Below the pieces are notes generated by a model that did not search any database, had not been told where the DNA came from, and worked only from the letters and a program-made list of their open reading frames with translations. Below, in pieces: positions 1 through 64,000 of a stretch of DNA of 64,000 bases. Origin of the DNA: a virus; the IMG/VR virus record IMGVR_UViG_3300032229_000759, positions 1-64,000 of that record; one strand, given 5' to 3'. The position numbers and the translations under genes are program-made. How positions within the stretch are numbered: position 1 is the first letter of the stretch; each line of letters opens with the position of its first letter.

Positions 1-1
1 A

Positions 2-79
2 ATCCCAATTAAATACATAATATGGTCAAATTCTATTGATATACAAATATTCTCAGAAGGTGTATTATTCTATATCTGA
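2..79 (+). CDS. Possible C-terminal end of an upstream gene (partial)
   Basis: One reading frame is open from the window edge for 25 codons and stops at TGA 77-79, while the other two plus-strand frames stop within the first 20 bases. In this tightly packed operon an upstream gene ending 32 bases before the next start is expected. The peptide is too short to recognise. It could equally be a chance open frame. Confidence 0.35.
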   Translation: MPIKYIIWSNSIDIQIFSEGVLFYI

Positions 80-111
80 CTAGTAAATTAGCCACCTAAA
101 GGATTATTATT

Positions 112-627
112 ATGTCTTGGCAAATAGAAATACCGATTATCGTCCGTACCTTGGTTAATGACGTAGCGGATCAGCCAGTTTATAGTGATGAACGTATTAT
201 ACAAGTCATTACAGTAGCGGCTAAATATGTTCAATTTGATGTAGTATTAGATCACTCTTATTCAGTAGATGTTTCTAACTTAAGTATTAGTCCTGATCCA
301 ACGCAAGACAGAGACGAAATTTTTATTAGTTTGGTGAGTTTAAAAGCTGCTTGTATTATAGACCAAAGCACCTTCAGAACCAAGGCTGTAACAGAGGGTA
401 TCAGAGCAGCTCTTGGACCAGCTCAACTATCGGTTGCTGGTAGTTTAGACGGATGGAAAACTATTTTGGATAAAGGCCCTTGCGCACTATATGATGAATT
501 AACTTCTCATTGGGATGTCAAGGACGCTGCGGCGGTTGCTGCTGTTCTTAGTCCTTTTGCTGGCAATAAATTTAATCCAAGATATTTACAAAGTAATTCA
601 GAAAGATCTAGATATTATTATTCTTAA
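112..627 (+). CDS. Probable neck / head-tail connector protein
   Basis: This 171-residue soluble protein has no signal peptide or membrane segment. It starts at ATG 112 behind an AAAGGA ribosome site. The pattern resembles phage neck or connector proteins: an N-terminal part that lists positions along helices, a central hydrophobic helix (about residues 70-85), then a Gly/Ala-rich part and a short Tyr/Ser-rich tail ending in YYYS. Position supports a structural role, since it is the first complete late gene, directly before the fibre adaptor and giant fibre genes. I do not recognise a named family with certainty. It could also be a small fibre-attachment protein. The function is inferred mainly from context. 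Confidence 0.4.
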   Translation: MSWQIEIPIIVRTLVNDVADQPVYSDERIIQVITVAAKYVQFDVVLDHSYSVDVSNLSISPDPTQDRDEIFISLVSLKAACIIDQSTFRTKAVTEGIRAALGPAQLSVAGSLDGWKTILDKGPCALYDELTSHWDVKDAAAVAAVLSPFAGNKFNPRYLQSNSERSRYYYS

Positions 628-642
628 CTAAAGGTTTAGATT

Positions 643-1083
643 ATGCCTGCTGCAGATTATAGTTTTACCATAGAAAAAGGAACAGCTTTCGTTATCGCCT
701 TTGAATATAGAGACGATCAAAATATTCCTATTAATATTACTAATTGGTGCGCTAGAATACGATGGATAGAAGATCAAGCAAGCCCTGTGATCAGGACATT
801 TACCACCAACACTAGAAATACAGAGTATGAGTTTACGATAGACCCAGACATGGGCAAGATAATACTTAAAATTCCAGCATCTCAAACAGCACAGTATAAC
901 TTCGGTTCTGCTCGATACGATTTTGAACTACAAGAGCCGAACGATCTGTATTCAGGCGGAGGAAAAAAGATATTCAGAATTTTACAAGGAACAGTGTCTT
1001 TAATTTCTAGAAATGTTCCTGGTGATGATGTATTTGGATGTAACACCAATGTACAAAATGACTGCGGAACATGTGACACATGA
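643..1083 (+). CDS. Beta-sandwich fibre/baseplate adaptor protein (BppU-N-like)
   Basis: This 146-residue protein has the layout of an Ig-like domain common beside phage fibre genes. An early strand reads IEKGTAF. Then comes an 'IPINITNW' segment (the usual position of 'P-I-D-L-T-G'), a segment ending KIILKIPASQTA, and a YDFEL strand before a final IFRILQGTVSL strand. In known phages such domains attach receptor-binding proteins to the tail (BppU N-terminal domain type). The last 20 residues hold three cysteines (CNTNVQNDC, CGTCDT). Its stop overlaps the start of the giant fibre gene (ATGA at 1080-1083), implying translational coupling and a shared assembly. The SD is AAAGG upstream of ATG 643. 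The adaptor role is inference. Confidence 0.5.
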   Translation: MPAADYSFTIEKGTAFVIAFEYRDDQNIPINITNWCARIRWIEDQASPVIRTFTTNTRNTEYEFTIDPDMGKIILKIPASQTAQYNFGSARYDFELQEPNDLYSGGGKKIFRILQGTVSLISRNVPGDDVFGCNTNVQNDCGTCDT

Positions 1084-4000
1084 GTATTGTAAGAATAGAA
1101 GAAGAAATACAGCCTTTAAAATATTTAGTAATAACACAGACCAAAGACCCAGAAAGTGTTATTACTACTAATGTGGTTATATCTGACAATAGATTAAATA
1201 AAATTAATTTATTATCTATAGAAAAGGGACCACAAGGAGACCAGGGATTACAGGGACTTCCAGGTCCAGCCGGTGCTGACGGAGTGGTCTTTGATGTTTT
1301 ATCCATTAGTAGTGGAGGTACTAATAACACATCCTATACTAGCGGCAATATTATTTATTTTGATGGAGAAAAGCTCAGTAGTTCGGCCTATACCGTAGGT
1401 ACTCTTTTGGATGTTATCAATTCTACTTCAGCTATAACAGGCATATCTTCTGGATCAGGGCTGTATAAAAATACTATCGGAGATAATTCAATAGAATTAG
1501 GAGTTAATATTGGAGACGGTTTAACTCTTAATAGCAGTAATACTGTTGTTGTAGATGATACTATTGTCAGAAAAGTAGAACTCAGCATAGGCAATATTAG
1601 TGGGGTCGTTCCTATTGCAAAAGGAGGAACTAATAATCAAACATTTTCTTCTAATAGATTATTATACTTTGATGGTTCTAAAATATCTTCCTTTCCATTA
1701 GCCACAGGACGTATTTTACTAAGTGGTACTACTATTGATATTGTTGCAGGGTCTGGTCTTGTCGGTGGCGGGCCAGTATCTTTACCCTCTGGCTCTGTGG
1801 TGCTTAATATAGGCGGCTCGGAAGACATATTGGTAGAAACAAATACCATACGCCTATCTAATACTGGTATCCCAGGAACATATAGTAAAATTACCACAGA
1901 CGATAAAGGCAGAGTTATATCTGGTAGCAATTTAACTACACAAGATATTATTAATATATTAGGATATATTCCTTGGGGCCCAAATAATGATGGAGCAAAT
2001 TCTGGTTTAGACGCAGACAAGCTTGATGGTTTTGATAGTACAGATTTTTTCAATTTAGCTAATCACACAGGCATCTTAAATCCCAATTCGTTACCGGTAC
2101 AATCAACACCTGGAACTTTTACTAAAGTTAGTATTAATAATAAAGGCATAGTAATTAATGGGTCTGATATTGTATATCAAGACATTGTTAATGCTTTAGG
2201 ATATAGACCCATAAGTAATTCTGGAGATAGTATTAATGGTCCGTTAGTAGTTAATGGAGACGTAACCCTAAATACTGATAATGTAAATATTAGCGACAAT
2301 CTAATTACTATCGGCACTAATTCTCCAGCTATTTTACCAAGCGAACCTAGAGGATTTAGTTTTTTGTATGGTGGTGCAACACCCAGAACGGGCGTCTTAG
2401 CATATTTTCCTGGAGACAGAGAGCTACGTTTAATTACTAATATCACTAACAGTACCAGCCTATTAAATGGCGGAGACTCTAATGATATCTTTAACGAAGA
2501 TGTAGACGGCGGAGACGCCACAACTATTTATGTATACAACAATGTAAGCGGAGATGCCGCAACAGTTTTGATGAGACAAGTGGCAGACCAGATATATGTC
2601 AGCAGGACTGCTACACAAATTGTTAGTGGATTAAAAACATTTGCTGATAGACTAACTGTAGATGAATCAATATCTATTAGACCTAGATTTGGTCAGTCTA
2701 CTCCTCCATTATCAGTAGGAGGCAACACTAGATTAGTAGAAAATCTCAATGTGGATCTTTTAGATAATCAGCATGGCTCATATTATTCAAATGCCAATAA
2801 CATGACAGGTCTTTTTGATTATGAAAAAGTAACTTTTAATAATTTAGAAGGCACCCCTAATTATATTCCTGTTTTTGACAACAGAACTAATAATCCTAGT
2901 AGAACTATTAGTAATTCTAATATTTTACAATCTGGTAATTCTATCAGAGTACTTGCTGATTCTAACTTATTTGTTGGAGCTACTAACAGCGGAACAGCTG
3001 CTAATAGATCGTTGCTTGTTGGTTCACAGAACAGAGGTTTTGCTAATAATGGCCTAGCTATTGGCACATCAAATATAGTTTCGGGTAATAATAGCATAGC
3101 ACTAAATAACAATAGTAAAGCTATTAAAGATAATTCTATTGCAGCTGGTACTGCTGGTTATACATGGTCTAATAATCAGATTGCTGTTGGAGCTTTTATA
3201 GAAAATAGTGATGGACAAACTTTATCCCAAGGTCAGTATTCTACTATTACTTTGGGTCTTCCTAGCTCTCAAACAGAGGGTTCATTTGTGTCCATGTCTC
3301 CTAGTGTAATTATACCCAAGAATAAAACAATAGCTTATAGTTTAGAGGTATTACTAAATAAATCCGCAGGTACCGGCGCTGCTCTGTTCGTATTTGATAG
3401 TGGTATTATTAAAAATACGACTTATAGAGATCCAGATAATTTAACAAGTATTAAAAATATAACATCTATACTAAAAAATAACAAAAAAGAAGAGATATAC
3501 AACGATTCTCAACAAAGAAGACACTATTATCACTATAATTTTAATGACAATAATACTATACAAAATTTAGATGTAACAGCTCCGCCATTAAAATACAACC
3601 CACTGACAGTACAAAATGTTGATACTTTGTACAAGTACACCCCACAATATAAGTCTTTATCGGGCGTTTACTATAAGCTACATAATGGCGAGTTAATTCT
3701 TGAATTAGATAAGCCATTGTCGAGCGGATGGTTCACACAACCTCTTAACGACAATAAAATTTATGTCAAGTCTTATGATCATGGTTTGTCTAGCGGGGTT
3801 TCAGTTTCTGCGTATTTTTCTTCGGGTTCTTTGTACAAGCTGCCACAGAACAAGTATGCTGTTACTAACATAATAGACAAGGACAGTTTTTATCTTAATC
3901 ATTTATCTTGGGGCTGTCTATTAAGCGGCAACATGGTAATTGTGAAACCCTCCTCTGTATTATACAACAATAATATAGAACAATTAAGATTTAGTGGCTC

Positions 4001-7000
4001 TATTGTTACCAACGGTAGTCAAATCTATAGTATAGATAGGTCTGTTAAGGGCGTGCTCTTTCCTGGTATGGAGATCAAATACGGTCCTGTTGGCCGTCCT
4101 ACCTTAGAACAAACTGGTGTGATTACTAGCGTCTCGGGTCCTGATGTGTCTTTTTCTCCACCGTTTACTGGTACTATCGACAATAATTCGATTCTAGGAC
4201 CAGGATATTGTGAAGTTACTAATTATTCTAAATATATTTTTAAGTCTAATCCTAATCTAAGAATAGATCTGGGTTCGTTCGGCTATCATGGGGTGACTTC
4301 TACAACAGCACCATACGACACAACGTTTTGTGATCAGTCTACTATAGCTTTTAATATTTCAGGCTTACTAACCAGCTTGACCGGCATAGACGCCGAAATT
4401 ACTCCGGTCAATTTAAATTCTGGAATTTTAACTATTATTCCTCATAGAACAGTATCCGGAACCTATACTAGAGAAGCTACAACATACAAGAAATATCAAG
4501 GCATTTATACCAGAGAGCCCTCTGTCAGCGGTCTTAGTACCATCAAAATATATAACAAAAATCTAGAACCAATTTCGGTCCCCTCTGTGCCGTTTAATTA
4601 TCAGTTGGTTTGCGGACACGGAGATACTGATAATAATGCTTTTCAAGTTATCAAATCTGGTTTGTATAGTTATTTAGAGTTCAAAAATAGTAGTATACAA
4701 GTATCTAGAACAGGTATTCAACCAAGATATTTTTTTACAGCACCCAATAATAACTTACTAAATAATGAAGGTTATGTTTTTTATCCAATAAAAGATAATA
4801 ATGATTTAAGCCTCCTGCCTTCTGGTATCGATCCAGACATAACATATTATCCTATTAATATCTTGTCTAGTGGAGGATATAATTATTTTAACCTTAGTCT
4901 AACTTCTGGTGGAAATCCTATTCAAAATGTAGCTCTTGGTGCTAATGGTACATATAGATTATTTCCAGTAGCGGTCAATCCCACTGCAAAAGATAATTAT
5001 TATATTCGATTAAGGTCTTATGATCGTTCTGGTAGATTTTATGAAAAACCATTCGTGGTACATGTTGATGATATAGAAGTTAGAAATAATATAAGAAATT
5101 CTATACCAAATCAATACGCCGTAGTTAACGAGCCATATGTTTTTCAAATAGCTGCAAATACTTTTCCCAATAATGTCTCGGGTTATATAGCCATAACGAC
5201 CGATGGCACTAATTTACCTTCGTGGTTAAATTTTAATTCGTCTTCTTTAACTTTTAGCGGCATGCCTACTAGTAATGACTTAACTAGTTTTGATATTCTG
5301 GTTCGTGGTACTGGCGCAAACCTTAGTGTTTCTGATGTGTTTAAATTACAGGTAGTCAGTGATCAGTCTTCAATTTCTAACTATTTTAGTGATCCTTATC
5401 AGTCTTTTGACATTGTAGATTTTAATTTATCCAATATTATAGTACCTAAAAACTTATCATATGATACAATAATTGGTAAATTTAATACTAATGGAGGCTA
5501 TAATCCATATCTAATATTTGAAACATCTTCTAATTCTTTTAGAGGCAATGCTCATAGCGGTAGTAGGGTATTAACAGAGTCTGTGAATGTTTCTGGTGTC
5601 TTTCCAACAACAGCCATAATCAGCGCTATCACTTTGTTAGAATCAGGCAATCCTGTTACGGTATCTTATGTTGATAATCCTAGTATCAGTACCAATAAAA
5701 CCATCAACCAAATTATTCCACCAATAGGTTTTCCTGCCACTCTAGCTTCTGGTACAGGTATTCTATCTATATCTGGTGTTACTATACCAGCGTATAGTCT
5801 AGTTAGTGGCAATAGACTTTTTTCATCACTGGAAGGTTGGGACAATCAGGCTAGAGTCGTTTCAATCACACCACAACAAATAGTTTTAGACAGGATTCCT
5901 GCTGCGATAGACCAGCTTTCTTTGGAAGTGGAGGTGTTTACTAGCGGACATAATGTTTTAATAGATACAGCGATAAATTTATCAGGAGTTATTAACAGCA
6001 CATTTACAACGCCACTTAATTCATCTGGTAACTATTATATTGATAATTTACAATTTTATACCACTACGGGAGTGAATAATTCTTGGTGCCCACAAGCAAC
6101 TATAGATAGTAGTAATGTAAAGGGTTTTCATACGCTTTCCACAAAATATTTATCTGCTAATACAGGGTATTATTCTACTGGATTAATCTCTTTTTATACT
6201 GACATTGGACATAGTATTATTACTGTATATCCAGATACAACATTAAACCTAGAACCAATAGAAGATAGTATTCATATTAAATTTTTATCTTCTAGTACTG
6301 GATTAGTACCCAGTACTCGTACCTATTCTATTATTAGCGGACTAAATGAGTCTTCATTTTCAATAGATAATACTTATTTATTTCCTAATATCCAAAGAGC
6401 ATGTACTGGAGCACTAGTTCTTAATCTAGAACAAAATCATGGATATCGTATATTAAATAATAATGTAATTAATCAAGTTCCTGTGAAGTTTGAAAATGTA
6501 TTAGAGTCTAATAGTAATAGAATACCTAAAAATAATTTATATGATATTTTAGCTATCAGTGGCAATAAGTTAAAATTGAACGATAGTGATAATTATTTAT
6601 TAAAAGAAATAAATCAACCTGACTATTTTGAGCAACCTATTCATGCCACCTATAATACTAATGGGTTTTATTTTAGTGGTTTGCTAGTTAGTGGATCTCC
6701 TTATCTATTCAATTGTACCACAACAAACATCTTTGACTTAGAGCCACGAATGTTAATAGGTTGTAATTATAGTAATTGGAGGGACGATACCGGATTTTTG
6801 AGTGCGCAAGACTATATTTATATGAGTGGTACTATAGCATCAGGAACAAGAAGGGTTTTCGTTTCGCCATCTAATTTTGTGGCTGGTCTACCTGAGCAAA
6901 TACAAATTTTTTCTGACGATCCTGGATGGGGCGATGAAGGTTATCGCACACTAATAGCTAAACAAGCTATACTTGGGTTTTTTGACATAGACAGCGATCT

Positions 7001-10000
7001 AGTATCATTTTCTGGCAGTAAGACTTTTACATTGTACTCTAAGCCTTATATACAACTAGATAAACCAGTATGCTTAGTAAATTCTAATAAGAGATATGAT
7101 AGACTATATTTTAATGGTAATGTTCTTTCACTGAATAATTTTTCTACACCACGCAGTTATTTACAAAATAACGACCAAATTAAAATTTTACAATGGAACA
7201 CTACTAGTATTTTTAATTCTTCTGGTATTAGTAGAAACGTTAAAATATTAAATCAAAATAATAGACAAACATCTTTAACTGGTATAGCACTCGGTGGCAA
7301 TAAAAACATATCTCCTAAAGCATCATCTCCTAATACTTTGTTGAAAGAAAATGAGTTTAGACATGCTGATCCTTTGGGACTAAGCAGAGATGTTGAACTT
7401 CCTCCGATTGGAACAGTGTCTTTTGTGGGGGTTTCCTCAGGAAACTGTTCAATTCCTTTTAGTAATAATATCTATTATCATACACACGGAGATAGTACCG
7501 CTACTTGGCCAGCTGACCCTTCGGGGACGTATGTTAAATCTCCACTGACCGGTATTTATTTTGTTAATAATAATTCAAACTCATGTGGATCAGGATATTT
7601 ATGCATCAGTATCACAGGCTTTAGTAATACAATATTCGATAGTATAGAAGATTCTATATCTAGAAATACTTTAGGTAAAAATCCTACAACACTAATAACA
7701 GATTCTCTAACTGGTTCTATCAGTCCATTAGCACTGACTAATAAAAAGTTGTATTTTGATTTTTCTGATGATTTAGCAGAAATCAATGGTTCTTACTATG
7801 TGGCTCAAAAAATTAATCCATCTGTAATTTCTATTAACATACCATATAATTCTAATTACTTAAATCGTAGTGGATTAGTTTATATTGTAGATAGTGATTA
7901 TAATATTAAAAGCAATAGAAATCCTAATTTAAATAACACATTTGATAGAGTTAATGGTAGCGTAGTTATCAAAGAGGGTAATGCTACTTTATCTAATTAT
8001 GTTAACTATTACATAGATAGCTATAATAGTAAAGCTAAAAGATGGAAACACCTAGTTCATTTAAATAAAAATATTAATAATTATGGAGGATACGACATTA
8101 CTTTTGGTGGACAAATTGATACGCAACTTATTTCTTTGTCTCCTGAAACTATTAAGTTTAATAGTATAGAATATTCTTTTGACAGCGGATCAACATATAC
8201 TAATTTAAATTTAAGTGCTAGTAATATTAATTTATTGTCTAATACTAAAACAATTTATTTAAAAATATCTCTAAAAGATGGTTCGGGTAAGTGGGACACA
8301 GAGATTAAGAAGTGCGCCCCTCGTATCAATATTTATGGTATCGGCGAATATACTATAGATTCGGACAATATGATTTTTAACCCCCTAAATAAGCAGTGGT
8401 TAATAACCGTAGTTCTGAGCAATTTAAACCATACATATAACAACAGACCTATTATTATTAGAGCTAGTGATGAGAGCGGCTCTGCAGAACATACAGTAGT
8501 ATTGAGTACTACGGTGCTGCCATTGATCTCCAGTCCTTCTGGTAGATTTGTTGTACAAAATGATTCCAACGGATGGGTATTACCGTTCGATATTAAATAT
8601 CTACCAAATGCTAATAGTATTGTTATTAGTCTTACCGGACACCCAGGATCAGACTATACATCTTATAATGATAGTTTATCAAATAGCACAGGAACTAAAA
8701 TTTTCACAGGCCCCGTAGGAAATAATACTGGTATTTTTAATCCTGTATTAACAATTAAAGATTACATCACAGACCAGACTCTTGCATCACAAACTGGAAG
8801 AATTACAGTATTACCACTAGATTCTGATTTACCGTATAGTATTAATTTAGAAGACCTATCTGATAATATAAATTTGAATATCGGCCCTTATTATGGTAAT
8901 AATACTGCATCTTTTGAATTTCATATTCCAGCAGTAATTGATTCAGCCGTAGGCCCTACTATTACGTTTGATTCTAGTAGTTTTTATGGAATTAATCATG
9001 TTTTAGAATATAGCTCAATTTCTAAAAGATACAGGGTCACAGCAGTAGTTACGGGTGTTCCGGGCTATTATCCCAATAAAAATATTAATATAGCTATATC
9101 TCAACCTAAATACGATGTAAATGATCAATTATATTGGGAAAGATATCAACTCTCTAAGCCTGTGAATCTTACTCTGTATAGAGATATCAATATTAACACC
9201 ACAGAGCTCAACCAGCCGGTTTTATTTAATAATGAAGAGCCTTGGTCCATCAATTTTAAAGTTGATGATGGCTTGTATTCTCATAGGTCAGACGTAGCGC
9301 CCAAAGTCAAAATAGCTAATCTCACGAATATAGGCAATTATGAGTCTCAACCCTTAGAATATACTTTAGTTCCTACTTTTGACAATGTGAATAAAAAATG
9401 GAATTTTAATATTACGGCTAAAAGAGATATTTTTGGTGAATATACCAGAAATCTGGGCTTGCACACATTAAAAATTTATGCTGAGGATAATGTATCTTTT
9501 GCTACGGGATATATTAGATTAAATTTTGTACAAACTCCATATTTAGACAACTTAAGAAATCTTGTATATAGCACACCAAATAATGCCTATGTGTCGAATG
9601 TAGATATTAAACAATTTGGAGGCGCTTTAGATCAGCCTCCACCAGTTTCTTTTCCTGGGAACCTAAAAGAAAATACAGTTTCTTTAAATAGATATCATAA
9701 TAAATATGATTACGACTTAAGATTATGGGAGTATAGCTATTCTGGATCTCCGATTACTGAAAAATGGAATGTGGATCTTAGCTTATCTAATATTAATACA
9801 TTGTTATCTGACAATCAATATTCTAGCTTAATTGTTAGATGTAAAGGCATAGCATCAGACAAAATACAGGCAGTAGGTAAGCTTAGTTTAATTGAGCTAG
9901 ATTCTAATTCTATCACATCTCTCCCATTTCGAATCATTAATTTAACTACACCAAGTTATCAGGTTACAGAAGGATCATCATGGTCTATCTCTTTTAGTAC

Positions 10001-13000
10001 TGTCGGAGGATTAGAAAATCCAAATTATCCGCCCACAATTCTTTTATCCGGTATGCCTTCTGCTTGTTCTGGTTTTGATCCTAAGACACCTTTAGTACAG
10101 CAAAATTCATGTCTCAAGTCACGAGGATGGAACGCCGGTGCAAAGCGATGGGATTTTCAATTCGAGGGCTTGCCTCTATGCGGACAGCAGGGCTTGAAAC
10201 CCTTTACTGTAACAGCTATTGATACAGACACTACTCAAAATTTATATTTAGATGTAGACTTTAAGACTTCTGCTATTGAATATTTATCTTTAGAGTCTGC
10301 CGGACTTGCTCATCCTAAGCCACAAATTATTAATAACCCGGGACAAGAAGATGAAGACCCAATTAGATTAATCCCTCTTTGTAATAATAGCTCTATAAAT
10401 AAAGTATTTAAATTTGGTACAAAAAATAGAGAGACGTGTCCCATACCTACTGGTTTGACCGGCTGGATGGTCAGTGGTCAATTACCATCGGGTCTAAATT
10501 ATACTATTAATTTCCCTGGTATTCTTGCTCCTCCATGGAATAATTTGTCCAGCGGCACACTCACAATCTTCGGAGAACCTCTAGCATTTGCTAGTGGCGG
10601 AGAATATAATGAAAAATTACATCTAACTGTTTATGATGCAAGAAATAAGTTTGAGACTAAAACATTTAAATTTACAGATACCTCTACAGCTAATCCTCCG
10701 TCTCCTATTAGTTATACTGTTTATTTTGATAATATTGGTCCTACGTTTACTAAAAGGGCGGATAGACAACCTAATCAGCCGACTAATACGGTTAATCTTT
10801 CGGGAACAGCACCAGTGGATTACAACCAATATGGCAATGTATTAACTTATAAGCCCGAACCTCATCCTTCATCACTATTATGCACCAGCCGACTGCCTCA
10901 TAATCAATGTTTAAGATCCATATTCGCTTATAGTGGAGGAGATTATTTAGCTGGTGATTCTAAAGTTTATATTACTAATAGTAAATATGGTTTAGCCGCA
11001 AATAATCAGATATATTTAGAGTTTGATAACAATAGTAATAATCCGTTTAATGGTGAATATTTTGTCAAGACAACGGGTAATCAAGCTTATATAAATGCTG
11101 TAGGACACACCTTTACCACCGGTAGCGGCGTATTAGTTAGAGCTATATATGATAGTATCAATACCAGAGAACTGCATAGATTTCAGGGTTCTGTAGACAC
11201 GATTAGTAGCAATGGTATTTTGGGCTGTGGTTCTTTCAAATATAAAAATATATCTAATGATGATGGATATGGTATTTTTGGAAGATTAATGCCATCATTT
11301 GTGGCTTCTATACCTACTTCTGGAGCTTTCATTAGTTCTGATTCCAAGCTATCAGGACTTACCCTATCTGCTATACCTGAATATAGTAATTATCCTAGCG
11401 TTTATACCGTTAAAACATCTACTTGTTGGGAGACAGGGTATTATCGTATTAGTGGCATAGTATTACCCAGGCCTTCTGTGGAACTTACAGATCCTCCACC
11501 AGCAGCCACTTTTGCGCCATTTTCTTATAACAACCAAGCATATTCGGTATTAAGCAGGGTTGTTTACGGCAATTCTGAGTTTGAAAAAAATAGAGCAGAA
11601 AATTATCGTTCCGTTGGAGTTAATTATTTACTCAAAAATTGTACCACAAACACCGGAATACTTAATGGCTCTGTTAGTACTTCCACCCCATCGGCAGGTG
11701 GTGGTCAAGCAATTGTATTTAATAATTCTCTTAATAGCGGATCTGTTTTATCTATTAAACTTTGGAATAATCCAGATAATTTCCCGACTTATCTTTATAA
11801 TAGTATGTCATATGCAGAGAATGAATATTTTTGGATACATAAAGCAGGAGACAGGGATGAAATTCCTAATCAGTCTAGCTTCCCACCAATTATAGCAACT
11901 GGTATAGGCAATACAATTAATGCTATGAGTGGAGTATCTGTAACTGGATATGTTCTTAAGTGTTTGGGCGGATATATTCCTTGGAGTGGCAATTATGCAG
12001 CTACGCCCTACTACTCTTTATCAAATGGTACTCCTTGGACACTCAATAATTATGCTCCATTAATTTCTGGTATAGTCCAAAAAGACCTTAACAAAAAGAT
12101 GAATACCACCTATAGCTATAGTCCAGGTATTAATTCCGTAGGTATTGTGGTTAATATCCCTACCGGCACTTTCTATCCAAATAATAAAATATTTATTAAT
12201 TTTCCTGACAATATTATTCCTGGCACTGGTATTACTCTACCTAGTAATTTTATTGATACAGTTATATTATCTGTGTTCCCAAGTAGACAACAGCCTGTGA
12301 ACGGACCAGTAGAAATAGAAGGTAAAGCTAGTATTGTTAATATTGTAAGTGACAAAATTTTTATATCTCATAACAATGTATTTTTTGAAAATGGTGACTA
12401 TGTTGATATTGGTCTTGATATAAAGACATCCACAGAAAATCGTTTGTTATACAGTGCCGGTAAATTATCTATAATATCTGGAGATAGTTCTACAATAGTA
12501 GCCACACTATCGGACAGCAATCCGAGCACAGTATTTAGTGGGCTTTCTATAGGCGACTCGTGCTATATCCGTAAAAATATATATAATGAAATTAATATTG
12601 GTCCACCATCATATGTTAATGACGGACAATGGGCTGCTGCTATCACCGGTATTCCTGATGGATTATATAAAGATTATTGGTATCGTATCATTACATCAGA
12701 GAATACGGGATTGCCAGTATTTTCTGGCACAAGTCTTAAGTCTAAAATTAATGTTATAGATTATCCTTTATATATCAATAAAAGTCCTTCTATCATATTA
12801 TCCGCACAAACTATAAATTCTGGTATTATTAAGAATAATGGAGTATGGTCATTTAGTTTTGAAATAGAGGGTGGACAAAGACCAGTATACGATTACTTAC
12901 CAGAAGTAACAATTAATGATAGTTTCTGTCAATTTACTAGAGTGTTATCTACCGGAATGAGAGATGGTTATAATCAAGTAAACGATAGACTAATAGTAAC

Positions 13001-13109
13001 CTTAAATAATAATAACACAGTAAACTATAGTTGGTCTGAAGTTACCCAAGCAACCTTAAAAGTATATGATAAAACAGGAATGGATACTAAAACTATATAT
13101 TTTAATTAA
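1080..13109 (+). CDS. Giant mosaic tail fibre / adhesin (4009 aa)
   Basis: This very large fibre-like protein begins at ATG 1080, overlapping the previous stop. Domains seen in order: an N-terminal anchor (about 1-49) resembling that of the next fibre gene; six collagen-like G-X-Y triplets (50-67); fibre repeats with 'GGTNN' and 'YFDG' motifs (about 75-250); fibre repeats of the types 'DADKLDG' and 'NLNVDLLDNQHGSYY' (about 305-570); a YadA-head-like stretch rich in S-x-A-x-G or N-S-x-A periodicity (about 634-710). A dystroglycan/cadherin-type putative Ig domain lies near 1341-1425 ('LPSWLNF...LTFSGMP'). At least six Ig-like repeats of roughly 120 residues occupy 2300-3060, and another putative Ig domain ('LPSGLNY') lies near 3120-3205. 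The composition is rich in Asn, Ser, Thr and Gly throughout. It probably acts as an extended receptor-binding or glycan-binding fibre. No enzymatic motif was recognised. Confidence 0.75.
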   Translation: MSIVRIEEEIQPLKYLVITQTKDPESVITTNVVISDNRLNKINLLSIEKGPQGDQGLQGLPGPAGADGVVFDVLSISSGGTNNTSYTSGNIIYFDGEKLSSSAYTVGTLLDVINSTSAITGISSGSGLYKNTIGDNSIELGVNIGDGLTLNSSNTVVVDDTIVRKVELSIGNISGVVPIAKGGTNNQTFSSNRLLYFDGSKISSFPLATGRILLSGTTIDIVAGSGLVGGGPVSLPSGSVVLNIGGSEDILVETNTIRLSNTGIPGTYSKITTDDKGRVISGSNLTTQDIINILGYIPWGPNNDGANSGLDADKLDGFDSTDFFNLANHTGILNPNSLPVQSTPGTFTKVSINNKGIVINGSDIVYQDIVNALGYRPISNSGDSINGPLVVNGDVTLNTDNVNISDNLITIGTNSPAILPSEPRGFSFLYGGATPRTGVLAYFPGDRELRLITNITNSTSLLNGGDSNDIFNEDVDGGDATTIYVYNNVSGDAATVLMRQVADQIYVSRTATQIVSGLKTFADRLTVDESISIRPRFGQSTPPLSVGGNTRLVENLNVDLLDNQHGSYYSNANNMTGLFDYEKVTFNNLEGTPNYIPVFDNRTNNPSRTISNSNILQSGNSIRVLADSNLFVGATNSGTAANRSLLVGSQNRGFANNGLAIGTSNIVSGNNSIALNNNSKAIKDNSIAAGTAGYTWSNNQIAVGAFIENSDGQTLSQGQYSTITLGLPSSQTEGSFVSMSPSVIIPKNKTIAYSLEVLLNKSAGTGAALFVFDSGIIKNTTYRDPDNLTSIKNITSILKNNKKEEIYNDSQQRRHYYHYNFNDNNTIQNLDVTAPPLKYNPLTVQNVDTLYKYTPQYKSLSGVYYKLHNGELILELDKPLSSGWFTQPLNDNKIYVKSYDHGLSSGVSVSAYFSSGSLYKLPQNKYAVTNIIDKDSFYLNHLSWGCLLSGNMVIVKPSSVLYNNNIEQLRFSGSIVTNGSQIYSIDRSVKGVLFPGMEIKYGPVGRPTLEQTGVITSVSGPDVSFSPPFTGTIDNNSILGPGYCEVTNYSKYIFKSNPNLRIDLGSFGYHGVTSTTAPYDTTFCDQSTIAFNISGLLTSLTGIDAEITPVNLNSGILTIIPHRTVSGTYTREATTYKKYQGIYTREPSVSGLSTIKIYNKNLEPISVPSVPFNYQLVCGHGDTDNNAFQVIKSGLYSYLEFKNSSIQVSRTGIQPRYFFTAPNNNLLNNEGYVFYPIKDNNDLSLLPSGIDPDITYYPINILSSGGYNYFNLSLTSGGNPIQNVALGANGTYRLFPVAVNPTAKDNYYIRLRSYDRSGRFYEKPFVVHVDDIEVRNNIRNSIPNQYAVVNEPYVFQIAANTFPNNVSGYIAITTDGTNLPSWLNFNSSSLTFSGMPTSNDLTSFDILVRGTGANLSVSDVFKLQVVSDQSSISNYFSDPYQSFDIVDFNLSNIIVPKNLSYDTIIGKFNTNGGYNPYLIFETSSNSFRGNAHSGSRVLTESVNVSGVFPTTAIISAITLLESGNPVTVSYVDNPSISTNKTINQIIPPIGFPATLASGTGILSISGVTIPAYSLVSGNRLFSSLEGWDNQARVVSITPQQIVLDRIPAAIDQLSLEVEVFTSGHNVLIDTAINLSGVINSTFTTPLNSSGNYYIDNLQFYTTTGVNNSWCPQATIDSSNVKGFHTLSTKYLSANTGYYSTGLISFYTDIGHSIITVYPDTTLNLEPIEDSIHIKFLSSSTGLVPSTRTYSIISGLNESSFSIDNTYLFPNIQRACTGALVLNLEQNHGYRILNNNVINQVPVKFENVLESNSNRIPKNNLYDILAISGNKLKLNDSDNYLLKEINQPDYFEQPIHATYNTNGFYFSGLLVSGSPYLFNCTTTNIFDLEPRMLIGCNYSNWRDDTGFLSAQDYIYMSGTIASGTRRVFVSPSNFVAGLPEQIQIFSDDPGWGDEGYRTLIAKQAILGFFDIDSDLVSFSGSKTFTLYSKPYIQLDKPVCLVNSNKRYDRLYFNGNVLSLNNFSTPRSYLQNNDQIKILQWNTTSIFNSSGISRNVKILNQNNRQTSLTGIALGGNKNISPKASSPNTLLKENEFRHADPLGLSRDVELPPIGTVSFVGVSSGNCSIPFSNNIYYHTHGDSTATWPADPSGTYVKSPLTGIYFVNNNSNSCGSGYLCISITGFSNTIFDSIEDSISRNTLGKNPTTLITDSLTGSISPLALTNKKLYFDFSDDLAEINGSYYVAQKINPSVISINIPYNSNYLNRSGLVYIVDSDYNIKSNRNPNLNNTFDRVNGSVVIKEGNATLSNYVNYYIDSYNSKAKRWKHLVHLNKNINNYGGYDITFGGQIDTQLISLSPETIKFNSIEYSFDSGSTYTNLNLSASNINLLSNTKTIYLKISLKDGSGKWDTEIKKCAPRINIYGIGEYTIDSDNMIFNPLNKQWLITVVLSNLNHTYNNRPIIIRASDESGSAEHTVVLSTTVLPLISSPSGRFVVQNDSNGWVLPFDIKYLPNANSIVISLTGHPGSDYTSYNDSLSNSTGTKIFTGPVGNNTGIFNPVLTIKDYITDQTLASQTGRITVLPLDSDLPYSINLEDLSDNINLNIGPYYGNNTASFEFHIPAVIDSAVGPTITFDSSSFYGINHVLEYSSISKRYRVTAVVTGVPGYYPNKNINIAISQPKYDVNDQLYWERYQLSKPVNLTLYRDININTTELNQPVLFNNEEPWSINFKVDDGLYSHRSDVAPKVKIANLTNIGNYESQPLEYTLVPTFDNVNKKWNFNITAKRDIFGEYTRNLGLHTLKIYAEDNVSFATGYIRLNFVQTPYLDNLRNLVYSTPNNAYVSNVDIKQFGGALDQPPPVSFPGNLKENTVSLNRYHNKYDYDLRLWEYSYSGSPITEKWNVDLSLSNINTLLSDNQYSSLIVRCKGIASDKIQAVGKLSLIELDSNSITSLPFRIINLTTPSYQVTEGSSWSISFSTVGGLENPNYPPTILLSGMPSACSGFDPKTPLVQQNSCLKSRGWNAGAKRWDFQFEGLPLCGQQGLKPFTVTAIDTDTTQNLYLDVDFKTSAIEYLSLESAGLAHPKPQIINNPGQEDEDPIRLIPLCNNSSINKVFKFGTKNRETCPIPTGLTGWMVSGQLPSGLNYTINFPGILAPPWNNLSSGTLTIFGEPLAFASGGEYNEKLHLTVYDARNKFETKTFKFTDTSTANPPSPISYTVYFDNIGPTFTKRADRQPNQPTNTVNLSGTAPVDYNQYGNVLTYKPEPHPSSLLCTSRLPHNQCLRSIFAYSGGDYLAGDSKVYITNSKYGLAANNQIYLEFDNNSNNPFNGEYFVKTTGNQAYINAVGHTFTTGSGVLVRAIYDSINTRELHRFQGSVDTISSNGILGCGSFKYKNISNDDGYGIFGRLMPSFVASIPTSGAFISSDSKLSGLTLSAIPEYSNYPSVYTVKTSTCWETGYYRISGIVLPRPSVELTDPPPAATFAPFSYNNQAYSVLSRVVYGNSEFEKNRAENYRSVGVNYLLKNCTTNTGILNGSVSTSTPSAGGGQAIVFNNSLNSGSVLSIKLWNNPDNFPTYLYNSMSYAENEYFWIHKAGDRDEIPNQSSFPPIIATGIGNTINAMSGVSVTGYVLKCLGGYIPWSGNYAATPYYSLSNGTPWTLNNYAPLISGIVQKDLNKKMNTTYSYSPGINSVGIVVNIPTGTFYPNNKIFINFPDNIIPGTGITLPSNFIDTVILSVFPSRQQPVNGPVEIEGKASIVNIVSDKIFISHNNVFFENGDYVDIGLDIKTSTENRLLYSAGKLSIISGDSSTIVATLSDSNPSTVFSGLSIGDSCYIRKNIYNEINIGPPSYVNDGQWAAAITGIPDGLYKDYWYRIITSENTGLPVFSGTSLKSKINVIDYPLYINKSPSIILSAQTINSGIIKNNGVWSFSFEIEGGQRPVYDYLPEVTINDSFCQFTRVLSTGMRDGYNQVNDRLIVTLNNNNTVNYSWSEVTQATLKVYDKTGMDTKTIYFN
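1227..1280 (+). repeat. Collagen-like G-X-Y repeat, six triplets
   Basis: Codons 50-67 of the giant fibre read GPQ GDQ GLQ GLP GPA GAD. Short collagen-like segments are known as trimerising stalks in phage fibres. Here the repeat separates the N-terminal anchor from the fibre shaft. Confidence 0.85.
7950..10260 (+). repeat. Tandem Ig-like protein repeats of about 120 residues
   Basis: Within the giant fibre a signature of basic residues followed by an aromatic and alternating hydrophobics recurs: KRW (W2322), KQW (W2440), KRY (Y2651), KKW (W2774), EKW (W2896), KRW (W3024). Spacings are 118, 211 (two units, the middle one lacking the aromatic), 123, 122 and 128 residues. Units begin with a 'W-S/I-I-x-F' strand and end in a strand containing 'D'. 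The DNA copies are diverged, so this is ancient duplication. Confidence 0.6.
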
Positions 13110-13129
13110 CCTTAAATTTATCAAATAAC

Positions 13130-14275
13130 ATGGCTACTATCAATATTACTCCAAGTCAAAATAAACTATTAGTTATTAATCAGTCCATAGATGGCTCTGA
13201 TTCGTCTGGAGTTATAACTACTAATTTAAACATTAATGACGGTTTTGATAATACTGTAGGAGTAGTCTATATAGAAAGAGGATTAACAGGATTAACGGGA
13301 CCAAGCGGTAGTCGAGGCTTAGAAGGACCGCAAGGCCCATCAGGACCACCAGGACCTAGTGGGGAACGAGGTTTGCCCGGAAGCGGATTGACCAAACTAT
13401 TGGTTGGGCCAATTGAAATAGTAGAAAATGAAACCTTAAATATTATAGGAGCAGGAGGAACCACTGTTTCATTTGCTGCTAATTCTAATACAGTAAGCAT
13501 TTATTCTGATAGCTTGAGTGAAAACTACGCCCCAATCAATCATAATCATACCTCTAACGCTATTACTAATTTTAACGAAGCTGTAGACGATAGAGTTGAC
13601 GCATTATTATCTAATGGTAATTATATAGAATTATCTTATGCTGATCAAGATTATAATAGTTTAACCATAAGTGTAACAGGTTTAGATTTGGGGATTGATG
13701 TTCAACCATATCATCCTAGATTATCTAAATTGTCAAATGTCCAGATGTATCAGAATGCTTTGATTTGTGGTACCGGTGTTGATCAGTATGGTACGATAGT
13801 TATTTCTGAAGCTGGTAAAAATCTGATAAATGACGTGTCGGCAGAAGCACAAAGGCTCACCTTAGGATTAGGAGATATTGCAACTAGCGGCTCTGTGGAT
13901 TTTGCTAAGATCAATGGTGGAAATAGTTTTACAGGCACTCAATCACTAGGAGACGGAGAACTAAATAGATTTTCTGCGTCTTTAAGAGATATTAATACTA
14001 GCGGATATCAAATAGTACAATCAGATAATGGCAAAGTTTTAAATTTTAATTATAATACTGGACCTATTAATGTTACATTTAATAATAATTTGTCTTTAGG
14101 TTTTAATTGTTTAGTGGTACAAATGGCGTCTGGACAGATAAGATTCCAAGATTCTATCTATAATAGATTAGGACATACTAAATTAGTAGGAAAGTATTCT
14201 GTAGCAACAGTTGTTAAAACAGCTAATAATACTATTATTTTATCTGGAGATACCACGACAGCTAATTATTCATAA
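13130..14275 (+). CDS. Collagen-like short tail fibre (381 aa)
   Basis: This probable trimeric fibre has an N-terminal anchor (1-50) aligning with that of the giant fibre: both have a LVI-x-Q strand, VITTN and an I-E-(K/R)-G end. A collagen-like stalk of twelve G-X-Y triplets (51-86) follows. Then comes a module with 'NIIGAGGT' (about 103-125), a fibre repeat 'YAPINHNH' (about 137), and a C-terminal beta-sandwich. The last 85 residues run from 'SDNGKVLNF' to 'IILSGDTT', a pattern common at the ends of phage fibres. No clear Shine-Dalgarno precedes ATG 13130; a short gap of 20 bases follows the giant fibre stop. It likely docks at the same virion site type as the giant fibre. Confidence 0.7.
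   Translation: MATINITPSQNKLLVINQSIDGSDSSGVITTNLNINDGFDNTVGVVYIERGLTGLTGPSGSRGLEGPQGPSGPPGPSGERGLPGSGLTKLLVGPIEIVENETLNIIGAGGTTVSFAANSNTVSIYSDSLSENYAPINHNHTSNAITNFNEAVDDRVDALLSNGNYIELSYADQDYNSLTISVTGLDLGIDVQPYHPRLSKLSNVQMYQNALICGTGVDQYGTIVISEAGKNLINDVSAEAQRLTLGLGDIATSGSVDFAKINGGNSFTGTQSLGDGELNRFSASLRDINTSGYQIVQSDNGKVLNFNYNTGPINVTFNNNLSLGFNCLVVQMASGQIRFQDSIYNRLGHTKLVGKYSVATVVKTANNTIILSGDTTTANYS
13280..13387 (+). repeat. Collagen-like G-X-Y repeat, twelve triplets
   Basis: Codons 51-86 of the short fibre form twelve uninterrupted G-X-Y triplets (for example GPS GSR GLE GPQ GPS GPP). This is a typical trimeric stalk between an anchor and a receptor-binding tip. Confidence 0.9.
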
Positions 14276-14286
14276 GGACGAACCAT

Positions 14287-15681
14287 ATGATCTTACCACC
14301 ATTTTATGGAGGAGTAGCATCTCATCTTGTTAAAGATAAAAGCTGGTACAGGATGCGTAGCACCTATTTAAATCAGGATATTCTTTATTTTAAAATTCCC
14401 TCTAAAACAGCAGTATCAACATATTTATCTTTAGACGCCTTGATGTATGATTTACCATTTACCGTAGGACCGTTACGAGCATCTTATGTAAATTTTGATA
14501 CGCTACTATTTAGTATACCGGATGCTAAACTTAAGAATAGTTATCTAAATATAGATGCACTATATTATAACCCTCCCCCAGAAGCGCCAGAAATTCCAAC
14601 TAATGTTTATGCCCTTGCTGGAGACAGTACTGTTGATTTATCATGGAATAGGCCCTATGATAATAGGTCTTCGATTACAGACTATCACATACAATATTCG
14701 ATTAGTGGAGTTGGTGGGTTTTCCCCTTGGGAAAACTTTGATGATCCAGTATCTGCGGTTACTGGGGTTTATATTGACCAGCTTGTTAATGGAGTTAATT
14801 ACCAATTTAGAGTAGCAGCAATTAATAGTATAGGCACAGGAGATTATGGTTATAGTAATATAGTTAATCCTTCTCCAGGAGATAGTAGATATTGTACTTT
14901 ATTATCTTATCTACCTTTGGATATCGATTACCTAGATAAGTCTTGTGTTAGTGGTACTGTTAGTGGTCTATATCAGGAACCCAGCTCTCTTTCTATAACA
15001 TCATCTTCTTATAAATATGGTGGATCCAGCCTATTTTTAGACGGCCAACCACATTCTGTATTATCTCCTTATTCGTCCGAAGAATATCCCATGTATGTTG
15101 ACGAATATCCTCATTTAGAAATTGGATATAATCAAAATATTAATTGGAATTTAAGCGGAGACTTTACTATTGAAATGTTTGTAAAGCCATTAACAAGTAT
15201 TATTAATGATACTTTGTTTATAATTAGAAATCCAACCCCAGACTTTGGTGCAGAATATACTACAGACAACTATCTTAAGTTGTATAGACTTAATAATAGT
15301 ATTAAATTTGAATGGAATCTGAGTTTTTATGATTTTGATGCTGAACAATATATAAATAGTAATCAACAGATTACTGCGAATAATGTTAATTTGCCCACAA
15401 ATGACTGGACCCACTTATCTGTTATTAGGTATAACAATATTATTAAACTTTATATTAATGGTATAGCTAGTGGTAATACGATTAATTCTAGTGTACCGAT
15501 GAATTTGTCTGGTTTACATATAAACATTGGAGCCAATATAGGAGATATGTACTATGAAGGTACCAGATCATCACAAGGATTTGGTGGATATATTGACCAA
15601 TTAATTATGTCTAAAGCCGCTAAGTACAAGAATAATTTTACACCAGCAGAATATACCCTAACAAAAGAGTGCAATTGCTAA
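14287..15681 (+). CDS. Adhesin: short repeats, FN3 domain and LamG-like lectin domain
   Basis: This 464-residue protein starts at ATG 14287 behind AAGGA. Residues 25-97 hold four degenerate copies of an 'S-Y-L-N-x-D-A-L-x-Y-x-x-P' repeat. Residues about 98-200 are a fibronectin type III domain: a 'VDLSWNRP' strand, 'YHIQYS', then 'NGVNYQFRVAAIN'. Residues about 208-460 fit a concanavalin A/LamG-type jelly roll: 'FTIEMFVKP', then 'WTHLSVIRYNNIIKLYING', then 'GYIDQLIMSK'. It ends with a CNC tail. LamG domains typically bind glycans or surface proteins, so a receptor-binding virion protein is likely. It sits between a collagen fibre and a second LamG protein. The domain calls rest on visible motifs; the receptor is unknown. 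Confidence 0.75.
   Translation: MILPPFYGGVASHLVKDKSWYRMRSTYLNQDILYFKIPSKTAVSTYLSLDALMYDLPFTVGPLRASYVNFDTLLFSIPDAKLKNSYLNIDALYYNPPPEAPEIPTNVYALAGDSTVDLSWNRPYDNRSSITDYHIQYSISGVGGFSPWENFDDPVSAVTGVYIDQLVNGVNYQFRVAAINSIGTGDYGYSNIVNPSPGDSRYCTLLSYLPLDIDYLDKSCVSGTVSGLYQEPSSLSITSSSYKYGGSSLFLDGQPHSVLSPYSSEEYPMYVDEYPHLEIGYNQNINWNLSGDFTIEMFVKPLTSIINDTLFIIRNPTPDFGAEYTTDNYLKLYRLNNSIKFEWNLSFYDFDAEQYINSNQQITANNVNLPTNDWTHLSVIRYNNIIKLYINGIASGNTINSSVPMNLSGLHINIGANIGDMYYEGTRSSQGFGGYIDQLIMSKAAKYKNNFTPAEYTLTKECNC
14359..14577 (+). repeat. Four-copy short protein repeat
   Basis: Residues 25-39, 44-57, 66-78 and 85-97 of the FN3/LamG adhesin read STYLNQDILYF, STYLSLDALMY, SYVNFDTLLF and SYLNIDALYY, each followed by a proline. 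The period is about 20 residues. This is probably a virion-docking or oligomerisation stalk. Confidence 0.7.
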
Positions 15682-15716
15682 AACGGGGTAATATACTATG
15701 AACCAGGAGATTTTAT

Positions 15717-18056
15717 ATGTCAACGTTGTTTTTTGAAGGATTTAATCAAGCAATAACACTGCAAGGGTTTGATTCTGCCTACTGGAGTACACAATATGCT
15801 CAATTTCCTAAATATGGTTTTATTAGTAGATTACCATGGGGTCAGTTTGCCAATGACGGAATTAACTCTACTAGATATTCTCCTTTTGGTAGCAGTTTTA
15901 ATCCGCCAAGCGTAAGTTATCCAGCATATGGAATAGGACAATTATTTAATACCGAAGATAAATCTTATTTATGCTTGTATAATCCTAATTATAATGATGG
16001 GACAATAGAGCCCACCACATTTATAAGATGTAGTGGTTTCCCATTACCATCTGGAGACAAAACATATTTTTCTATGAAGGTATATGGCTTAGAAAATAAT
16101 TCTTCTGTTCATTCTGCATATCCTTATAGAAATAAATTTTTAAGTTTTTGTAGTGGCAATAATGAAATTTTAACATTTAATATGGTAAGAATTACTGGAA
16201 ATTTTTTACCACAATTAAATGGAGTAAGAGAAACCTTGGGAATAGAGGCGATTTATAATAATAATTCATTAGGGACATACGATTTAAATATACCGGGTAT
16301 ACAGAACTATGATTTGGCTAATAGACAATCCACACACAATATATTGAATATTACTAGAGGTTTTCAGGATCTAGGAGGATTCTGCGGAAGTATTCTTAAT
16401 AAAGGATATATTCATTTAGAATTTTTATTAGATGGCGCTATAAATAATAGTGGATTATTTAATTTAAAGGTAGACGGCGTAGATGCTCCAGTAATTAATG
16501 AAGATATAAATATTGTAAAATCTAACTGGTCTAACCAAATTATAGGCTCGGGAGATTTATTTTTTGATAATTTTAGAATTTATAATAGAATGGCTTATAA
16601 TAGCTATATTGGTAATGTTGTAGATTGTCAGGGAGCCAAATCTACATATGATACAGATAATCAATGGATATTTTTAGATGATATAGTTTTAATAGATAAT
16701 AGTGGTAATTTGCCGAATAGTTGGCTGGGTCCATCTAGTAAAATTATTAGTTATAAGCCAGACGCGAGTGCTGGCTCAGGATTATTTCAGTGGACCTCTA
16801 ACGTTACCACGGGTAATATTATTCAAAAAACTCAGAGTGCTTTATATACTAACGATGGAGATATCGGATATATTGAAACAATAGACAGTGGTAATGTCGC
16901 AGCTCTAGGATTTTCAAAATTTACAAATCTATCCACTCTGCCCGATGGTATCGGAGGAATTAAAGTATATAATGTTGCTCGCAAAGAATCATTAGATACT
17001 CAGTTTATAAATGTTTTTGCCACAGGAATGAACAGCCTTAGCAATATACTGCAATATGATACGCTAATATTAAATGAATTTGGTAAAGATAAAAATGATG
17101 ATGATACTATTACGGATGAATCAGTTTATGCTCGCAGCTTGGTTAATTCTGGCTGTGTCGCCTCTAGAGACATTATTAGAAATGGAGACAGTAGTTTTTT
17201 CTTTCCAAATGACTCATCTAGTTTAAGATTCAATCATCCCTTTTTTAATAATAATGTTTTTACTTTAGAAACATGGTTTTATGGAAATAATATACCGAAT
17301 AATTTTACATTATTAGGAGGAGCTAATAAAGACAGTAGCGTTGATACTGGTGCATATTGGACCTACTCAATTAGACCAAGTTGTTTTCAGTTTTTATTAA
17401 CTCCTAATTCAGTCAATATAGAACAAATTCGTAGCATTAATAATACAACTGTCAAAATGAGTGGCGTCAAATTATTATTGGCTAATAATGGACTATCTCC
17501 AAACAATTGGAATCATATAGCATTATGCAGAAACACCGATAATTCTATAGTGTGTTATTTGAATGGCCAGGCCAATACTGGACATATGATGATAGGTTTT
17601 GAAAAAAATTACCAAGAATGTAGCTCTACAACGTTTCCTTGCTTAAATAGTCCTTTGTCTATTATTCAATATAGTGGATTGCCATCTAGTACTAGTTTTA
17701 ATATGACCTCTTTTTCATCGCCTTTTACTTCTTCACTAAATAATATAGGCACTAACTATGGATATATAATATCTCAAGATACTTCAGAAACGTCCGGATT
17801 ATTCATTGCTCAAGCTAGCGGTTATATAGATAACTACAGGATTTCTTTAGGTAAAAATATATATAGTTCCAATTTTACTCCTCCATCTAGTGTCTTTTTG
17901 CCAACAGATTATTTCGCTAATTTGGGCCCTGTCCATAATGTCACTCAGTCTTCATATAAAACATTCCAATACTATTCTTTTATTAATCCTGCTACTAATA
18001 AAAACTGGAGAGTATCAGAGATCAGCGGCATGGCTTTTGGAGTTAAAAAGTTATGA
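15717..18056 (+). CDS. Double lectin-like tail adhesin (LamG/concanavalin fold, 779 aa)
   Basis: The start ATG 15717 follows AGGAG. The N-terminal half opens with 'FFEGFN' and contains 'FFDNFRIYNRM' and 'WIFLDDIVLIDNSG'. Many phage proteins with a concanavalin-like N-terminal domain show the same order: a jelly roll followed by a 'DDI-x-x-x-D' segment and a predicted strand set. The C-terminal half (about 500-765) is a second jelly roll: 'FTLETWFYG', 'NNWNHIALCRN', 'VCYLNG', and 'GYIDNYRISLG' near 705-715. Two glycan-binding modules in one protein suggest a receptor-binding role. Its stop overlaps the next gene by four bases (ATGA). The assignment rests on motif order, not on a search. Confidence 0.7.
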   Translation: MSTLFFEGFNQAITLQGFDSAYWSTQYAQFPKYGFISRLPWGQFANDGINSTRYSPFGSSFNPPSVSYPAYGIGQLFNTEDKSYLCLYNPNYNDGTIEPTTFIRCSGFPLPSGDKTYFSMKVYGLENNSSVHSAYPYRNKFLSFCSGNNEILTFNMVRITGNFLPQLNGVRETLGIEAIYNNNSLGTYDLNIPGIQNYDLANRQSTHNILNITRGFQDLGGFCGSILNKGYIHLEFLLDGAINNSGLFNLKVDGVDAPVINEDINIVKSNWSNQIIGSGDLFFDNFRIYNRMAYNSYIGNVVDCQGAKSTYDTDNQWIFLDDIVLIDNSGNLPNSWLGPSSKIISYKPDASAGSGLFQWTSNVTTGNIIQKTQSALYTNDGDIGYIETIDSGNVAALGFSKFTNLSTLPDGIGGIKVYNVARKESLDTQFINVFATGMNSLSNILQYDTLILNEFGKDKNDDDTITDESVYARSLVNSGCVASRDIIRNGDSSFFFPNDSSSLRFNHPFFNNNVFTLETWFYGNNIPNNFTLLGGANKDSSVDTGAYWTYSIRPSCFQFLLTPNSVNIEQIRSINNTTVKMSGVKLLLANNGLSPNNWNHIALCRNTDNSIVCYLNGQANTGHMMIGFEKNYQECSSTTFPCLNSPLSIIQYSGLPSSTSFNMTSFSSPFTSSLNNIGTNYGYIISQDTSETSGLFIAQASGYIDNYRISLGKNIYSSNFTPPSSVFLPTDYFANLGPVHNVTQSSYKTFQYYSFINPATNKNWRVSEISGMAFGVKKL

Positions 18057-18985
18057 GCGATTATTCTAGAATAAGAATCCGAAGAGACGATACCAGCGGA
18101 TGGAATAATAGTAATCCAATCCTAGGACTAGGAGAACCTGGATACGAGATTAATTCTAGACAAATTAAAATAGGCAACGGAGTAGACACTTGGTCTAATT
18201 TAGGATATATTACTATTCCTCAAGACTATATAGACGATCCTACGGTAATGCTGGTTATAGGAGATAAGGTGTCTAATAGACTAGACATCAACCTGTCTAG
18301 CTCTGAAACTTTTAATATAATTGGGTCAGGCGACACAAATGTTCTTTATGACTATGACCAAAGATGTGTGATTATTAATAGTCAATCTAGTTCTAGTATA
18401 TTGACTCCTACTAATTTCTTTAATGCTTTTGGATATACTCCTCAGCCATCTGGTAATTATTCTGTTGTTGGTCATTCTCATATTATTTCTCAAATTAGTG
18501 GGCTGTCTGATACTTTAAATAGTAAACAACCATCGGGTAGTTATGCTACTAGTTCACATATTCATAATTTATTAATTGGCGACGGTTTTAATACAACTAT
18601 TAGTTATCCTAGCAATGTTCCTTTAAACATAGTCGGCAGTGGGTATACTAATGTATATTATGATAATTTTAGTAATACTATCACTATAGATTCTTTGGGT
18701 AATAGTGGAGTACTATCTTTTAATAATAGGTCTGGCGCTATAGATCTTACATTTACGGATATCACAGGAGCATTGCTATATACGCCACAACCAGTAGGTC
18801 AATATGCTAATCTATATCACACTCACAATTGGACAGATATTCTGGGCGAACCCAAGATCCCATACAAAACCGTAACGTCAGGTAACGCCCCTGGAGCTAG
18901 TGGAGAAATCTGTTTCGATAATTCATACCTATACATATGCATTTCTGGCAATAGTTGGAGGCGTCTTGCTCATAACCCATGGTAA
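18053..18985 (+). CDS. Tail fibre with Mtd-N-type N-terminal domain
   Basis: Residues 1-55 match the N-terminal domain of major tropism determinant-like fibres: 'RIRRDDTSGWNNSNPILGLG', 'EPGYEINSRQIKIGNG', 'DTWSNLGYI'. Two copies of a module with 'N-I-(I/V)-G-S-G-x-T-N-V' follow (about residues 86-110 and 190-215). They are interleaved with fibre repeats 'YTPQPSGNYSVVGHSH' and 'YATSSHIHN'. The C-terminus 'GEICFDNSYLYICISGN-SWRRLAHNPW' is a common phage fibre tip. It overlaps the LamG protein by ATGA, so the two are probably made and assembled together. I looked for a diversity-generating cassette because of the Mtd-like domain and found none. Confidence 0.75.
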   Translation: MSDYSRIRIRRDDTSGWNNSNPILGLGEPGYEINSRQIKIGNGVDTWSNLGYITIPQDYIDDPTVMLVIGDKVSNRLDINLSSSETFNIIGSGDTNVLYDYDQRCVIINSQSSSSILTPTNFFNAFGYTPQPSGNYSVVGHSHIISQISGLSDTLNSKQPSGSYATSSHIHNLLIGDGFNTTISYPSNVPLNIVGSGYTNVYYDNFSNTITIDSLGNSGVLSFNNRSGAIDLTFTDITGALLYTPQPVGQYANLYHTHNWTDILGEPKIPYKTVTSGNAPGASGEICFDNSYLYICISGNSWRRLAHNPW

Positions 18986-19025
18986 GGTGTATTTTATATT
19001 GTTAATTTAATTTTAGGATAATAAT

Positions 19026-19553
19026 ATGGCTAATCCTTTTGATACTATTATTTCTCCAGAGTTTAAAGCCCTATATAATCAGGCTATAGATGGCATATTG
19101 TCTAACGGCGCTCTAGCTGTTCCGTGTACCATTAATTATGGGTCATCCAATAGGATTTTATGCACTAATTGTATTCATGACCCCATTTCCACACGATCAT
19201 TAAATAAGTATAATAATACTGGACCAGCCCCATTTGCCGAAGGCATGATATGTCCAGTTTGCAACGGAGAAGGCTTCAAAGATAGCGCTTCCACCGAGGT
19301 TGTAAATTTAGCTGTTTTATTTGATAGTAAATATTGGCTAAATTGGAACTCTAAGTCTTTAAATATATCGGACGGTATGATCCAAACTATTTGCAACATA
19401 TCTTTATTACCCAAAATAAAAAATGCACAATCAATTGTGGTGGATAGAAATGTTTCTAATTATGGTAATTATATTTATAGTAGAATAGGAGAGCCAGAAC
19501 TTTGTGGATTAGGGGACAATAGATATATTATTACTATGTGGCAAAAATCATGA
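19026..19553 (+). CDS. Probable connector protein with zinc-binding cysteines
   Basis: This 175-residue protein starts at ATG 19026 after AGGA. Cysteines at 34, 46, 49, 76 and 79 form CTNC and CPVCNGEG, the second being the DnaJ-like CxxCxGxG zinc motif. This predicts one structural zinc site in the N-terminal half. The C-terminal half carries mixed hydrophobic strands. The four-gene overlap chain that follows (connector, completion, terminator-like, tube) suggests head-tail joining or tail completion. I do not recognise the family. The zinc motif is seen directly; the connector role is inference from position. Confidence 0.5.
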   Translation: MANPFDTIISPEFKALYNQAIDGILSNGALAVPCTINYGSSNRILCTNCIHDPISTRSLNKYNNTGPAPFAEGMICPVCNGEGFKDSASTEVVNLAVLFDSKYWLNWNSKSLNISDGMIQTICNISLLPKIKNAQSIVVDRNVSNYGNYIYSRIGEPELCGLGDNRYIITMWQKS

Positions 19554-20194
19554 AAATAAATCTTAGTTTAATAGATTCTGATAATCAAATTAAATCTAAA
19601 ATTTTAGACAGCATACGAGAGCACCTTAACCAAGCTTTTCAAAAAGCTAGATCTATTTTAGCTAAAAAAATCCCTTTAGAAGTATATAAGGTTATAGTTT
19701 CTGAACCTGAATATCAATCATTAATTTCTGGTAAATTAAGATACGAATTTGGCATCCCAGAATCTGCTCAAAAAGTTAATCAGATAGTGGATTTATGGAC
19801 ACGAAATGTGGTTGTTGATGTTACACCTATTACATTGGGCGCTGGAGGACTTAGGGGTGGTTTTAGTATTAATATGATAAAAGATAATTATGAAGATGTA
19901 TTAACTAGTGATGATGCAATCGTTGTGGATCAATTGAGCCAAGCAGTTTTGCCTTGGCTAGAGTGGTTATTATTGTATGGAGATAAAATTATAGTTAGAA
20001 ATTATACAGTTCAGGTTGGACCAAGCCCATATTCTCGTACTGGTCTAGCAATTATGAAACCGTCCAAAGAATCCTGGAGAGTTCCACCAGAGTTTGCTGG
20101 CACCACCACGAATAACTGGATAACTAGAGCACTAGAAAAATTAGATGATACCATACCTAACATGATACAACAAGAAATAGAGAATCAAATATGA
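19550..20194 (+). CDS. Probable tail completion / head-tail joining protein (214 aa)
   Basis: The likely start is ATG 19550, which overlaps the previous stop as ATGA. A GTG twelve bases upstream is possible but less likely. The sequence begins MKINLSLIDS and has a long N-terminal amphipathic helix region (about 8-50). It then has a 'VDVTPITLGAGGLRGGFSINMI' segment (about 90-110), and a C-terminal helix ending in EIENQI. Size and position between the zinc protein and a tube-proximal gene resemble phage proteins that join head to tail or set tube diameter. No specific family is recognised. It is coupled to the next gene through ATGA at 20191-20194. Confidence 0.45.
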   Translation: MKINLSLIDSDNQIKSKILDSIREHLNQAFQKARSILAKKIPLEVYKVIVSEPEYQSLISGKLRYEFGIPESAQKVNQIVDLWTRNVVVDVTPITLGAGGLRGGFSINMIKDNYEDVLTSDDAIVVDQLSQAVLPWLEWLLLYGDKIIVRNYTVQVGPSPYSRTGLAIMKPSKESWRVPPEFAGTTTNNWITRALEKLDDTIPNMIQQEIENQI

Positions 20195-21147
20195 GTTGTG
20201 AAGATTATACTAAATTTAATAATGTTGATAGTGTAGGTTCGGCGCATTTACTCAATCAACTAGAAGATAATTTAAAAACATTTTTTGACTGGGGTTTCTT
20301 AAACATTGGCGGCTTTGTTAATGTTAAGATTCCCACAAGTGGTTTAAGCGGCGGCTCTTTTCATGATCTTAGACCTTCGGACCAGCCAGGATATATCAAA
20401 GGACAACTGTGGCAATCTCCCAAAAAAGATTGGGTATGGGAAACTGGAGTAGTTTACAAAAATGTTTCTCCTATTAATATTTCTGGTGTTTATATCAATA
20501 ACACATTTTCTCCAGCCCCAACAGGTAGCGGCGGTTTAGGCTATCGTATAAATTATCCTCTGGGACAAGTGGTATTTAATCAATCACAATCTTCTAATGT
20601 GAGACTAGAGTATTCTTATCGCTGGTGTCAAGTTTATAAGGGTAGTAGTGAACCATATTTAGCGGAACTACAAGAACTATCTAATAAGCCAGCTCCTCAA
20701 ATATCCCAAAGAGACAAGGGAGAATATAATTTATCGTCTAATCATAGGGTTCAGACCCCATGTATTATCATAGAACCAATAGCCAGAAGCTATTCTAAGC
20801 CATGGCAACTAGGAGCACACGACTTTGCTATTGATCAAGATATTTTATTACATGTATTTGCTGAAAATGCAGCAGATAAAAATAGAATAGTGGACATAAT
20901 AAGGCTACAAAAAGAAAAAAATATATGGTTATACGACATAAATAAAGTGGTCAATAGTGGTATTAATCCGCTTACTTATCAGGGCAGTAAAAATATTAAT
21001 GGTAAAATATATTGTGATATTGTTGTAAATCCATTATATAGATGGAAATTATGTTACTTTAAAGATATAGTGCCAATGGATATGGAAAGCAGAAATAAAA
21101 ATTTGTATTGGTGTACAATAAGATTGACAACTCAAGTTATCATTTAG
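20191..21147 (+). CDS. Tail-proximal structural protein (possible tail terminator)
   Basis: This 318-residue protein starts in an ATGA overlap. An acidic N-terminus with helices (about 15-35) is followed by Gly-rich beta segments including 'GGLGYRINYPLGQVVF' (about 114-130) and 'VRLEYSYRW'. The second half has 'HDFAIDQDILLHVFAENAADKNRIVDII' (about 210-240), a strand-helix pattern like that of minor tail or tail terminator proteins. It directly precedes the tail tube gene, where a terminator protein is often encoded. Function is not proven by motif; position is the main evidence. Confidence 0.4.
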   Translation: MSCEDYTKFNNVDSVGSAHLLNQLEDNLKTFFDWGFLNIGGFVNVKIPTSGLSGGSFHDLRPSDQPGYIKGQLWQSPKKDWVWETGVVYKNVSPINISGVYINNTFSPAPTGSGGLGYRINYPLGQVVFNQSQSSNVRLEYSYRWCQVYKGSSEPYLAELQELSNKPAPQISQRDKGEYNLSSNHRVQTPCIIIEPIARSYSKPWQLGAHDFAIDQDILLHVFAENAADKNRIVDIIRLQKEKNIWLYDINKVVNSGINPLTYQGSKNINGKIYCDIVVNPLYRWKLCYFKDIVPMDMESRNKNLYWCTIRLTTQVII

Positions 21148-21169
21148 CCAAAATAAATGGAGAAAACTC

Positions 21170-22219
21170 ATGGCCAACCGTATATATTATGCCTGCCAAT
21201 CAGTTCAATTAAATGGTCCCAGCGGTACACGCTCGGTATCAAACACAGCTTGGGATTCAGTTCAGGGCTTGCAAAGTGTTGGTATGACAACCAACTTCAA
21301 TCTTGAGCCCGTATATCAGCTCGGTCAATTAGAGCTTTATGATAACTATGAAGAAATTCCAGAAGTAGAAATTACTCTCAATAAAGTATTAGACGGTTTT
21401 CCCACCATTTATTCAATGGCCATGGGTACTGGTTCATTAGCAGATTTGGCCAATAGTCGTTGCGGTGTTCGTTTATCATTATTCCCAGACACCAACACAT
21501 CTGCTACCGGCACACCATCAGCTCAAGTAACATGCATGCCAGCTTATTTATCTTCTGTTACCTATACTTTCCCAACAGACGGCAATTTTACAGAAGAAGT
21601 AACATTAGTAAGTAATGACAAAGAATGGGCTAGCTCGCTATCGTCTGAAACAGAAAATAAGCCAGTTGCTGATTCTCCATCTGGTGTTGGTATTTTACGT
21701 CGTGGCTTATGGGATCGTGCTGGTACAATTCTACCAACCGGCGCTGGCACAGCCGGTGACCTTGCTAGACTATCTGCGAGCGGAGGTATTCCTGCCGGTA
21801 TTAAGATTAACAGTGTTTCTGTAAGTATGAACCTGGGTCGTGAACAAATTAGAGAACTAGGCAGTAGAACTCCTTACTATCGTTATATTCAGTTCCCAGT
21901 AGAAATCACCACAGAAGTTGAGGTTGTTGCTAATACTGGTGACATGGTAGGCGTACAAGGCTCTAGTAATGCAGTTTGTAATAACCCCAAGGCTCTATCA
22001 AACAAAGAAATCTTGATTTCATTGTGTGATGGAACAAAGATCGATCTCGGCAAGAAGAATAAGCTCACAAGCGTTAATTATACTGGTGGCGATACTGGTG
22101 GTGGTAATGCTACCATTACTTATAGCTATCAAACCTATAGTGAGTTCACATATTCTGCCCCAACAGGCACTATAGTGTCCTTTAGTAGCGCTGTAGAAAC
22201 TTGGCCCTATACTGCGTAA
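21170..22219 (+). CDS. Probable major tail tube protein
   Basis: This 349-residue protein lies directly upstream of the chaperone-like genes and tape measure gene, the standard tube position. A strong SD (GGAG, 21159-21162 region) precedes ATG 21170. The coding sequence uses more C- and G-ending codons than neighbouring genes, as expected for the most abundant tail protein. The sequence is beta-rich: 'EVEITLNKVLDGFPTIYSMA' (about 64-85), 'CMPAYLSSVTYTFPTDGNFTEEVTLV' (about 122-150), where the 'G-x-F-T-E-x-V-x-L' element is typical of tube proteins, and a C-terminal Gly/Thr-rich strand set. It could in principle be another virion beta protein, but context strongly favours tube. Confidence 0.7.
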   Translation: MANRIYYACQSVQLNGPSGTRSVSNTAWDSVQGLQSVGMTTNFNLEPVYQLGQLELYDNYEEIPEVEITLNKVLDGFPTIYSMAMGTGSLADLANSRCGVRLSLFPDTNTSATGTPSAQVTCMPAYLSSVTYTFPTDGNFTEEVTLVSNDKEWASSLSSETENKPVADSPSGVGILRRGLWDRAGTILPTGAGTAGDLARLSASGGIPAGIKINSVSVSMNLGREQIRELGSRTPYYRYIQFPVEITTEVEVVANTGDMVGVQGSSNAVCNNPKALSNKEILISLCDGTKIDLGKKNKLTSVNYTGGDTGGGNATITYSYQTYSEFTYSAPTGTIVSFSSAVETWPYTA

Positions 22220-22241
22220 TAATAAATTAGGAACTTAGATA

Positions 22242-22394
22242 ATGGATGAAATATTTACTGTAATTGGTAAATTGTATTTAGATTTATTACAAAGTCAAAA
22301 AATAATAGAGAGCTTGCAGAAAAGACTAGACGATAAAGAGCGTGACATAGCTAATCTGCAAGCGTCTATTATCGAAAAAGAAAATTTAATGTGA
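22242..22394 (+). CDS. Small coiled-coil protein (50 aa)
   Basis: A 50-codon gene begins at ATG 22242, after a TAGGAA ribosome site, and ends at TGA 22392-22394. It begins MDEIFTVIGK and continues as one charged helix with heptad-like Leu/Ile spacing (LYLDLL, SLQKRL, DIANLQ), ending ENLM. Its final bases GTGA overlap the GTG start of the next gene, supporting real translation. It lies between the tail tube and the chaperone-like gene. Function is unknown; a small assembly factor is possible. Confidence 0.65.
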   Translation: MDEIFTVIGKLYLDLLQSQKIIESLQKRLDDKERDIANLQASIIEKENLM

Positions 22395-23422
22395 ATGATA
22401 GCAGGACCAATGAAATTTTAGTTCGTAGAATATTATCTGGTAAGCAAGTTTTTTCTTATAGTGATAATTTTTATGAACTTAGGAAACCGTCTTTAGACCT
22501 ACAAATACAAGCAGACGTACTATACCAATCTGCTTATGACGATAATATCTTTAATAATTTTTTATTGTCAGAGGATTTAGAACCACTGTTGTATGAAACA
22601 GACATATTATTTTTAGGCTATGATACCCATCTAGTTAAGCTGTCTAATACTTTGGATAATGCTAAAATTGATCTATTTCAAAACTACTATGACAGAAGTA
22701 AAAAAAATAAAAATAAACACAAAATTCAAACATTAAAAAGAGAAATCGCGGATATTAATCAAAAAAAACACAGCTTAGACTACTTAACCCTAGAGCACTA
22801 TTGTGATAATATTCGGAATGAGTTTTTAATATCTCATTCATTATATTTTTATAAAACTGATAATTTAGTATTTGCTGACGTAATAGATCCCAAAACATTC
22901 GGAACCCTCTCTTCCTGCATAAGTAATAATATTATCGATATACCTACATATAAAAAATTAGCTAGATCAGATTATTGGAAAAATTATTGGAATATTAATA
23001 AAAGCAATATTTTAAATGAACCTATTAATGAATGGTCTGAAGAACAAAAAACTTTGATAAACATATCAATTATGTATGATAGAATACATGAGCATCCAGA
23101 GTGTCCCAAAGAAGATATTATTAATGATGACGATGCTCTTGATGGATGGATGGTATTTCAGAAAAGAGAAAACGAGAGACAAAAGAAAGAAAAGGGTGTA
23201 GAAAATATGATGACGGGCAAACTAAAGAATGCCTCAGAAGTATTTTTAATGGCTCAGGACAAAGGACAAGCTCAAGATATTCTATCGATCAATTCCGATC
23301 AATCTTTAGCCACTCTCAAAGAAAAAGTAAATTTTGTATCATCTAGTTCAGGACCAATCAAAGACGCAGCACTACCGGACGTAAAACAAAAAATTATACA
23401 ACAGCTTAAAGGAAAAGGATAA
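22391..23422 (+). CDS. Tail assembly protein, chaperone position (343 aa)
   Basis: The start is GTG 22391, overlapping the small coiled-coil gene's stop by four bases. The protein is mainly helical and highly charged. A Lys-rich segment (KKNKNKHKIQTLKRE) lies near residues 104-118. A 'DDDALDGWMVFQKRENERQKK' region follows near 247-267, and the tail is Lys/Gln-rich. It has no signal peptide. Genes between tail tube and tape measure in siphoviruses usually encode tail assembly chaperones that coat the tape measure protein. No family is recognised from sequence, so the chaperone role is by synteny only. Confidence 0.45.
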   Translation: MNDSRTNEILVRRILSGKQVFSYSDNFYELRKPSLDLQIQADVLYQSAYDDNIFNNFLLSEDLEPLLYETDILFLGYDTHLVKLSNTLDNAKIDLFQNYYDRSKKNKNKHKIQTLKREIADINQKKHSLDYLTLEHYCDNIRNEFLISHSLYFYKTDNLVFADVIDPKTFGTLSSCISNNIIDIPTYKKLARSDYWKNYWNINKSNILNEPINEWSEEQKTLINISIMYDRIHEHPECPKEDIINDDDALDGWMVFQKRENERQKKEKGVENMMTGKLKNASEVFLMAQDKGQAQDILSINSDQSLATLKEKVNFVSSSSGPIKDAALPDVKQKIIQQLKGKG

Positions 23423-23427
23423 AATTT

Positions 23428-23739
23428 ATGTATGATCCAGAAAGACTCAAGTTTTATATGCAGAAAAGAATTCAGACCACTATGATAGGAGCCCTTGCCA
23501 GAATAGAAGAAAGTTTTGGCTATTTATGGGGCCACGACAAAGATGGCGAACTAACCAGCCAAGAAGAAAAATTTGCAGATCTTTGGGATTTTACTAGAAA
23601 CCAAATATTAAACTATGGAAATAACCAAATCAGAGGACTGAAAGACGATTTTCATAAATACGGCGGCGTTTTTCAAAATAAATACCATTATAAATTTCAT
23701 GTACCACAAGACGAAAACCCAGAAAGCAGGAAGGATTAA
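23428..23739 (+). CDS. Small helical protein in chaperone region (103 aa)
   Basis: It starts at ATG 23428 five bases after the previous stop, behind AAGGATAA. The sequence is Arg/Lys/Asp-rich with aromatic residues (SFGYLWGHDKDGELTSQEEKF) and is predicted helical. The 'DKDGELTSQEE' stretch resembles an EF-hand-like acidic loop but one loop alone is weak evidence. The gene lies between two chaperone-position genes and is probably a tail assembly factor. It has its own ribosome site, so it does not look like a frameshift extension of the previous gene. Confidence 0.45.
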   Translation: MYDPERLKFYMQKRIQTTMIGALARIEESFGYLWGHDKDGELTSQEEKFADLWDFTRNQILNYGNNQIRGLKDDFHKYGGVFQNKYHYKFHVPQDENPESRKD

Positions 23740-23741
23740 AT

Positions 23742-24611
23742 ATGAAAACAGATACTTTTTCTTTAGAGATAGATAACAAGCAAGTTACTTTTTTAGTTAA
23801 GACCCCATCTTTACACGATCAACGAGAAGGTCAAAAGATTTATAATCAAGCCTTTACAGATGCTATTAAATCTGGCTCTGTGGTCAGAGCAAAAATGGAT
23901 GATCTATTAGAATCACAGGGTTTGTGGAGCGCAGAGAAACAAAAAAAATATAGCGAACTACAACAAGAATTATTAGATGGTGAAAAAAGATTGGCCAAGG
24001 GAGGCTTTCCTCTAGGAGACGCTAAGAAATTGGCCATCCGCATGAAAGAGGTCAGAAATGAGATCCGAGACCTTGTGAGTGTTCGTACATCATTAGATAA
24101 CCAGAGCGCAGAAGGCCAAGCTGATAATGCTAGATTTAATTATTTAGTATCAGTTTGCGTGGTGTATAATGATAATAATGAGCCATATTTTAAAAATTTA
24201 CAAGACTATTTAGACAGAGCTGATAGTCCTGTAGCTTTTAAGGGTGCTCAAAAATTGGCTAACATGATGTATGGTTTGGATAATAACTTTGAAAAGAATT
24301 TACCAGAAAATAAATTCTTAAAGAAGTATAGATTTGTTAATGATAATTTGCAGTTTATCGATAAGCAAGGCAGAACAGTAGATATCGACGGAAGATTAAT
24401 AGATAGTGTAACTGGCAGATATATTAATGACAAGGGTGAGTTTGTTGATAAGGATGGCAATAGAGTAGACGAAGAAGGGGACTATCTGTTAGACGCTGAA
24501 CCATTTTTAGATGATGACGGCAAACCTATTATTTTAGAGGAAAATCAGGTAGTATCAGATGCAAAAGAAACCACAGAACTTACTGCTAAAGAACCTGATA
24601 CCACTTCATAA
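23742..24611 (+). CDS. Tail assembly chaperone-like protein with acidic repeat tail (289 aa)
   Basis: It starts at ATG 23742 after GGAAGGA and ends 85 bases before the tape measure gene. The N-terminal 180 residues are mixed beta/helical, including 'FSLEIDNKQVTFLVKTP' (5-21), a layout seen in tail chaperone-type proteins that start with a small beta sandwich. The C-terminal part (about 205-265) has degenerate acidic repeats of the form 'x-D-x-x-G-(R/N/E)': 'DKQGRTVDIDGRLID', 'DKGEFVDKDGNRVDEEGDYL', 'DDDGKPI'. These repeats could bind cations or act as a flexible acidic shield. The last gene before the terminator; the role is inferred from position. Confidence 0.5.
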   Translation: MKTDTFSLEIDNKQVTFLVKTPSLHDQREGQKIYNQAFTDAIKSGSVVRAKMDDLLESQGLWSAEKQKKYSELQQELLDGEKRLAKGGFPLGDAKKLAIRMKEVRNEIRDLVSVRTSLDNQSAEGQADNARFNYLVSVCVVYNDNNEPYFKNLQDYLDRADSPVAFKGAQKLANMMYGLDNNFEKNLPENKFLKKYRFVNDNLQFIDKQGRTVDIDGRLIDSVTGRYINDKGEFVDKDGNRVDEEGDYLLDAEPFLDDDGKPIILEENQVVSDAKETTELTAKEPDTTS

Positions 24612-24646
24612 TATATATTATTTTTATAATACATTTTTTGCTCAAC

Positions 24647-24682
24647 AACGCTATCCTGCTTGCGGGGTAGCGTTACTTTTTT
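24647..24682 (+). terminator. Rho-independent terminator upstream of the tape measure gene
   Basis: The left arm AACGCTATCC (24647-24656) pairs with the right arm GGGTAGCGTT (24665-24674) across an 8-base loop, with one G-T pair. An AC and then six T follow (24677-24682). The tape measure ribosome site AAGGA starts at 24683, immediately after the T-run. Confidence 0.85.
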
Positions 24683-24695
24683 AAGGATATAATTT

Positions 24696-27600
24696 ATGGC
24701 TAGAGGCTTTGACCTAACAGCAGAAATTAATTTGAGAGGCCCGTCTAATATCAGAACCATAGTGGCTGATATTCGTAGACAATTAGGCACTATCGAAGCT
24801 AATGTGGACGTGCAGATAAACCCTGCTACGGCAAGAAATCTAGATACCTTAAATAGAAATTTTGCTGATTTTAATAGAACTTTATCCACAACCAGAACGT
24901 CTGCTGATGCAGTATCATCCTCTTTAAGAAATTTAGCTCAGGCTGTTCAGGCTGCGTCTGGACGAAGTAATCAACTACCTCGTAATTTACAACAAATTAA
25001 TAATGCTGCCCAAAATCTTACTAGACAAAATAATGCTGCTGAACGAGCAACCAGAGACTTAACTGGTTCTTTTGAAGATTTCGGTAGACAATCTGCTTTG
25101 GCAGTAAGACGTTTTGCCGCTTTTGCTACGGTTACAGGGGTGATTTATAAGGTTTCTGCTGCCGTGAGTAGTGCTGCTAAAGACTTTATTGATTTTGATA
25201 AAGAATTAGTAAGAGTGGCTCAAGTAACAGATACCTCTACTAAAAATCTAGGATCATTAGTCAGTCAAATTACACAACTTAGTACTACGTTCGGAGTAGC
25301 CTCTAAAGATTTAATACAAGTATCAAGTACATTAGCACAAGCTGGCTTAAGTGCTAGAGACACAGAAAAAGCATTAAAGGCTTTGGCACTGAGTGCATTG
25401 GCTCCATCGTTTGATAGTTTAAATGAAACCGTTGAAGGTAGTATTGCTTTGATGAGACAGTTCGGTATTGGCGCCGGCGATCTAGAAAAAGCATTAGGTT
25501 CAGTCAACGCAGTAGCTGCTAAATTTGCTGTTGAAGCTAGCGACTTAATTACTGCTATTCAGCGTACTGGTGGTGTGTTTGCTACAGCCAGTAAAGGCGT
25601 TAGCGAAGGCACAGATGCTCTTAATGAATTTATTGCTGTATTTACTAGTGTGCGAGCCACCACCCGTGAAAGTGCAGAAACTATTGCTACGGGTTTAAGA
25701 ACTATTTTTACTCGTATTCAAAGAGGAGACACCATTAATGCGCTGAAAGAATATGGTGTAGCTTTGACAGATTTAGAAGGTAAATTCGTCGGCCCCTTCG
25801 AAGCTGTTCGCAGATTGAGCGCAGGACTTAATCAATTGGATCCAAGAGATCTCAAATTCTCTAGAATTGTAGAAGAGCTTGGCGGCTTTAGACAAATCGG
25901 CAAAGTTATTCCTTTAATTCAACAATTCGCTACTGCTCAAGCAGCATTAAAGGTAGCACAAACAGGTCAAGACTCATTAGCTAAAGATACCACAATAGCT
26001 CAACAAGCATTAGCTAGACAAATAAGTAAGGTTAAAGAAGAATTTATTGGATTGATTAGATCTATAGGACAAAGCGAAGGTTTTCAAACTATTGTTAAGC
26101 TCTCTTTAGATCTAACCTCTAATCTTATCAAGATGGCCGACGCTGCAAAAGGAGCGCTACCAGCCATAGCCGCTATTATGGCATTTAGAGGAGCATCTGC
26201 CCTTAATCAATATGGTATAGGTTTTCTTGGCGGAATTAGAGGCCGTCCAGCAAGACCACAAGGAGCTAATAGCGGAGGCTATATTAGAGGATATGCTAGT
26301 GGTGGCCATGTACCCGGTACAGGTAATTCTGATACGGTGCCTGCTATGTTAACTCCTGGCGAATTTGTGATTCGTAAAAAAGCTGTAGAAACAATAGGGG
26401 CTAGTAATTTACAAAGATTAAATAAGTATAGTGGTGGAGGCAGAGTAAAATTTAAAGGAGGCGGATTTGCTAGTGCTCCCATGGTGGATGATATCGCTAC
26501 CAATGCTCCTGGATCTGTTTTACCAAACAGGGTTGCTTTAGAACAAATTTTACAAACTGGATATGGAGCCCTTGATTTTGACAGAACCCTTAAACGTACA
26601 ATTGGTGATACTGCATACGGTAAAGCAAAAACCTCACAACAAAAAGATGCTGTATTAGATAGATATTTTAGAAACCCTAAAGCTAGATTAGCTGACGCTA
26701 CTTCTGGATCAATAACTAGTTTTGGTAAACAATTACTGGATGCTATCAAAACGGGTAAAGTTGATCCCAGTAAACTTAGCGTTATTAGTAAATCTCGTCG
26801 CGCTCCGGGTTTGGCTGAACATATACAAGAATTATTTGGCATACCAAAAAACAATATGATTTTTACCGGTGGTGGATCTAAAGAACCAGCATTAGAAGCC
26901 CTAAGACAAAAAGGACCTAGAGCTAGTCGAGTATTTAAATCTTTAGGTGGAATAGTACAAAAATTTAAAAACGCAGGAGAAGTTAAAAAACCACCAAAAG
27001 CACTAGGATCTAAACTAGCATTGATATTAGGAAAAATAGACAGAAAAGAAATGGGATTATCTAGTGCGGACTTAGTATCGGGAGTGACTAAGGACGAGTG
27101 GTCAAAGGCGTCTGATGATGTAAAAAATAAATGGATACAGTTAGCTGCCGCTAAACAAAACAGATTGTCTGGAGCTAAACAAGCAAAAAAAACAAAAAAA
27201 GAAAATAAAGAAAAAAATGTAATCGAAACAGGAGAACCATTTGGTCTGGTTGCTCTTTATGGAGGTAGAGGCACAGCAGCTAAAGAAGGATTAGACAAGA
27301 ATAAAACACCACTATCAATATCTTTTGGTTCTTTAGATCCGAAATTTGCTGGGAAATATGAATCGATTATGGTTGGTGATTTTAAAAAAACAATTAATAA
27401 AATTGGAAGTAGTATGGCTAGGAGAATTGGTTCTACTCCAGAAACAGATCCAAGTATTATTACTAAAATATTAAAAAAAGCAGGCATCGAAACAGCTGTG
27501 GGGTCTTTGCTGGAGTCTTCTATAGCTATAGCCGGAGCCCCATTTAATGACGCTAATATAAAACAAAATGCTGCTATAGATTTTCCTAGCGGTTTGGGAC

Positions 27601-30600
27601 CGATAGCTTCTTTGTTTGGTGTTCCACCTAATATCCCAACTGACGCTACAAGAAATATTAAAGGAAAAGGCATACCTCGATTTGTAGGACAAATATCTAG
27701 ATATTTAGACAAAAAAAACAGTTTACAACAAGCCATAGCGAACGCTGTACCGATTGGAAGTGAAAATGCTATTTCTGCAGCTTCGGTCAGACGTAAAAAT
27801 CTCGGTGGATCAATAGCAAAATTTGCTAACGGAGGTAGCTCAGAAGATACAGTACCAGCACTCTTGACTCCTGGTGAATTTGTTATTAATAAAAAAGCAG
27901 CTCAACAAATAGGAGCCAGTAAACTACATCAATTAAATCGTGCAGATAAAGTACAAGGATTTAATAAAGGTGGGGCGGTAGGCTATGTTCAGAAGCTTGC
28001 TAATGGAGGAGATGTAGAGGCTAGAATCCAAAGATACATGATGTTATTTGAAGGTTTCTTAGATAATATCACTGATAGCACATATAGAGCAAACAGATCA
28101 GCGGGCGCTAATCCAGCACAAGCGCTAAATAATAGTCGCAGAGTAGCTGGTAGAGAATTTGCCGATGCTTCTAGTGTTGTAATAAGAAATGCTGGATCTA
28201 GATCCGACAGAATGGCCGCTGCTGAAGCATCGTCTAGAGTGATTAGTCAATATATGCAAAGAGCGGCCACTTCTGCAGAAAATGTGTCTAGATCATCCTC
28301 ATTAAGTCAAAGAGCTTTTCAGGCTATTCAAAATTCTACTAGTAGAGTACGAGGATTTTTCACTAGATCATCAGTAGCTAATACTCCGGCAGCTAATACT
28401 CCGGCAGCCAATGGGGCAGATGCCAATACTGGTAGTAGATTCAATTTACAAAATTTTGGTTTATCTTTAGCTTTTATAGGACCAGCAATTGGAGACGCTA
28501 TTGTTAACGCACTAGGTACCGACAAGGTACAGAATAGAGGATACTCATCTGCTATTACAGGAGTTACTTCGTCATTAGCTATTGGTGCTCAATTTGGTCC
28601 GATGGGAGCTTTTGCTGGTGCCATGTTAGGAGCTGTGTCTGCTGTAGATAATTTTAATAAGGGCGTGGCCGAAGCTGAAATAGAACTTAGTAAACTAAAA
28701 ATAGATAAAGAAGCTGATACTGCAGAAAAGAATATAGAAAAATTATTAAGACAACCTAATAATGCAGCTGCTAATCAAAATATTTTAGCAAGTTTGCGAA
28801 ATATTGGTCTAGAAGAATCTAAAAATATTGAAAATGAAAATTTAAAGAGACAACCTGGGGTTATATCTAATACTTTAGACTCTTATTTTGGTAAAAATTC
28901 TTTAGAAAGATTAACATTAGGATTTTATAAAAACTCTAATTTATCGTCTCAAGATATTGCAGAGCAGGAAGCTTCTCAGAATAGAATGGGTTCTGATATA
29001 GCTCGCAAAGCATTAACAACAAAAATTGAAAAAGGATTTACATTTGATCAGGCTTTGTCTTCTTTTGGCACATCCGGCGCGGCAGCTATAAGAAGTAATA
29101 TACTAGAAGCAGATAAAGAATATAGACAAAAATCAGCAGAATTAAACGAGCAAGCTAAAACTGATCCTAAAATAGCGGTTAATTTGGCAGAAAGACAAAA
29201 AGCATTAGCGGATAAATATTTCTTACTATCTACAGAAGCAGAAAGAGCTTTAAGCGCAGATAAACAAAGAATAGCAGCGTCTCAAAAATTAGCTAAAACA
29301 TTAGAATTAGCTTCTGTGAGTATAACTCAAACATTTGAAAATATGAATCAGGCTTTGAGTAGAGCCAAGTTTGAGTTTGATGCCGTAGCCCAAAGATCTG
29401 ATGAACTACTAAATAATCAGACGTCTCCTAATATTTCATTTAGATCACGCAATATATTAGATAATCCTAACGCATATTCTGCTGCTGAAAGACAGGGAGC
29501 AGTTAGACAAGTTAGTGGCATGTTTGGTCAAGACAGTAAATTCGTAGAAGCATTTTATAATTTTGGGGATAATATTGAAAATACTATTAGAAATATTGCT
29601 GTTCAAGCTCAAAAAACTGGGAACAATGAAAATATATCTGATAAAATAGTAAATGAATTAACTAGACAAATGATTCCGATTTTTGGAGATAATCGTATCA
29701 CAGACACCGTTCGACAACAACTAAAAGGGGCCATTGCACAACAAAGCAAAGACAACCCAGGAGGAGAAATAGATCCTCAAAAGCTTTTAGATATTGAAGG
29801 CTTTAGACAAATCATAGAATATAGTAAAGCTTCGTTTAATACGCTCAAAAATCAATTTGAGACCCTTGGCGAAATAATGAATAGTTATGGTCAGCAAGTT
29901 GAAAAAGCAGCCGCTATACAGCAACAAATACAAGATAATTTAGTGGGATTACAGTCTGGCTTGATTAATACTTCTTTTAGACTTAAAGAAATTTTTGGTA
30001 GAGATGTAGATATTAATGCGAGACTAGGAGCTAATAGACTTGAGAGCGCTACTCGGTTTGGTATTAATCCTAGAGAAATGGATTCTAATACCTTGATGTC
30101 TAGAAGACAATTATTGATGGCAAATAGAGAAGAAATTCAAGCAAAATTACAACAAGCCACTACTACTCAAGCATTGAATATTAGAGGTATATCTGTTCTG
30201 CAAACTAGCTTAATCAAATTAGATAGAGAAATAAAGAATGTAGATGGAGCATTAGGTAGTTTACCTGGTGTTATAGAAAAAAATATTAATGATATATTGG
30301 GAGAAATACAAAGAATAAATAGCGAAAGAGAAAATAGATTACAGGCTGGAGTAGGTTTCGCTGAAAAATTAGTAGGTAGCACTCCTGAAGAATTAGCAGA
30401 TTTAAATGACACATACTCTGTATTAAATCGTACATTAAATGGTAACTTAGTTACTATTAATCAATCTACAGCAGCACAAAGAGCATATTTTGAAACTATT
30501 AATAGAGGCGGTTCTCCTGTTGAAGCAATGTCAGCTGCTCAACAAGCTTTTGCCGCACAAACTCAAAAAGCTTTGGGCATGTTTAATGATCTAGTACAAA

Positions 30601-33600
30601 TTAGTGGATTAAAAGGTCAAGAAGTTAATACTATGCGTGCAGATTTGTTAGAAAACTTTGCACGAGCACAAGGAACAGGACTACAAAATAGTCCTATTTT
30701 TAGACAGATTATTTCTTTATTAAGACAGCCCCCAGAAGAAGATAAGCAAATTATGAAGCTGCAAGCTATGCTTGCTGTTGAACAAAAGTCATTGATAGAA
30801 GCAACAAATAATTTAAATAAAAATTTACTAGATCAACAAAGCGCTGTTTTAGCTAATGCTAATCAGGGTTTGATAAAGGCTATGGATGCTTTACGAGGAG
30901 CTTTTGAAAATGCTCAGAATAATAATGCTCAAAATGGAATAGGTAGACCCGGAAATCAGATGCCTAATCAACCACAACCTCAACAGCAACCACAGCAGCC
31001 ACGAGGCAGGAGACGGATGGTTGTAGATAACAATGGTTTTAGATGGGAAGAAGAACCAGAACCATTTCAGTTTGGTCCAAGACCAGCTGGAAGAAGTAGG
31101 GGTGGCATAGTTTATGCTAGTAGCGGCGGTTATTTGAGTAAAGGCTCGGATACAGTACCCGCTATGCTTTCTGCTGGTGAATTTGTGGTTAATCAAAAAG
31201 CCTCATCTAAAAATTTGGGATTACTACAGTTTATGAATGAGGGAGGTGTTGTTGAACGTACACACGAAGAGTGGTTAGCTTATTATCGTCAAAAACAAGA
31301 AGAAAAAATTGCTAAGGCTATGGGCTCTTCTGGTACTGAGCCACCTTCCAAAGAAGCTTATAGAGATGCAGTAATACAAGTAGGTAATGATGCGATGGCG
31401 GCTTCTCAAGAGGCTAGAGAAAAAAGAATAGCAAATATCGGATCAAATACTATTAGTACAAATAATGCAAGACTAGCAGCTAAACGAGAATTAGTAGCTG
31501 AAAATTCGGAAATGACTAATCAACAAGCAGACACATTAGACCAAAGCTTAAATAGCGTGTTTGCTAGAAAAACTCCAGGCGTAGCACAAAATGCTGAGGC
31601 AGTAAGACTGGAAATCAAACAAAGAAATGACCAAGCTATAAAAGACATCGCTTATGAACAAGATGTTGCTAAAGGAACCATGACTGATCGGGCGTTAGCA
31701 GCTTATACAGATAATCCGATCACTCAATTTGCTTCTGGTGCCGCACAAACTAGCAGATATGGGTTACAAACGGGTTTATTAAGTATAATTAAAGGAGCAT
31801 CATTAATAGCTAGGCCATCAGCTAATGATCAAGAACAAGCAGCATCAGACGCTTTTTCACAAAAATTAGATACTCTTATAGAAGCCGGTTCCGTCGGAGT
31901 TAGGGAAGGCTTAACTAGGGTTGGCGGCTCGTTTGCTGCTCTATCAGGAGATAGAGACGGCATAAATTATGCTAACGAAATGGGTCAACAAAGACAAGAA
32001 ATTGAGAAAAGATATACTGCGGGGTCTGATGCTACTACCCAGAAAGTTTATGATTATTCTAACATCGCAGCAGATACGGTTTTAGATCCTGCATCTTACA
32101 TAGGTGTTGGAGTAGGAGCTAAAGCTGTGGCAAATGCTAACAGATTAAATAAAATTAGAAAATACACAGAATCGGCTGCACAAACACAATTTGTGCCATT
32201 GGAAGGATTGCAGCAAGCAGCGAATAACTTATATAGGAGATCGAATACTCCATTTACTAATCCCTTATCATTAGCGAGTCAAAATCCTATGCGATTTGTG
32301 CCCGAAGCAGAAGCCGCTGCTGCTGCATATAGTACTAGGAATTTGGGAAAGGTGGCTGACGCCACTGTTTCTAGTAGTAAAGCGGCTCCAAAAGCTTCAT
32401 CTGCAAATTCGGTTACTCGTGGAGCAGGGGAGCCTAGATCTCTTAAAGAAGCAAATGCGGGTTTTACTAATGATCAGCTTAATGATATTGCGAAAAAATA
32501 CGGAGATCGCAGGAAATTTAATATTACAGACAGAGATTCCACTACTAAAGTCTCATCAACAAAAAAATCTAAAGAGATCAGTAATTTCTTAAATAGAGAT
32601 ATTAATGAGTTGGTCACCAGCGGAGTTGCAAGAACTGCTTCTGGCATAGCTTCAATAGCTAAAGGAACCAGCAGAGCATCCAAGATTGGTATTGGGGGTC
32701 TTTTAAAATTTGGAGCTAGAAATGCTATTCTTGGTGGTTTAACAGCAGGTAGCGCTTTTGGTTATGATTATTTGGGCGGATCAAATCCCTTTTCCGGAGG
32801 ATATTCTGCGAGAAATGAAAATGTTAGAAGCAATCAATTAAATGAAAAAAGAAATAAATTACCATATAATAAATATCGTAATCCTAAAAAGAAATATACT
32901 GGTGGATTAATATATGCTGCTGAAGGAACGTTAATTCCATACGAACCCAAAGGCACAGACACTGTTCCGGCAATGCTTACTCCTGGCGAATTTGTTATAA
33001 ACAGATCATCTACTCAAAAGCACTTGCCATTATTAAAAGCTATTAATAATAATAGTCTAGCAAACGGAGGAGTAGTATCTCCGATATATGCTCAAGACGG
33101 AATGAGAATAGGTTCTGCTGGTATAGGACCTAGAGAATCTTCTAGTCAAGATAAAGCCTTAACTTTATTGTCTGGTATATTACAAGGTATTAATCAACTT
33201 AATAAAAATCTACCAGCAGAAAAAACAAGATCAGAAGATCCCAAAAGAAGAGTATTAGGATCGTCAGTAGATGAAAACAGACGAGGACTGCCTGGTGAAA
33301 CTCCTATACAACAAGCTTTCAGAGAGGGTCGTAGCGTTAATGAAGTGAGAGGAGATAGAAAATTTGCTGCTGCTGCTGATAGACAAGAAAAGCGAGCAGG
33401 GTATGAAACTCAAAAAGCCATGAAGGCTCAAGCCTATGAAGAAAAACAGATTAGAGGCAGAATAGCATCTGGAAAAGCTAAAGATGGTGACCAGGAGAGA
33501 TTTGACGAGATAAGATTCAACGTTATGCCGGAAGAATCTAAACAAAAACAAATAAGAGATAGTTCTTTTGCTTCCCTGTCTAAAACAGACCAAGAGACAC

Positions 33601-34178
33601 TTAAGAATACCAACTCTTCGTATGCTGATAGCAGAACCAGACAGATAGATGAAAGATATTTTCCGGATATATCAAATCCTGCTGGACGAGCTACTGTTCA
33701 ACAAGGAGCAGTAGCCACAGCAACAACCCAAATAGCTTCTCCCGCTGCTGGTATGCCTAATTTTGATCAAATATTTGGACCCTTAACAACAAATGTAACA
33801 CAATTTACTCAAGCATTATCTACTGCAACTCCGTTCCTAAATCAAATAGCAACATTTGCATCTAATACTAATTTTCAAAGTCAGCAAGGCGGTGTATCTA
33901 ACAATAGAGACAATGGTGAAAGTGGCTCATTATCTTTAGACGGTATTAGCCAGTTTACTACAAAGTTTGAAGCATTTATTGGTCAACTTAAGGGACTAAA
34001 CTTACCGCCGGTCATTAATGTACAAGGTAATCATAAGGTTGAAGTGGTATTTAATGGAGCAAGTACTTTAGAAAACTTAACAACAGAATCTATACAGTCT
34101 ATGGTTTTAAGAGAAGTTAATAATGCTATGAACAAACTAAATCAAGATACTGAAGGTGCTTTAGGAGGCAAATCATAA
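24696..34178 (+). CDS. Tail tape measure protein (3160 aa)
   Basis: It sets tail length and is probably ejected with DNA. The SD is AAGGA (24683-24687). Residues about 120-480 match the phage tail tape measure (TP901/PhageMin_Tail) core, for example 'FIDFDKELVRVAQVTD' and 'DLITAIQRTGGVFATASKG'. The motif D-T-V-P-A-x-L-T-P-G-E-F-V, framed by glycine patches, occurs four times with its Asp at 546, 1051, 2152 and 2755. Between copies one and two lies a non-repetitive part: a HAD-like segment (D627, D629, T631; S698; K729) and a second globular segment (about 930-990). Other parts are helical and Gln/Ala/Asn-rich, plus a Pro/Gln linker (about 2090-2110) and hydrophobic stretches near 2330-2430. 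At about 0.15 nm per residue the full length would span about 470 nm; the extra domains make this an upper estimate. Confidence 0.9.
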   Translation: MARGFDLTAEINLRGPSNIRTIVADIRRQLGTIEANVDVQINPATARNLDTLNRNFADFNRTLSTTRTSADAVSSSLRNLAQAVQAASGRSNQLPRNLQQINNAAQNLTRQNNAAERATRDLTGSFEDFGRQSALAVRRFAAFATVTGVIYKVSAAVSSAAKDFIDFDKELVRVAQVTDTSTKNLGSLVSQITQLSTTFGVASKDLIQVSSTLAQAGLSARDTEKALKALALSALAPSFDSLNETVEGSIALMRQFGIGAGDLEKALGSVNAVAAKFAVEASDLITAIQRTGGVFATASKGVSEGTDALNEFIAVFTSVRATTRESAETIATGLRTIFTRIQRGDTINALKEYGVALTDLEGKFVGPFEAVRRLSAGLNQLDPRDLKFSRIVEELGGFRQIGKVIPLIQQFATAQAALKVAQTGQDSLAKDTTIAQQALARQISKVKEEFIGLIRSIGQSEGFQTIVKLSLDLTSNLIKMADAAKGALPAIAAIMAFRGASALNQYGIGFLGGIRGRPARPQGANSGGYIRGYASGGHVPGTGNSDTVPAMLTPGEFVIRKKAVETIGASNLQRLNKYSGGGRVKFKGGGFASAPMVDDIATNAPGSVLPNRVALEQILQTGYGALDFDRTLKRTIGDTAYGKAKTSQQKDAVLDRYFRNPKARLADATSGSITSFGKQLLDAIKTGKVDPSKLSVISKSRRAPGLAEHIQELFGIPKNNMIFTGGGSKEPALEALRQKGPRASRVFKSLGGIVQKFKNAGEVKKPPKALGSKLALILGKIDRKEMGLSSADLVSGVTKDEWSKASDDVKNKWIQLAAAKQNRLSGAKQAKKTKKENKEKNVIETGEPFGLVALYGGRGTAAKEGLDKNKTPLSISFGSLDPKFAGKYESIMVGDFKKTINKIGSSMARRIGSTPETDPSIITKILKKAGIETAVGSLLESSIAIAGAPFNDANIKQNAAIDFPSGLGPIASLFGVPPNIPTDATRNIKGKGIPRFVGQISRYLDKKNSLQQAIANAVPIGSENAISAASVRRKNLGGSIAKFANGGSSEDTVPALLTPGEFVINKKAAQQIGASKLHQLNRADKVQGFNKGGAVGYVQKLANGGDVEARIQRYMMLFEGFLDNITDSTYRANRSAGANPAQALNNSRRVAGREFADASSVVIRNAGSRSDRMAAAEASSRVISQYMQRAATSAENVSRSSSLSQRAFQAIQNSTSRVRGFFTRSSVANTPAANTPAANGADANTGSRFNLQNFGLSLAFIGPAIGDAIVNALGTDKVQNRGYSSAITGVTSSLAIGAQFGPMGAFAGAMLGAVSAVDNFNKGVAEAEIELSKLKIDKEADTAEKNIEKLLRQPNNAAANQNILASLRNIGLEESKNIENENLKRQPGVISNTLDSYFGKNSLERLTLGFYKNSNLSSQDIAEQEASQNRMGSDIARKALTTKIEKGFTFDQALSSFGTSGAAAIRSNILEADKEYRQKSAELNEQAKTDPKIAVNLAERQKALADKYFLLSTEAERALSADKQRIAASQKLAKTLELASVSITQTFENMNQALSRAKFEFDAVAQRSDELLNNQTSPNISFRSRNILDNPNAYSAAERQGAVRQVSGMFGQDSKFVEAFYNFGDNIENTIRNIAVQAQKTGNNENISDKIVNELTRQMIPIFGDNRITDTVRQQLKGAIAQQSKDNPGGEIDPQKLLDIEGFRQIIEYSKASFNTLKNQFETLGEIMNSYGQQVEKAAAIQQQIQDNLVGLQSGLINTSFRLKEIFGRDVDINARLGANRLESATRFGINPREMDSNTLMSRRQLLMANREEIQAKLQQATTTQALNIRGISVLQTSLIKLDREIKNVDGALGSLPGVIEKNINDILGEIQRINSERENRLQAGVGFAEKLVGSTPEELADLNDTYSVLNRTLNGNLVTINQSTAAQRAYFETINRGGSPVEAMSAAQQAFAAQTQKALGMFNDLVQISGLKGQEVNTMRADLLENFARAQGTGLQNSPIFRQIISLLRQPPEEDKQIMKLQAMLAVEQKSLIEATNNLNKNLLDQQSAVLANANQGLIKAMDALRGAFENAQNNNAQNGIGRPGNQMPNQPQPQQQPQQPRGRRRMVVDNNGFRWEEEPEPFQFGPRPAGRSRGGIVYASSGGYLSKGSDTVPAMLSAGEFVVNQKASSKNLGLLQFMNEGGVVERTHEEWLAYYRQKQEEKIAKAMGSSGTEPPSKEAYRDAVIQVGNDAMAASQEAREKRIANIGSNTISTNNARLAAKRELVAENSEMTNQQADTLDQSLNSVFARKTPGVAQNAEAVRLEIKQRNDQAIKDIAYEQDVAKGTMTDRALAAYTDNPITQFASGAAQTSRYGLQTGLLSIIKGASLIARPSANDQEQAASDAFSQKLDTLIEAGSVGVREGLTRVGGSFAALSGDRDGINYANEMGQQRQEIEKRYTAGSDATTQKVYDYSNIAADTVLDPASYIGVGVGAKAVANANRLNKIRKYTESAAQTQFVPLEGLQQAANNLYRRSNTPFTNPLSLASQNPMRFVPEAEAAAAAYSTRNLGKVADATVSSSKAAPKASSANSVTRGAGEPRSLKEANAGFTNDQLNDIAKKYGDRRKFNITDRDSTTKVSSTKKSKEISNFLNRDINELVTSGVARTASGIASIAKGTSRASKIGIGGLLKFGARNAILGGLTAGSAFGYDYLGGSNPFSGGYSARNENVRSNQLNEKRNKLPYNKYRNPKKKYTGGLIYAAEGTLIPYEPKGTDTVPAMLTPGEFVINRSSTQKHLPLLKAINNNSLANGGVVSPIYAQDGMRIGSAGIGPRESSSQDKALTLLSGILQGINQLNKNLPAEKTRSEDPKRRVLGSSVDENRRGLPGETPIQQAFREGRSVNEVRGDRKFAAAADRQEKRAGYETQKAMKAQAYEEKQIRGRIASGKAKDGDQERFDEIRFNVMPEESKQKQIRDSSFASLSKTDQETLKNTNSSYADSRTRQIDERYFPDISNPAGRATVQQGAVATATTQIASPAAGMPNFDQIFGPLTTNVTQFTQALSTATPFLNQIATFASNTNFQSQQGGVSNNRDNGESGSLSLDGISQFTTKFEAFIGQLKGLNLPPVINVQGNHKVEVVFNGASTLENLTTESIQSMVLREVNNAMNKLNQDTEGALGGKS
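28377..28406 (+). repeat. 15-base tandem repeat, two perfect copies, in the tape measure gene
   Basis: GCTAATACTCCGGCA occurs at 28377-28391 and 28392-28406, followed by a degraded third copy. It encodes ANTPA twice, an Ala/Pro/Asn linker, and is a possible site of length variation between strains. Confidence 0.9.
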
Positions 34179-37100
34179 TGTCAATGTCAGAAAGAATTTC
34201 CGGGGTTTTATATGTTGGTTCTGGTTTAATACCAGATATTACTTTGTCTAACACAACTGGCATTAACACTAGTTTTAACACCAACAAAGCCAATATAGAT
34301 TTTGCTGTTTATGGCACAGGCAATGGGTCTCTTTATTTTGATGCTTCTACAGGCAGACTAGGCGTAGGCACCGGACTACCGGACGCTATATTACACGTAG
34401 TGGCTCCGTGTGCTAAAGATGGACTTATTGTAGAAAGTGTTACTAATTGTCCTACTGGAGTAACTCTTTTACTAGTTCATAACCCACAAACCCCGCCCCA
34501 AACAGGCAGCTATCCTGCTATTATTAATTTAGCTGGTAGAGACACCAACTATCAAGAAATATACTATGGACAAATTATGTCCAAGATATTAGATCCTGTT
34601 ACCGGCTTTACCAGTGGCGAAATGATTTTTACTGTAGATGACAAGGGAGTAAATAAGCCAGTATTCCAAGCCAGTCTATTTAATACCATATTAGGTGGTA
34701 ATTCTACCGGTTCTGGTTTTAATTATACTCTCATAGGTAGCAATATCAAAGCAACCGGACATAACCTCATTAGTATTGGTGTTCAAAATACTGGACTTTA
34801 TACTAGTGGTATTGTTGTAGGTAATTATAATCGTGTTAATGGCGCCCAAACACTAGCTCTAGTTAATTTGTCTAATGTAATTGGTGCTAATAATACTACT
34901 ATCGGTGAGCTACTATATGTTAGTGGTACTCAAAATACTGTTGTGGGTCGTAATGTTGATGTTTCGGGTTCTTCAAATATATTATTGGGCAACAACAACG
35001 ATCTAGTATCTTCTGCTACCGTAGGACTCACACAACTATCGTCTATATCTGGACTATCAGGGATTGTTTTAGGTGTCGGTGCCACAAATGCTGGCCATAA
35101 CAATATTTATATAGGCAACGCTACTACTATTAGTGGTTCTAATAATAGTTTAATAGGATCGTTTGTTTCTCTAACCGGCAACACCAATATTGTTCACGGC
35201 AACAATGAAAATATTATAGGTTCTAAATTAATTTGCGTAGGTTCAGATCAAAATATAATTAATGTTAATAGTGGTTTAATCATAGGTAATAATGTTAACT
35301 TATTAGATTCTTATAATACTATATTAGTTGGCATGGGTAATAATACCAGAGAGGGCCTAGAAGAAAGTATTATTATCGGTATCAATAATAATTTGGCAAG
35401 CGGCACACCAACCAAGTTACTTTTGGTGGGACAAAACAATGTTACTAGAGATATTATTACCTCTTTGATCGTCGGCAACGCGAATAATGCTAGCGGCTCT
35501 ATAACCAACAGCTGTATCATAGGAGATACCAATGCTGTTCCACCCACTAGTAATAATAACTTAGTTTTAGGAGTTCTTAATAACCAAACAGGAGTTTATG
35601 TAGATTCTGTTGGGTCTATAAGTGGAACACCTCGTCGCACCACTGGTTCTATTAATAATTCTATATCTGCTGGTATTAATAATGTTATATATGGTGGTAA
35701 TACTGATACAATAGTAGGTAACAAAAATGCTATTTCTGGTTCTAATGTTAATATTATTGGATCGTATAATAATGTTAAAAATGCGTCTAATTCTTATGGT
35801 ATAGGTAATTCTAACTTTTTAATCGGAGATAGAATCGGTACTGTTGGTAGTAAAACCACAGTCATTGGAAGAGAATCTGTAGTTTTCAATACAGCAGATA
35901 AAAAAGTAGATGTTTTTGGTAGTGGTAATATTGTTATTGGTTATAATCAAGTGGTGTCTAGCGGCATAGCTATTGGTACATCCAATAGATTAGACGGAGT
36001 TAATAATATAGTATATGGACGTAATAATGCTTTGGGTTCTACTCGTAATCAATTTTATACCACAGACAATACCGGCGCTAATATTATTATTCCTAGTATC
36101 GGAATATTAAATAAATATATAGAAGGAGATCAGATTCTCGTTTGCTTACAGAATCCTCCGTCATTAGCAAATACTTTTGTCAGAGAAATATCAAACGTGG
36201 TAGAAAATACTATAGATAATACTACCACTATTACTGTTACTATACCTATGGCTATAGACTCATCCAACGGGTTCTATAGTATCAATAATACTTTCGACGA
36301 TAATAACCAGCCGATTACTACTGTTAGCGGATTAGTTATGCCATATCAAAGCCAGGGTGGCGCTGGCGGCGTTGAAACAGACCCCGTTTACGGTTCGCAC
36401 AACACCATTATAGGCAACAACAATTCTTATCTATTTAGTAGTGGTGTCATTATAGGAAATAATAATACTATATCTGGAGTTAAGAATTTAGTGCTTGGTT
36501 ACAATATCACAGGTATAGCCGACCACACTGTTTATATTGGTTCAAGCAATGACAATAAGATCATACTAAATGATTCTGCTCTAATAATTAATTCTGGACA
36601 AGCACAAAATAATTTTATTGTCAAGTCTTCTAATAATAATGTTTCAATTATTAATGCCACACTAAATAATAATAGAGTCGGCATCAACACAGACAGCCCC
36701 ACTTCTGCACTATCAGTGAGTGGTTTAATAACCACTAGCGGATTTAGAATGGGTTTTGCCGCACCAGATCAATATGTTTTAGCAACAGATATTAATGGTG
36801 TGGGATCTTGGCAGTTGCCTGTAAGAATTTCTGGAGCAGACGGAGGCTTATTATATAGAGTTAATGATAAAGTAGCCAGCGGTTTAAATAATGTTATTTA
36901 TACTCCGTCTACTAATCAGATTAATTTTAATTTAGGCGGTAATAATGGTTTTTATATTACATCTAGTGGTTTATTTGTTAATGATGATGCTTCGAACTAT
37001 AGATTCAGAATTAGAGGTAGTGGCGGCGTAGATTTTGCTCGCACATTATTTGATACAAACTTTAGTCAAAACAGATTAGACATCTTTAATATCGCTGGTA

Positions 37101-38545
37101 ATTCTGGTAATTTTTCTGGATTAACCGTTTCGAATTTTGTTAATCTACCAACAGGATTAACTGGCACATACTTGTTTGTAAATAACAGTGGTAGACTTAG
37201 TACAGCGGTTACTCCGGCTAATAGTATTTTGTTTGCTAATGAAGGATTATCAACAACCGGTAATACTAGTTTAAGGTGGGTTAACTCTCAAAGAGTTATG
37301 GCCATGGGTGCGACAGGTATTGTTTCCTATGATTCTTTATCTACGTCAACATTTGATGCATTATATAATATTATTTTAAGCTCTAATCCACAAATAGATA
37401 CAACATTTAATAATCTTGGTTTGGGTGGAAGATTTTCTGTGTTACGATCTGGCACATCACCCGCTGCTACTCGCGCAGGTTTTCATATATTACCAACAGG
37501 TTCTGTTGCTGTTAACGCAGAATTAAATGATGCACTAAGCAGAAATACCAATGGAGTAGCTCTATATGTAAATGGCAGATCATGGTCTAGAAGCTTAAGA
37601 ATCGGAGACGGAGCGGGTTCTGTTGCATCTGGTTTATATCTTAGAACAGATGGGGATGGTAATTTAATTCCTAGTCTTTTGGATATCAAAACCCAGATGA
37701 GTGGTTACTCTAGTGATGACGTTGGCTTCCCCAGTTATCCTATTAACGTATATTCTACCCCGCAGGGCGGCTCCAATTTCTTGGTAGACATTTCTTTTAC
37801 AAAAAGAAAAAGCGATGGCACAGACTTAAGTACGCTAGATGATGGTACTTATGTTGTGTGGGACGGAGATTCATGGAACAGTTCTAGATTCTTAAAGGCT
37901 TATCAATCCACTAGAACTGCTAATGATTTACAAACATCTAAAGGTATAGAGTTTGGTTACAAGTCTTTATGTACAAGGACTAACCATAATCATACATATG
38001 CCGCAGGCTCATTTAAGCCCACAGACGATTTTTATGATGGTTCTTCACAATATGCTAGGTACTATTTGAGAACACGCACTACAGACGGATCTCAAATTAG
38101 GCCATTGGTAACCAATTGGTCTAAGGATTCTATAAATGTTGTAGAAACATCAAATAATTGTATTAATTTAGGTAATTTTTCAGATTTTACTAATACTGAA
38201 TATGATAGAGTATGGACTTATAGAATTGAAGCTTCGGTTCTATGGCAAGCCGGTTCTACTCAAACGCCTAATCCTAACGCTACCAGAAATGGAGGAGGAT
38301 TTGTTATCGAAGGTTCTTTGATAAGAACAGCAAGTGGTATTAAATTTACTAAACTTGGTACAGAAACTCTTAGATATTATGGTGAGGCTATGCCGAATGG
38401 TATGGGAATGGGTACGGCGATAAATACTACAGACTCTCCAAGATTAACTATTCAGGCTAGTGGCGCAGTCGGATATACAGCCCTTTGGTCTGCTACAGCT
38501 TTTGTTACTCAAATTAATCATCCGGGCGGAGCTACATTATATTAA
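34178..38545 (+). CDS. Beta-roll tail fibre (1455 aa)
   Basis: Its start codon shares one base with the tape measure stop (TAATG); a second Met two codons on is an alternative. Residues 1-80 hold a fibre motif 'GRLGVGTGLPDAILHV', the 'G-I-G-T-x-x-P-x-x-x-L-x-V' element of T4 gp37-like fibres; a second copy 'NRVGINTDSPTSALSV' lies near 829. Between about 172 and 790 are dozens of short units of the kind 'N-x-I-I-G-x-N-N-x', the left-handed beta-roll periodicity of YadA-like heads. The C-terminal 280 residues are non-repetitive and form a likely beta tip. The gene lies between tape measure and hub, so this may be a tail-tip fibre. No peptidase S74 chaperone motif was seen. Confidence 0.7.
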   Translation: MSMSERISGVLYVGSGLIPDITLSNTTGINTSFNTNKANIDFAVYGTGNGSLYFDASTGRLGVGTGLPDAILHVVAPCAKDGLIVESVTNCPTGVTLLLVHNPQTPPQTGSYPAIINLAGRDTNYQEIYYGQIMSKILDPVTGFTSGEMIFTVDDKGVNKPVFQASLFNTILGGNSTGSGFNYTLIGSNIKATGHNLISIGVQNTGLYTSGIVVGNYNRVNGAQTLALVNLSNVIGANNTTIGELLYVSGTQNTVVGRNVDVSGSSNILLGNNNDLVSSATVGLTQLSSISGLSGIVLGVGATNAGHNNIYIGNATTISGSNNSLIGSFVSLTGNTNIVHGNNENIIGSKLICVGSDQNIINVNSGLIIGNNVNLLDSYNTILVGMGNNTREGLEESIIIGINNNLASGTPTKLLLVGQNNVTRDIITSLIVGNANNASGSITNSCIIGDTNAVPPTSNNNLVLGVLNNQTGVYVDSVGSISGTPRRTTGSINNSISAGINNVIYGGNTDTIVGNKNAISGSNVNIIGSYNNVKNASNSYGIGNSNFLIGDRIGTVGSKTTVIGRESVVFNTADKKVDVFGSGNIVIGYNQVVSSGIAIGTSNRLDGVNNIVYGRNNALGSTRNQFYTTDNTGANIIIPSIGILNKYIEGDQILVCLQNPPSLANTFVREISNVVENTIDNTTTITVTIPMAIDSSNGFYSINNTFDDNNQPITTVSGLVMPYQSQGGAGGVETDPVYGSHNTIIGNNNSYLFSSGVIIGNNNTISGVKNLVLGYNITGIADHTVYIGSSNDNKIILNDSALIINSGQAQNNFIVKSSNNNVSIINATLNNNRVGINTDSPTSALSVSGLITTSGFRMGFAAPDQYVLATDINGVGSWQLPVRISGADGGLLYRVNDKVASGLNNVIYTPSTNQINFNLGGNNGFYITSSGLFVNDDASNYRFRIRGSGGVDFARTLFDTNFSQNRLDIFNIAGNSGNFSGLTVSNFVNLPTGLTGTYLFVNNSGRLSTAVTPANSILFANEGLSTTGNTSLRWVNSQRVMAMGATGIVSYDSLSTSTFDALYNIILSSNPQIDTTFNNLGLGGRFSVLRSGTSPAATRAGFHILPTGSVAVNAELNDALSRNTNGVALYVNGRSWSRSLRIGDGAGSVASGLYLRTDGDGNLIPSLLDIKTQMSGYSSDDVGFPSYPINVYSTPQGGSNFLVDISFTKRKSDGTDLSTLDDGTYVVWDGDSWNSSRFLKAYQSTRTANDLQTSKGIEFGYKSLCTRTNHNHTYAAGSFKPTDDFYDGSSQYARYYLRTRTTDGSQIRPLVTNWSKDSINVVETSNNCINLGNFSDFTNTEYDRVWTYRIEASVLWQAGSTQTPNPNATRNGGGFVIEGSLIRTASGIKFTKLGTETLRYYGEAMPNGMGMGTAINTTDSPRLTIQASGAVGYTALWSATAFVTQINHPGGATLY
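34690..36550 (+). repeat. Beta-roll repeat region coding for Asn/Gly/Ser units
   Basis: Short units with 'I-G-x-x-N-x-(I/V)-x-G' recur (for example GSNNSLIGSFVSLTGNTNI and GNNNTISGVKNLVLGYN). The period is about 12-17 residues. The repeats are protein-level; DNA copies differ, so it is not a CRISPR array or satellite. Confidence 0.7.
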
Positions 38546-38579
38546 GTTTTTAGAATATAGGATAATTTAGGATAAACAT

Positions 38580-40232
38580 ATGTCTACAGATACTTCGCCA
38601 GTAATAATGAAATACGGAGATTTTCAATTTTCCGCGAAAAGCGGATATCCCGTTCCTATGATATCTATTGGTCAAGACTATCAAAGAGATGGCGCTGGTA
38701 GGTGTGTTGGAGCCACGGTTAATATTACATTAGAGGGACAGATTTTTGCTAGTGGAGCTAGTGGGCTAGCATATTTATTAACTAAAGAAAGTGGTCTGAG
38801 AGATGCTTTTACCTACGATGGTAGAACTTTTAGTTTTGGATGTAATACTGATAACTATAAATATAGTGGCATTAAAATTAATAGATATAGTGCTAATAAA
38901 AGTTCCAATAATTGGATGTCCACTATAGATTATAGTATAGAACTAGTTTCAGAAGTAGCAAATACGGGATCTGGTATCTTTTATGTTACTAGTACTCAAG
39001 ACGATTGGACACTAGAAGTTTTAGACGAAAATAGTTATGCTCAGGGAGCTTTTAATTTATCATTACTAAATAGTAATAGAGTAATGCCGTTTGATCAAGG
39101 TAAAGAATATCCTTTTTATAGAATTACTAGAACTTTAGGCGCCATTGGTAAATATACTTTTTTACCTTCTGATAATAAGCCTACACCACCTACCGGTGGT
39201 ACTACAGCAATATCCAGAGCTAAAGAATGGGTTAATTATCAACTATCATCTTATCCCACATTTACTGGTATTATTAATGATACTAATATTAAATTATTTA
39301 ATTTTGCTAGAAATATTAATGCTAGTGAAGTTGCTGGCTCTTATAGTATTACAGATAGTTGGATAGGTATCCCAACCTCTGCTAATAACAATCCATATAT
39401 AGATGCTTTTACAGTAGAGAGTGTTTTGGATAGCAATCTAATACGCACAGTCACCATTAATGGTACAATTCAGGGATTAGAGCCTTTTAATAGTGGATTA
39501 GTTTATGATAAAACACAAGCTAAATATTTAGATTCTGAAACCAATAACAGAAATCTTAGAGATACTATCGATACCACCATAAAGTCTAATTTTCATGTGC
39601 CACAATCTTACTTGGGTACTAAATTTTATCACGCTATGAGCGGATATAGTGGAATTAAAAGTCAAGTTTATAATAGAGCTAGATCAGTATTTTTTACCGG
39701 TTCAACATATGGAGATTTTAGTTGGAGCGCTTCATTTGCTCCTTTTAAACCACAAGAAAATGGGTTGCATCCTATACCCATTTCTATTACTGAAGGATTT
39801 GATCCGGCCAAAGGCACCGTAACATACAGTTGGAGCTTTAATAATAGAACACAAAATATTATCAGTAATTCTTTAAGTGAAAGTTTAACTATTGATGATC
39901 AAGGAGCCACCCCTAATATTGCTTCTATTTTCGTGTTGGGTCGTTCTTTAGGTCCTATTCTACAAGACTTAGGCACATACACATCTTCCAGCAGAAGTGT
40001 AACTTTTGAAGTTGTATTACCCAGACCCTCTAGCTTAAGAAATATTCAATTTCCTGCTAATCAATATACCGAAATTAATAATGTTGTGGATTCTTGTAAA
40101 CCAGAACAATTAGTATATAATACTAATGCGCAGGGTATACGATCTTATGTAAAAAGTGATACCACTAACTGGAACCCATCCGAAGGAAGATTAGTAAGAT
40201 CTAAAACCTGGGAATGGGTAAGATGTTTCTAA
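38580..40232 (+). CDS. Tail tip / baseplate protein (550 aa)
   Basis: The start ATG 38580 follows TTTAGGATAA. Residues 5-70 read as a compact beta domain: 'YGDFQFSAKSGYPVPMISIGQ', 'YQRDGAGRCVGATVNITLEGQI', then 'GIKINRYSANKSSNNW'. This order, with 'GYPVP', 'RDGAGR' and 'ITLEGQIFA', looks like a conserved phage baseplate family that I cannot name with certainty. Later parts include a 'PKPQEN' loop and a C-terminal strand set. It lies directly before the hub-like gene (gap of ten bases), where a distal tail or hub-adjacent protein is usual. Confidence 0.5.
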   Translation: MSTDTSPVIMKYGDFQFSAKSGYPVPMISIGQDYQRDGAGRCVGATVNITLEGQIFASGASGLAYLLTKESGLRDAFTYDGRTFSFGCNTDNYKYSGIKINRYSANKSSNNWMSTIDYSIELVSEVANTGSGIFYVTSTQDDWTLEVLDENSYAQGAFNLSLLNSNRVMPFDQGKEYPFYRITRTLGAIGKYTFLPSDNKPTPPTGGTTAISRAKEWVNYQLSSYPTFTGIINDTNIKLFNFARNINASEVAGSYSITDSWIGIPTSANNNPYIDAFTVESVLDSNLIRTVTINGTIQGLEPFNSGLVYDKTQAKYLDSETNNRNLRDTIDTTIKSNFHVPQSYLGTKFYHAMSGYSGIKSQVYNRARSVFFTGSTYGDFSWSASFAPFKPQENGLHPIPISITEGFDPAKGTVTYSWSFNNRTQNIISNSLSESLTIDDQGATPNIASIFVLGRSLGPILQDLGTYTSSSRSVTFEVVLPRPSSLRNIQFPANQYTEINNVVDSCKPEQLVYNTNAQGIRSYVKSDTTNWNPSEGRLVRSKTWEWVRCF

Positions 40233-40242
40233 AGGAATTATT

Positions 40243-43200
40243 ATGCCTTCAATTAAAACTTGCGGTGGCTCATTTATAGAAGTAGGCCCATACGAACAAA
40301 CGCTCTTTTTAGGGTGTAGTGTTACTAGCTTTAATATGAACTTGGGTTGGGGCGCAGATGCTAGTAATATTACAGTAAACTTAACACAAGATTCGTGTCA
40401 TCATCCGGTTTCTCAAAGATCCGGACCCCTAAGAACTTTAGCCACTAGCAAAGATAGTTTACCAGCAAATGCTCCATCCACAGCGTTAAATAATGTTAAT
40501 GGTATTTCTGATGATGCTAGTAAAAATTTACATAGACCAGTTATAAAAAATGTTTTAAATCAATTTGCAGAAGATAGTCCGGGTAAAGTATATTGGACAC
40601 TTAATGGAAAAGGCTATTGGGCCGGTCCAGATCCGGGGTTTGTAGGCAAATACTACGATATCATAGGGGCCCCTGCTTATTTTAAGTTTATGGACGGCAT
40701 AGAGTTTGGTGGAGTTATTGCGGATTGGAAAGTTAATAATTCTTTACAGTATGAAGTAAATATAAAAAGCTATGCAAGCTTATTGGGCGGATGTCAATTA
40801 ATTATAGACAATTATATTGGTTCTATATCTACTATTATCAACGATAATATTGCTGTACCAAGCTTAACTTTAGGAGATTTTAGCGGTTCTGTCAAAAGGG
40901 GTAATGTGCCCAATGTTTTTAATATATATGGATATTTAGAATCTTATGGTTTCGGCACAGCGGGTAAAACCGACGGAGGAGTATCTGCTTTACAAATATA
41001 TAGAGCCTTACAAGACTTAACAAACGGTACTCAAGGACCATACTCTCCTTATGGAGCTATTGTAGCTAAACATTTAACAACTTTAGAGGGTGGCTTTGTT
41101 AATGTCTCATCTACTAATATGACAGTTGATGGCTTAAGTATTAGTTTGGCAAACTTGGGTCTGTCCCCAAATATCCCTGCAATAGATGGTATATCTAGAA
41201 CTTTACTTAAATTAGATATTAGCGAAGTACCTGTTCCGCCCAATGATTTATATATTTCTAGTTCTTATATTAGTATTTTAGATTTTATTTCCCGTATTTG
41301 TAGTGGAGCAGGTTTTGATTTTTATGTTAGTTTCGAAAAAGATCTGTCTGGAAATTTTTCCGGTATACTAAAAATTAAGACAGTTAGTCGAAGGGTACAG
41401 CCTAAAAAAGATATTATTAGAAATATTATTAATCAAGCTGTGACCCAAGGACAAAAGATAGTTTCTTACAACTACGGACAAGAATTTAATGATCAAGAAA
41501 CAAGATCTATGTATATTGGAGGACCACAAAAAAGATTATTACAAGTGCTGTCCACACATTTGTCTAATAAACAATCTAGTTTAGTATTCGACCCATATGC
41601 TAAAGATGGTGGTGGAGCGTTTATTAATTATGATTTTTCTGATGGACAGCATAACTATATTAGAGTGCCAGATGAAGGCAACTATAGAATGAATCAATAT
41701 TCTACTGATGGTGGTGCCGCTGTCGGTCAAAATAATACTATTGATAATTTTAATCAATCAGATTCTTTGGGTAATTCTTTAACTATTGCTAAAGGCAATT
41801 ATTATCCTTCTGAGCAGGTGGTTACTCAAGACAATACTACGTCTCAAAATCCTCTTTTAAGAAACACAAATAGCTATCCGTTATATTTAGATTTAATATC
41901 TCCATTTTTTGGCACTCACGGAGACAATAGTGGTCAGAGCGAATCGTCTAATAGCGTATCATATCAAGAACCACGCAAGGTCTTTCTTGACACAAAAATG
42001 GGGCAACTACAAGTAGCATTTCGCACCAACGATATTACTACAATATTATCTAAACCATATTTTTCTAATGGTGAATTTGTAGTATTAGAAAATGAATTAA
42101 GGGCTGCTGGTTCAGGTTTCGAATCTTGGTTTACTTATTGTTTTGATAATATATTTTCTACTGATATTGCGGATTTGCTATATGCCTCTTTTAGAAATAA
42201 TTATCCTAAATTTGCTAATAAGAATAAATTTTTAGCTGGTCTTAGTATTATTAATTGGAATTCTATATCAAAATCCAGTGCTGTTCAAGCTAACGATCCA
42301 CGACCATATGCTATCAACATAGACAATGCCCAGCCATATGTTAAATTTTTATATAACGACTTACAAAAGGTGCATGCATTTTTTCAAAAAATAGCACAAG
42401 AGCATTATGGTAAACAGTACATGGTTCGTACCCCCCGTATGCAATGGTATAGAGACGGCGATTTAAAAGTATCTTTTGGTAATTTTGCCTACCCCGGTTC
42501 CGGGAAAATATTTACCGATTGGGAAATATCTCCAGACGGAGCATGGGAAGAACCGGGCAATGTTATAGATGATACTATGGTTGTTGGTTCTACACAAGCA
42601 GATTTATTTTGTGGCGACGACGGTAAAATTCAACCAATTTTAGGATTCAATGCTAATGGAGAACTAGGAAGCAGAGACTTATGGATAACAACTAATTTAA
42701 GCAATCTTAATAATCCTCATTTAATTGGAAGTTTAAGGCTTGTACAAACTCAAAGTGCTGTAACTGCCAATAATAATTTAGAGCCATTCTTTTACTTTCC
42801 TCTAGAGCATAATTTAGATCCTGATAGCTATCTTTATATTAAATATACAAGTCCTCTTAAAAGCTTGGGGGGACTCGGTAACACCGACTCCTCTATGTTA
42901 AATTTAAAAACTGCACACGGAACATCTATACCAGATTCTTGGCATTATAAAATGTATGTAAAGTCTACTGCTAATGATAAAATTTTGTATTTAGATGGAC
43001 AACCACGAGCCGTAATTTCTACTCCATCGCCAATTTTGGTAGGAGGCGGGAAAAATGACACAGAAGATTCGTTATTCTTTTGTTGCTTGCATGACGCTAT
43101 TTGCATACTAAACAATGGGTCCACTATGCCTAGAGGAGCGTCAACTTCTGGCCCTAGATTGAAAAATTCTTTAAATAATTTATCTACTATTTTATTTAGC

Positions 43201-45501
43201 TGGGGCCTGGCTAGTGTTTTAAGATTAGCTGGTAACAAACCTTCCTTAACTATAAATAATTCATCACAGAATGTGGGAATGATGAAAAAAGCTTCTTGTC
43301 CAGCCTTCGCCGCCCTACCTGTGCAATTCAATAGGGCAACTTATGGCCCATGGATTAATCATCCTGGTTTAGTTGGTAATTTAATTTTTCCTGGATTAAA
43401 TAATGTAGATAATTTAGTAAATAATATTGTTGGTGGGGTTAAGGTAGACGTAGACACCGGACTAGTGCCGTGGGAGTATGGTGGTATGGATGCTCTAGAC
43501 GCTGCTGTTATGAATAGAATTAAGGACGATATCAACTATCAACAGATTACTGAACAAGGAACTTTGGATGTTGCTGGTTTGGTGTTTGCTGGTCCTGGTA
43601 ATGCTCCATATGGTATTGGTGGTATTTTATCAGAATCTGCAAACGCAACTGCTGGGCCTATTATTAATAATATTAATATTTCTATAGGAGAAGGTGGAAT
43701 AACAACAAGGTATGGTTTAAGAACCTATGTTAAAAAAATAGGATTCTTCAATAAAGAAAATGCAGATAGAATTAAACAAATTAATTTAGAATTCTTAAAA
43801 AGACGACGAGAACTAAATAATAAAGTTAACGATAGTACAGCATATTTCAAAAGCAATGCTTTTACTAGTTCACAAGGAAATGGACTAGCTCCTGGAGAAA
43901 CACCAAAGCCATTAAGATGGAGTCCTTTAGAAGTACTAGCAGGAGGAGCATATCCCCATGTGCATTATACTAGCTCTGTTGATAATGCTTTTACTGATTT
44001 AGGATTTAGTCCATATTGGTCTCAAAAACCATATGGCAACAATGTTGAATATAGACCAAAAGATATGGCTAGATATTTAACTAACGTAGCAGTACAAGAT
44101 ATACAAGAATTGCCCAGAGAAATTCAGGATGATTTTGCTAATAAGTCTTTTATGAGTTTAGACGGTCTTTTGTCTCCTATATCTTTTTATCCTACTCCAT
44201 ACGGCTCTACATATAATATTACTAAATATCCTCGTTCTAGATGTCCTTTTTGTAAAGGTAGCAACGAATATTCTTGGGAAAGATATGATTTGTCTCGTAA
44301 TAAAAACGGTTTGCCCAGATCGATTTCTGAGTTACAAAATTTAAAAATCACAATAAAAGAAAAACCCTGTCCATTCTGTGAAGAAGATGTACAGAAAGAT
44401 AAAAGAAAATATATTAGCGCCTCTCCAAAAGAAACTACTCCGCCATATATTTTAGCAAGCGGAGAAGATGATCTTACTATTATTTCGCGCAATAGTTTGA
44501 ATGCTTTGAGTGGACTTAGTGGAAATCCTGTTATTAATTATGGAACACTAAATCCTATATTGTTACCTAGTGGCGAATTTAGCTGTTATCAAAATAGACA
44601 ACAGAATGATTTTACTTCTCACTCTATAGATCTGGTAGGATTTGGCTTAACCGTACCAGAAAATGAAAATTCGCTTAAGCCTGCTTATAGTGCAGATATA
44701 GAAAAAAACTTTTTAGATTATGATCAAAACTATATAGATTATTGCCAAGCTAATAATCAACAACCCATAGGCATTACGCCATCTAATAATATGAGATTTT
44801 TTGGTTTACGAGGACCGCTAATGGTACACGGTTGGGGTTATGATTTAGAGGGCTATCCTGTTCCTAATGCTTCTGGTGAATATAAGCTTCAAAACGGACA
44901 ACCAGTGAAAGACGAGAAAGATAATCATATATATAAAAATCAAACTAGAAATCCAGATGGCTCGTGGACTAAACCATATAAAGAAAATAGTTTTTATAAA
45001 GGCTGGGGACAGTTACCCGGCACATGGCCGGTTGGTCCTATAGATTTGCGATGGGACGAAAAAGCTGGTGTATGGACAGTTGGAGCAAATTATAAGTCGG
45101 TATGGATTGTACTAGAAACAGACCTAGTAAAAGGACAACCATCTAGAGGAACAATATTAGAAGATCAAATAGATAATAGTCCTCTACCGTCTGGTATAAG
45201 AAGACTAGTTTTTGTTAAGGACACACTAGGGGTCAGACCAGCACCCAGAGCAGCCCCGGTTTATTGTAAATATAATGGAGAAAATGGTTTTTATGAACCC
45301 ATATATAGCACAGTTTATACTAGTTCTGGTATTATAGCGGGAGATAACTCTGTAGATATGTATACTATATATAATAATACTAATAATACTACCTATAATA
45401 CTAAATTTGATAATCCTTTAGACTTTAATGTTAATAATGGGGACAAGGGCTTGTTTTCTTATATTAATGGTGTCTGGGTTTTACAGTCATATAGGTGCTG
45501 A
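40243..45501 (+). CDS. Tail hub-like protein with zinc ribbon (1752 aa)
   Basis: The start ATG 40243 follows AGGA. The N-terminus (about 1-200) looks like a tail hub fold: 'PYEQTLFLGCSVTSFNMNLGWGADA' near 18-42, then 'GAPAYFKFMDGIEFGGVIADWKVN' and 'QYEVNIKSYASLLGGCQLIIDN' near 140-195, the pattern of hub and tail-tip proteins that read a cell-facing surface. A zinc ribbon lies at C1334/C1337 and C1376/C1379. A 'FWFSLGSGKIF'-type central part and a Tyr/Asn-rich C-terminus follow. The role, host contact or DNA exit channel, is inferred from position next to a cysteine-rich tip protein. It is much longer than typical hubs, so extra domains are likely. Confidence 0.55.
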   Translation: MPSIKTCGGSFIEVGPYEQTLFLGCSVTSFNMNLGWGADASNITVNLTQDSCHHPVSQRSGPLRTLATSKDSLPANAPSTALNNVNGISDDASKNLHRPVIKNVLNQFAEDSPGKVYWTLNGKGYWAGPDPGFVGKYYDIIGAPAYFKFMDGIEFGGVIADWKVNNSLQYEVNIKSYASLLGGCQLIIDNYIGSISTIINDNIAVPSLTLGDFSGSVKRGNVPNVFNIYGYLESYGFGTAGKTDGGVSALQIYRALQDLTNGTQGPYSPYGAIVAKHLTTLEGGFVNVSSTNMTVDGLSISLANLGLSPNIPAIDGISRTLLKLDISEVPVPPNDLYISSSYISILDFISRICSGAGFDFYVSFEKDLSGNFSGILKIKTVSRRVQPKKDIIRNIINQAVTQGQKIVSYNYGQEFNDQETRSMYIGGPQKRLLQVLSTHLSNKQSSLVFDPYAKDGGGAFINYDFSDGQHNYIRVPDEGNYRMNQYSTDGGAAVGQNNTIDNFNQSDSLGNSLTIAKGNYYPSEQVVTQDNTTSQNPLLRNTNSYPLYLDLISPFFGTHGDNSGQSESSNSVSYQEPRKVFLDTKMGQLQVAFRTNDITTILSKPYFSNGEFVVLENELRAAGSGFESWFTYCFDNIFSTDIADLLYASFRNNYPKFANKNKFLAGLSIINWNSISKSSAVQANDPRPYAINIDNAQPYVKFLYNDLQKVHAFFQKIAQEHYGKQYMVRTPRMQWYRDGDLKVSFGNFAYPGSGKIFTDWEISPDGAWEEPGNVIDDTMVVGSTQADLFCGDDGKIQPILGFNANGELGSRDLWITTNLSNLNNPHLIGSLRLVQTQSAVTANNNLEPFFYFPLEHNLDPDSYLYIKYTSPLKSLGGLGNTDSSMLNLKTAHGTSIPDSWHYKMYVKSTANDKILYLDGQPRAVISTPSPILVGGGKNDTEDSLFFCCLHDAICILNNGSTMPRGASTSGPRLKNSLNNLSTILFSWGLASVLRLAGNKPSLTINNSSQNVGMMKKASCPAFAALPVQFNRATYGPWINHPGLVGNLIFPGLNNVDNLVNNIVGGVKVDVDTGLVPWEYGGMDALDAAVMNRIKDDINYQQITEQGTLDVAGLVFAGPGNAPYGIGGILSESANATAGPIINNINISIGEGGITTRYGLRTYVKKIGFFNKENADRIKQINLEFLKRRRELNNKVNDSTAYFKSNAFTSSQGNGLAPGETPKPLRWSPLEVLAGGAYPHVHYTSSVDNAFTDLGFSPYWSQKPYGNNVEYRPKDMARYLTNVAVQDIQELPREIQDDFANKSFMSLDGLLSPISFYPTPYGSTYNITKYPRSRCPFCKGSNEYSWERYDLSRNKNGLPRSISELQNLKITIKEKPCPFCEEDVQKDKRKYISASPKETTPPYILASGEDDLTIISRNSLNALSGLSGNPVINYGTLNPILLPSGEFSCYQNRQQNDFTSHSIDLVGFGLTVPENENSLKPAYSADIEKNFLDYDQNYIDYCQANNQQPIGITPSNNMRFFGLRGPLMVHGWGYDLEGYPVPNASGEYKLQNGQPVKDEKDNHIYKNQTRNPDGSWTKPYKENSFYKGWGQLPGTWPVGPIDLRWDEKAGVWTVGANYKSVWIVLETDLVKGQPSRGTILEDQIDNSPLPSGIRRLVFVKDTLGVRPAPRAAPVYCKYNGENGFYEPIYSTVYTSSGIIAGDNSVDMYTIYNNTNNTTYNTKFDNPLDFNVNNGDKGLFSYINGVWVLQSYRC

Positions 45502-45506
45502 GAATT

Positions 45507-48500
45507 ATGGGATGTTGTTCTATATTTAATAAATCTTTATTTAGTGACGTAAATATAGAGAACTTAGATTGTAATATTGATAGCTTAAAAAAGTTTATAC
45601 GCTCATACGACGATTCTATCAGCGGCTTGTGGCTTCCTATTATAATAAAACCAGACCAGAAAGCAGAGTATGGGGAATTATTGTCTCCGGCTCGCACCAC
45701 TATCAACAACCCTTTTGATCCTTGTAATTGTGTTTCTGATATTTCTAATGATTATAATGAGTTAGAGTCCGATACGGCATTTAATTGCTCTTATTGCTTA
45801 TCTATGCTTCCTACGAATTTTTCTAAGTCTTGGAAATTAAAAGACACTGACGGCAACGAATCAACTCAATCTTTTATTGCTGACTGCACAAGCGGCGCTT
45901 GCGACACAAGAATGCAAAAAGATGATTATTTAGCAAAAATTCCTTATATTAATCAAAAATACATCAATCAATTCTCAGACTTCAAATATTTACAAGAATT
46001 TCCTTCCATAACCAATGGAGGACTGGGTTTTGAGCATTTTGTATTTTCCCAGGGCGGAGCGCAGCTTAATAGTTTTTCTTACACTTCTAATAAATTTTAT
46101 ATCGACTGGGTGTTAAAGCCATGTTTATCGGAAATTCCTTATGATCCTTTAACGTCTTCATATAATAGCAAAGATGATCACGATAAAGCATATGCTAGAG
46201 CAATGCAAACAAATAAAACTTGTGGTAATTTTATTTTAACCACAGTTAATCCTTCCTATTCGGGTATCAATCCTTATTATCCTATTTTTAGTGGTTTAAT
46301 AGGTGACCCCGAGCAAGGTTCTGTAAGAGACTCTTATTCTAAATTATTGCCCAAAGCAGAAGATTTTACTTCTCCTTATGGCTTTACCAATCATACTTAT
46401 GACAATATTTTTGTTAAAACAGAAAGATTAGGATCTTATTGGAAATGGAACTATAAAGAAGGTATTTTAGGATGGTATAGACATTTTGATAAAGACAAAA
46501 AAGATGACACAAGGCCCATTAAAGGCATAGATTTATATATTGCTCCTGGTGATGTTTTTTGGGCAACTAATCAAGGACCAGAGCCTCCCCCAATAGCTAA
46601 TAGAGGAAATCCAGATATTAAAAGCTGTCCATCCGGCTTAAAACTTATTAAAAATAATATAGTTACAGGCGTTATTCCTAGCGGATCAGAATTTACATAT
46701 ATTTCTAGTAATCTATACTCTAGATTTTTAAATATTTATGCTAGAATAGATAAAAATGATCAGTTAATTAATTTAACGTCCAATGAGCCAATCAAAAAAT
46801 TTCGTTTGGCAGCTATGTTATGTACAGCTCCTCAATATGACGAAATTACTATTGATTTATTAAAACCCAATAAGGTAGCCGGTTTTGATGAAGCTCCATC
46901 TGTTTTAGAGGGCCGAGGAAAGAACGAAGAGAAAAACTATATTACTATTAATAATTTTGGACAAAATTTAGATTATAATCGAGATATGTCTACTAGCTTT
47001 ATTGGTAGTGTTAATGGTTTTGGTTTTATAAAAACAAAAAGTGATTTAATCAATACATTAGCAAATAAATATGGAGGATATTTGTGGTGTCCTATGGATT
47101 CTACTTTATCTTTAACTTATGATACAAAAATTAAAGACCAGTGTTATATAGATTTAAATTATGATATAGTAGTTAAAAATTCTTTAGTAAAAAATCAGCC
47201 CCAGTGTAGTACAGAAATTGATTGTTCAGAATTTACGGGTAACATATTTTCATATAATCAAAATTTATCACATAAACATACTTTAAGTAGTCAAATTAAT
47301 AGTATCAAAAACTATGCAACATCTTGTAATAACGGAGAGAACACAATAGCAGCAGTGGTACAAACCGCAAAACTATCTTTAAATAATAATAAAATAAAAG
47401 AGATTATAGCTTCCAGTGGTTGTTCCATATTTAATAATACCTATCCAAGAATTATTACTAGTAGCTCTACTAATAGTTGTAGATATTGTGGTCCACAATC
47501 ATCCTACGGACTAGTAACTAGTACAGATAATAATGTTTGTAAGAACGGAGACGGCACACCAGATAATTTTTGTGATTATAAATTGGCAAATTTTTACAAT
47601 AATAGCGAAAATCCACAAGCCGGTTTGATAGGAACCAGAATACCTAGAGAAATCATAGACGGTACACTATATTTTAAAAGACAGTATAACGCGTTTGTAT
47701 TTGATCCCCGAATAGACAAGGCAGCATTTCATCATCAAGACGGCGTTTATTTTGAATCTAATGTTTTTAGTTCAATTTCGGGATCCACCTACTTTCTGCA
47801 AAACTCATCTTCTAGTAGTAACACAGATGGACACGATGTATCTATTCAATTTGACACTAAAAAAGTTGGTATCAAACTATATTCTGTTAAGATAGAGAAA
47901 CTAAGAAGTAGTTCGGAGTCTTCTGCTGATTGTATAGCTTTTCCTAACAATGAGCCGTGTAAATGTTATGGATTAAGTTTGGTGCCATCATTTTTATTTA
48001 ATTGCAGGGATAGCTCTTTCACTTTTACTAATGATCCGGTATTTTTTACTCCTAATTTATCGACTAAATACGGACCTACATTTAAAGCTTATGGCGGATA
48101 TTCAGAAGATTATATTAATAAGTTATTTATAGAATCTAATAATCGTATTCCTAATCATCCAAGAATAGGTTCTGTTTTAAACTATTTATCTAAAAAAATT
48201 GATCCAGAATTTCCATACGGATGTGAACAATCTATTAGCTTAAATTTACCCAATTATGTAAAAAACTCTTGGTCTTTTACTATTTCTAATTTTAATACTA
48301 ATCATGCGGATGTTTGGGCAGAAATTCTAGAAAATGTTGATTTATTCAATCCTAATAATTATAGCGAAAATGAATACGGAGAAACCGAAGCTAGTACTAA
48401 TGTTGGCTATCAAAGATTTGCAAATAAAGTAGAAATTAATAATAAAACATTATATGATAAACAAAAAAAGATTATCTCTACTAAAAATGATTCAATTGGA

Positions 48501-51500
48501 GCTATTAATGTTGTTTTAACTAATCCATATTTAGTTTCTCTTATGGGAAATAGTATATATTTATATCCTCCAAGTGGCACGTTTTGTTCTAATGAAACAG
48601 TATACGGCGGTCGCGGAGATGAACTAACTATAGTTCCTATTAAATTTACCAGAATACCCAGAAAACAAATATTAAATTTTGGTATACATCCTATTCAACC
48701 CATGGGTACTTTAAGCGCCGGGGCTTTTCATCCAAACAAAGGATTAGAATACTCTAATACTACCTCACCTTTTGGCCCTTTATTTACTAATTATTCCTAT
48801 GTTCGTGATGAGTATTATTTTGATTATGATCGAGATATTTTTCCTATTGAAAATACATATACCGATCCAATAACGGGTGTTGAAACAACTACTACTTCTC
48901 CGCAAAGATTCCAAAGCTATGTATTCATTGGAGATCTAACTAAAAAAGTTAAAGACGTATTAAACCAAATTCAAAATTTAAATAACGATGTTTCTAAGCT
49001 TAGGTTGTATTTAAATATTAATAATCAATGGTATATATATAATACTTCAAATTTATTTGGTTATATAGCCAATAATAAAGCTTATAGTGGTCCACCACTA
49101 GCTTTTGAATATACTCATAAAGATTATAAACAAACTTGTCCTATATTAATACCTAGTTCTCCTAAAAAACATATTACTTTTAATTATTTGAGATCTCCTT
49201 TAGATAATGACGTGTTCGAAACAAGACGCTTCAACGACTTTCCTTTGTCAGTAGCTGTAGCAAAAAAATATGATCTATCATATCCATTTATTCCTGAAAT
49301 TTTTAATATTGAAGAAGTTAACAACAAAGTAATTCGTATAGAAGGTATTCGTCCATATTTTATGTTCGAAGAAGAGTTTTTACCCACACAGTCTAATGCT
49401 ACATCTATAGCCGGCTTAGAAAGCACCGTTATAGAAAAAATTAATGAGACTAATCCTTATGTGCATCTTGTGAATAAAGAACAAATTTGGATGTATAAAG
49501 GATACGGAGATAAAAGAGTCGTAGCTTCTTATTTATTAACCGGTCGAGGATCAGATAGTTATTATGATTTTTTGTATACTAATTTTAGCAATCTTAACAT
49601 AGATTTATTAGCTACTAATTCAGATGGATATATACATAATTCTTATAAAAAGATTAGCTCTATACCGTCTATATTTATAGAAGAATCTTATAGTAAAAAT
49701 TCATCCCCATTTATTGCTAAATATTTAAAAATAGAATATGTTGATACTTATGGTAATATAATAAAAAAACAAAATATAAGAAATAACGCTCGTCCTAAAG
49801 CCTATACATATTTTGTGCTAGATGGTAGGAGAAGAGATCTGGGGGATTTACCAGAAAAAATACAACAGATCACGTTGTATCAGTCTCTTCAACAAACACT
49901 AAAGAAAGAATTAGATCCCTATTTGACTAGCATAAATCCAGAACTGCGATCAATATCTTTTGAAGAAAAAATTAGACAAATACTCAGCAATACATATAGC
50001 GACTCTTCTGCTAATGTGCAATTTTTAAAGAATCTTCCTGACAGAGCTAAATGGTCAGATATTTTAAATTTTGACGGCAATATTATTAATGATATTACAA
50101 AATATAATTTTACTATCCATGACCATAAGCGTATCTATCCTAGTAGTTTATATCTAAATAATTTTTATAAATTAATTGTAAATTCTAATAGTAATCATTA
50201 TAACTTTCGTGCTTTATTTAATGGTGAGGATGACTGCAACTATAATGGCAATGTGTATTATTGTATACATCAAAAATATAATACAGAAAATCAAGATAAC
50301 TATAATATTAACAATAATTTATTATCTAATTTTAATAATTATTTACCATATATAGATATAAATATATTTTCTAATCGCTTTAGTTTCAGCGCCCCAACAC
50401 CTTCGGGTACGGTGCAAATAAGTGGTATCCACCAATACTTAGACATTGACCATGACTGGGAATCATATCATAATCCAGTAACAGGATCAGCATTATTTTG
50501 GATTAATATAGACCCAGCATTTGACCTAAAGTCTTGTTTAACTTTTGATCAAAAAATGTATTCTGATACATTTAGAATAGATGATGTGCCATATCAATTA
50601 TATGATATTGATTGTACTACTAATTATAATGCTGATGGATGCCGTCAAACATTTTTCCCAACCGTTCCAAATTCAGAGATTACATCTTATAATGTTTTTA
50701 ATTTTGAAACTGAGTATTTGACAAGAGTTACTGGAACGTCTCCATTTGTAAGATTTCCTGTATATTGTGATTCAGACGCTTTAGATACTTGCGGAAGCAA
50801 ATCGTGTGGTATTAAAACCGTTGGTTCAACATCTTGTAGCGGCATATATAAAATCTATGAAGAAAAAAATATCCCCATTACCGGCATACCAGAAAGTGTG
50901 CCATATATTATATCTTATGAAGGAGGTAATTATAACCCTCTAGGTAATAATCAACCTCACTATATTCAGCGCTTTGAATTATCCCCAGAAAATCCTTTAA
51001 TTGTTAGTTCGGGTTCTTCTTGTTCATTATTGCCATTAAGACCCAAAAGAGATTCCCTAAACAATAATAATAGATTATCTGTTTTAAACGAAGACTATCA
51101 AGCAGCATTAGAAAGCTCAATAGTAAATGATCATTCTGCTACTGTAGTGGACACAGATATATTTGCTAATGAAATGTTATTTAGATTAATGTATGGAGAA
51201 AAACAAAAAATTAATTTAAATACATTAAATAATCAAAATCAAAACATCACATATATGGATTTATTAAAGCATACAGACCCCAAAGTTACTGCCAAAGATA
51301 TATATAAAAATATTCCATATGAATATGATACAACCGCCCCAGTAGAAAACAGAATAATCACCGGATCCATATCTGTACAAGGAACCTTAAAAGTTGGTAA
51401 GTCAGTTAGTATAAGAATAGGCTCCCATAATCTTTCTTGTGGTGTGATTAAAGAGAATGGAGATATAAAAATTCAGGCCAACTATAATGGTGAATCTATT

Positions 51501-53594
51501 GAGGGAATTATACATCAAGAATATGTGGATAATAATTCCATTGCGGTATGTGGAGGACCGTGTTCTTCTCCAGATAGTAATACTACATATAATTTAATTA
51601 AAACATGTCAAGAATTACAACAATATAGTCATTCTTTATCAAGAGTTACTACCGGAGCTACATTGTTTAAACAGTGTCCCAAGCCGTGTGACCAAGGTTG
51701 TACCGAAGACGAATTAACAGACGTATCATTTCCATATTGGTCAGAACCATTACAAATAGGATTAGGGCCAGTGGGTAATGGGCCATGTGTTACTTATGTT
51801 GTATACAGTCCTTGCGCCGGAAACCAGGGCGGATGGTATCAAACTAATCATAATGTTGCTCGGTCTGTAGAAGACGGAATACCACAGGGATGTAGTATTA
51901 TTGCGAGTAATGAGGCAGAAATTAGTTTTAGCACCTACGCTAGAGGAGCGTTTGGAGGATGTTATCCTAAACCAATGAGAACACAAGTATCAGCAGATGG
52001 ACTCTTTAATACAGGAGAAGTAGAAGATTTTAATGGTGGGTTAATGATAAATCAGCCTGGAGCGATAGGAGACGGCATTAATATCACCCAGCCTTCATGC
52101 GGCACGTGTTTCACTCTAGATTATGAAGATCCATTAACTAAAAATAAGTTATATAATGTTTTTGGAGGAGGTTCTTATCCACCTTATCCTGGTAATACTT
52201 CCCAAAGTTGTGAATGCGCTAATTGGGAATATGGCTATTGTAGAAATACCAATAATGCATCTTTATGTGTGTGTAACGGCTTGCAATATGACTATAACGA
52301 ATTTGATTATAATTTTGAATATTGTAGATATAATATTACTTTAAAAGGTTATAAGAGACGAATAAACTATCCTTCTAATAATAGAATAATCACTATTTCT
52401 AAAGCTTGCTCATCAACCTCTGCAGGAACCACTAATGATCCTGGAGAGATTATGGGAGGAGGATCTGGCGGCCGGTCTACTGAAAACTGTATATGGATAG
52501 AATGTCCAGGTGCTATTCCTACAAAATGGCATATTTATGATGTAAAATCTAGAACTCAAAATAATGCATATAATCCTTTATGTCCACAACAATTATGCTC
52601 TGTGAACTATACTAATACCAGCATTACAATAAACCTAGCTTCTGGACAAAGTAAATGTTGGTATTTTACAGAATTAACGAGCAACAATGCTTGTCCATTA
52701 ATCAGTGTATCGGTTCCAGATAATAGCTTTACAGTTAGCGACACCATAGATAGCTATTGTGGATCTTGTTTAAACCAAGAACCAAAATTAACAATGAATC
52801 CTCAACAGCAACCCTGGGATATTATAGAAGAACAAAGAACTTGTGTCTTAGGATATATATTAACAGACGGTAACCCTAACATCGATGGTCCTGTTGGTAT
52901 GGGTGGTAGTGTGTGGTTGGCAGGATATTGCGGCATAAGAGCCTCTTTGTGTTATCAAAGAGAAGGCACAGGCGGCGGTGGACAATGTGGTAAAAATGCT
53001 CCAGATTCTTATCCTTGGAGCACCTGTATTTCTTATTCAGAACCGTCTGTTTGCGTAGGAGGTAATGATTCATCTATTGTGGGAGGCTGTAATATTCCGG
53101 TTAGTTTTCCATATTCTAATGGTAAAGCTGGCGAACGCATAGTATCTTTATGGAAAAAACAAATGTCTCAAATTTGGCTAAATACCGCACCGTGTCATAA
53201 TAATAAAAATAAATATACGGTGGGCGACATTGTGGAGGGGGTGGTGCCTGATTCGTGTAGTGAAGTTAAGTATACTAAAATTAATTATCCTTCTATGTCT
53301 TACAGAGCAACTTTTGGTGATCCGGTGGTTACACAAGGCACGATAGGATTTACAGTAGCATATTATACTTATACTTATCGTAGACCAAAAACTATACAAG
53401 ACGTATTTAAGGGAGAGGCATTAGTAGAACAATGCAATCAGGTTACATCACATAATCCTATAGGATCACTAAATATATCCGAAAAACACAAGACTTTTGG
53501 TTGCAGCAATGTAGCTCAGTGTTATGATACTGATGTTAATGGTTGTGATGATACCAATTATTGTTGTAGATACGGGAAAACTAACTATGAATAA
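45507..53594 (+). CDS. Cysteine-rich giant tail-tip protein (2695 aa)
   Basis: The likely start is ATG 45507 (MGCCSIFNK); a GTG at 45495 inside the previous gene is less likely. The first 900 residues are mixed beta with many aromatic and acidic residues and cysteine pairs (CNCVSD, CSYCLSML). From about residue 1750 the protein becomes very cysteine-rich: by my count about 48 Cys in the last 940 residues, including CSCG-type pairs, CPKPCDQGC and CECANWEYGYC, then ending CDDTNYCCRYGKTNYE. Such density suggests metal binding or disulfides formed after export. No enzyme motif is recognised. Its last eight bases overlap the next gene. It is probably a fibre or tip protein. Confidence 0.5.
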   Translation: MGCCSIFNKSLFSDVNIENLDCNIDSLKKFIRSYDDSISGLWLPIIIKPDQKAEYGELLSPARTTINNPFDPCNCVSDISNDYNELESDTAFNCSYCLSMLPTNFSKSWKLKDTDGNESTQSFIADCTSGACDTRMQKDDYLAKIPYINQKYINQFSDFKYLQEFPSITNGGLGFEHFVFSQGGAQLNSFSYTSNKFYIDWVLKPCLSEIPYDPLTSSYNSKDDHDKAYARAMQTNKTCGNFILTTVNPSYSGINPYYPIFSGLIGDPEQGSVRDSYSKLLPKAEDFTSPYGFTNHTYDNIFVKTERLGSYWKWNYKEGILGWYRHFDKDKKDDTRPIKGIDLYIAPGDVFWATNQGPEPPPIANRGNPDIKSCPSGLKLIKNNIVTGVIPSGSEFTYISSNLYSRFLNIYARIDKNDQLINLTSNEPIKKFRLAAMLCTAPQYDEITIDLLKPNKVAGFDEAPSVLEGRGKNEEKNYITINNFGQNLDYNRDMSTSFIGSVNGFGFIKTKSDLINTLANKYGGYLWCPMDSTLSLTYDTKIKDQCYIDLNYDIVVKNSLVKNQPQCSTEIDCSEFTGNIFSYNQNLSHKHTLSSQINSIKNYATSCNNGENTIAAVVQTAKLSLNNNKIKEIIASSGCSIFNNTYPRIITSSSTNSCRYCGPQSSYGLVTSTDNNVCKNGDGTPDNFCDYKLANFYNNSENPQAGLIGTRIPREIIDGTLYFKRQYNAFVFDPRIDKAAFHHQDGVYFESNVFSSISGSTYFLQNSSSSSNTDGHDVSIQFDTKKVGIKLYSVKIEKLRSSSESSADCIAFPNNEPCKCYGLSLVPSFLFNCRDSSFTFTNDPVFFTPNLSTKYGPTFKAYGGYSEDYINKLFIESNNRIPNHPRIGSVLNYLSKKIDPEFPYGCEQSISLNLPNYVKNSWSFTISNFNTNHADVWAEILENVDLFNPNNYSENEYGETEASTNVGYQRFANKVEINNKTLYDKQKKIISTKNDSIGAINVVLTNPYLVSLMGNSIYLYPPSGTFCSNETVYGGRGDELTIVPIKFTRIPRKQILNFGIHPIQPMGTLSAGAFHPNKGLEYSNTTSPFGPLFTNYSYVRDEYYFDYDRDIFPIENTYTDPITGVETTTTSPQRFQSYVFIGDLTKKVKDVLNQIQNLNNDVSKLRLYLNINNQWYIYNTSNLFGYIANNKAYSGPPLAFEYTHKDYKQTCPILIPSSPKKHITFNYLRSPLDNDVFETRRFNDFPLSVAVAKKYDLSYPFIPEIFNIEEVNNKVIRIEGIRPYFMFEEEFLPTQSNATSIAGLESTVIEKINETNPYVHLVNKEQIWMYKGYGDKRVVASYLLTGRGSDSYYDFLYTNFSNLNIDLLATNSDGYIHNSYKKISSIPSIFIEESYSKNSSPFIAKYLKIEYVDTYGNIIKKQNIRNNARPKAYTYFVLDGRRRDLGDLPEKIQQITLYQSLQQTLKKELDPYLTSINPELRSISFEEKIRQILSNTYSDSSANVQFLKNLPDRAKWSDILNFDGNIINDITKYNFTIHDHKRIYPSSLYLNNFYKLIVNSNSNHYNFRALFNGEDDCNYNGNVYYCIHQKYNTENQDNYNINNNLLSNFNNYLPYIDINIFSNRFSFSAPTPSGTVQISGIHQYLDIDHDWESYHNPVTGSALFWINIDPAFDLKSCLTFDQKMYSDTFRIDDVPYQLYDIDCTTNYNADGCRQTFFPTVPNSEITSYNVFNFETEYLTRVTGTSPFVRFPVYCDSDALDTCGSKSCGIKTVGSTSCSGIYKIYEEKNIPITGIPESVPYIISYEGGNYNPLGNNQPHYIQRFELSPENPLIVSSGSSCSLLPLRPKRDSLNNNNRLSVLNEDYQAALESSIVNDHSATVVDTDIFANEMLFRLMYGEKQKINLNTLNNQNQNITYMDLLKHTDPKVTAKDIYKNIPYEYDTTAPVENRIITGSISVQGTLKVGKSVSIRIGSHNLSCGVIKENGDIKIQANYNGESIEGIIHQEYVDNNSIAVCGGPCSSPDSNTTYNLIKTCQELQQYSHSLSRVTTGATLFKQCPKPCDQGCTEDELTDVSFPYWSEPLQIGLGPVGNGPCVTYVVYSPCAGNQGGWYQTNHNVARSVEDGIPQGCSIIASNEAEISFSTYARGAFGGCYPKPMRTQVSADGLFNTGEVEDFNGGLMINQPGAIGDGINITQPSCGTCFTLDYEDPLTKNKLYNVFGGGSYPPYPGNTSQSCECANWEYGYCRNTNNASLCVCNGLQYDYNEFDYNFEYCRYNITLKGYKRRINYPSNNRIITISKACSSTSAGTTNDPGEIMGGGSGGRSTENCIWIECPGAIPTKWHIYDVKSRTQNNAYNPLCPQQLCSVNYTNTSITINLASGQSKCWYFTELTSNNACPLISVSVPDNSFTVSDTIDSYCGSCLNQEPKLTMNPQQQPWDIIEEQRTCVLGYILTDGNPNIDGPVGMGGSVWLAGYCGIRASLCYQREGTGGGGQCGKNAPDSYPWSTCISYSEPSVCVGGNDSSIVGGCNIPVSFPYSNGKAGERIVSLWKKQMSQIWLNTAPCHNNKNKYTVGDIVEGVVPDSCSEVKYTKINYPSMSYRATFGDPVVTQGTIGFTVAYYTYTYRRPKTIQDVFKGEALVEQCNQVTSHNPIGSLNISEKHKTFGCSNVAQCYDTDVNGCDDTNYCCRYGKTNYE

Positions 53595-54063
53595 TACTGC
53601 TTACTGTGATTTAAAGAGCACGGGCTCTTCGTTTAATAATAAGCCATTATATAAATGCGAGTATTGTGGTTTAACTGTTGGCTTAGAAGATCCTAATACC
53701 AAAATTATGTGTTTTAAAAAGATAGAGGATCTAGCACACGACATACATAAAAATCATTTACAAGACCCTAATACTTTTAAACCCACCCACCTATCTGATA
53801 AAAAAATACCAGAGCTTATATTAGAGGAAGCTAAAAAAGAAGCTATCAATAATGTCGTTACAGAAAATCAAACAGAAGAATTATGCACCCAAGAAGAGAT
53901 TAACAACAGATTAGCTATTTGCAATACTTGCGAATACTTTAAGGATAGTTCTTGCTTACTATGTGGCTGCGTAGTAGTTAGAGAAGCTAATCATAAAAAT
54001 AAGCTAGCCCATCGTAATCAAAAATGCCCTGCGGATAAATGGGGTCCTATTAATTTACCTTAA
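53587..54063 (+). CDS. Zinc-finger protein with CPxxKW tail (158 aa)
   Basis: The likely start is ATG 53587 (MNNTAYC), overlapping the previous stop by eight bases; upstream in-frame Met codons lie inside the previous gene and were not chosen. C24 and C27 begin a first motif (CEYCG), followed by C42 and H51, H54 and H57, a C2H2-like arrangement. C112, C115, C123, C126, C128 and C147 form a second, six-cysteine metal site: 'CNTCEYFKDSSCLLCGC' then 'CPADKW'. The 'CPxxKW' ending is a small domain I associate with proteins beside phage tail genes. Function is unknown. Confidence 0.65.
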   Translation: MNNTAYCDLKSTGSSFNNKPLYKCEYCGLTVGLEDPNTKIMCFKKIEDLAHDIHKNHLQDPNTFKPTHLSDKKIPELILEEAKKEAINNVVTENQTEELCTQEEINNRLAICNTCEYFKDSSCLLCGCVVVREANHKNKLAHRNQKCPADKWGPINLP

Positions 54064-55003
54064 AACGCAAAACCTCTGTTGGTTCTAATCCATATATAGC
54101 AGTATATTGATTAGTGGTGATTTCTCCTTTGTTGTTAATTAACACAGTAACAGGAACCCTGCTATTACCAGACCAACTTTTGAAAAAATGTAGTCCAATA
54201 ACAACCTCTCCTTTAGGCTGGCTGTTTTTGGGCCAAAAAATATTTTCTACCGGCTTATCAGTTAAGTCTGTTGGAAACGCGTTTTTATCAACGTCTAAGA
54301 ACACCCCGTCTATACCATTTCTATACATCCAGCATATATAGCTGTATGAGTTTATTTTAGTAGACTTATAATTAACATGCAAATCTATATCGTCTGTGGT
54401 ATTCCAGGCTATAGAAATTTGTAAATCTCCAGTGCCAGCATTAGATTTTTTGAGACGTTTTTGTATTTCTCTAATATGGCCATTATCACCAGTACCTTGG
54501 TCACCAGTCCCAAGCCCCCTAGATGCTGTATAAGAGCCCTGGGTTGGCTTTGCTGCGGGTTGTTTAATATTTTGGGGTGTCTGATCGGGTACTAACTTAT
54601 TTAAAATTTGAGGATCCAAAGAGGCGACATATGCTGTTTCAGAACTATTGTCCGCAACATCAAGTTCGGGGAATTTAACATCAACCGATTCTTCATGAAC
54701 TACAGCATCAACCATCTTAGAACTTGCGCTTTGACCGATTAGAGATTCTTGTGCTTGATCCTCTAATATTTCTATTGATGGAAATTCTTCATGAGATACT
54801 TGCTGGTCTGTTTGAGTATTAAATGACAAGGTTAATACTATGGGCTTAGTATCATTTTCGCCTAAAGATATCAGGGCTAGTATTAATAGTAATACTGTAT
54901 GAAAAATGGAGCTTTGTAAAACACCACTATCGTATAGAGTTAAAACCCAATTGTCCCAGTAACTAAAGGAGTTTAACCTTTGTCCTGCTGATTTTTTTGC
55001 CAT
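54050..55003 (-). CDS. Membrane-anchored protein with YfaP/DUF2135-like C-terminal domain
   Basis: The preferred start is ATG 55003 (317 residues); a TTG at 55030 is possible but overlaps the next gene more. Residues about 32-47 form one membrane segment (IFHTVLLLILALISL). The middle is acidic then Pro/Gln-rich, followed by 'GLGTGDQGTGDNG'. From about residue 190 a compact beta domain reads 'GDLQISIAWNTTDDIDLHV', 'GVFLDVDKNAFP', 'PVENIFWP', 'PKGEVVIGLHFF'. This matches the YfaP/DUF2135-type order (W-N-x-x-D-D-I-D-L-H-V, L-D-V-D, V-E-N-I-F-W-P). The TonB-like layout with such a domain is one I recall from planctomycete proteins, so it could be host-derived. Its stop overlaps the plus-strand gene by 14 bases. 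Confidence 0.6.
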   Translation of the reverse strand: MAKKSAGQRLNSFSYWDNWVLTLYDSGVLQSSIFHTVLLLILALISLGENDTKPIVLTLSFNTQTDQQVSHEEFPSIEILEDQAQESLIGQSASSKMVDAVVHEESVDVKFPELDVADNSSETAYVASLDPQILNKLVPDQTPQNIKQPAAKPTQGSYTASRGLGTGDQGTGDNGHIREIQKRLKKSNAGTGDLQISIAWNTTDDIDLHVNYKSTKINSYSYICWMYRNGIDGVFLDVDKNAFPTDLTDKPVENIFWPKNSQPKGEVVIGLHFFKSWSGNSRVPVTVLINNKGEITTNQYTAIYGLEPTEVLRFKVN

Positions 55004-55305
55004 TTGTGCCAACCGTTGTTTGGTAACCAATTATTGTCATCATCTTTACGCTTAGGAAAGAGCGTTCCGCCTTTCTTATGCTGTCCAAAAGCTAATACTG
55101 CGCCACAATCAGCACATCTTAACTCATAATAATCATTGCCCTCTACGTTTCTTACTATAAATCTTAAGTTTTGACTCTTACATAGTCCACACTTTTCTTC
55201 AGAAAAAATCTCTTGAATCAAAGCTAATTCTTTAAAAATTTCTTTTTGTCCAGATGCTTCCAGCTCAAAAGACAATTTATCACTAGCTTTGTAAAAGACT
55301 TTCAT
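54973..55305 (-). CDS. Zinc-ribbon protein (110 aa)
   Basis: Cysteines 39, 42, 64 and 67 form CGLC and CADCG, a classic zinc ribbon. The N-terminal helix (about 10-37) and a Lys/Asp/Trp-rich tail flank it. Such small phage proteins often assist recombination or transcription but this one cannot be assigned. It is three bases downstream of the annealing-protein gene and overlaps the membrane-protein gene by about 31 bases, so it is part of the same operon. The SD is GGAAATA, moderate. Confidence 0.65.
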   Translation of the reverse strand: MKVFYKASDKLSFELEASGQKEIFKELALIQEIFSEEKCGLCKSQNLRFIVRNVEGNDYYELRCADCGAVLAFGQHKKGGTLFPKRKDDDNNWLPNNGWHKWQKNQQDKG

Positions 55306-55308
55306 AAG

Positions 55309-56040
55309 TTATTTCCATTGTGGGTTATAGCCTAACATATCTGTAGTAAGTTTTGATGTATCTTGCTGATAAGCGGTCAATTGTTGTATTACGCTAATAG
55401 CTTGATCATGTGATATATTATATATGTTATCATGGTCGATAGCAAGTGATTTTATTAAGTTATGCACATTAACGTTTAGCCTTTGTGCAATCACATCAAT
55501 AAAATTAATTTGATTAACGCTAATTTTAGAAACACTATTTTCATCAGGATGGTCTTCTATTTCCTTTGCTAATTCTTCTGCTGCTACTACCTTTCTTAGC
55601 TTTAGCGCTCTTCTTAAAGCACGACCTTCTGCTCTGGTTTCCGCTACTGCAACAGGATGATTTCTATAGATTTTATCACAATTCCCCCAATAAACATCTG
55701 CTGCTCCGTCTATAGTAATATGTTGCTCATTAGCTAAATATGTAATCGAATGTACTACCGTGGCTCTTTTTTCGTTACCGGGCTCAGGGGACTGAGTAAC
55801 ATTAGAAGTAGAACTGATGAGTATACAATTTAATGCTTCTTCAAATATGCGTCTTAGTCCGTCTGTTGTAGGATTGCCTTGTATTTTTTCGTCATCTGAA
55901 AGCAGACCAAGTACATAGTCTGTCCATGACAAATCACTAGTCTTGGGCTTATCAGTAGTTACCACGACCTCAGCATTCTTGACAACTCCATTTGTTTCAT
56001 TACTAACCACAGACGATTTCTTTTCTTTGTCCTTCGCCAT
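55309..56040 (-). CDS. Putative single-strand annealing protein (Rad52/Erf-like)
   Basis: The start ATG 56040 follows GAGGATTA. The first 30 residues are Lys/Val-rich and look disordered. The core (about 56-155) reads 'PTTDGLRRIFEEALNCILIS', 'ATVVHSITYL', 'ITIDGAADVY', 'HPVAVAETRAEGRALRRAL'. The last element, A-x-x-E-T-R-A-x-G-R-A-L, resembles the 'A-x-x-A-x-T-x-A-x-G-R-A-L' helix of RecT/Erf/Rad52-type annealing proteins. The C-terminal part could bind partners. It lies in a replication-linked operon, which fits recombination-dependent replication. The assignment rests on one helix and the fold order and is not certain. Confidence 0.45.
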   Translation of the reverse strand: MAKDKEKKSSVVSNETNGVVKNAEVVVTTDKPKTSDLSWTDYVLGLLSDDEKIQGNPTTDGLRRIFEEALNCILISSTSNVTQSPEPGNEKRATVVHSITYLANEQHITIDGAADVYWGNCDKIYRNHPVAVAETRAEGRALRRALKLRKVVAAEELAKEIEDHPDENSVSKISVNQINFIDVIAQRLNVNVHNLIKSLAIDHDNIYNISHDQAISVIQQLTAYQQDTSKLTTDMLGYNPQWK

Positions 56041-56044
56041 TTAA

Positions 56045-56833
56045 TTAATCCTCTATTTCTATAAGACTATTTGTTTGATAAAGCTTATTATTGAGTACTT
56101 CTAATAATTTCTTATATAAGACGTTGCTACGAGCTTGTGAAAAATCATGAGTTTGTTTAATTCTAATTAGTTTAAGTCCTTTACCAATAATTAAACCGTT
56201 TTTCTTCTCGTCATATTTTTGATTTTTCTTCAAGGCATCTTCGCCCCATATGGGCAAAAAGTGTGATGGTCCATCCACCTCAATAGCCAAATTTATAGTA
56301 GGCAGAAAAAGGTCTATTTGCAACTTGGTATTTGATAATATTTGCTCTTTGTGAAAATCTACGTGCCAACCATCCACTAGTAACTTGTTTAATAGAAATT
56401 TTTCTAGCTTAGAACCAACCTTGCTACTAAGTCTAGCAGCATCATTCGCTGCTTTAACAATATTTTCTTTGTCTTCGATACTTAATTTTTCCCAGTTGGT
56501 TTTACTTTTTTGTTTTCTTTGTTTCAGTTCCTTTGCAGACAAACTCTCCCACGACTGCATCACCCCATTACCTATCTTATTTTTGGTGTCTTCACTTCTG
56601 GACATTCCTTTTGTGGGATGTTTATGCTTACCTGTAGATAGAGCGTTTTTTTGAGCAAGACTTTTGTCTCTGATCGGAACTTTGAATTTTTTTGCATCTC
56701 TTCTAATTTTATTAGCATATGTGTTATACTGTTCAGCAATATCGCCAAAGCTCATTTTTTTATTTAAATAAGTATCTAATATTAGCTGTTTTTTAGTCTT
56801 ATCATTCAGACTATCATAGTTTTGTGATGACAT
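56045..56833 (-). CDS. Homing endonuclease, Vsr/DUF559-like with N-terminal HTH
   Basis: This free-standing nuclease is 262 residues long. The strong SD is GAGGAGA upstream of ATG 56833. Residues about 27-55 form a helix-turn-helix (MSFGDIAEQYNTYANKIRRDA). Residues about 72-115 contain 'HPTKGMSRSEDTKNKIGNG', a NUMOD3-like DNA-binding region. Residues 143-230 are a PD-(D/E)xK-type nuclease close to DUF559/Vsr, with E144, D174, E185 and D187 as candidate catalytic residues ('LQIDLFLP...LAIEVDGPSHF') and 'LIRIKQ' at the last strand. The two overlap bases with the 155-residue gene upstream show dense packing. Such nucleases are mobile; it interrupts the glycan cluster and the annealing gene. Confidence 0.65.
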   Translation of the reverse strand: MSSQNYDSLNDKTKKQLILDTYLNKKMSFGDIAEQYNTYANKIRRDAKKFKVPIRDKSLAQKNALSTGKHKHPTKGMSRSEDTKNKIGNGVMQSWESLSAKELKQRKQKSKTNWEKLSIEDKENIVKAANDAARLSSKVGSKLEKFLLNKLLVDGWHVDFHKEQILSNTKLQIDLFLPTINLAIEVDGPSHFLPIWGEDALKKNQKYDEKKNGLIIGKGLKLIRIKQTHDFSQARSNVLYKKLLEVLNNKLYQTNSLIEIED

Positions 56834-57281
56834 TATATATCTCCTCGCTATTGAATTCCGACATGAGAGACAGCGGCTGTTTCCAACATATGTTGCATAG
56901 TTCGTAGGTGTCTTTATTATTGGTGATTACTTCCAAGTTATTTTGCATATAAATGCTGTGCCAAAAACCATACGGCAGCCCGGGATTCTTTGACCATTCA
57001 GGTTCTGAAATATATAAGACCTGTTTTTTGGGACCCGGAAAAGTTTTAGTCAACATGGCACTTTTAGTATCAAATATAAATAAGATACCATCAAAATATT
57101 TAGCTTGTTGAATATGTAGTATATAGTATTTATGATTTAAATCTATATTATTAAATTGATTATTAAATAATACAATATTGCTATATGGTAATTTTTTGCA
57201 CAGCTCGTTTATACTATTCAGTATATTTTTTTGTTGCTCGTTGTCGGCAGCAATGTCTAACAAATAAAAGCCAATATCCAT
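56814..57281 (-). CDS. Unknown protein of the glycan cluster (155 aa)
   Basis: It starts at ATG 57281 after AAAGGA and ends inside the homing endonuclease gene by 20 bases. The sequence is a mixed alpha/beta protein with hydrophobic strands ('MDIGFYLLDIAADN', 'NIVLFNN', 'YYILHIQQAKYFDGILFIFDT') that resemble the first half of a GT-B or Rossmann-type domain. Cysteines at 29 and near the end (CNIC) are present. I do not recognise the family. It may be a partial or accessory glycosyltransferase domain. The layout is seen; the role is inferred from its neighbours. Confidence 0.4.
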   Translation of the reverse strand: MDIGFYLLDIAADNEQQKNILNSINELCKKLPYSNIVLFNNQFNNIDLNHKYYILHIQQAKYFDGILFIFDTKSAMLTKTFPGPKKQVLYISEPEWSKNPGLPYGFWHSIYMQNNLEVITNNKDTYELCNICWKQPLSLMSEFNSEEIYNVITKL

Positions 57282-57284
57282 GTT

Positions 57285-58073
57285 TTAATTTCCTTTCAGA
57301 GCTTTTAAGAATATGTTTTTTATAAATGCTCCATATGAAGATTGTGTTGAATCAAATGGCGCTAATGACCTTAGCTTAACAGACTTTATATTCTCTAGAA
57401 TGTCGCCTTCTATAGATATGTTTTGAATGCCACAAATTTGAGATTCTATATTATAGGAGTTGTCCAAATCTAGTAAATAAGAATAGCTATTAAATACTAA
57501 ATTGATATCTGGAGGAGATAACACACCCACATTTTGTGGGTTCTGATAATTAGCAGAATTAAATAAAACTATTTTTTCTTGACACTTAGGATATAAAACA
57601 TCAGACAGGACAGTGTCGTTTATTTCGTTATCGCTAGACAACATCACTGCTGTTTTATTATTTCTAGTCTGATTACTGAGCATAAAGATTTTATCATCAT
57701 ATAGTCTATCATATAGGCATTCATAGTCTGCAATCCGATCTGTGGCCATATTACTTCGTTTACCAACACACAGAATCTTATGCTTGTTCCAAAAGACTCC
57801 AATTTCATCATTTTTAATAGGAACATTAAGAAAAATACTAATCTTTACGTTGGCAGCATGATCTGTAATAAAATCATGCATTTCTTGAGAATACTCATTG
57901 GCTGGACCAATAATAATATCTGGTTTGTTTTGATGATAAACCTCAAATAAATTGCCGTGAAAATTCACAGCAGAAATATCATATTCATCAGAACTTAAAC
58001 TGAATAAGTTATGTAAAAATGACTTATATTCGTTTTCGTGGTTTAGATGTGCTAGTATTTTCTTTTTGGTCAT
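57285..58073 (-). CDS. GT-B-like protein, C-terminal-domain type (262 aa)
   Basis: The start ATG 58073 shares one base with the stop of the nucleotidyltransferase-like gene. The protein has alternating strands and helices with a 'DIIIGPANEYSQEMHDF' segment (about 52-68) and 'ILCVGKRSNMATDR' (about 98-112). The second half, 'KTAVMLSSDNE...LFNSANY...LVFNSYSYLLDLDN', shows the same kind of order as the second half of the 308-residue GT-B-like protein upstream. This suggests a divergent glycosyltransferase or nucleotide-sugar-binding protein. The EX7E motif is absent. The function is not certain. Confidence 0.4.
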   Translation of the reverse strand: MTKKKILAHLNHENEYKSFLHNLFSLSSDEYDISAVNFHGNLFEVYHQNKPDIIIGPANEYSQEMHDFITDHAANVKISIFLNVPIKNDEIGVFWNKHKILCVGKRSNMATDRIADYECLYDRLYDDKIFMLSNQTRNNKTAVMLSSDNEINDTVLSDVLYPKCQEKIVLFNSANYQNPQNVGVLSPPDINLVFNSYSYLLDLDNSYNIESQICGIQNISIEGDILENIKSVKLRSLAPFDSTQSSYGAFIKNIFLKALKGN

Positions 58074-58774
58074 TATGCGTACTCTTTAATTTTATTTTTA
58101 TCTTTTAAGCCGGTTATATGTATTAATTCGTCGTGGTTTAAAGCTAGTTCTTTATAACAAATATTGTGTCCAATAGATTTATTAATAATTTCAAATAAGA
58201 ACATATTGTCATAATATGTATCTATGTTATTGGCAATCGTTGTCAAGTCTTTATTACATAAATATACCATTCCAGACCAAATATGGGCGCCAATATCATA
58301 AAAGATATATTCTATATTGCCATTAGAATTGGATACTGAACCTAGAAATTTATGTTTCGTTTGATTTTTTTTTATTTTTTGAGACACAATCCAAGACTGA
58401 TCTGTATTTAAAATTTTATTTTTTTTACATCTAATCATAGTATCTATAGAAGTAATAAATAGTCCATCATATTTAGTATTGTCGTAGTGATCAATAATTA
58501 GCTTAAAAGCGTATCCTTGATTAGTAGTTAAAAAATAATTATTTAATATGATATTAATATGAGAAGGAATTTTTTTTTGTAGTTTTTCGTAACCAAAACC
58601 GGCAACTATGCTAATGTCGGTAGCTTCGCCCATAAACTTAACAACGTTATCTATTTGATGTAGTACTAATTCTTTGGCGTTATTATTAGGTTTAAGCAGT
58701 CCAATAGGCCCAAAAGACTTCATGCCCTTAGTAATTTCATAAGATAATATATATGACGCTATTTTATTTTTCAT
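58073..58774 (-). CDS. Nucleotidyltransferase-like (GT-A-type fold) protein (233 aa)
   Basis: The central part 'ISIVAGFGYEKLQKKI', 'INIILNNYFLTTNQGYAFKLIIDHY', then 'YDGLFITSIDTMI' follows the order seen in sugar-nucleotide and phosphocholine cytidylyl nucleotidyltransferases: G-Y-x-x-E, N-x-x-x-x-T-T-N and a metal-binding D, with 'ITSIDTM' standing at the D-x-D position. The usual N-terminal G-x-G-x-R loop is not present. In its place is 'LSYEITKGMKSFGPIGLLK', so catalysis is uncertain. It may activate a sugar or polar head group for the neighbouring glycosyltransferases. It overlaps both neighbours (11 and 1 bases). Confidence 0.5.
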   Translation of the reverse strand: MKNKIASYILSYEITKGMKSFGPIGLLKPNNNAKELVLHQIDNVVKFMGEATDISIVAGFGYEKLQKKIPSHINIILNNYFLTTNQGYAFKLIIDHYDNTKYDGLFITSIDTMIRCKKNKILNTDQSWIVSQKIKKNQTKHKFLGSVSNSNGNIEYIFYDIGAHIWSGMVYLCNKDLTTIANNIDTYYDNMFLFEIINKSIGHNICYKELALNHDELIHITGLKDKNKIKEYA

Positions 58775-59186
58775 TAATCTTTTGAATAACGGCTATGGAA
58801 TAAACATCATCTTGCATATTTTTGACAACCTCGAAGCCCGACACAGCATGAATAAAGGACAAGAAATCTGTATTAGTCCAACAAGACTTTAGTCCCAGCA
58901 CCAACTTAGCAAAATGCTCGCCATTAAAAGTACCAAACTTGATCTTGTGACAAATATTTTCTGGATTTAAAAAACGAACAGTTAATGTTCCACCCCTAGT
59001 CAATTTTTTAAGAGCTTCTATAAATATAGGATTTCTATCTTCTTGGGGTAATTTGTCGAGGGTTATAAAATTAATATTTTGAACATAGCCATTAGTAATT
59101 TGATTGAGATTACTAACATTAATATTAGAACAACCGTCTACTGAATCTTCTTTATCGTCTATTGTGATATTGATTTGATGAATCAT
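58764..59186 (-). CDS. Methyltransferase-like protein, C-terminal-half fold (140 aa)
   Basis: The segment 'FITLDKLPQEDRNPIFIEALKKLTRGGTLTVRFLNPE' (about 40-76) follows the order 'L-x-x-L-P...(R/D)-x-x-x-x-x-E-x-x-x-x-L-x-x-G-G-x-L-x-V' of class I methyltransferases after motif III. It then has 'FAKLVLGLKSCWTN' and 'GFEVVKNM', as in the late strands of this fold. A SAM-binding G-x-G-x-G is not visible; the first 40 residues are short and acidic. It may be a degenerate or regulatory methyltransferase. It lies between two sugar-related genes, overlapping by ATGA with the GT-B-like gene. Confidence 0.5.
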   Translation of the reverse strand: MIHQINITIDDKEDSVDGCSNINVSNLNQITNGYVQNINFITLDKLPQEDRNPIFIEALKKLTRGGTLTVRFLNPENICHKIKFGTFNGEHFAKLVLGLKSCWTNTDFLSFIHAVSGFEVVKNMQDDVYSIAVIQKINEK

Positions 59187-60109
59187 AAAATAAATGCCTT
59201 GTTGTTGGTTTGTACAATAACAGAATTAAATACCTTTGCAAAAGATTCGAAACTAAATTTATTTTTTATACTTATTGAACCATCTTCTGTGTTCTTTGGG
59301 TCAAGATTCTGAGTAACAATATTCATTAATTCATTTGGCTCATTAACAAAAACTAAGTTATCAATATCCCCATACTCTCTATTCACTGCTGGATGAGACA
59401 TAGTGACGCCCACACAACCAGCAGCCACAGCACATAAAAGATTAATAATATTATGTTCAGCTAAATCTATAACTACTTTATAGTGATTGAAAATCTCGTT
59501 AAGAGACTTTGTGGACATGCTGAGATTAGTTATAATGTCTCCTGACAAACCAGCATTTTTTGCTACGGCAGCAATTTGTTGAGCATACGGCAATCCTTCT
59601 GTGTTTATAACTAAAATGTCTTTTGTTCGTTCGTTGAACGGAGATAAACTTTTAAAGTTTGCTGGTATGCCATAATTGATTAGATAACTATTATCTAGTT
59701 TCCATGATTCTTGAGCAGCGCCGGTGAAGAATATTTTAACATCTTTTTTAAGTCTTTGATTAATAAGTGCTAGATCTTCTTTTTTAATATACGGAGGTCT
59801 GATTGAATGAGTGCATAAAATACCGTTTAAATGAAAATTTTTAAATGTATTATTTTGACTATAACCAATAATATTATTACTTATAGTTAAGTTGTAATTA
59901 TACAATGTGAGGTCTTTGGGCTCTAGATTGATTAGGTTGGGTATTGATATTGTGGGCTTGGCCTGAGCATTTACAATATTAAAATACTTATGATGATCTA
60001 ATGATACCAAGGTATGATCAAAACAATTATTTTGTGGAGCATATAGAATATTATATGGTTCCTGAGTAAATTTTTGTAGTATATTACCCGTAGTAAAACC
60101 TAGATACAT
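59183..60109 (-). CDS. GT-B-like glycosyltransferase (308 aa)
   Basis: The fold order is two-lobed: an N-terminal lobe up to about 150 (GFTTGNILQKFTQEPYNILYAPQ, 'IFFTGAAQESWKL') and a C-terminal lobe with 'DILVINTEGLPYAQQIAAVAKNAG' and 'VVIDLAEHNIINLLCAVAAGCVGVTM' (about 165-240), then 'YGDIDNLVFVN'. This last stretch corresponds to the nucleotide-sugar donor region of GT4-type enzymes, but the strict EX7E is not present ('EHNIINLLCAVAAG' takes its place). The gene overlaps its neighbours by 10 and 4 bases. A role in glycan synthesis is probable; the substrate is unknown. Confidence 0.55.
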   Translation of the reverse strand: MYLGFTTGNILQKFTQEPYNILYAPQNNCFDHTLVSLDHHKYFNIVNAQAKPTISIPNLINLEPKDLTLYNYNLTISNNIIGYSQNNTFKNFHLNGILCTHSIRPPYIKKEDLALINQRLKKDVKIFFTGAAQESWKLDNSYLINYGIPANFKSLSPFNERTKDILVINTEGLPYAQQIAAVAKNAGLSGDIITNLSMSTKSLNEIFNHYKVVIDLAEHNIINLLCAVAAGCVGVTMSHPAVNREYGDIDNLVFVNEPNELMNIVTQNLDPKNTEDGSISIKNKFSFESFAKVFNSVIVQTNNKAFIL

Positions 60110-61227
60110 AGACGCTCTCCAATACTATGGTAACTAAATTGATCTATAATACTTTTACCGACTTCTCTTTTATCGGCAAGTTTTTGTTTCTCTGATTTGT
60201 GCATAGCGTAGACGGATCTCATATGCTCTATTAAATTGTACATATCTATTTTATACCAATATTCATGGGCATTATATAAATCAAATTCATTTGTTAGCGG
60301 CCTATTATTCAATATAACAGGTGTTTTATGACTTTTGATCAACCAGCCGTTATCGTTATTAATATAGTCGGTCATACCAGTATTGTTTGTCACAATAGGG
60401 GTTTTACCTAGAACCAGTGCTTCTGCTGCTGGTCTACAAAATGCTTCGCCCATAGAGGGCATTACAAAACAATCTCCAGAGTTATGTAATCCCACGATAT
60501 CTTTATCGGATAGTCTTTCTGTAATAATTAATTCTTTTTTGTATTTAGTACTAATATTAAGTTTTCTTTTTAAATTATCTATGTCTTTTTCGATAACTCG
60601 ATGAGATTCTGCTGGGCTCATGCCCCCAATACTACTTTTAATAATCAAAGACACCGGTTGTGTAATATCAAAAGCCAAATGAAAAGCTGTGACTAAATCC
60701 AAAACATTTTTACGTTCATTATATTCCCCTATAAAATAAAATTTAAAGGTTTTATCTATAGCAGGATGCAGAGTTAATTTATGAGTTTGATTATTTTTAA
60801 TAAAGTCTATGTCAAGAGGCTGGGATATAACCCTGATGGGCTTAATGACTCCAGACTTTTGTAGACACAATTTTTCTCTGTTGCTAGGTACCCAAACTTC
60901 ATCCATTTGATTGATATTATTAATACAGGTAGACTGTCCTATGTTATTGGTTTCTAAGACAAAGAGGCCTATATTTTTTGCATATTTTTTATTGAGAAAT
61001 AAATTATGGGGCAATACTTTTTGTATAACCACATCGTATTGATCAAAATAAGCATTCTCATACGCCAAGATTTGTTCATCTGGTTCGTATTCTGATGGAG
61101 CGCTGGTGAAAAAAATGGGCCTAGTAGTGAGATTGTTATACTTAGTGCCCAGGGCTTTTATATAGCTTTGTGTAGCTAAACCCCACCCATCATTTTGCCT
61201 ATACGGTCCTACAAATAAAATATTCAT
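60100..61227 (-). CDS. GT4-family glycosyltransferase (375 aa)
   Basis: A complete GT-B protein. The N-terminal 'MNILFVGPYRQNDGWGLATQSYIKAL' is the usual GT4 start. Residues about 140-210 contain 'FYFIGEYNERKNVLDLVTAF', the linker strand that begins the donor-binding domain. The EX7E motif is E261 to E269 in 'MGEAFCRPAAEALVLGKTPIVTNNTG', with M259 marking the stretch. This family transfers a sugar from an activated donor; retaining stereochemistry is usual but not proven here. It overlaps the next glycosyltransferase gene by ATGA (61224-61227). Confidence 0.85.
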   Translation of the reverse strand: MNILFVGPYRQNDGWGLATQSYIKALGTKYNNLTTRPIFFTSAPSEYEPDEQILAYENAYFDQYDVVIQKVLPHNLFLNKKYAKNIGLFVLETNNIGQSTCINNINQMDEVWVPSNREKLCLQKSGVIKPIRVISQPLDIDFIKNNQTHKLTLHPAIDKTFKFYFIGEYNERKNVLDLVTAFHLAFDITQPVSLIIKSSIGGMSPAESHRVIEKDIDNLKRKLNISTKYKKELIITERLSDKDIVGLHNSGDCFVMPSMGEAFCRPAAEALVLGKTPIVTNNTGMTDYINNDNGWLIKSHKTPVILNNRPLTNEFDLYNAHEYWYKIDMYNLIEHMRSVYAMHKSEKQKLADKREVGKSIIDQFSYHSIGERLCI

Positions 61228-62903
61228 TCTTTTATATTTTCTTTCATATGAGCATATTGAATAAAGTCTTCATTTTTTAATTCTGGCAAATGATGCTTTG
61301 CGTTCTGAGCTAAGTTATTATTATTAATCATATTGTTAAGTACGGCTGTGGCCTTATCTAGACCGTAGGGTTCTGTTTGTATACCATTAATAGCGAATCC
61401 ATAGTCTAGGTCACGTATCATATTTAATAGCAATATAGAAGATGCGAACTGGTGATGGGGCATATGAGCTGATACCATCTTGGTAACAATATCGTATGGA
61501 TTTCTATTATTCACAGGTAAAGACTGTAAATCAATACTGTTCAATACGGGAAGATTTTCTGCCCATTTTCCTTGTAAACCAACCAATTGTACATTATCAA
61601 AATATTTTTCCCATTTTTCAGCAATATGGTCCCAATTATAGTGATCTTCTGTTAATTTTCTGGTTTCAAACCGTTTCTGTTCTTTCAGTACGCTGGGCAT
61701 AGCTTGGTATTCAGATAAAATTTCTATTAAATGGTTATTGTCTGGATATACTCTAATAGCTTTTGTCTCTAGTTCTTTAAAGCCTTGTCTAATTTTAATC
61801 GGATATCCATTGATTTTTCTGACAACATCACTCATCGCACTATAATCAACAGATGCTACTGGAACTCCACAAGAGGATGCTTCTACTTGAGGCATGCCGA
61901 AGCCTTCGCAAATAGCATATTGCACATAGATATCAAAAAGATTAATCACAACAGATAAATTTTGTGAAGAAATGCCTGAACTTACATTAGGCATAGAAAA
62001 AGATTTTTGACTACATTTTGGGCAATATGAAACAGGGTGCTGGTATAGGCTGGGTGCAAAGTATCCACAATTTTTACAACTATAAGTAAATAGTACTCTG
62101 TTGCCTACTTTATATTCTTTAAGTAGTTGAGGAATATCCCAACCCGCATCCGGATAGCTCGTATGCAAATACAGATAAGTCTTTTCTCCAATAGGATTTT
62201 TTTCTCTTTTGAATTTATGGAGTAATCCCTTAAGGCTGGAGAATAATTCTGGTACAAGTTTGCGTTTTTGATTACGCATAATACTGCCAATAATAAAGCT
62301 GTCCGGATCAAAACCAAAATGTTCTTTAAGACCCGATCTGTTGTCTATAGCTTTGAATGTATTAAGATCTACGCCGGGAGACGTAGTATCTATGTATCTA
62401 ATTTTATTATTGCTTTGTTCTAGCAGAGTATCTCTGCCGAAATCTGAGTAAGTAAAAATAGCGTCGGCGTGTAAGAATGTATCGAGCCATTCTTCTTGTT
62501 GTGGGGCAGAATCTACCGTGGGCATCAAGACCCAGTGATAAAATGGTCTTAATGGAGAGAATTGTTGGTATGAACTCATCCAATAATCTCTGACATCGAC
62601 TACTATATCGGGCTGAAAATCTAGAAGAACTCTTTCAAATCTCCATCTGCCGAATTGATTTTCCATAGAGCTATTATATTCTGAAGCCCTAGGGTCTTTA
62701 TCGTCAACAGCATTTGCATAATATCTCCAGTGAATACCCACGTCTTTAGGGTCGTTCACCTTTCCATAAGAAGCAAATTCTGCGATTTCGTACTTACCAG
62801 TACGATGCAGCCTTTGCAGTATTTCCCTAGCATAAGTACCAAAACCAGAATTTAAAAAACTAGCTTCGGAACACATCAAAATTTTAAGTTTGGTTTTAGA
62901 CAT
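61224..62903 (-). CDS. GT4-family glycosyltransferase with inserted zinc ribbon (559 aa)
   Basis: The start is ATG 62903 (MSKTKLKILMCSEASF); an upstream Met at 62933 lies inside a terminator hairpin and was not chosen. 'ASFLNSGFGTYAREIL' (13-28) is the N-terminal donor-lobe pattern of GT4. An EX7E motif is present at E333-E341 ('CEGFGMPQVEASSCGVPV'). A zinc ribbon (C276, C279, C294, C297) is inserted in the C-terminal lobe between 'VLFTYS' and 'SLVVVINLFDIY', which is not usual for GT4. A C-terminal extension of about 150 residues is helical. The unusual insert may set substrate or partner specificity. Confidence 0.8.
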   Translation of the reverse strand: MSKTKLKILMCSEASFLNSGFGTYAREILQRLHRTGKYEIAEFASYGKVNDPKDVGIHWRYYANAVDDKDPRASEYNSSMENQFGRWRFERVLLDFQPDIVVDVRDYWMSSYQQFSPLRPFYHWVLMPTVDSAPQQEEWLDTFLHADAIFTYSDFGRDTLLEQSNNKIRYIDTTSPGVDLNTFKAIDNRSGLKEHFGFDPDSFIIGSIMRNQKRKLVPELFSSLKGLLHKFKREKNPIGEKTYLYLHTSYPDAGWDIPQLLKEYKVGNRVLFTYSCKNCGYFAPSLYQHPVSYCPKCSQKSFSMPNVSSGISSQNLSVVINLFDIYVQYAICEGFGMPQVEASSCGVPVASVDYSAMSDVVRKINGYPIKIRQGFKELETKAIRVYPDNNHLIEILSEYQAMPSVLKEQKRFETRKLTEDHYNWDHIAEKWEKYFDNVQLVGLQGKWAENLPVLNSIDLQSLPVNNRNPYDIVTKMVSAHMPHHQFASSILLLNMIRDLDYGFAINGIQTEPYGLDKATAVLNNMINNNNLAQNAKHHLPELKNEDFIQYAHMKENIKE

Positions 62904-62905
62904 AG

Positions 62906-62933
62906 AAAAATGGGGGTGTGTTCGCACCCCCAT
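62906..62933 (-). terminator. Rho-independent terminator after ssb
   Basis: The nine-base arms ATGGGGGTG and CACCCCCAT (62910-62918 and 62925-62933, plus-strand positions) pair with no mismatch across a six-base loop. On the minus strand a T-run follows (62909-62906). The hairpin is symmetric and also has a T-run on the plus side, so it could work in both directions. The next gene's start codon lies three bases beyond the T-run. Confidence 0.85.
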
Positions 62934-62956
62934 CTCTTTTTAGTGCATCTGATGGA

Positions 62957-63328
62957 TTAGAAACTTACAACTTCTTCATTAACTTCTTTGCTCTTCTTAG
63001 ATAGCTTAGTAATCTTAGAAAAGTTATTAACTCTAACCTTCAACGAGTTATGCTTAACTCCATCCTTTTCCCATGAATCATTACGTAATGATCCTTCTAC
63101 TAGAACCAGATCGCCCTTCTTGAAGGACTGTCCGATAATTTCTGCGCCACTATCCCATGCTTCACATGGTACAAAAGTTGTTACCTTGTCCTTTTCTCCA
63201 TTGGACTTGGTATACTCACGAGAAACAGCGACGGTAAAATTAACTACCGCAGTCTGCTTACCATTAGTATTAACAACACGCATTTCTGGATCACGAGCAA
63301 GATTACCACGTAAGATATTAATATTCAT
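62957..63328 (-). CDS. ssb: Single-stranded DNA-binding protein (123 aa)
   Basis: This OB-fold protein begins 'MNINILRGNLARDPEMRVVNTNGKQTAVVNFTVAVSREY', the bacterial SSB start (G-N-L-x-R-D-P-E-x-R), followed by 'DKVTTFVPCEAWDSGAEIIGQSFKKGDLVLVEGSLRNDSWEKDG', a close match to the DNA-binding core. It is shorter than bacterial SSB (about 170-180), with a short tail ending EEVVSF rather than the usual acidic DDxxF tip, so partner binding may differ. The SD is AAGGAG, spacing six. A consensus-like promoter lies upstream and a terminator lies 24 bases downstream. Confidence 0.9.
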   Translation of the reverse strand: MNINILRGNLARDPEMRVVNTNGKQTAVVNFTVAVSREYTKSNGEKDKVTTFVPCEAWDSGAEIIGQSFKKGDLVLVEGSLRNDSWEKDGVKHNSLKVRVNNFSKITKLSKKSKEVNEEVVSF

Positions 63329-63366
63329 TTATTTCTCCTTGAAAAAAATAACCAATGTACTACACT

Positions 63367-63394
63367 ATTATAGGAACCGACGGCCAAGCGTCAA
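63367..63394 (-). promoter_or_regulatory. Sigma-70-type promoter for ssb
   Basis: On the minus strand, TTGACG (63394-63389) and TATAAT (63372-63367) are separated by 16 bases. Both boxes are at or near the bacterial consensus. The TGA within the -35 box is the stop codon of the upstream polymerase gene. The start codon of ssb is 38 bases downstream of the -10. Confidence 0.8.
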
Positions 63395-64000
63395 GTTTTC
63401 GGAATATACGTTTTTTCAACTATGAGAGAGTCTCCAGACTTCGATCTGTTACCCTTTACTATAACTACGTTGCCTTCAAACAACGTATTTCTATATAGTT
63501 TGTACGACTCTGGAAAGAAAACAACAGAATCAACAGAGCCTGTGCCGTCACTCATTGTTACGAAAGCCATCTCTAGTCCAGGAGTTTTGCCCGACTTTGT
63601 TTTAGTAACACTGATGGCTTCTATTTCTCCGCATAATATAAGATTGTCTTTAATCATGCCATTCTTAAAATCTTTACACGTAATATTAGTCATACTTATA
63701 TCATACATGTCTACCTTAGAGCAGGTCATACTGCACCCTAAAGTTTCATCCTCTATATCGGATATCCAATCAGGATTATCTTCTAGAGCGTATGGTGGCT
63801 TATTGAAATTATTAATTAAGCCTAAAATTATATTTTTACGATTCTTGTTTGATTTACCATTATGATATAAATCATATAGTGCATCCCCCAAACTTTTGTA
63901 TTTATGTGTTTTATCTGTGATAAAAGAACATTCTTTTTTAGTTAGTTCTGACATTAAATTAAATTCAAATAACATAGAAGATCTATTTTTATTGAGATAA
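63391..64000 (-). CDS. dnaE: DNA polymerase III alpha subunit (DnaE-like), C-terminal part, cut by window edge
   Basis: The frame is open to the right edge with no stop upstream of the first Met (63975), so the true start is probably outside the window. 'DWISDIEDETLGCSMTCSKVDMYD' (about residues 69-92 from the first Met) matches the 'E-x-E-x-L-G-x-x-x-(S/T)-x-x-P...Y' segment before the OB domain of DnaE. 'NLILCGEIEAI' and 'GKTPGLEMAFVTMSDGTGSVDSVVFFPESYKLY' is the OB-fold that follows. The catalytic palm lies outside. The 'CSK' replaces the usual 'S-H-P', a family variant. Genome replication is the expected role. Confidence 0.75.
   Translation of the reverse strand, partial: YLNKNRSSMLFEFNLMSELTKKECSFITDKTHKYKSLGDALYDLYHNGKSNKNRKNIILGLINNFNKPPYALEDNPDWISDIEDETLGCSMTCSKVDMYDISMTNITCKDFKNGMIKDNLILCGEIEAISVTKTKSGKTPGLEMAFVTMSDGTGSVDSVVFFPESYKLYRNTLFEGNVVIVKGNRSKSGDSLIVEKTYIPKT

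Follow-up and report, generated by a model that had tools for sequence, protein, structure and literature searches.

A membrane-anchored YfaP-like protein of large phages probably infecting Planctomycetota carries the helix motif of TonB/TolA-type force transducers

One gene of an uncultured phage raised the question of why a virus should encode a protein with a single membrane segment, a long linker and a YfaP-like beta domain, and of which host it was made for. The gene lies in a window of 64,000 nucleotides, the whole stretch of DNA analysed here, which forms part of a 112-kb virus record (IMG/VR IMGVR_UViG_3300032229_000759). A reading made from the sequence only had regarded this protein as abnormal phage cargo that hints at a host in the Planctomycetota and at a role in the host envelope, perhaps receptor masking or lysis control. 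Coordinates of the gene, its parts and its surroundings are compiled in Table 1.

Table 1. Features of the YfaP-like gene and its surroundings (positions in the 64,000-nt window).
Feature	Position	Strand	Basis
CDS, membrane-anchored protein with YfaP-like C-terminal domain, 317 aa	54050..55003	-	Open frame, at least 25 viral contigs, purifying selection
SHLS motif in membrane helix, S31-x3-H35-x6-L42-x3-S46	54866..54913	-	Sequence, conservation
Conserved K53-P-I-V-L-T-L-S-F61, putatively resembling the TonB D-box	54821..54847	-	Conservation
Variable linker, residues 62-174, predicted disordered	54482..54820	-	pLDDT, composition, dN/dS 0.24-0.64
YfaP-like beta domain, residues 175-317	54053..54481	-	AF2, phrog_1735, invariant residues
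Start of YfaP-like gene, written inside zinc-ribbon gene	54973..55003	-	
Zinc-ribbon gene, 110 aa, directly upstream, 31-nt overlap with start of YfaP-like gene	54973..55305	-	
Convergent zinc-binding-like gene (DUF6171-like), downstream, overlaps 3' end by 14 nt	53587..54063	+	
243-aa protein without family match, upstream	55309..56040	-	
262-aa endonuclease-like protein	56045..56833	-	HNH/homing endonuclease PHROGs
Two adjoining glycosyltransferase-family genes	60100..62933	-	phrog_2170
Giant open frame, 4009 aa	1080..13109	+	
Giant open frame, 3160 aa	24696..34178	+	
Giant open frame, 2699 aa	45495..53594	+	

The gene was read without interruption from an ATG at 55003 to a stop at 54050. 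At least 25 IMG/VR contigs, the longest of them 230 kb, retain the gene, and dN/dS is 0.04-0.16 in the domain; the frame thus did not arise by chance. From the sequence, the protein was divided into about 28 putatively cytoplasmic residues, a membrane helix, a linker of 113 residues and a C-terminal beta domain. As had been proposed, there is a single membrane segment, a hydrophobic helix near the N-terminus (residues ~29-47, hydropathy 2.1). The "Pro/Gln linker" of the same reading is present and contains 12 Gln, but only 7 Pro compared with 12 Ser and 19 Asp/Glu. A first AF2 model calculated from four sequences was poor outside the C-terminus, with pLDDT <50 for residues 49-192. When 22 homologues were supplied, the domain was modelled with a mean pLDDT of 95.7 and a pTM of 0.89. 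In close pairs of sequences, the helix module and the domain are under strong purifying selection (dN/dS 0.06-0.25 for the membrane module) and the linker is under weaker selection. The linker, fast-evolving and predicted disordered, thus matches the extended or disordered, periplasm-spanning linker of TonB/TolA force transducers.

The identity of the domain was assessed by profile, fold and literature searches. Pfam and NCBIfam gave no significant match to the window protein. DUF2135 (PF09906) scored E 0.21 against the viral relative L003, at 12.1 bits below the gathering cut-off of 22, and hhalign to E. coli YfaP gave E 0.0021 with a probability of only 13.6%. Both E. coli YfaP and the window-type domain contain W-(N/D)-T...DxDLHV and LDxD signatures, and invariant residues were present in the homologue alignment. 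The profile phrog_1735 matched the domain at E 6.8e-12; here only the C-terminal 137 residues aligned, with positions 412-543 of 673, and not the whole protein. A phage relative of this type is annotated COG4676. Neither the protein nor the domain had a significant match in the PDB by sequence, and a fold search of the PDB with the high-confidence domain model yielded nothing convincing (best E 8e-3, TM <0.35). Among predicted viral structures, the best match was an uncharacterised 713-aa protein of Cellulophaga phage phi4:1 (TM 0.69, E 1e-5). Thus the YfaP/DUF2135-like beta domain that had been proposed is real, and its signatures are shared, but the family label rests on weak scores. Judged by sequence likeness, it is best named YfaP-like and not filed in DUF2135, a label with real but formally weak support. 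The literature searched on YfaP/DUF2135 held nothing on function. E. coli yfaP stands in the same gene row as yfaS, which we take to be a macroglobulin gene. In Pseudomonas, the macroglobulin MagD of the mag operon assembles with its operon partners into complexes in the periplasm (PMC5764988). The Mag system is offered as a lead only, and any correspondence of a Mag protein to YfaP is conjectural.

The membrane helix, which had been recognised earlier as a membrane segment but not as carrying a TonB/TolA-type motif, reads S31-SIF-H35-TVLLLI-L42-ALI-S46 and is an exact SHLS tetrad (S-x3-H-x6-L-x3-S). Through this tetrad TonB and TolA contact ExbB and TolQ, and its Leu and Ser are the less conserved positions in Ton (PMC12215075). 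Among 20 diverged viral and planctomycete sequences, the first Ser was found in 20/20, His in 16/20 and Leu or Met at +7 in 20/20, while the last Ser varied. The remaining 4/20, in which Asn replaces the essential His, are all viral. Behind the helix, an alternating K-P-I-x-L/I-x-L-S-F strand is kept across homologues at the position of the TonB D-box (motor box, ISVTMVT), which binds ExbD (PMC12215075); its likeness to the D-box is one of sequence and position. Profile comparisons with E. coli TonB (E 0.11) and TolA (E 0.0077) were weak, so that the resemblance stands at the level of motifs and common descent is not proven.

Outside this viral group, the domain was met in another form. It occurs, without the anchor, in 380 phage records as part of a soluble protein of ~670 aa, and the remaining viral matches are of this phrog_1735 type (665-687 aa, no helix, no zinc-ribbon neighbour), including all five cases examined from Ackermannviridae, Schitoviridae, Caulobacter and Alteromonas phages. 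The YfaP-like domain is therefore common in phages and no viral group other than this one yielded the membrane-anchored form, so that the verdict of abnormal cargo stands for the anchored form but not for the domain. A contig of a planctomycete genome (L033) also codes for a phrog_1735-like protein, of 720 aa, a type that our searches otherwise met in phages. Perhaps the contig is viral and was binned with the bacterium, or perhaps the protein is a cellular form.

The surroundings of the gene are conserved. The zinc-ribbon gene is directly upstream at all viral loci of the membrane-anchored type (L089 included), and the YfaP-like start codon lies 31-52 nt inside it wherever measured. No Shine-Dalgarno-like sequence was apparent before this start, and the first residues, MAKK, may be shared because of the overlap with the zinc-ribbon gene rather than through selection at the protein level. 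The same DUF6171-like neighbour was present in L002, L003 and L013, and the entire gene neighbourhood was shared by the four viral lineages with long flanks. SSB, endonuclease and glycosyltransferase genes are held in the same region. The order of the 243-aa and the 262-aa genes was constant in all related viruses examined. The phrog_2170 pair possibly serves modification of DNA or of envelope glycans. The three giant frames are probably structural or tail proteins; the first of them had no match in PHROGs. The simplest account is that the YfaP-like gene is a stable part of its phage region and is carried as a host-type transducer.

Cellular relatives were searched by a pattern scan of 84,980 prokaryote species and by a profile search covering the Planctomycetota. 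The scan confirmed only two full-length relatives, both in planctomycete metagenome-assembled genomes (MAGs) and both among ordinary chromosomal genes; it detects relatives close to the query patterns, and rarer carriers elsewhere are thus possible. Both MAGs belong to one family of 72 genomes, 10 of which matched the profile and about 8 of which were read as membrane-anchored carriers. Across the phylum, 11 of 392 genomes matched; most of these matches were to the C-terminal domain, and the proteins were often built differently, for example with a GYF2-like head and a helix. In the searches made, the full-length form is restricted to this one family. A shared neighbourhood was not found among the cellular YfaP-type genes.

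The tree of 31 domains united 14 viral sequences and one planctomycete gene (L048) in a supported clade (100/98) and five viral sequences in a second (100/99), with planctomycete genes between the two. A single viral origin was rejected with all 19 viral sequences (p-AU 0.015); a single viral clade was compatible with the data when only 4 were used (p-AU 0.41). Since viral and planctomycete genes interleave, gene exchange has taken place between these viruses and the 72-genome family, so that this family is their probable host and the likeliest one. L048 (5640-6794, minus strand, genome G443) is a chromosomal copy beside RND-efflux-like genes, and its place inside the viral clade may mean that the gene passed from virus to bacterium. 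A search of 20 kb of the window against the 72 genomes, run without a positive control and therefore uninformative, gave no DNA match, so neither a prophage nor a misbinned contig was seen. The planctomycete tie thus came out well on full-length relatives, family carriers and tree, and the database search that had been advised found full-length cellular relatives only in planctomycetes; two points had escaped the sequence-only reading, namely the gene's strict association with the zinc-ribbon gene and its exchange between virus and host.

These distributions bear on two further explanations. The gene could be a passenger acquired from the host and without a role in infection, as the full-length form is common to planctomycete chromosomes; this is made very improbable by the purifying selection on the gene and by the 25 or more viral contigs that retain it beside the same neighbour. 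A spanin-type protein, bridging or disrupting the envelope at the end of infection, would likewise have an inner-membrane helix and a periplasmic domain, joined by a linker of sufficient reach. Against it, the host family carries relatives of the gene as residents of its chromosomes, and the genes around it (SSB, endonuclease, zinc-ribbon and glycosyltransferase) include no holin or endolysin, which leaves a spanin-type protein improbable. A unimolecular spanin in particular was rejected: no lipobox, no second (C-terminal) membrane segment and no lysis neighbours were found. The earlier suggestion of lysis control gained no support.

The presence of motors was then compared between hosts and viruses. 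Five host-family genomes had 1-5 MotA_ExbB matches each, and five sampled virus records had none. The TonB_C domain was absent from seven host-family genomes, with positive controls in E. coli, Caulobacter and Bacteroides. The gene next to ExbB-ExbD encodes an S-x3-H helix in 5 of 6 intact host-family operons (ExbD recognised by sequence pattern), and A-x3-H in the sixth. Host motors, the missing TonB C-terminal domain and the S-x3-H helix behind the operons together make a link of the protein to motors plausible. No motor genes adjoined cellular YfaP-type genes when single E. coli ExbB, ExbD and TolR queries were used, an insensitive search. In the planctomycete operons L135, L137, L141, L143 and L146, the gene behind ExbB-ExbD codes for a large protein whose helix has the S-x3-H pattern, in some cases with toroid-like repeats. 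Such proteins are candidate force transducers with further tip types.

The same helix type was also seen on planctomycete proteins labelled from sequence as vWA-like, toroid-like and GYF2-headed. This spread over many different proteins would suit a plain membrane-anchored periplasmic binding protein, in which the S-x3-H helix is a mere anchor and no motor is involved; superinfection exclusion or receptor masking would then follow from binding of the YfaP-like domain to a receptor or to an incoming tail component. Exclusion proteins are usually built as a single helix with a periplasmic domain, as here, and the gene lies beside giant putative tail genes. However, a mere anchor would give little reason for a buried Ser/His pair to persist through so much divergence, and genes behind host ExbB-ExbD operons show this pattern too. 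A binding protein of this kind is a serious but rather unlikely explanation.

With moderate confidence, we favour a host-type, TonB/TolA-like force transducer that is coupled to ExbB/ExbD, bears a YfaP-like tip and is shared by phages and their planctomycete hosts. Its SHLS helix would dock on an ExbB/TolQ-type motor as in TonB and TolA, and the conserved strand K53-F61 would stand in place of the ExbD-binding D-box. The disordered linker would span the periplasm, and the YfaP-like fold would replace the TonB C-terminal domain at the distal end. During infection, the protein would insert into the inner membrane and bind the ExbB-ExbD-type motor of the host. There it might compete with host transducers, closing uptake routes or excluding other phages; alternatively, the YfaP-like domain might select a target towards which the motor is directed, so that the protein acts on the outer envelope. 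Remodelling of the envelope or exclusion of further phages would be the likeliest benefits to the phage. The location and role in the envelope that had been suggested are upheld in this form, the location itself by inference. Counting against a transducer are the four viral sequences with Asn for His, the weak profiles, the lack of adjoining motor genes and the lack of a host link at the DNA level. More tentatively, and as a possibility short of an even chance, a group of large planctomycete phages may encode, in a conserved gene, its own proton-motor force transducer and take over host ExbB-ExbD-type motors for work on the outer envelope. If true, force transducers would have a new tip class with a member encoded by viruses, one that phage and host have exchanged repeatedly.

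Through this locus, a group of large uncultured phages can be tied by sequence to a single planctomycete family. The SHLS force-transducer class would gain a YfaP-like tip and members in viruses, and the YfaP-like domain, so far little studied, acquires a testable setting as the distal part of an envelope protein driven by a motor. Should binding to host motors be real, phages would tap or jam proton-driven envelope machinery from within.

Compared with known systems, the protein resembles E. coli YfaP and DUF2135 (PF09906) in the two signatures and in domain length; YfaP itself seems to be made with a signal peptide and to lack an anchor-linker, whereas the window protein is anchored and falls below the Pfam cut-off. 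The phrog_1735 phage proteins share the YfaP-like domain but carry it mid-protein, have no membrane helix and form a separate tree clade, and in some phages their gene adjoins a MoxR-like ATPase gene. The 713-aa phi4:1 protein, the best viral match by fold, is close to them in size. With TonB and TolA, the protein has in common the three-part build, the SHLS helix, the conserved strand after it, the disordered linker and a globular distal domain; it differs in being virus-carried, in its weak N-terminal profile similarity and in its distal domain, which is YfaP-like and not a TonB/TolA C-terminal domain. SHLS transducers with a vWA tip have been described in Planctomycetes and other phyla (Williams-Jones et al. 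2025, PMC12204202), and the part of that paper drawn on here mentions no virus-borne case. The window tip is YfaP-like with no vWA match, and its YfaP relatives are not beside motor genes, but both proteins combine an SHLS helix with a linker and a non-TonB distal domain.
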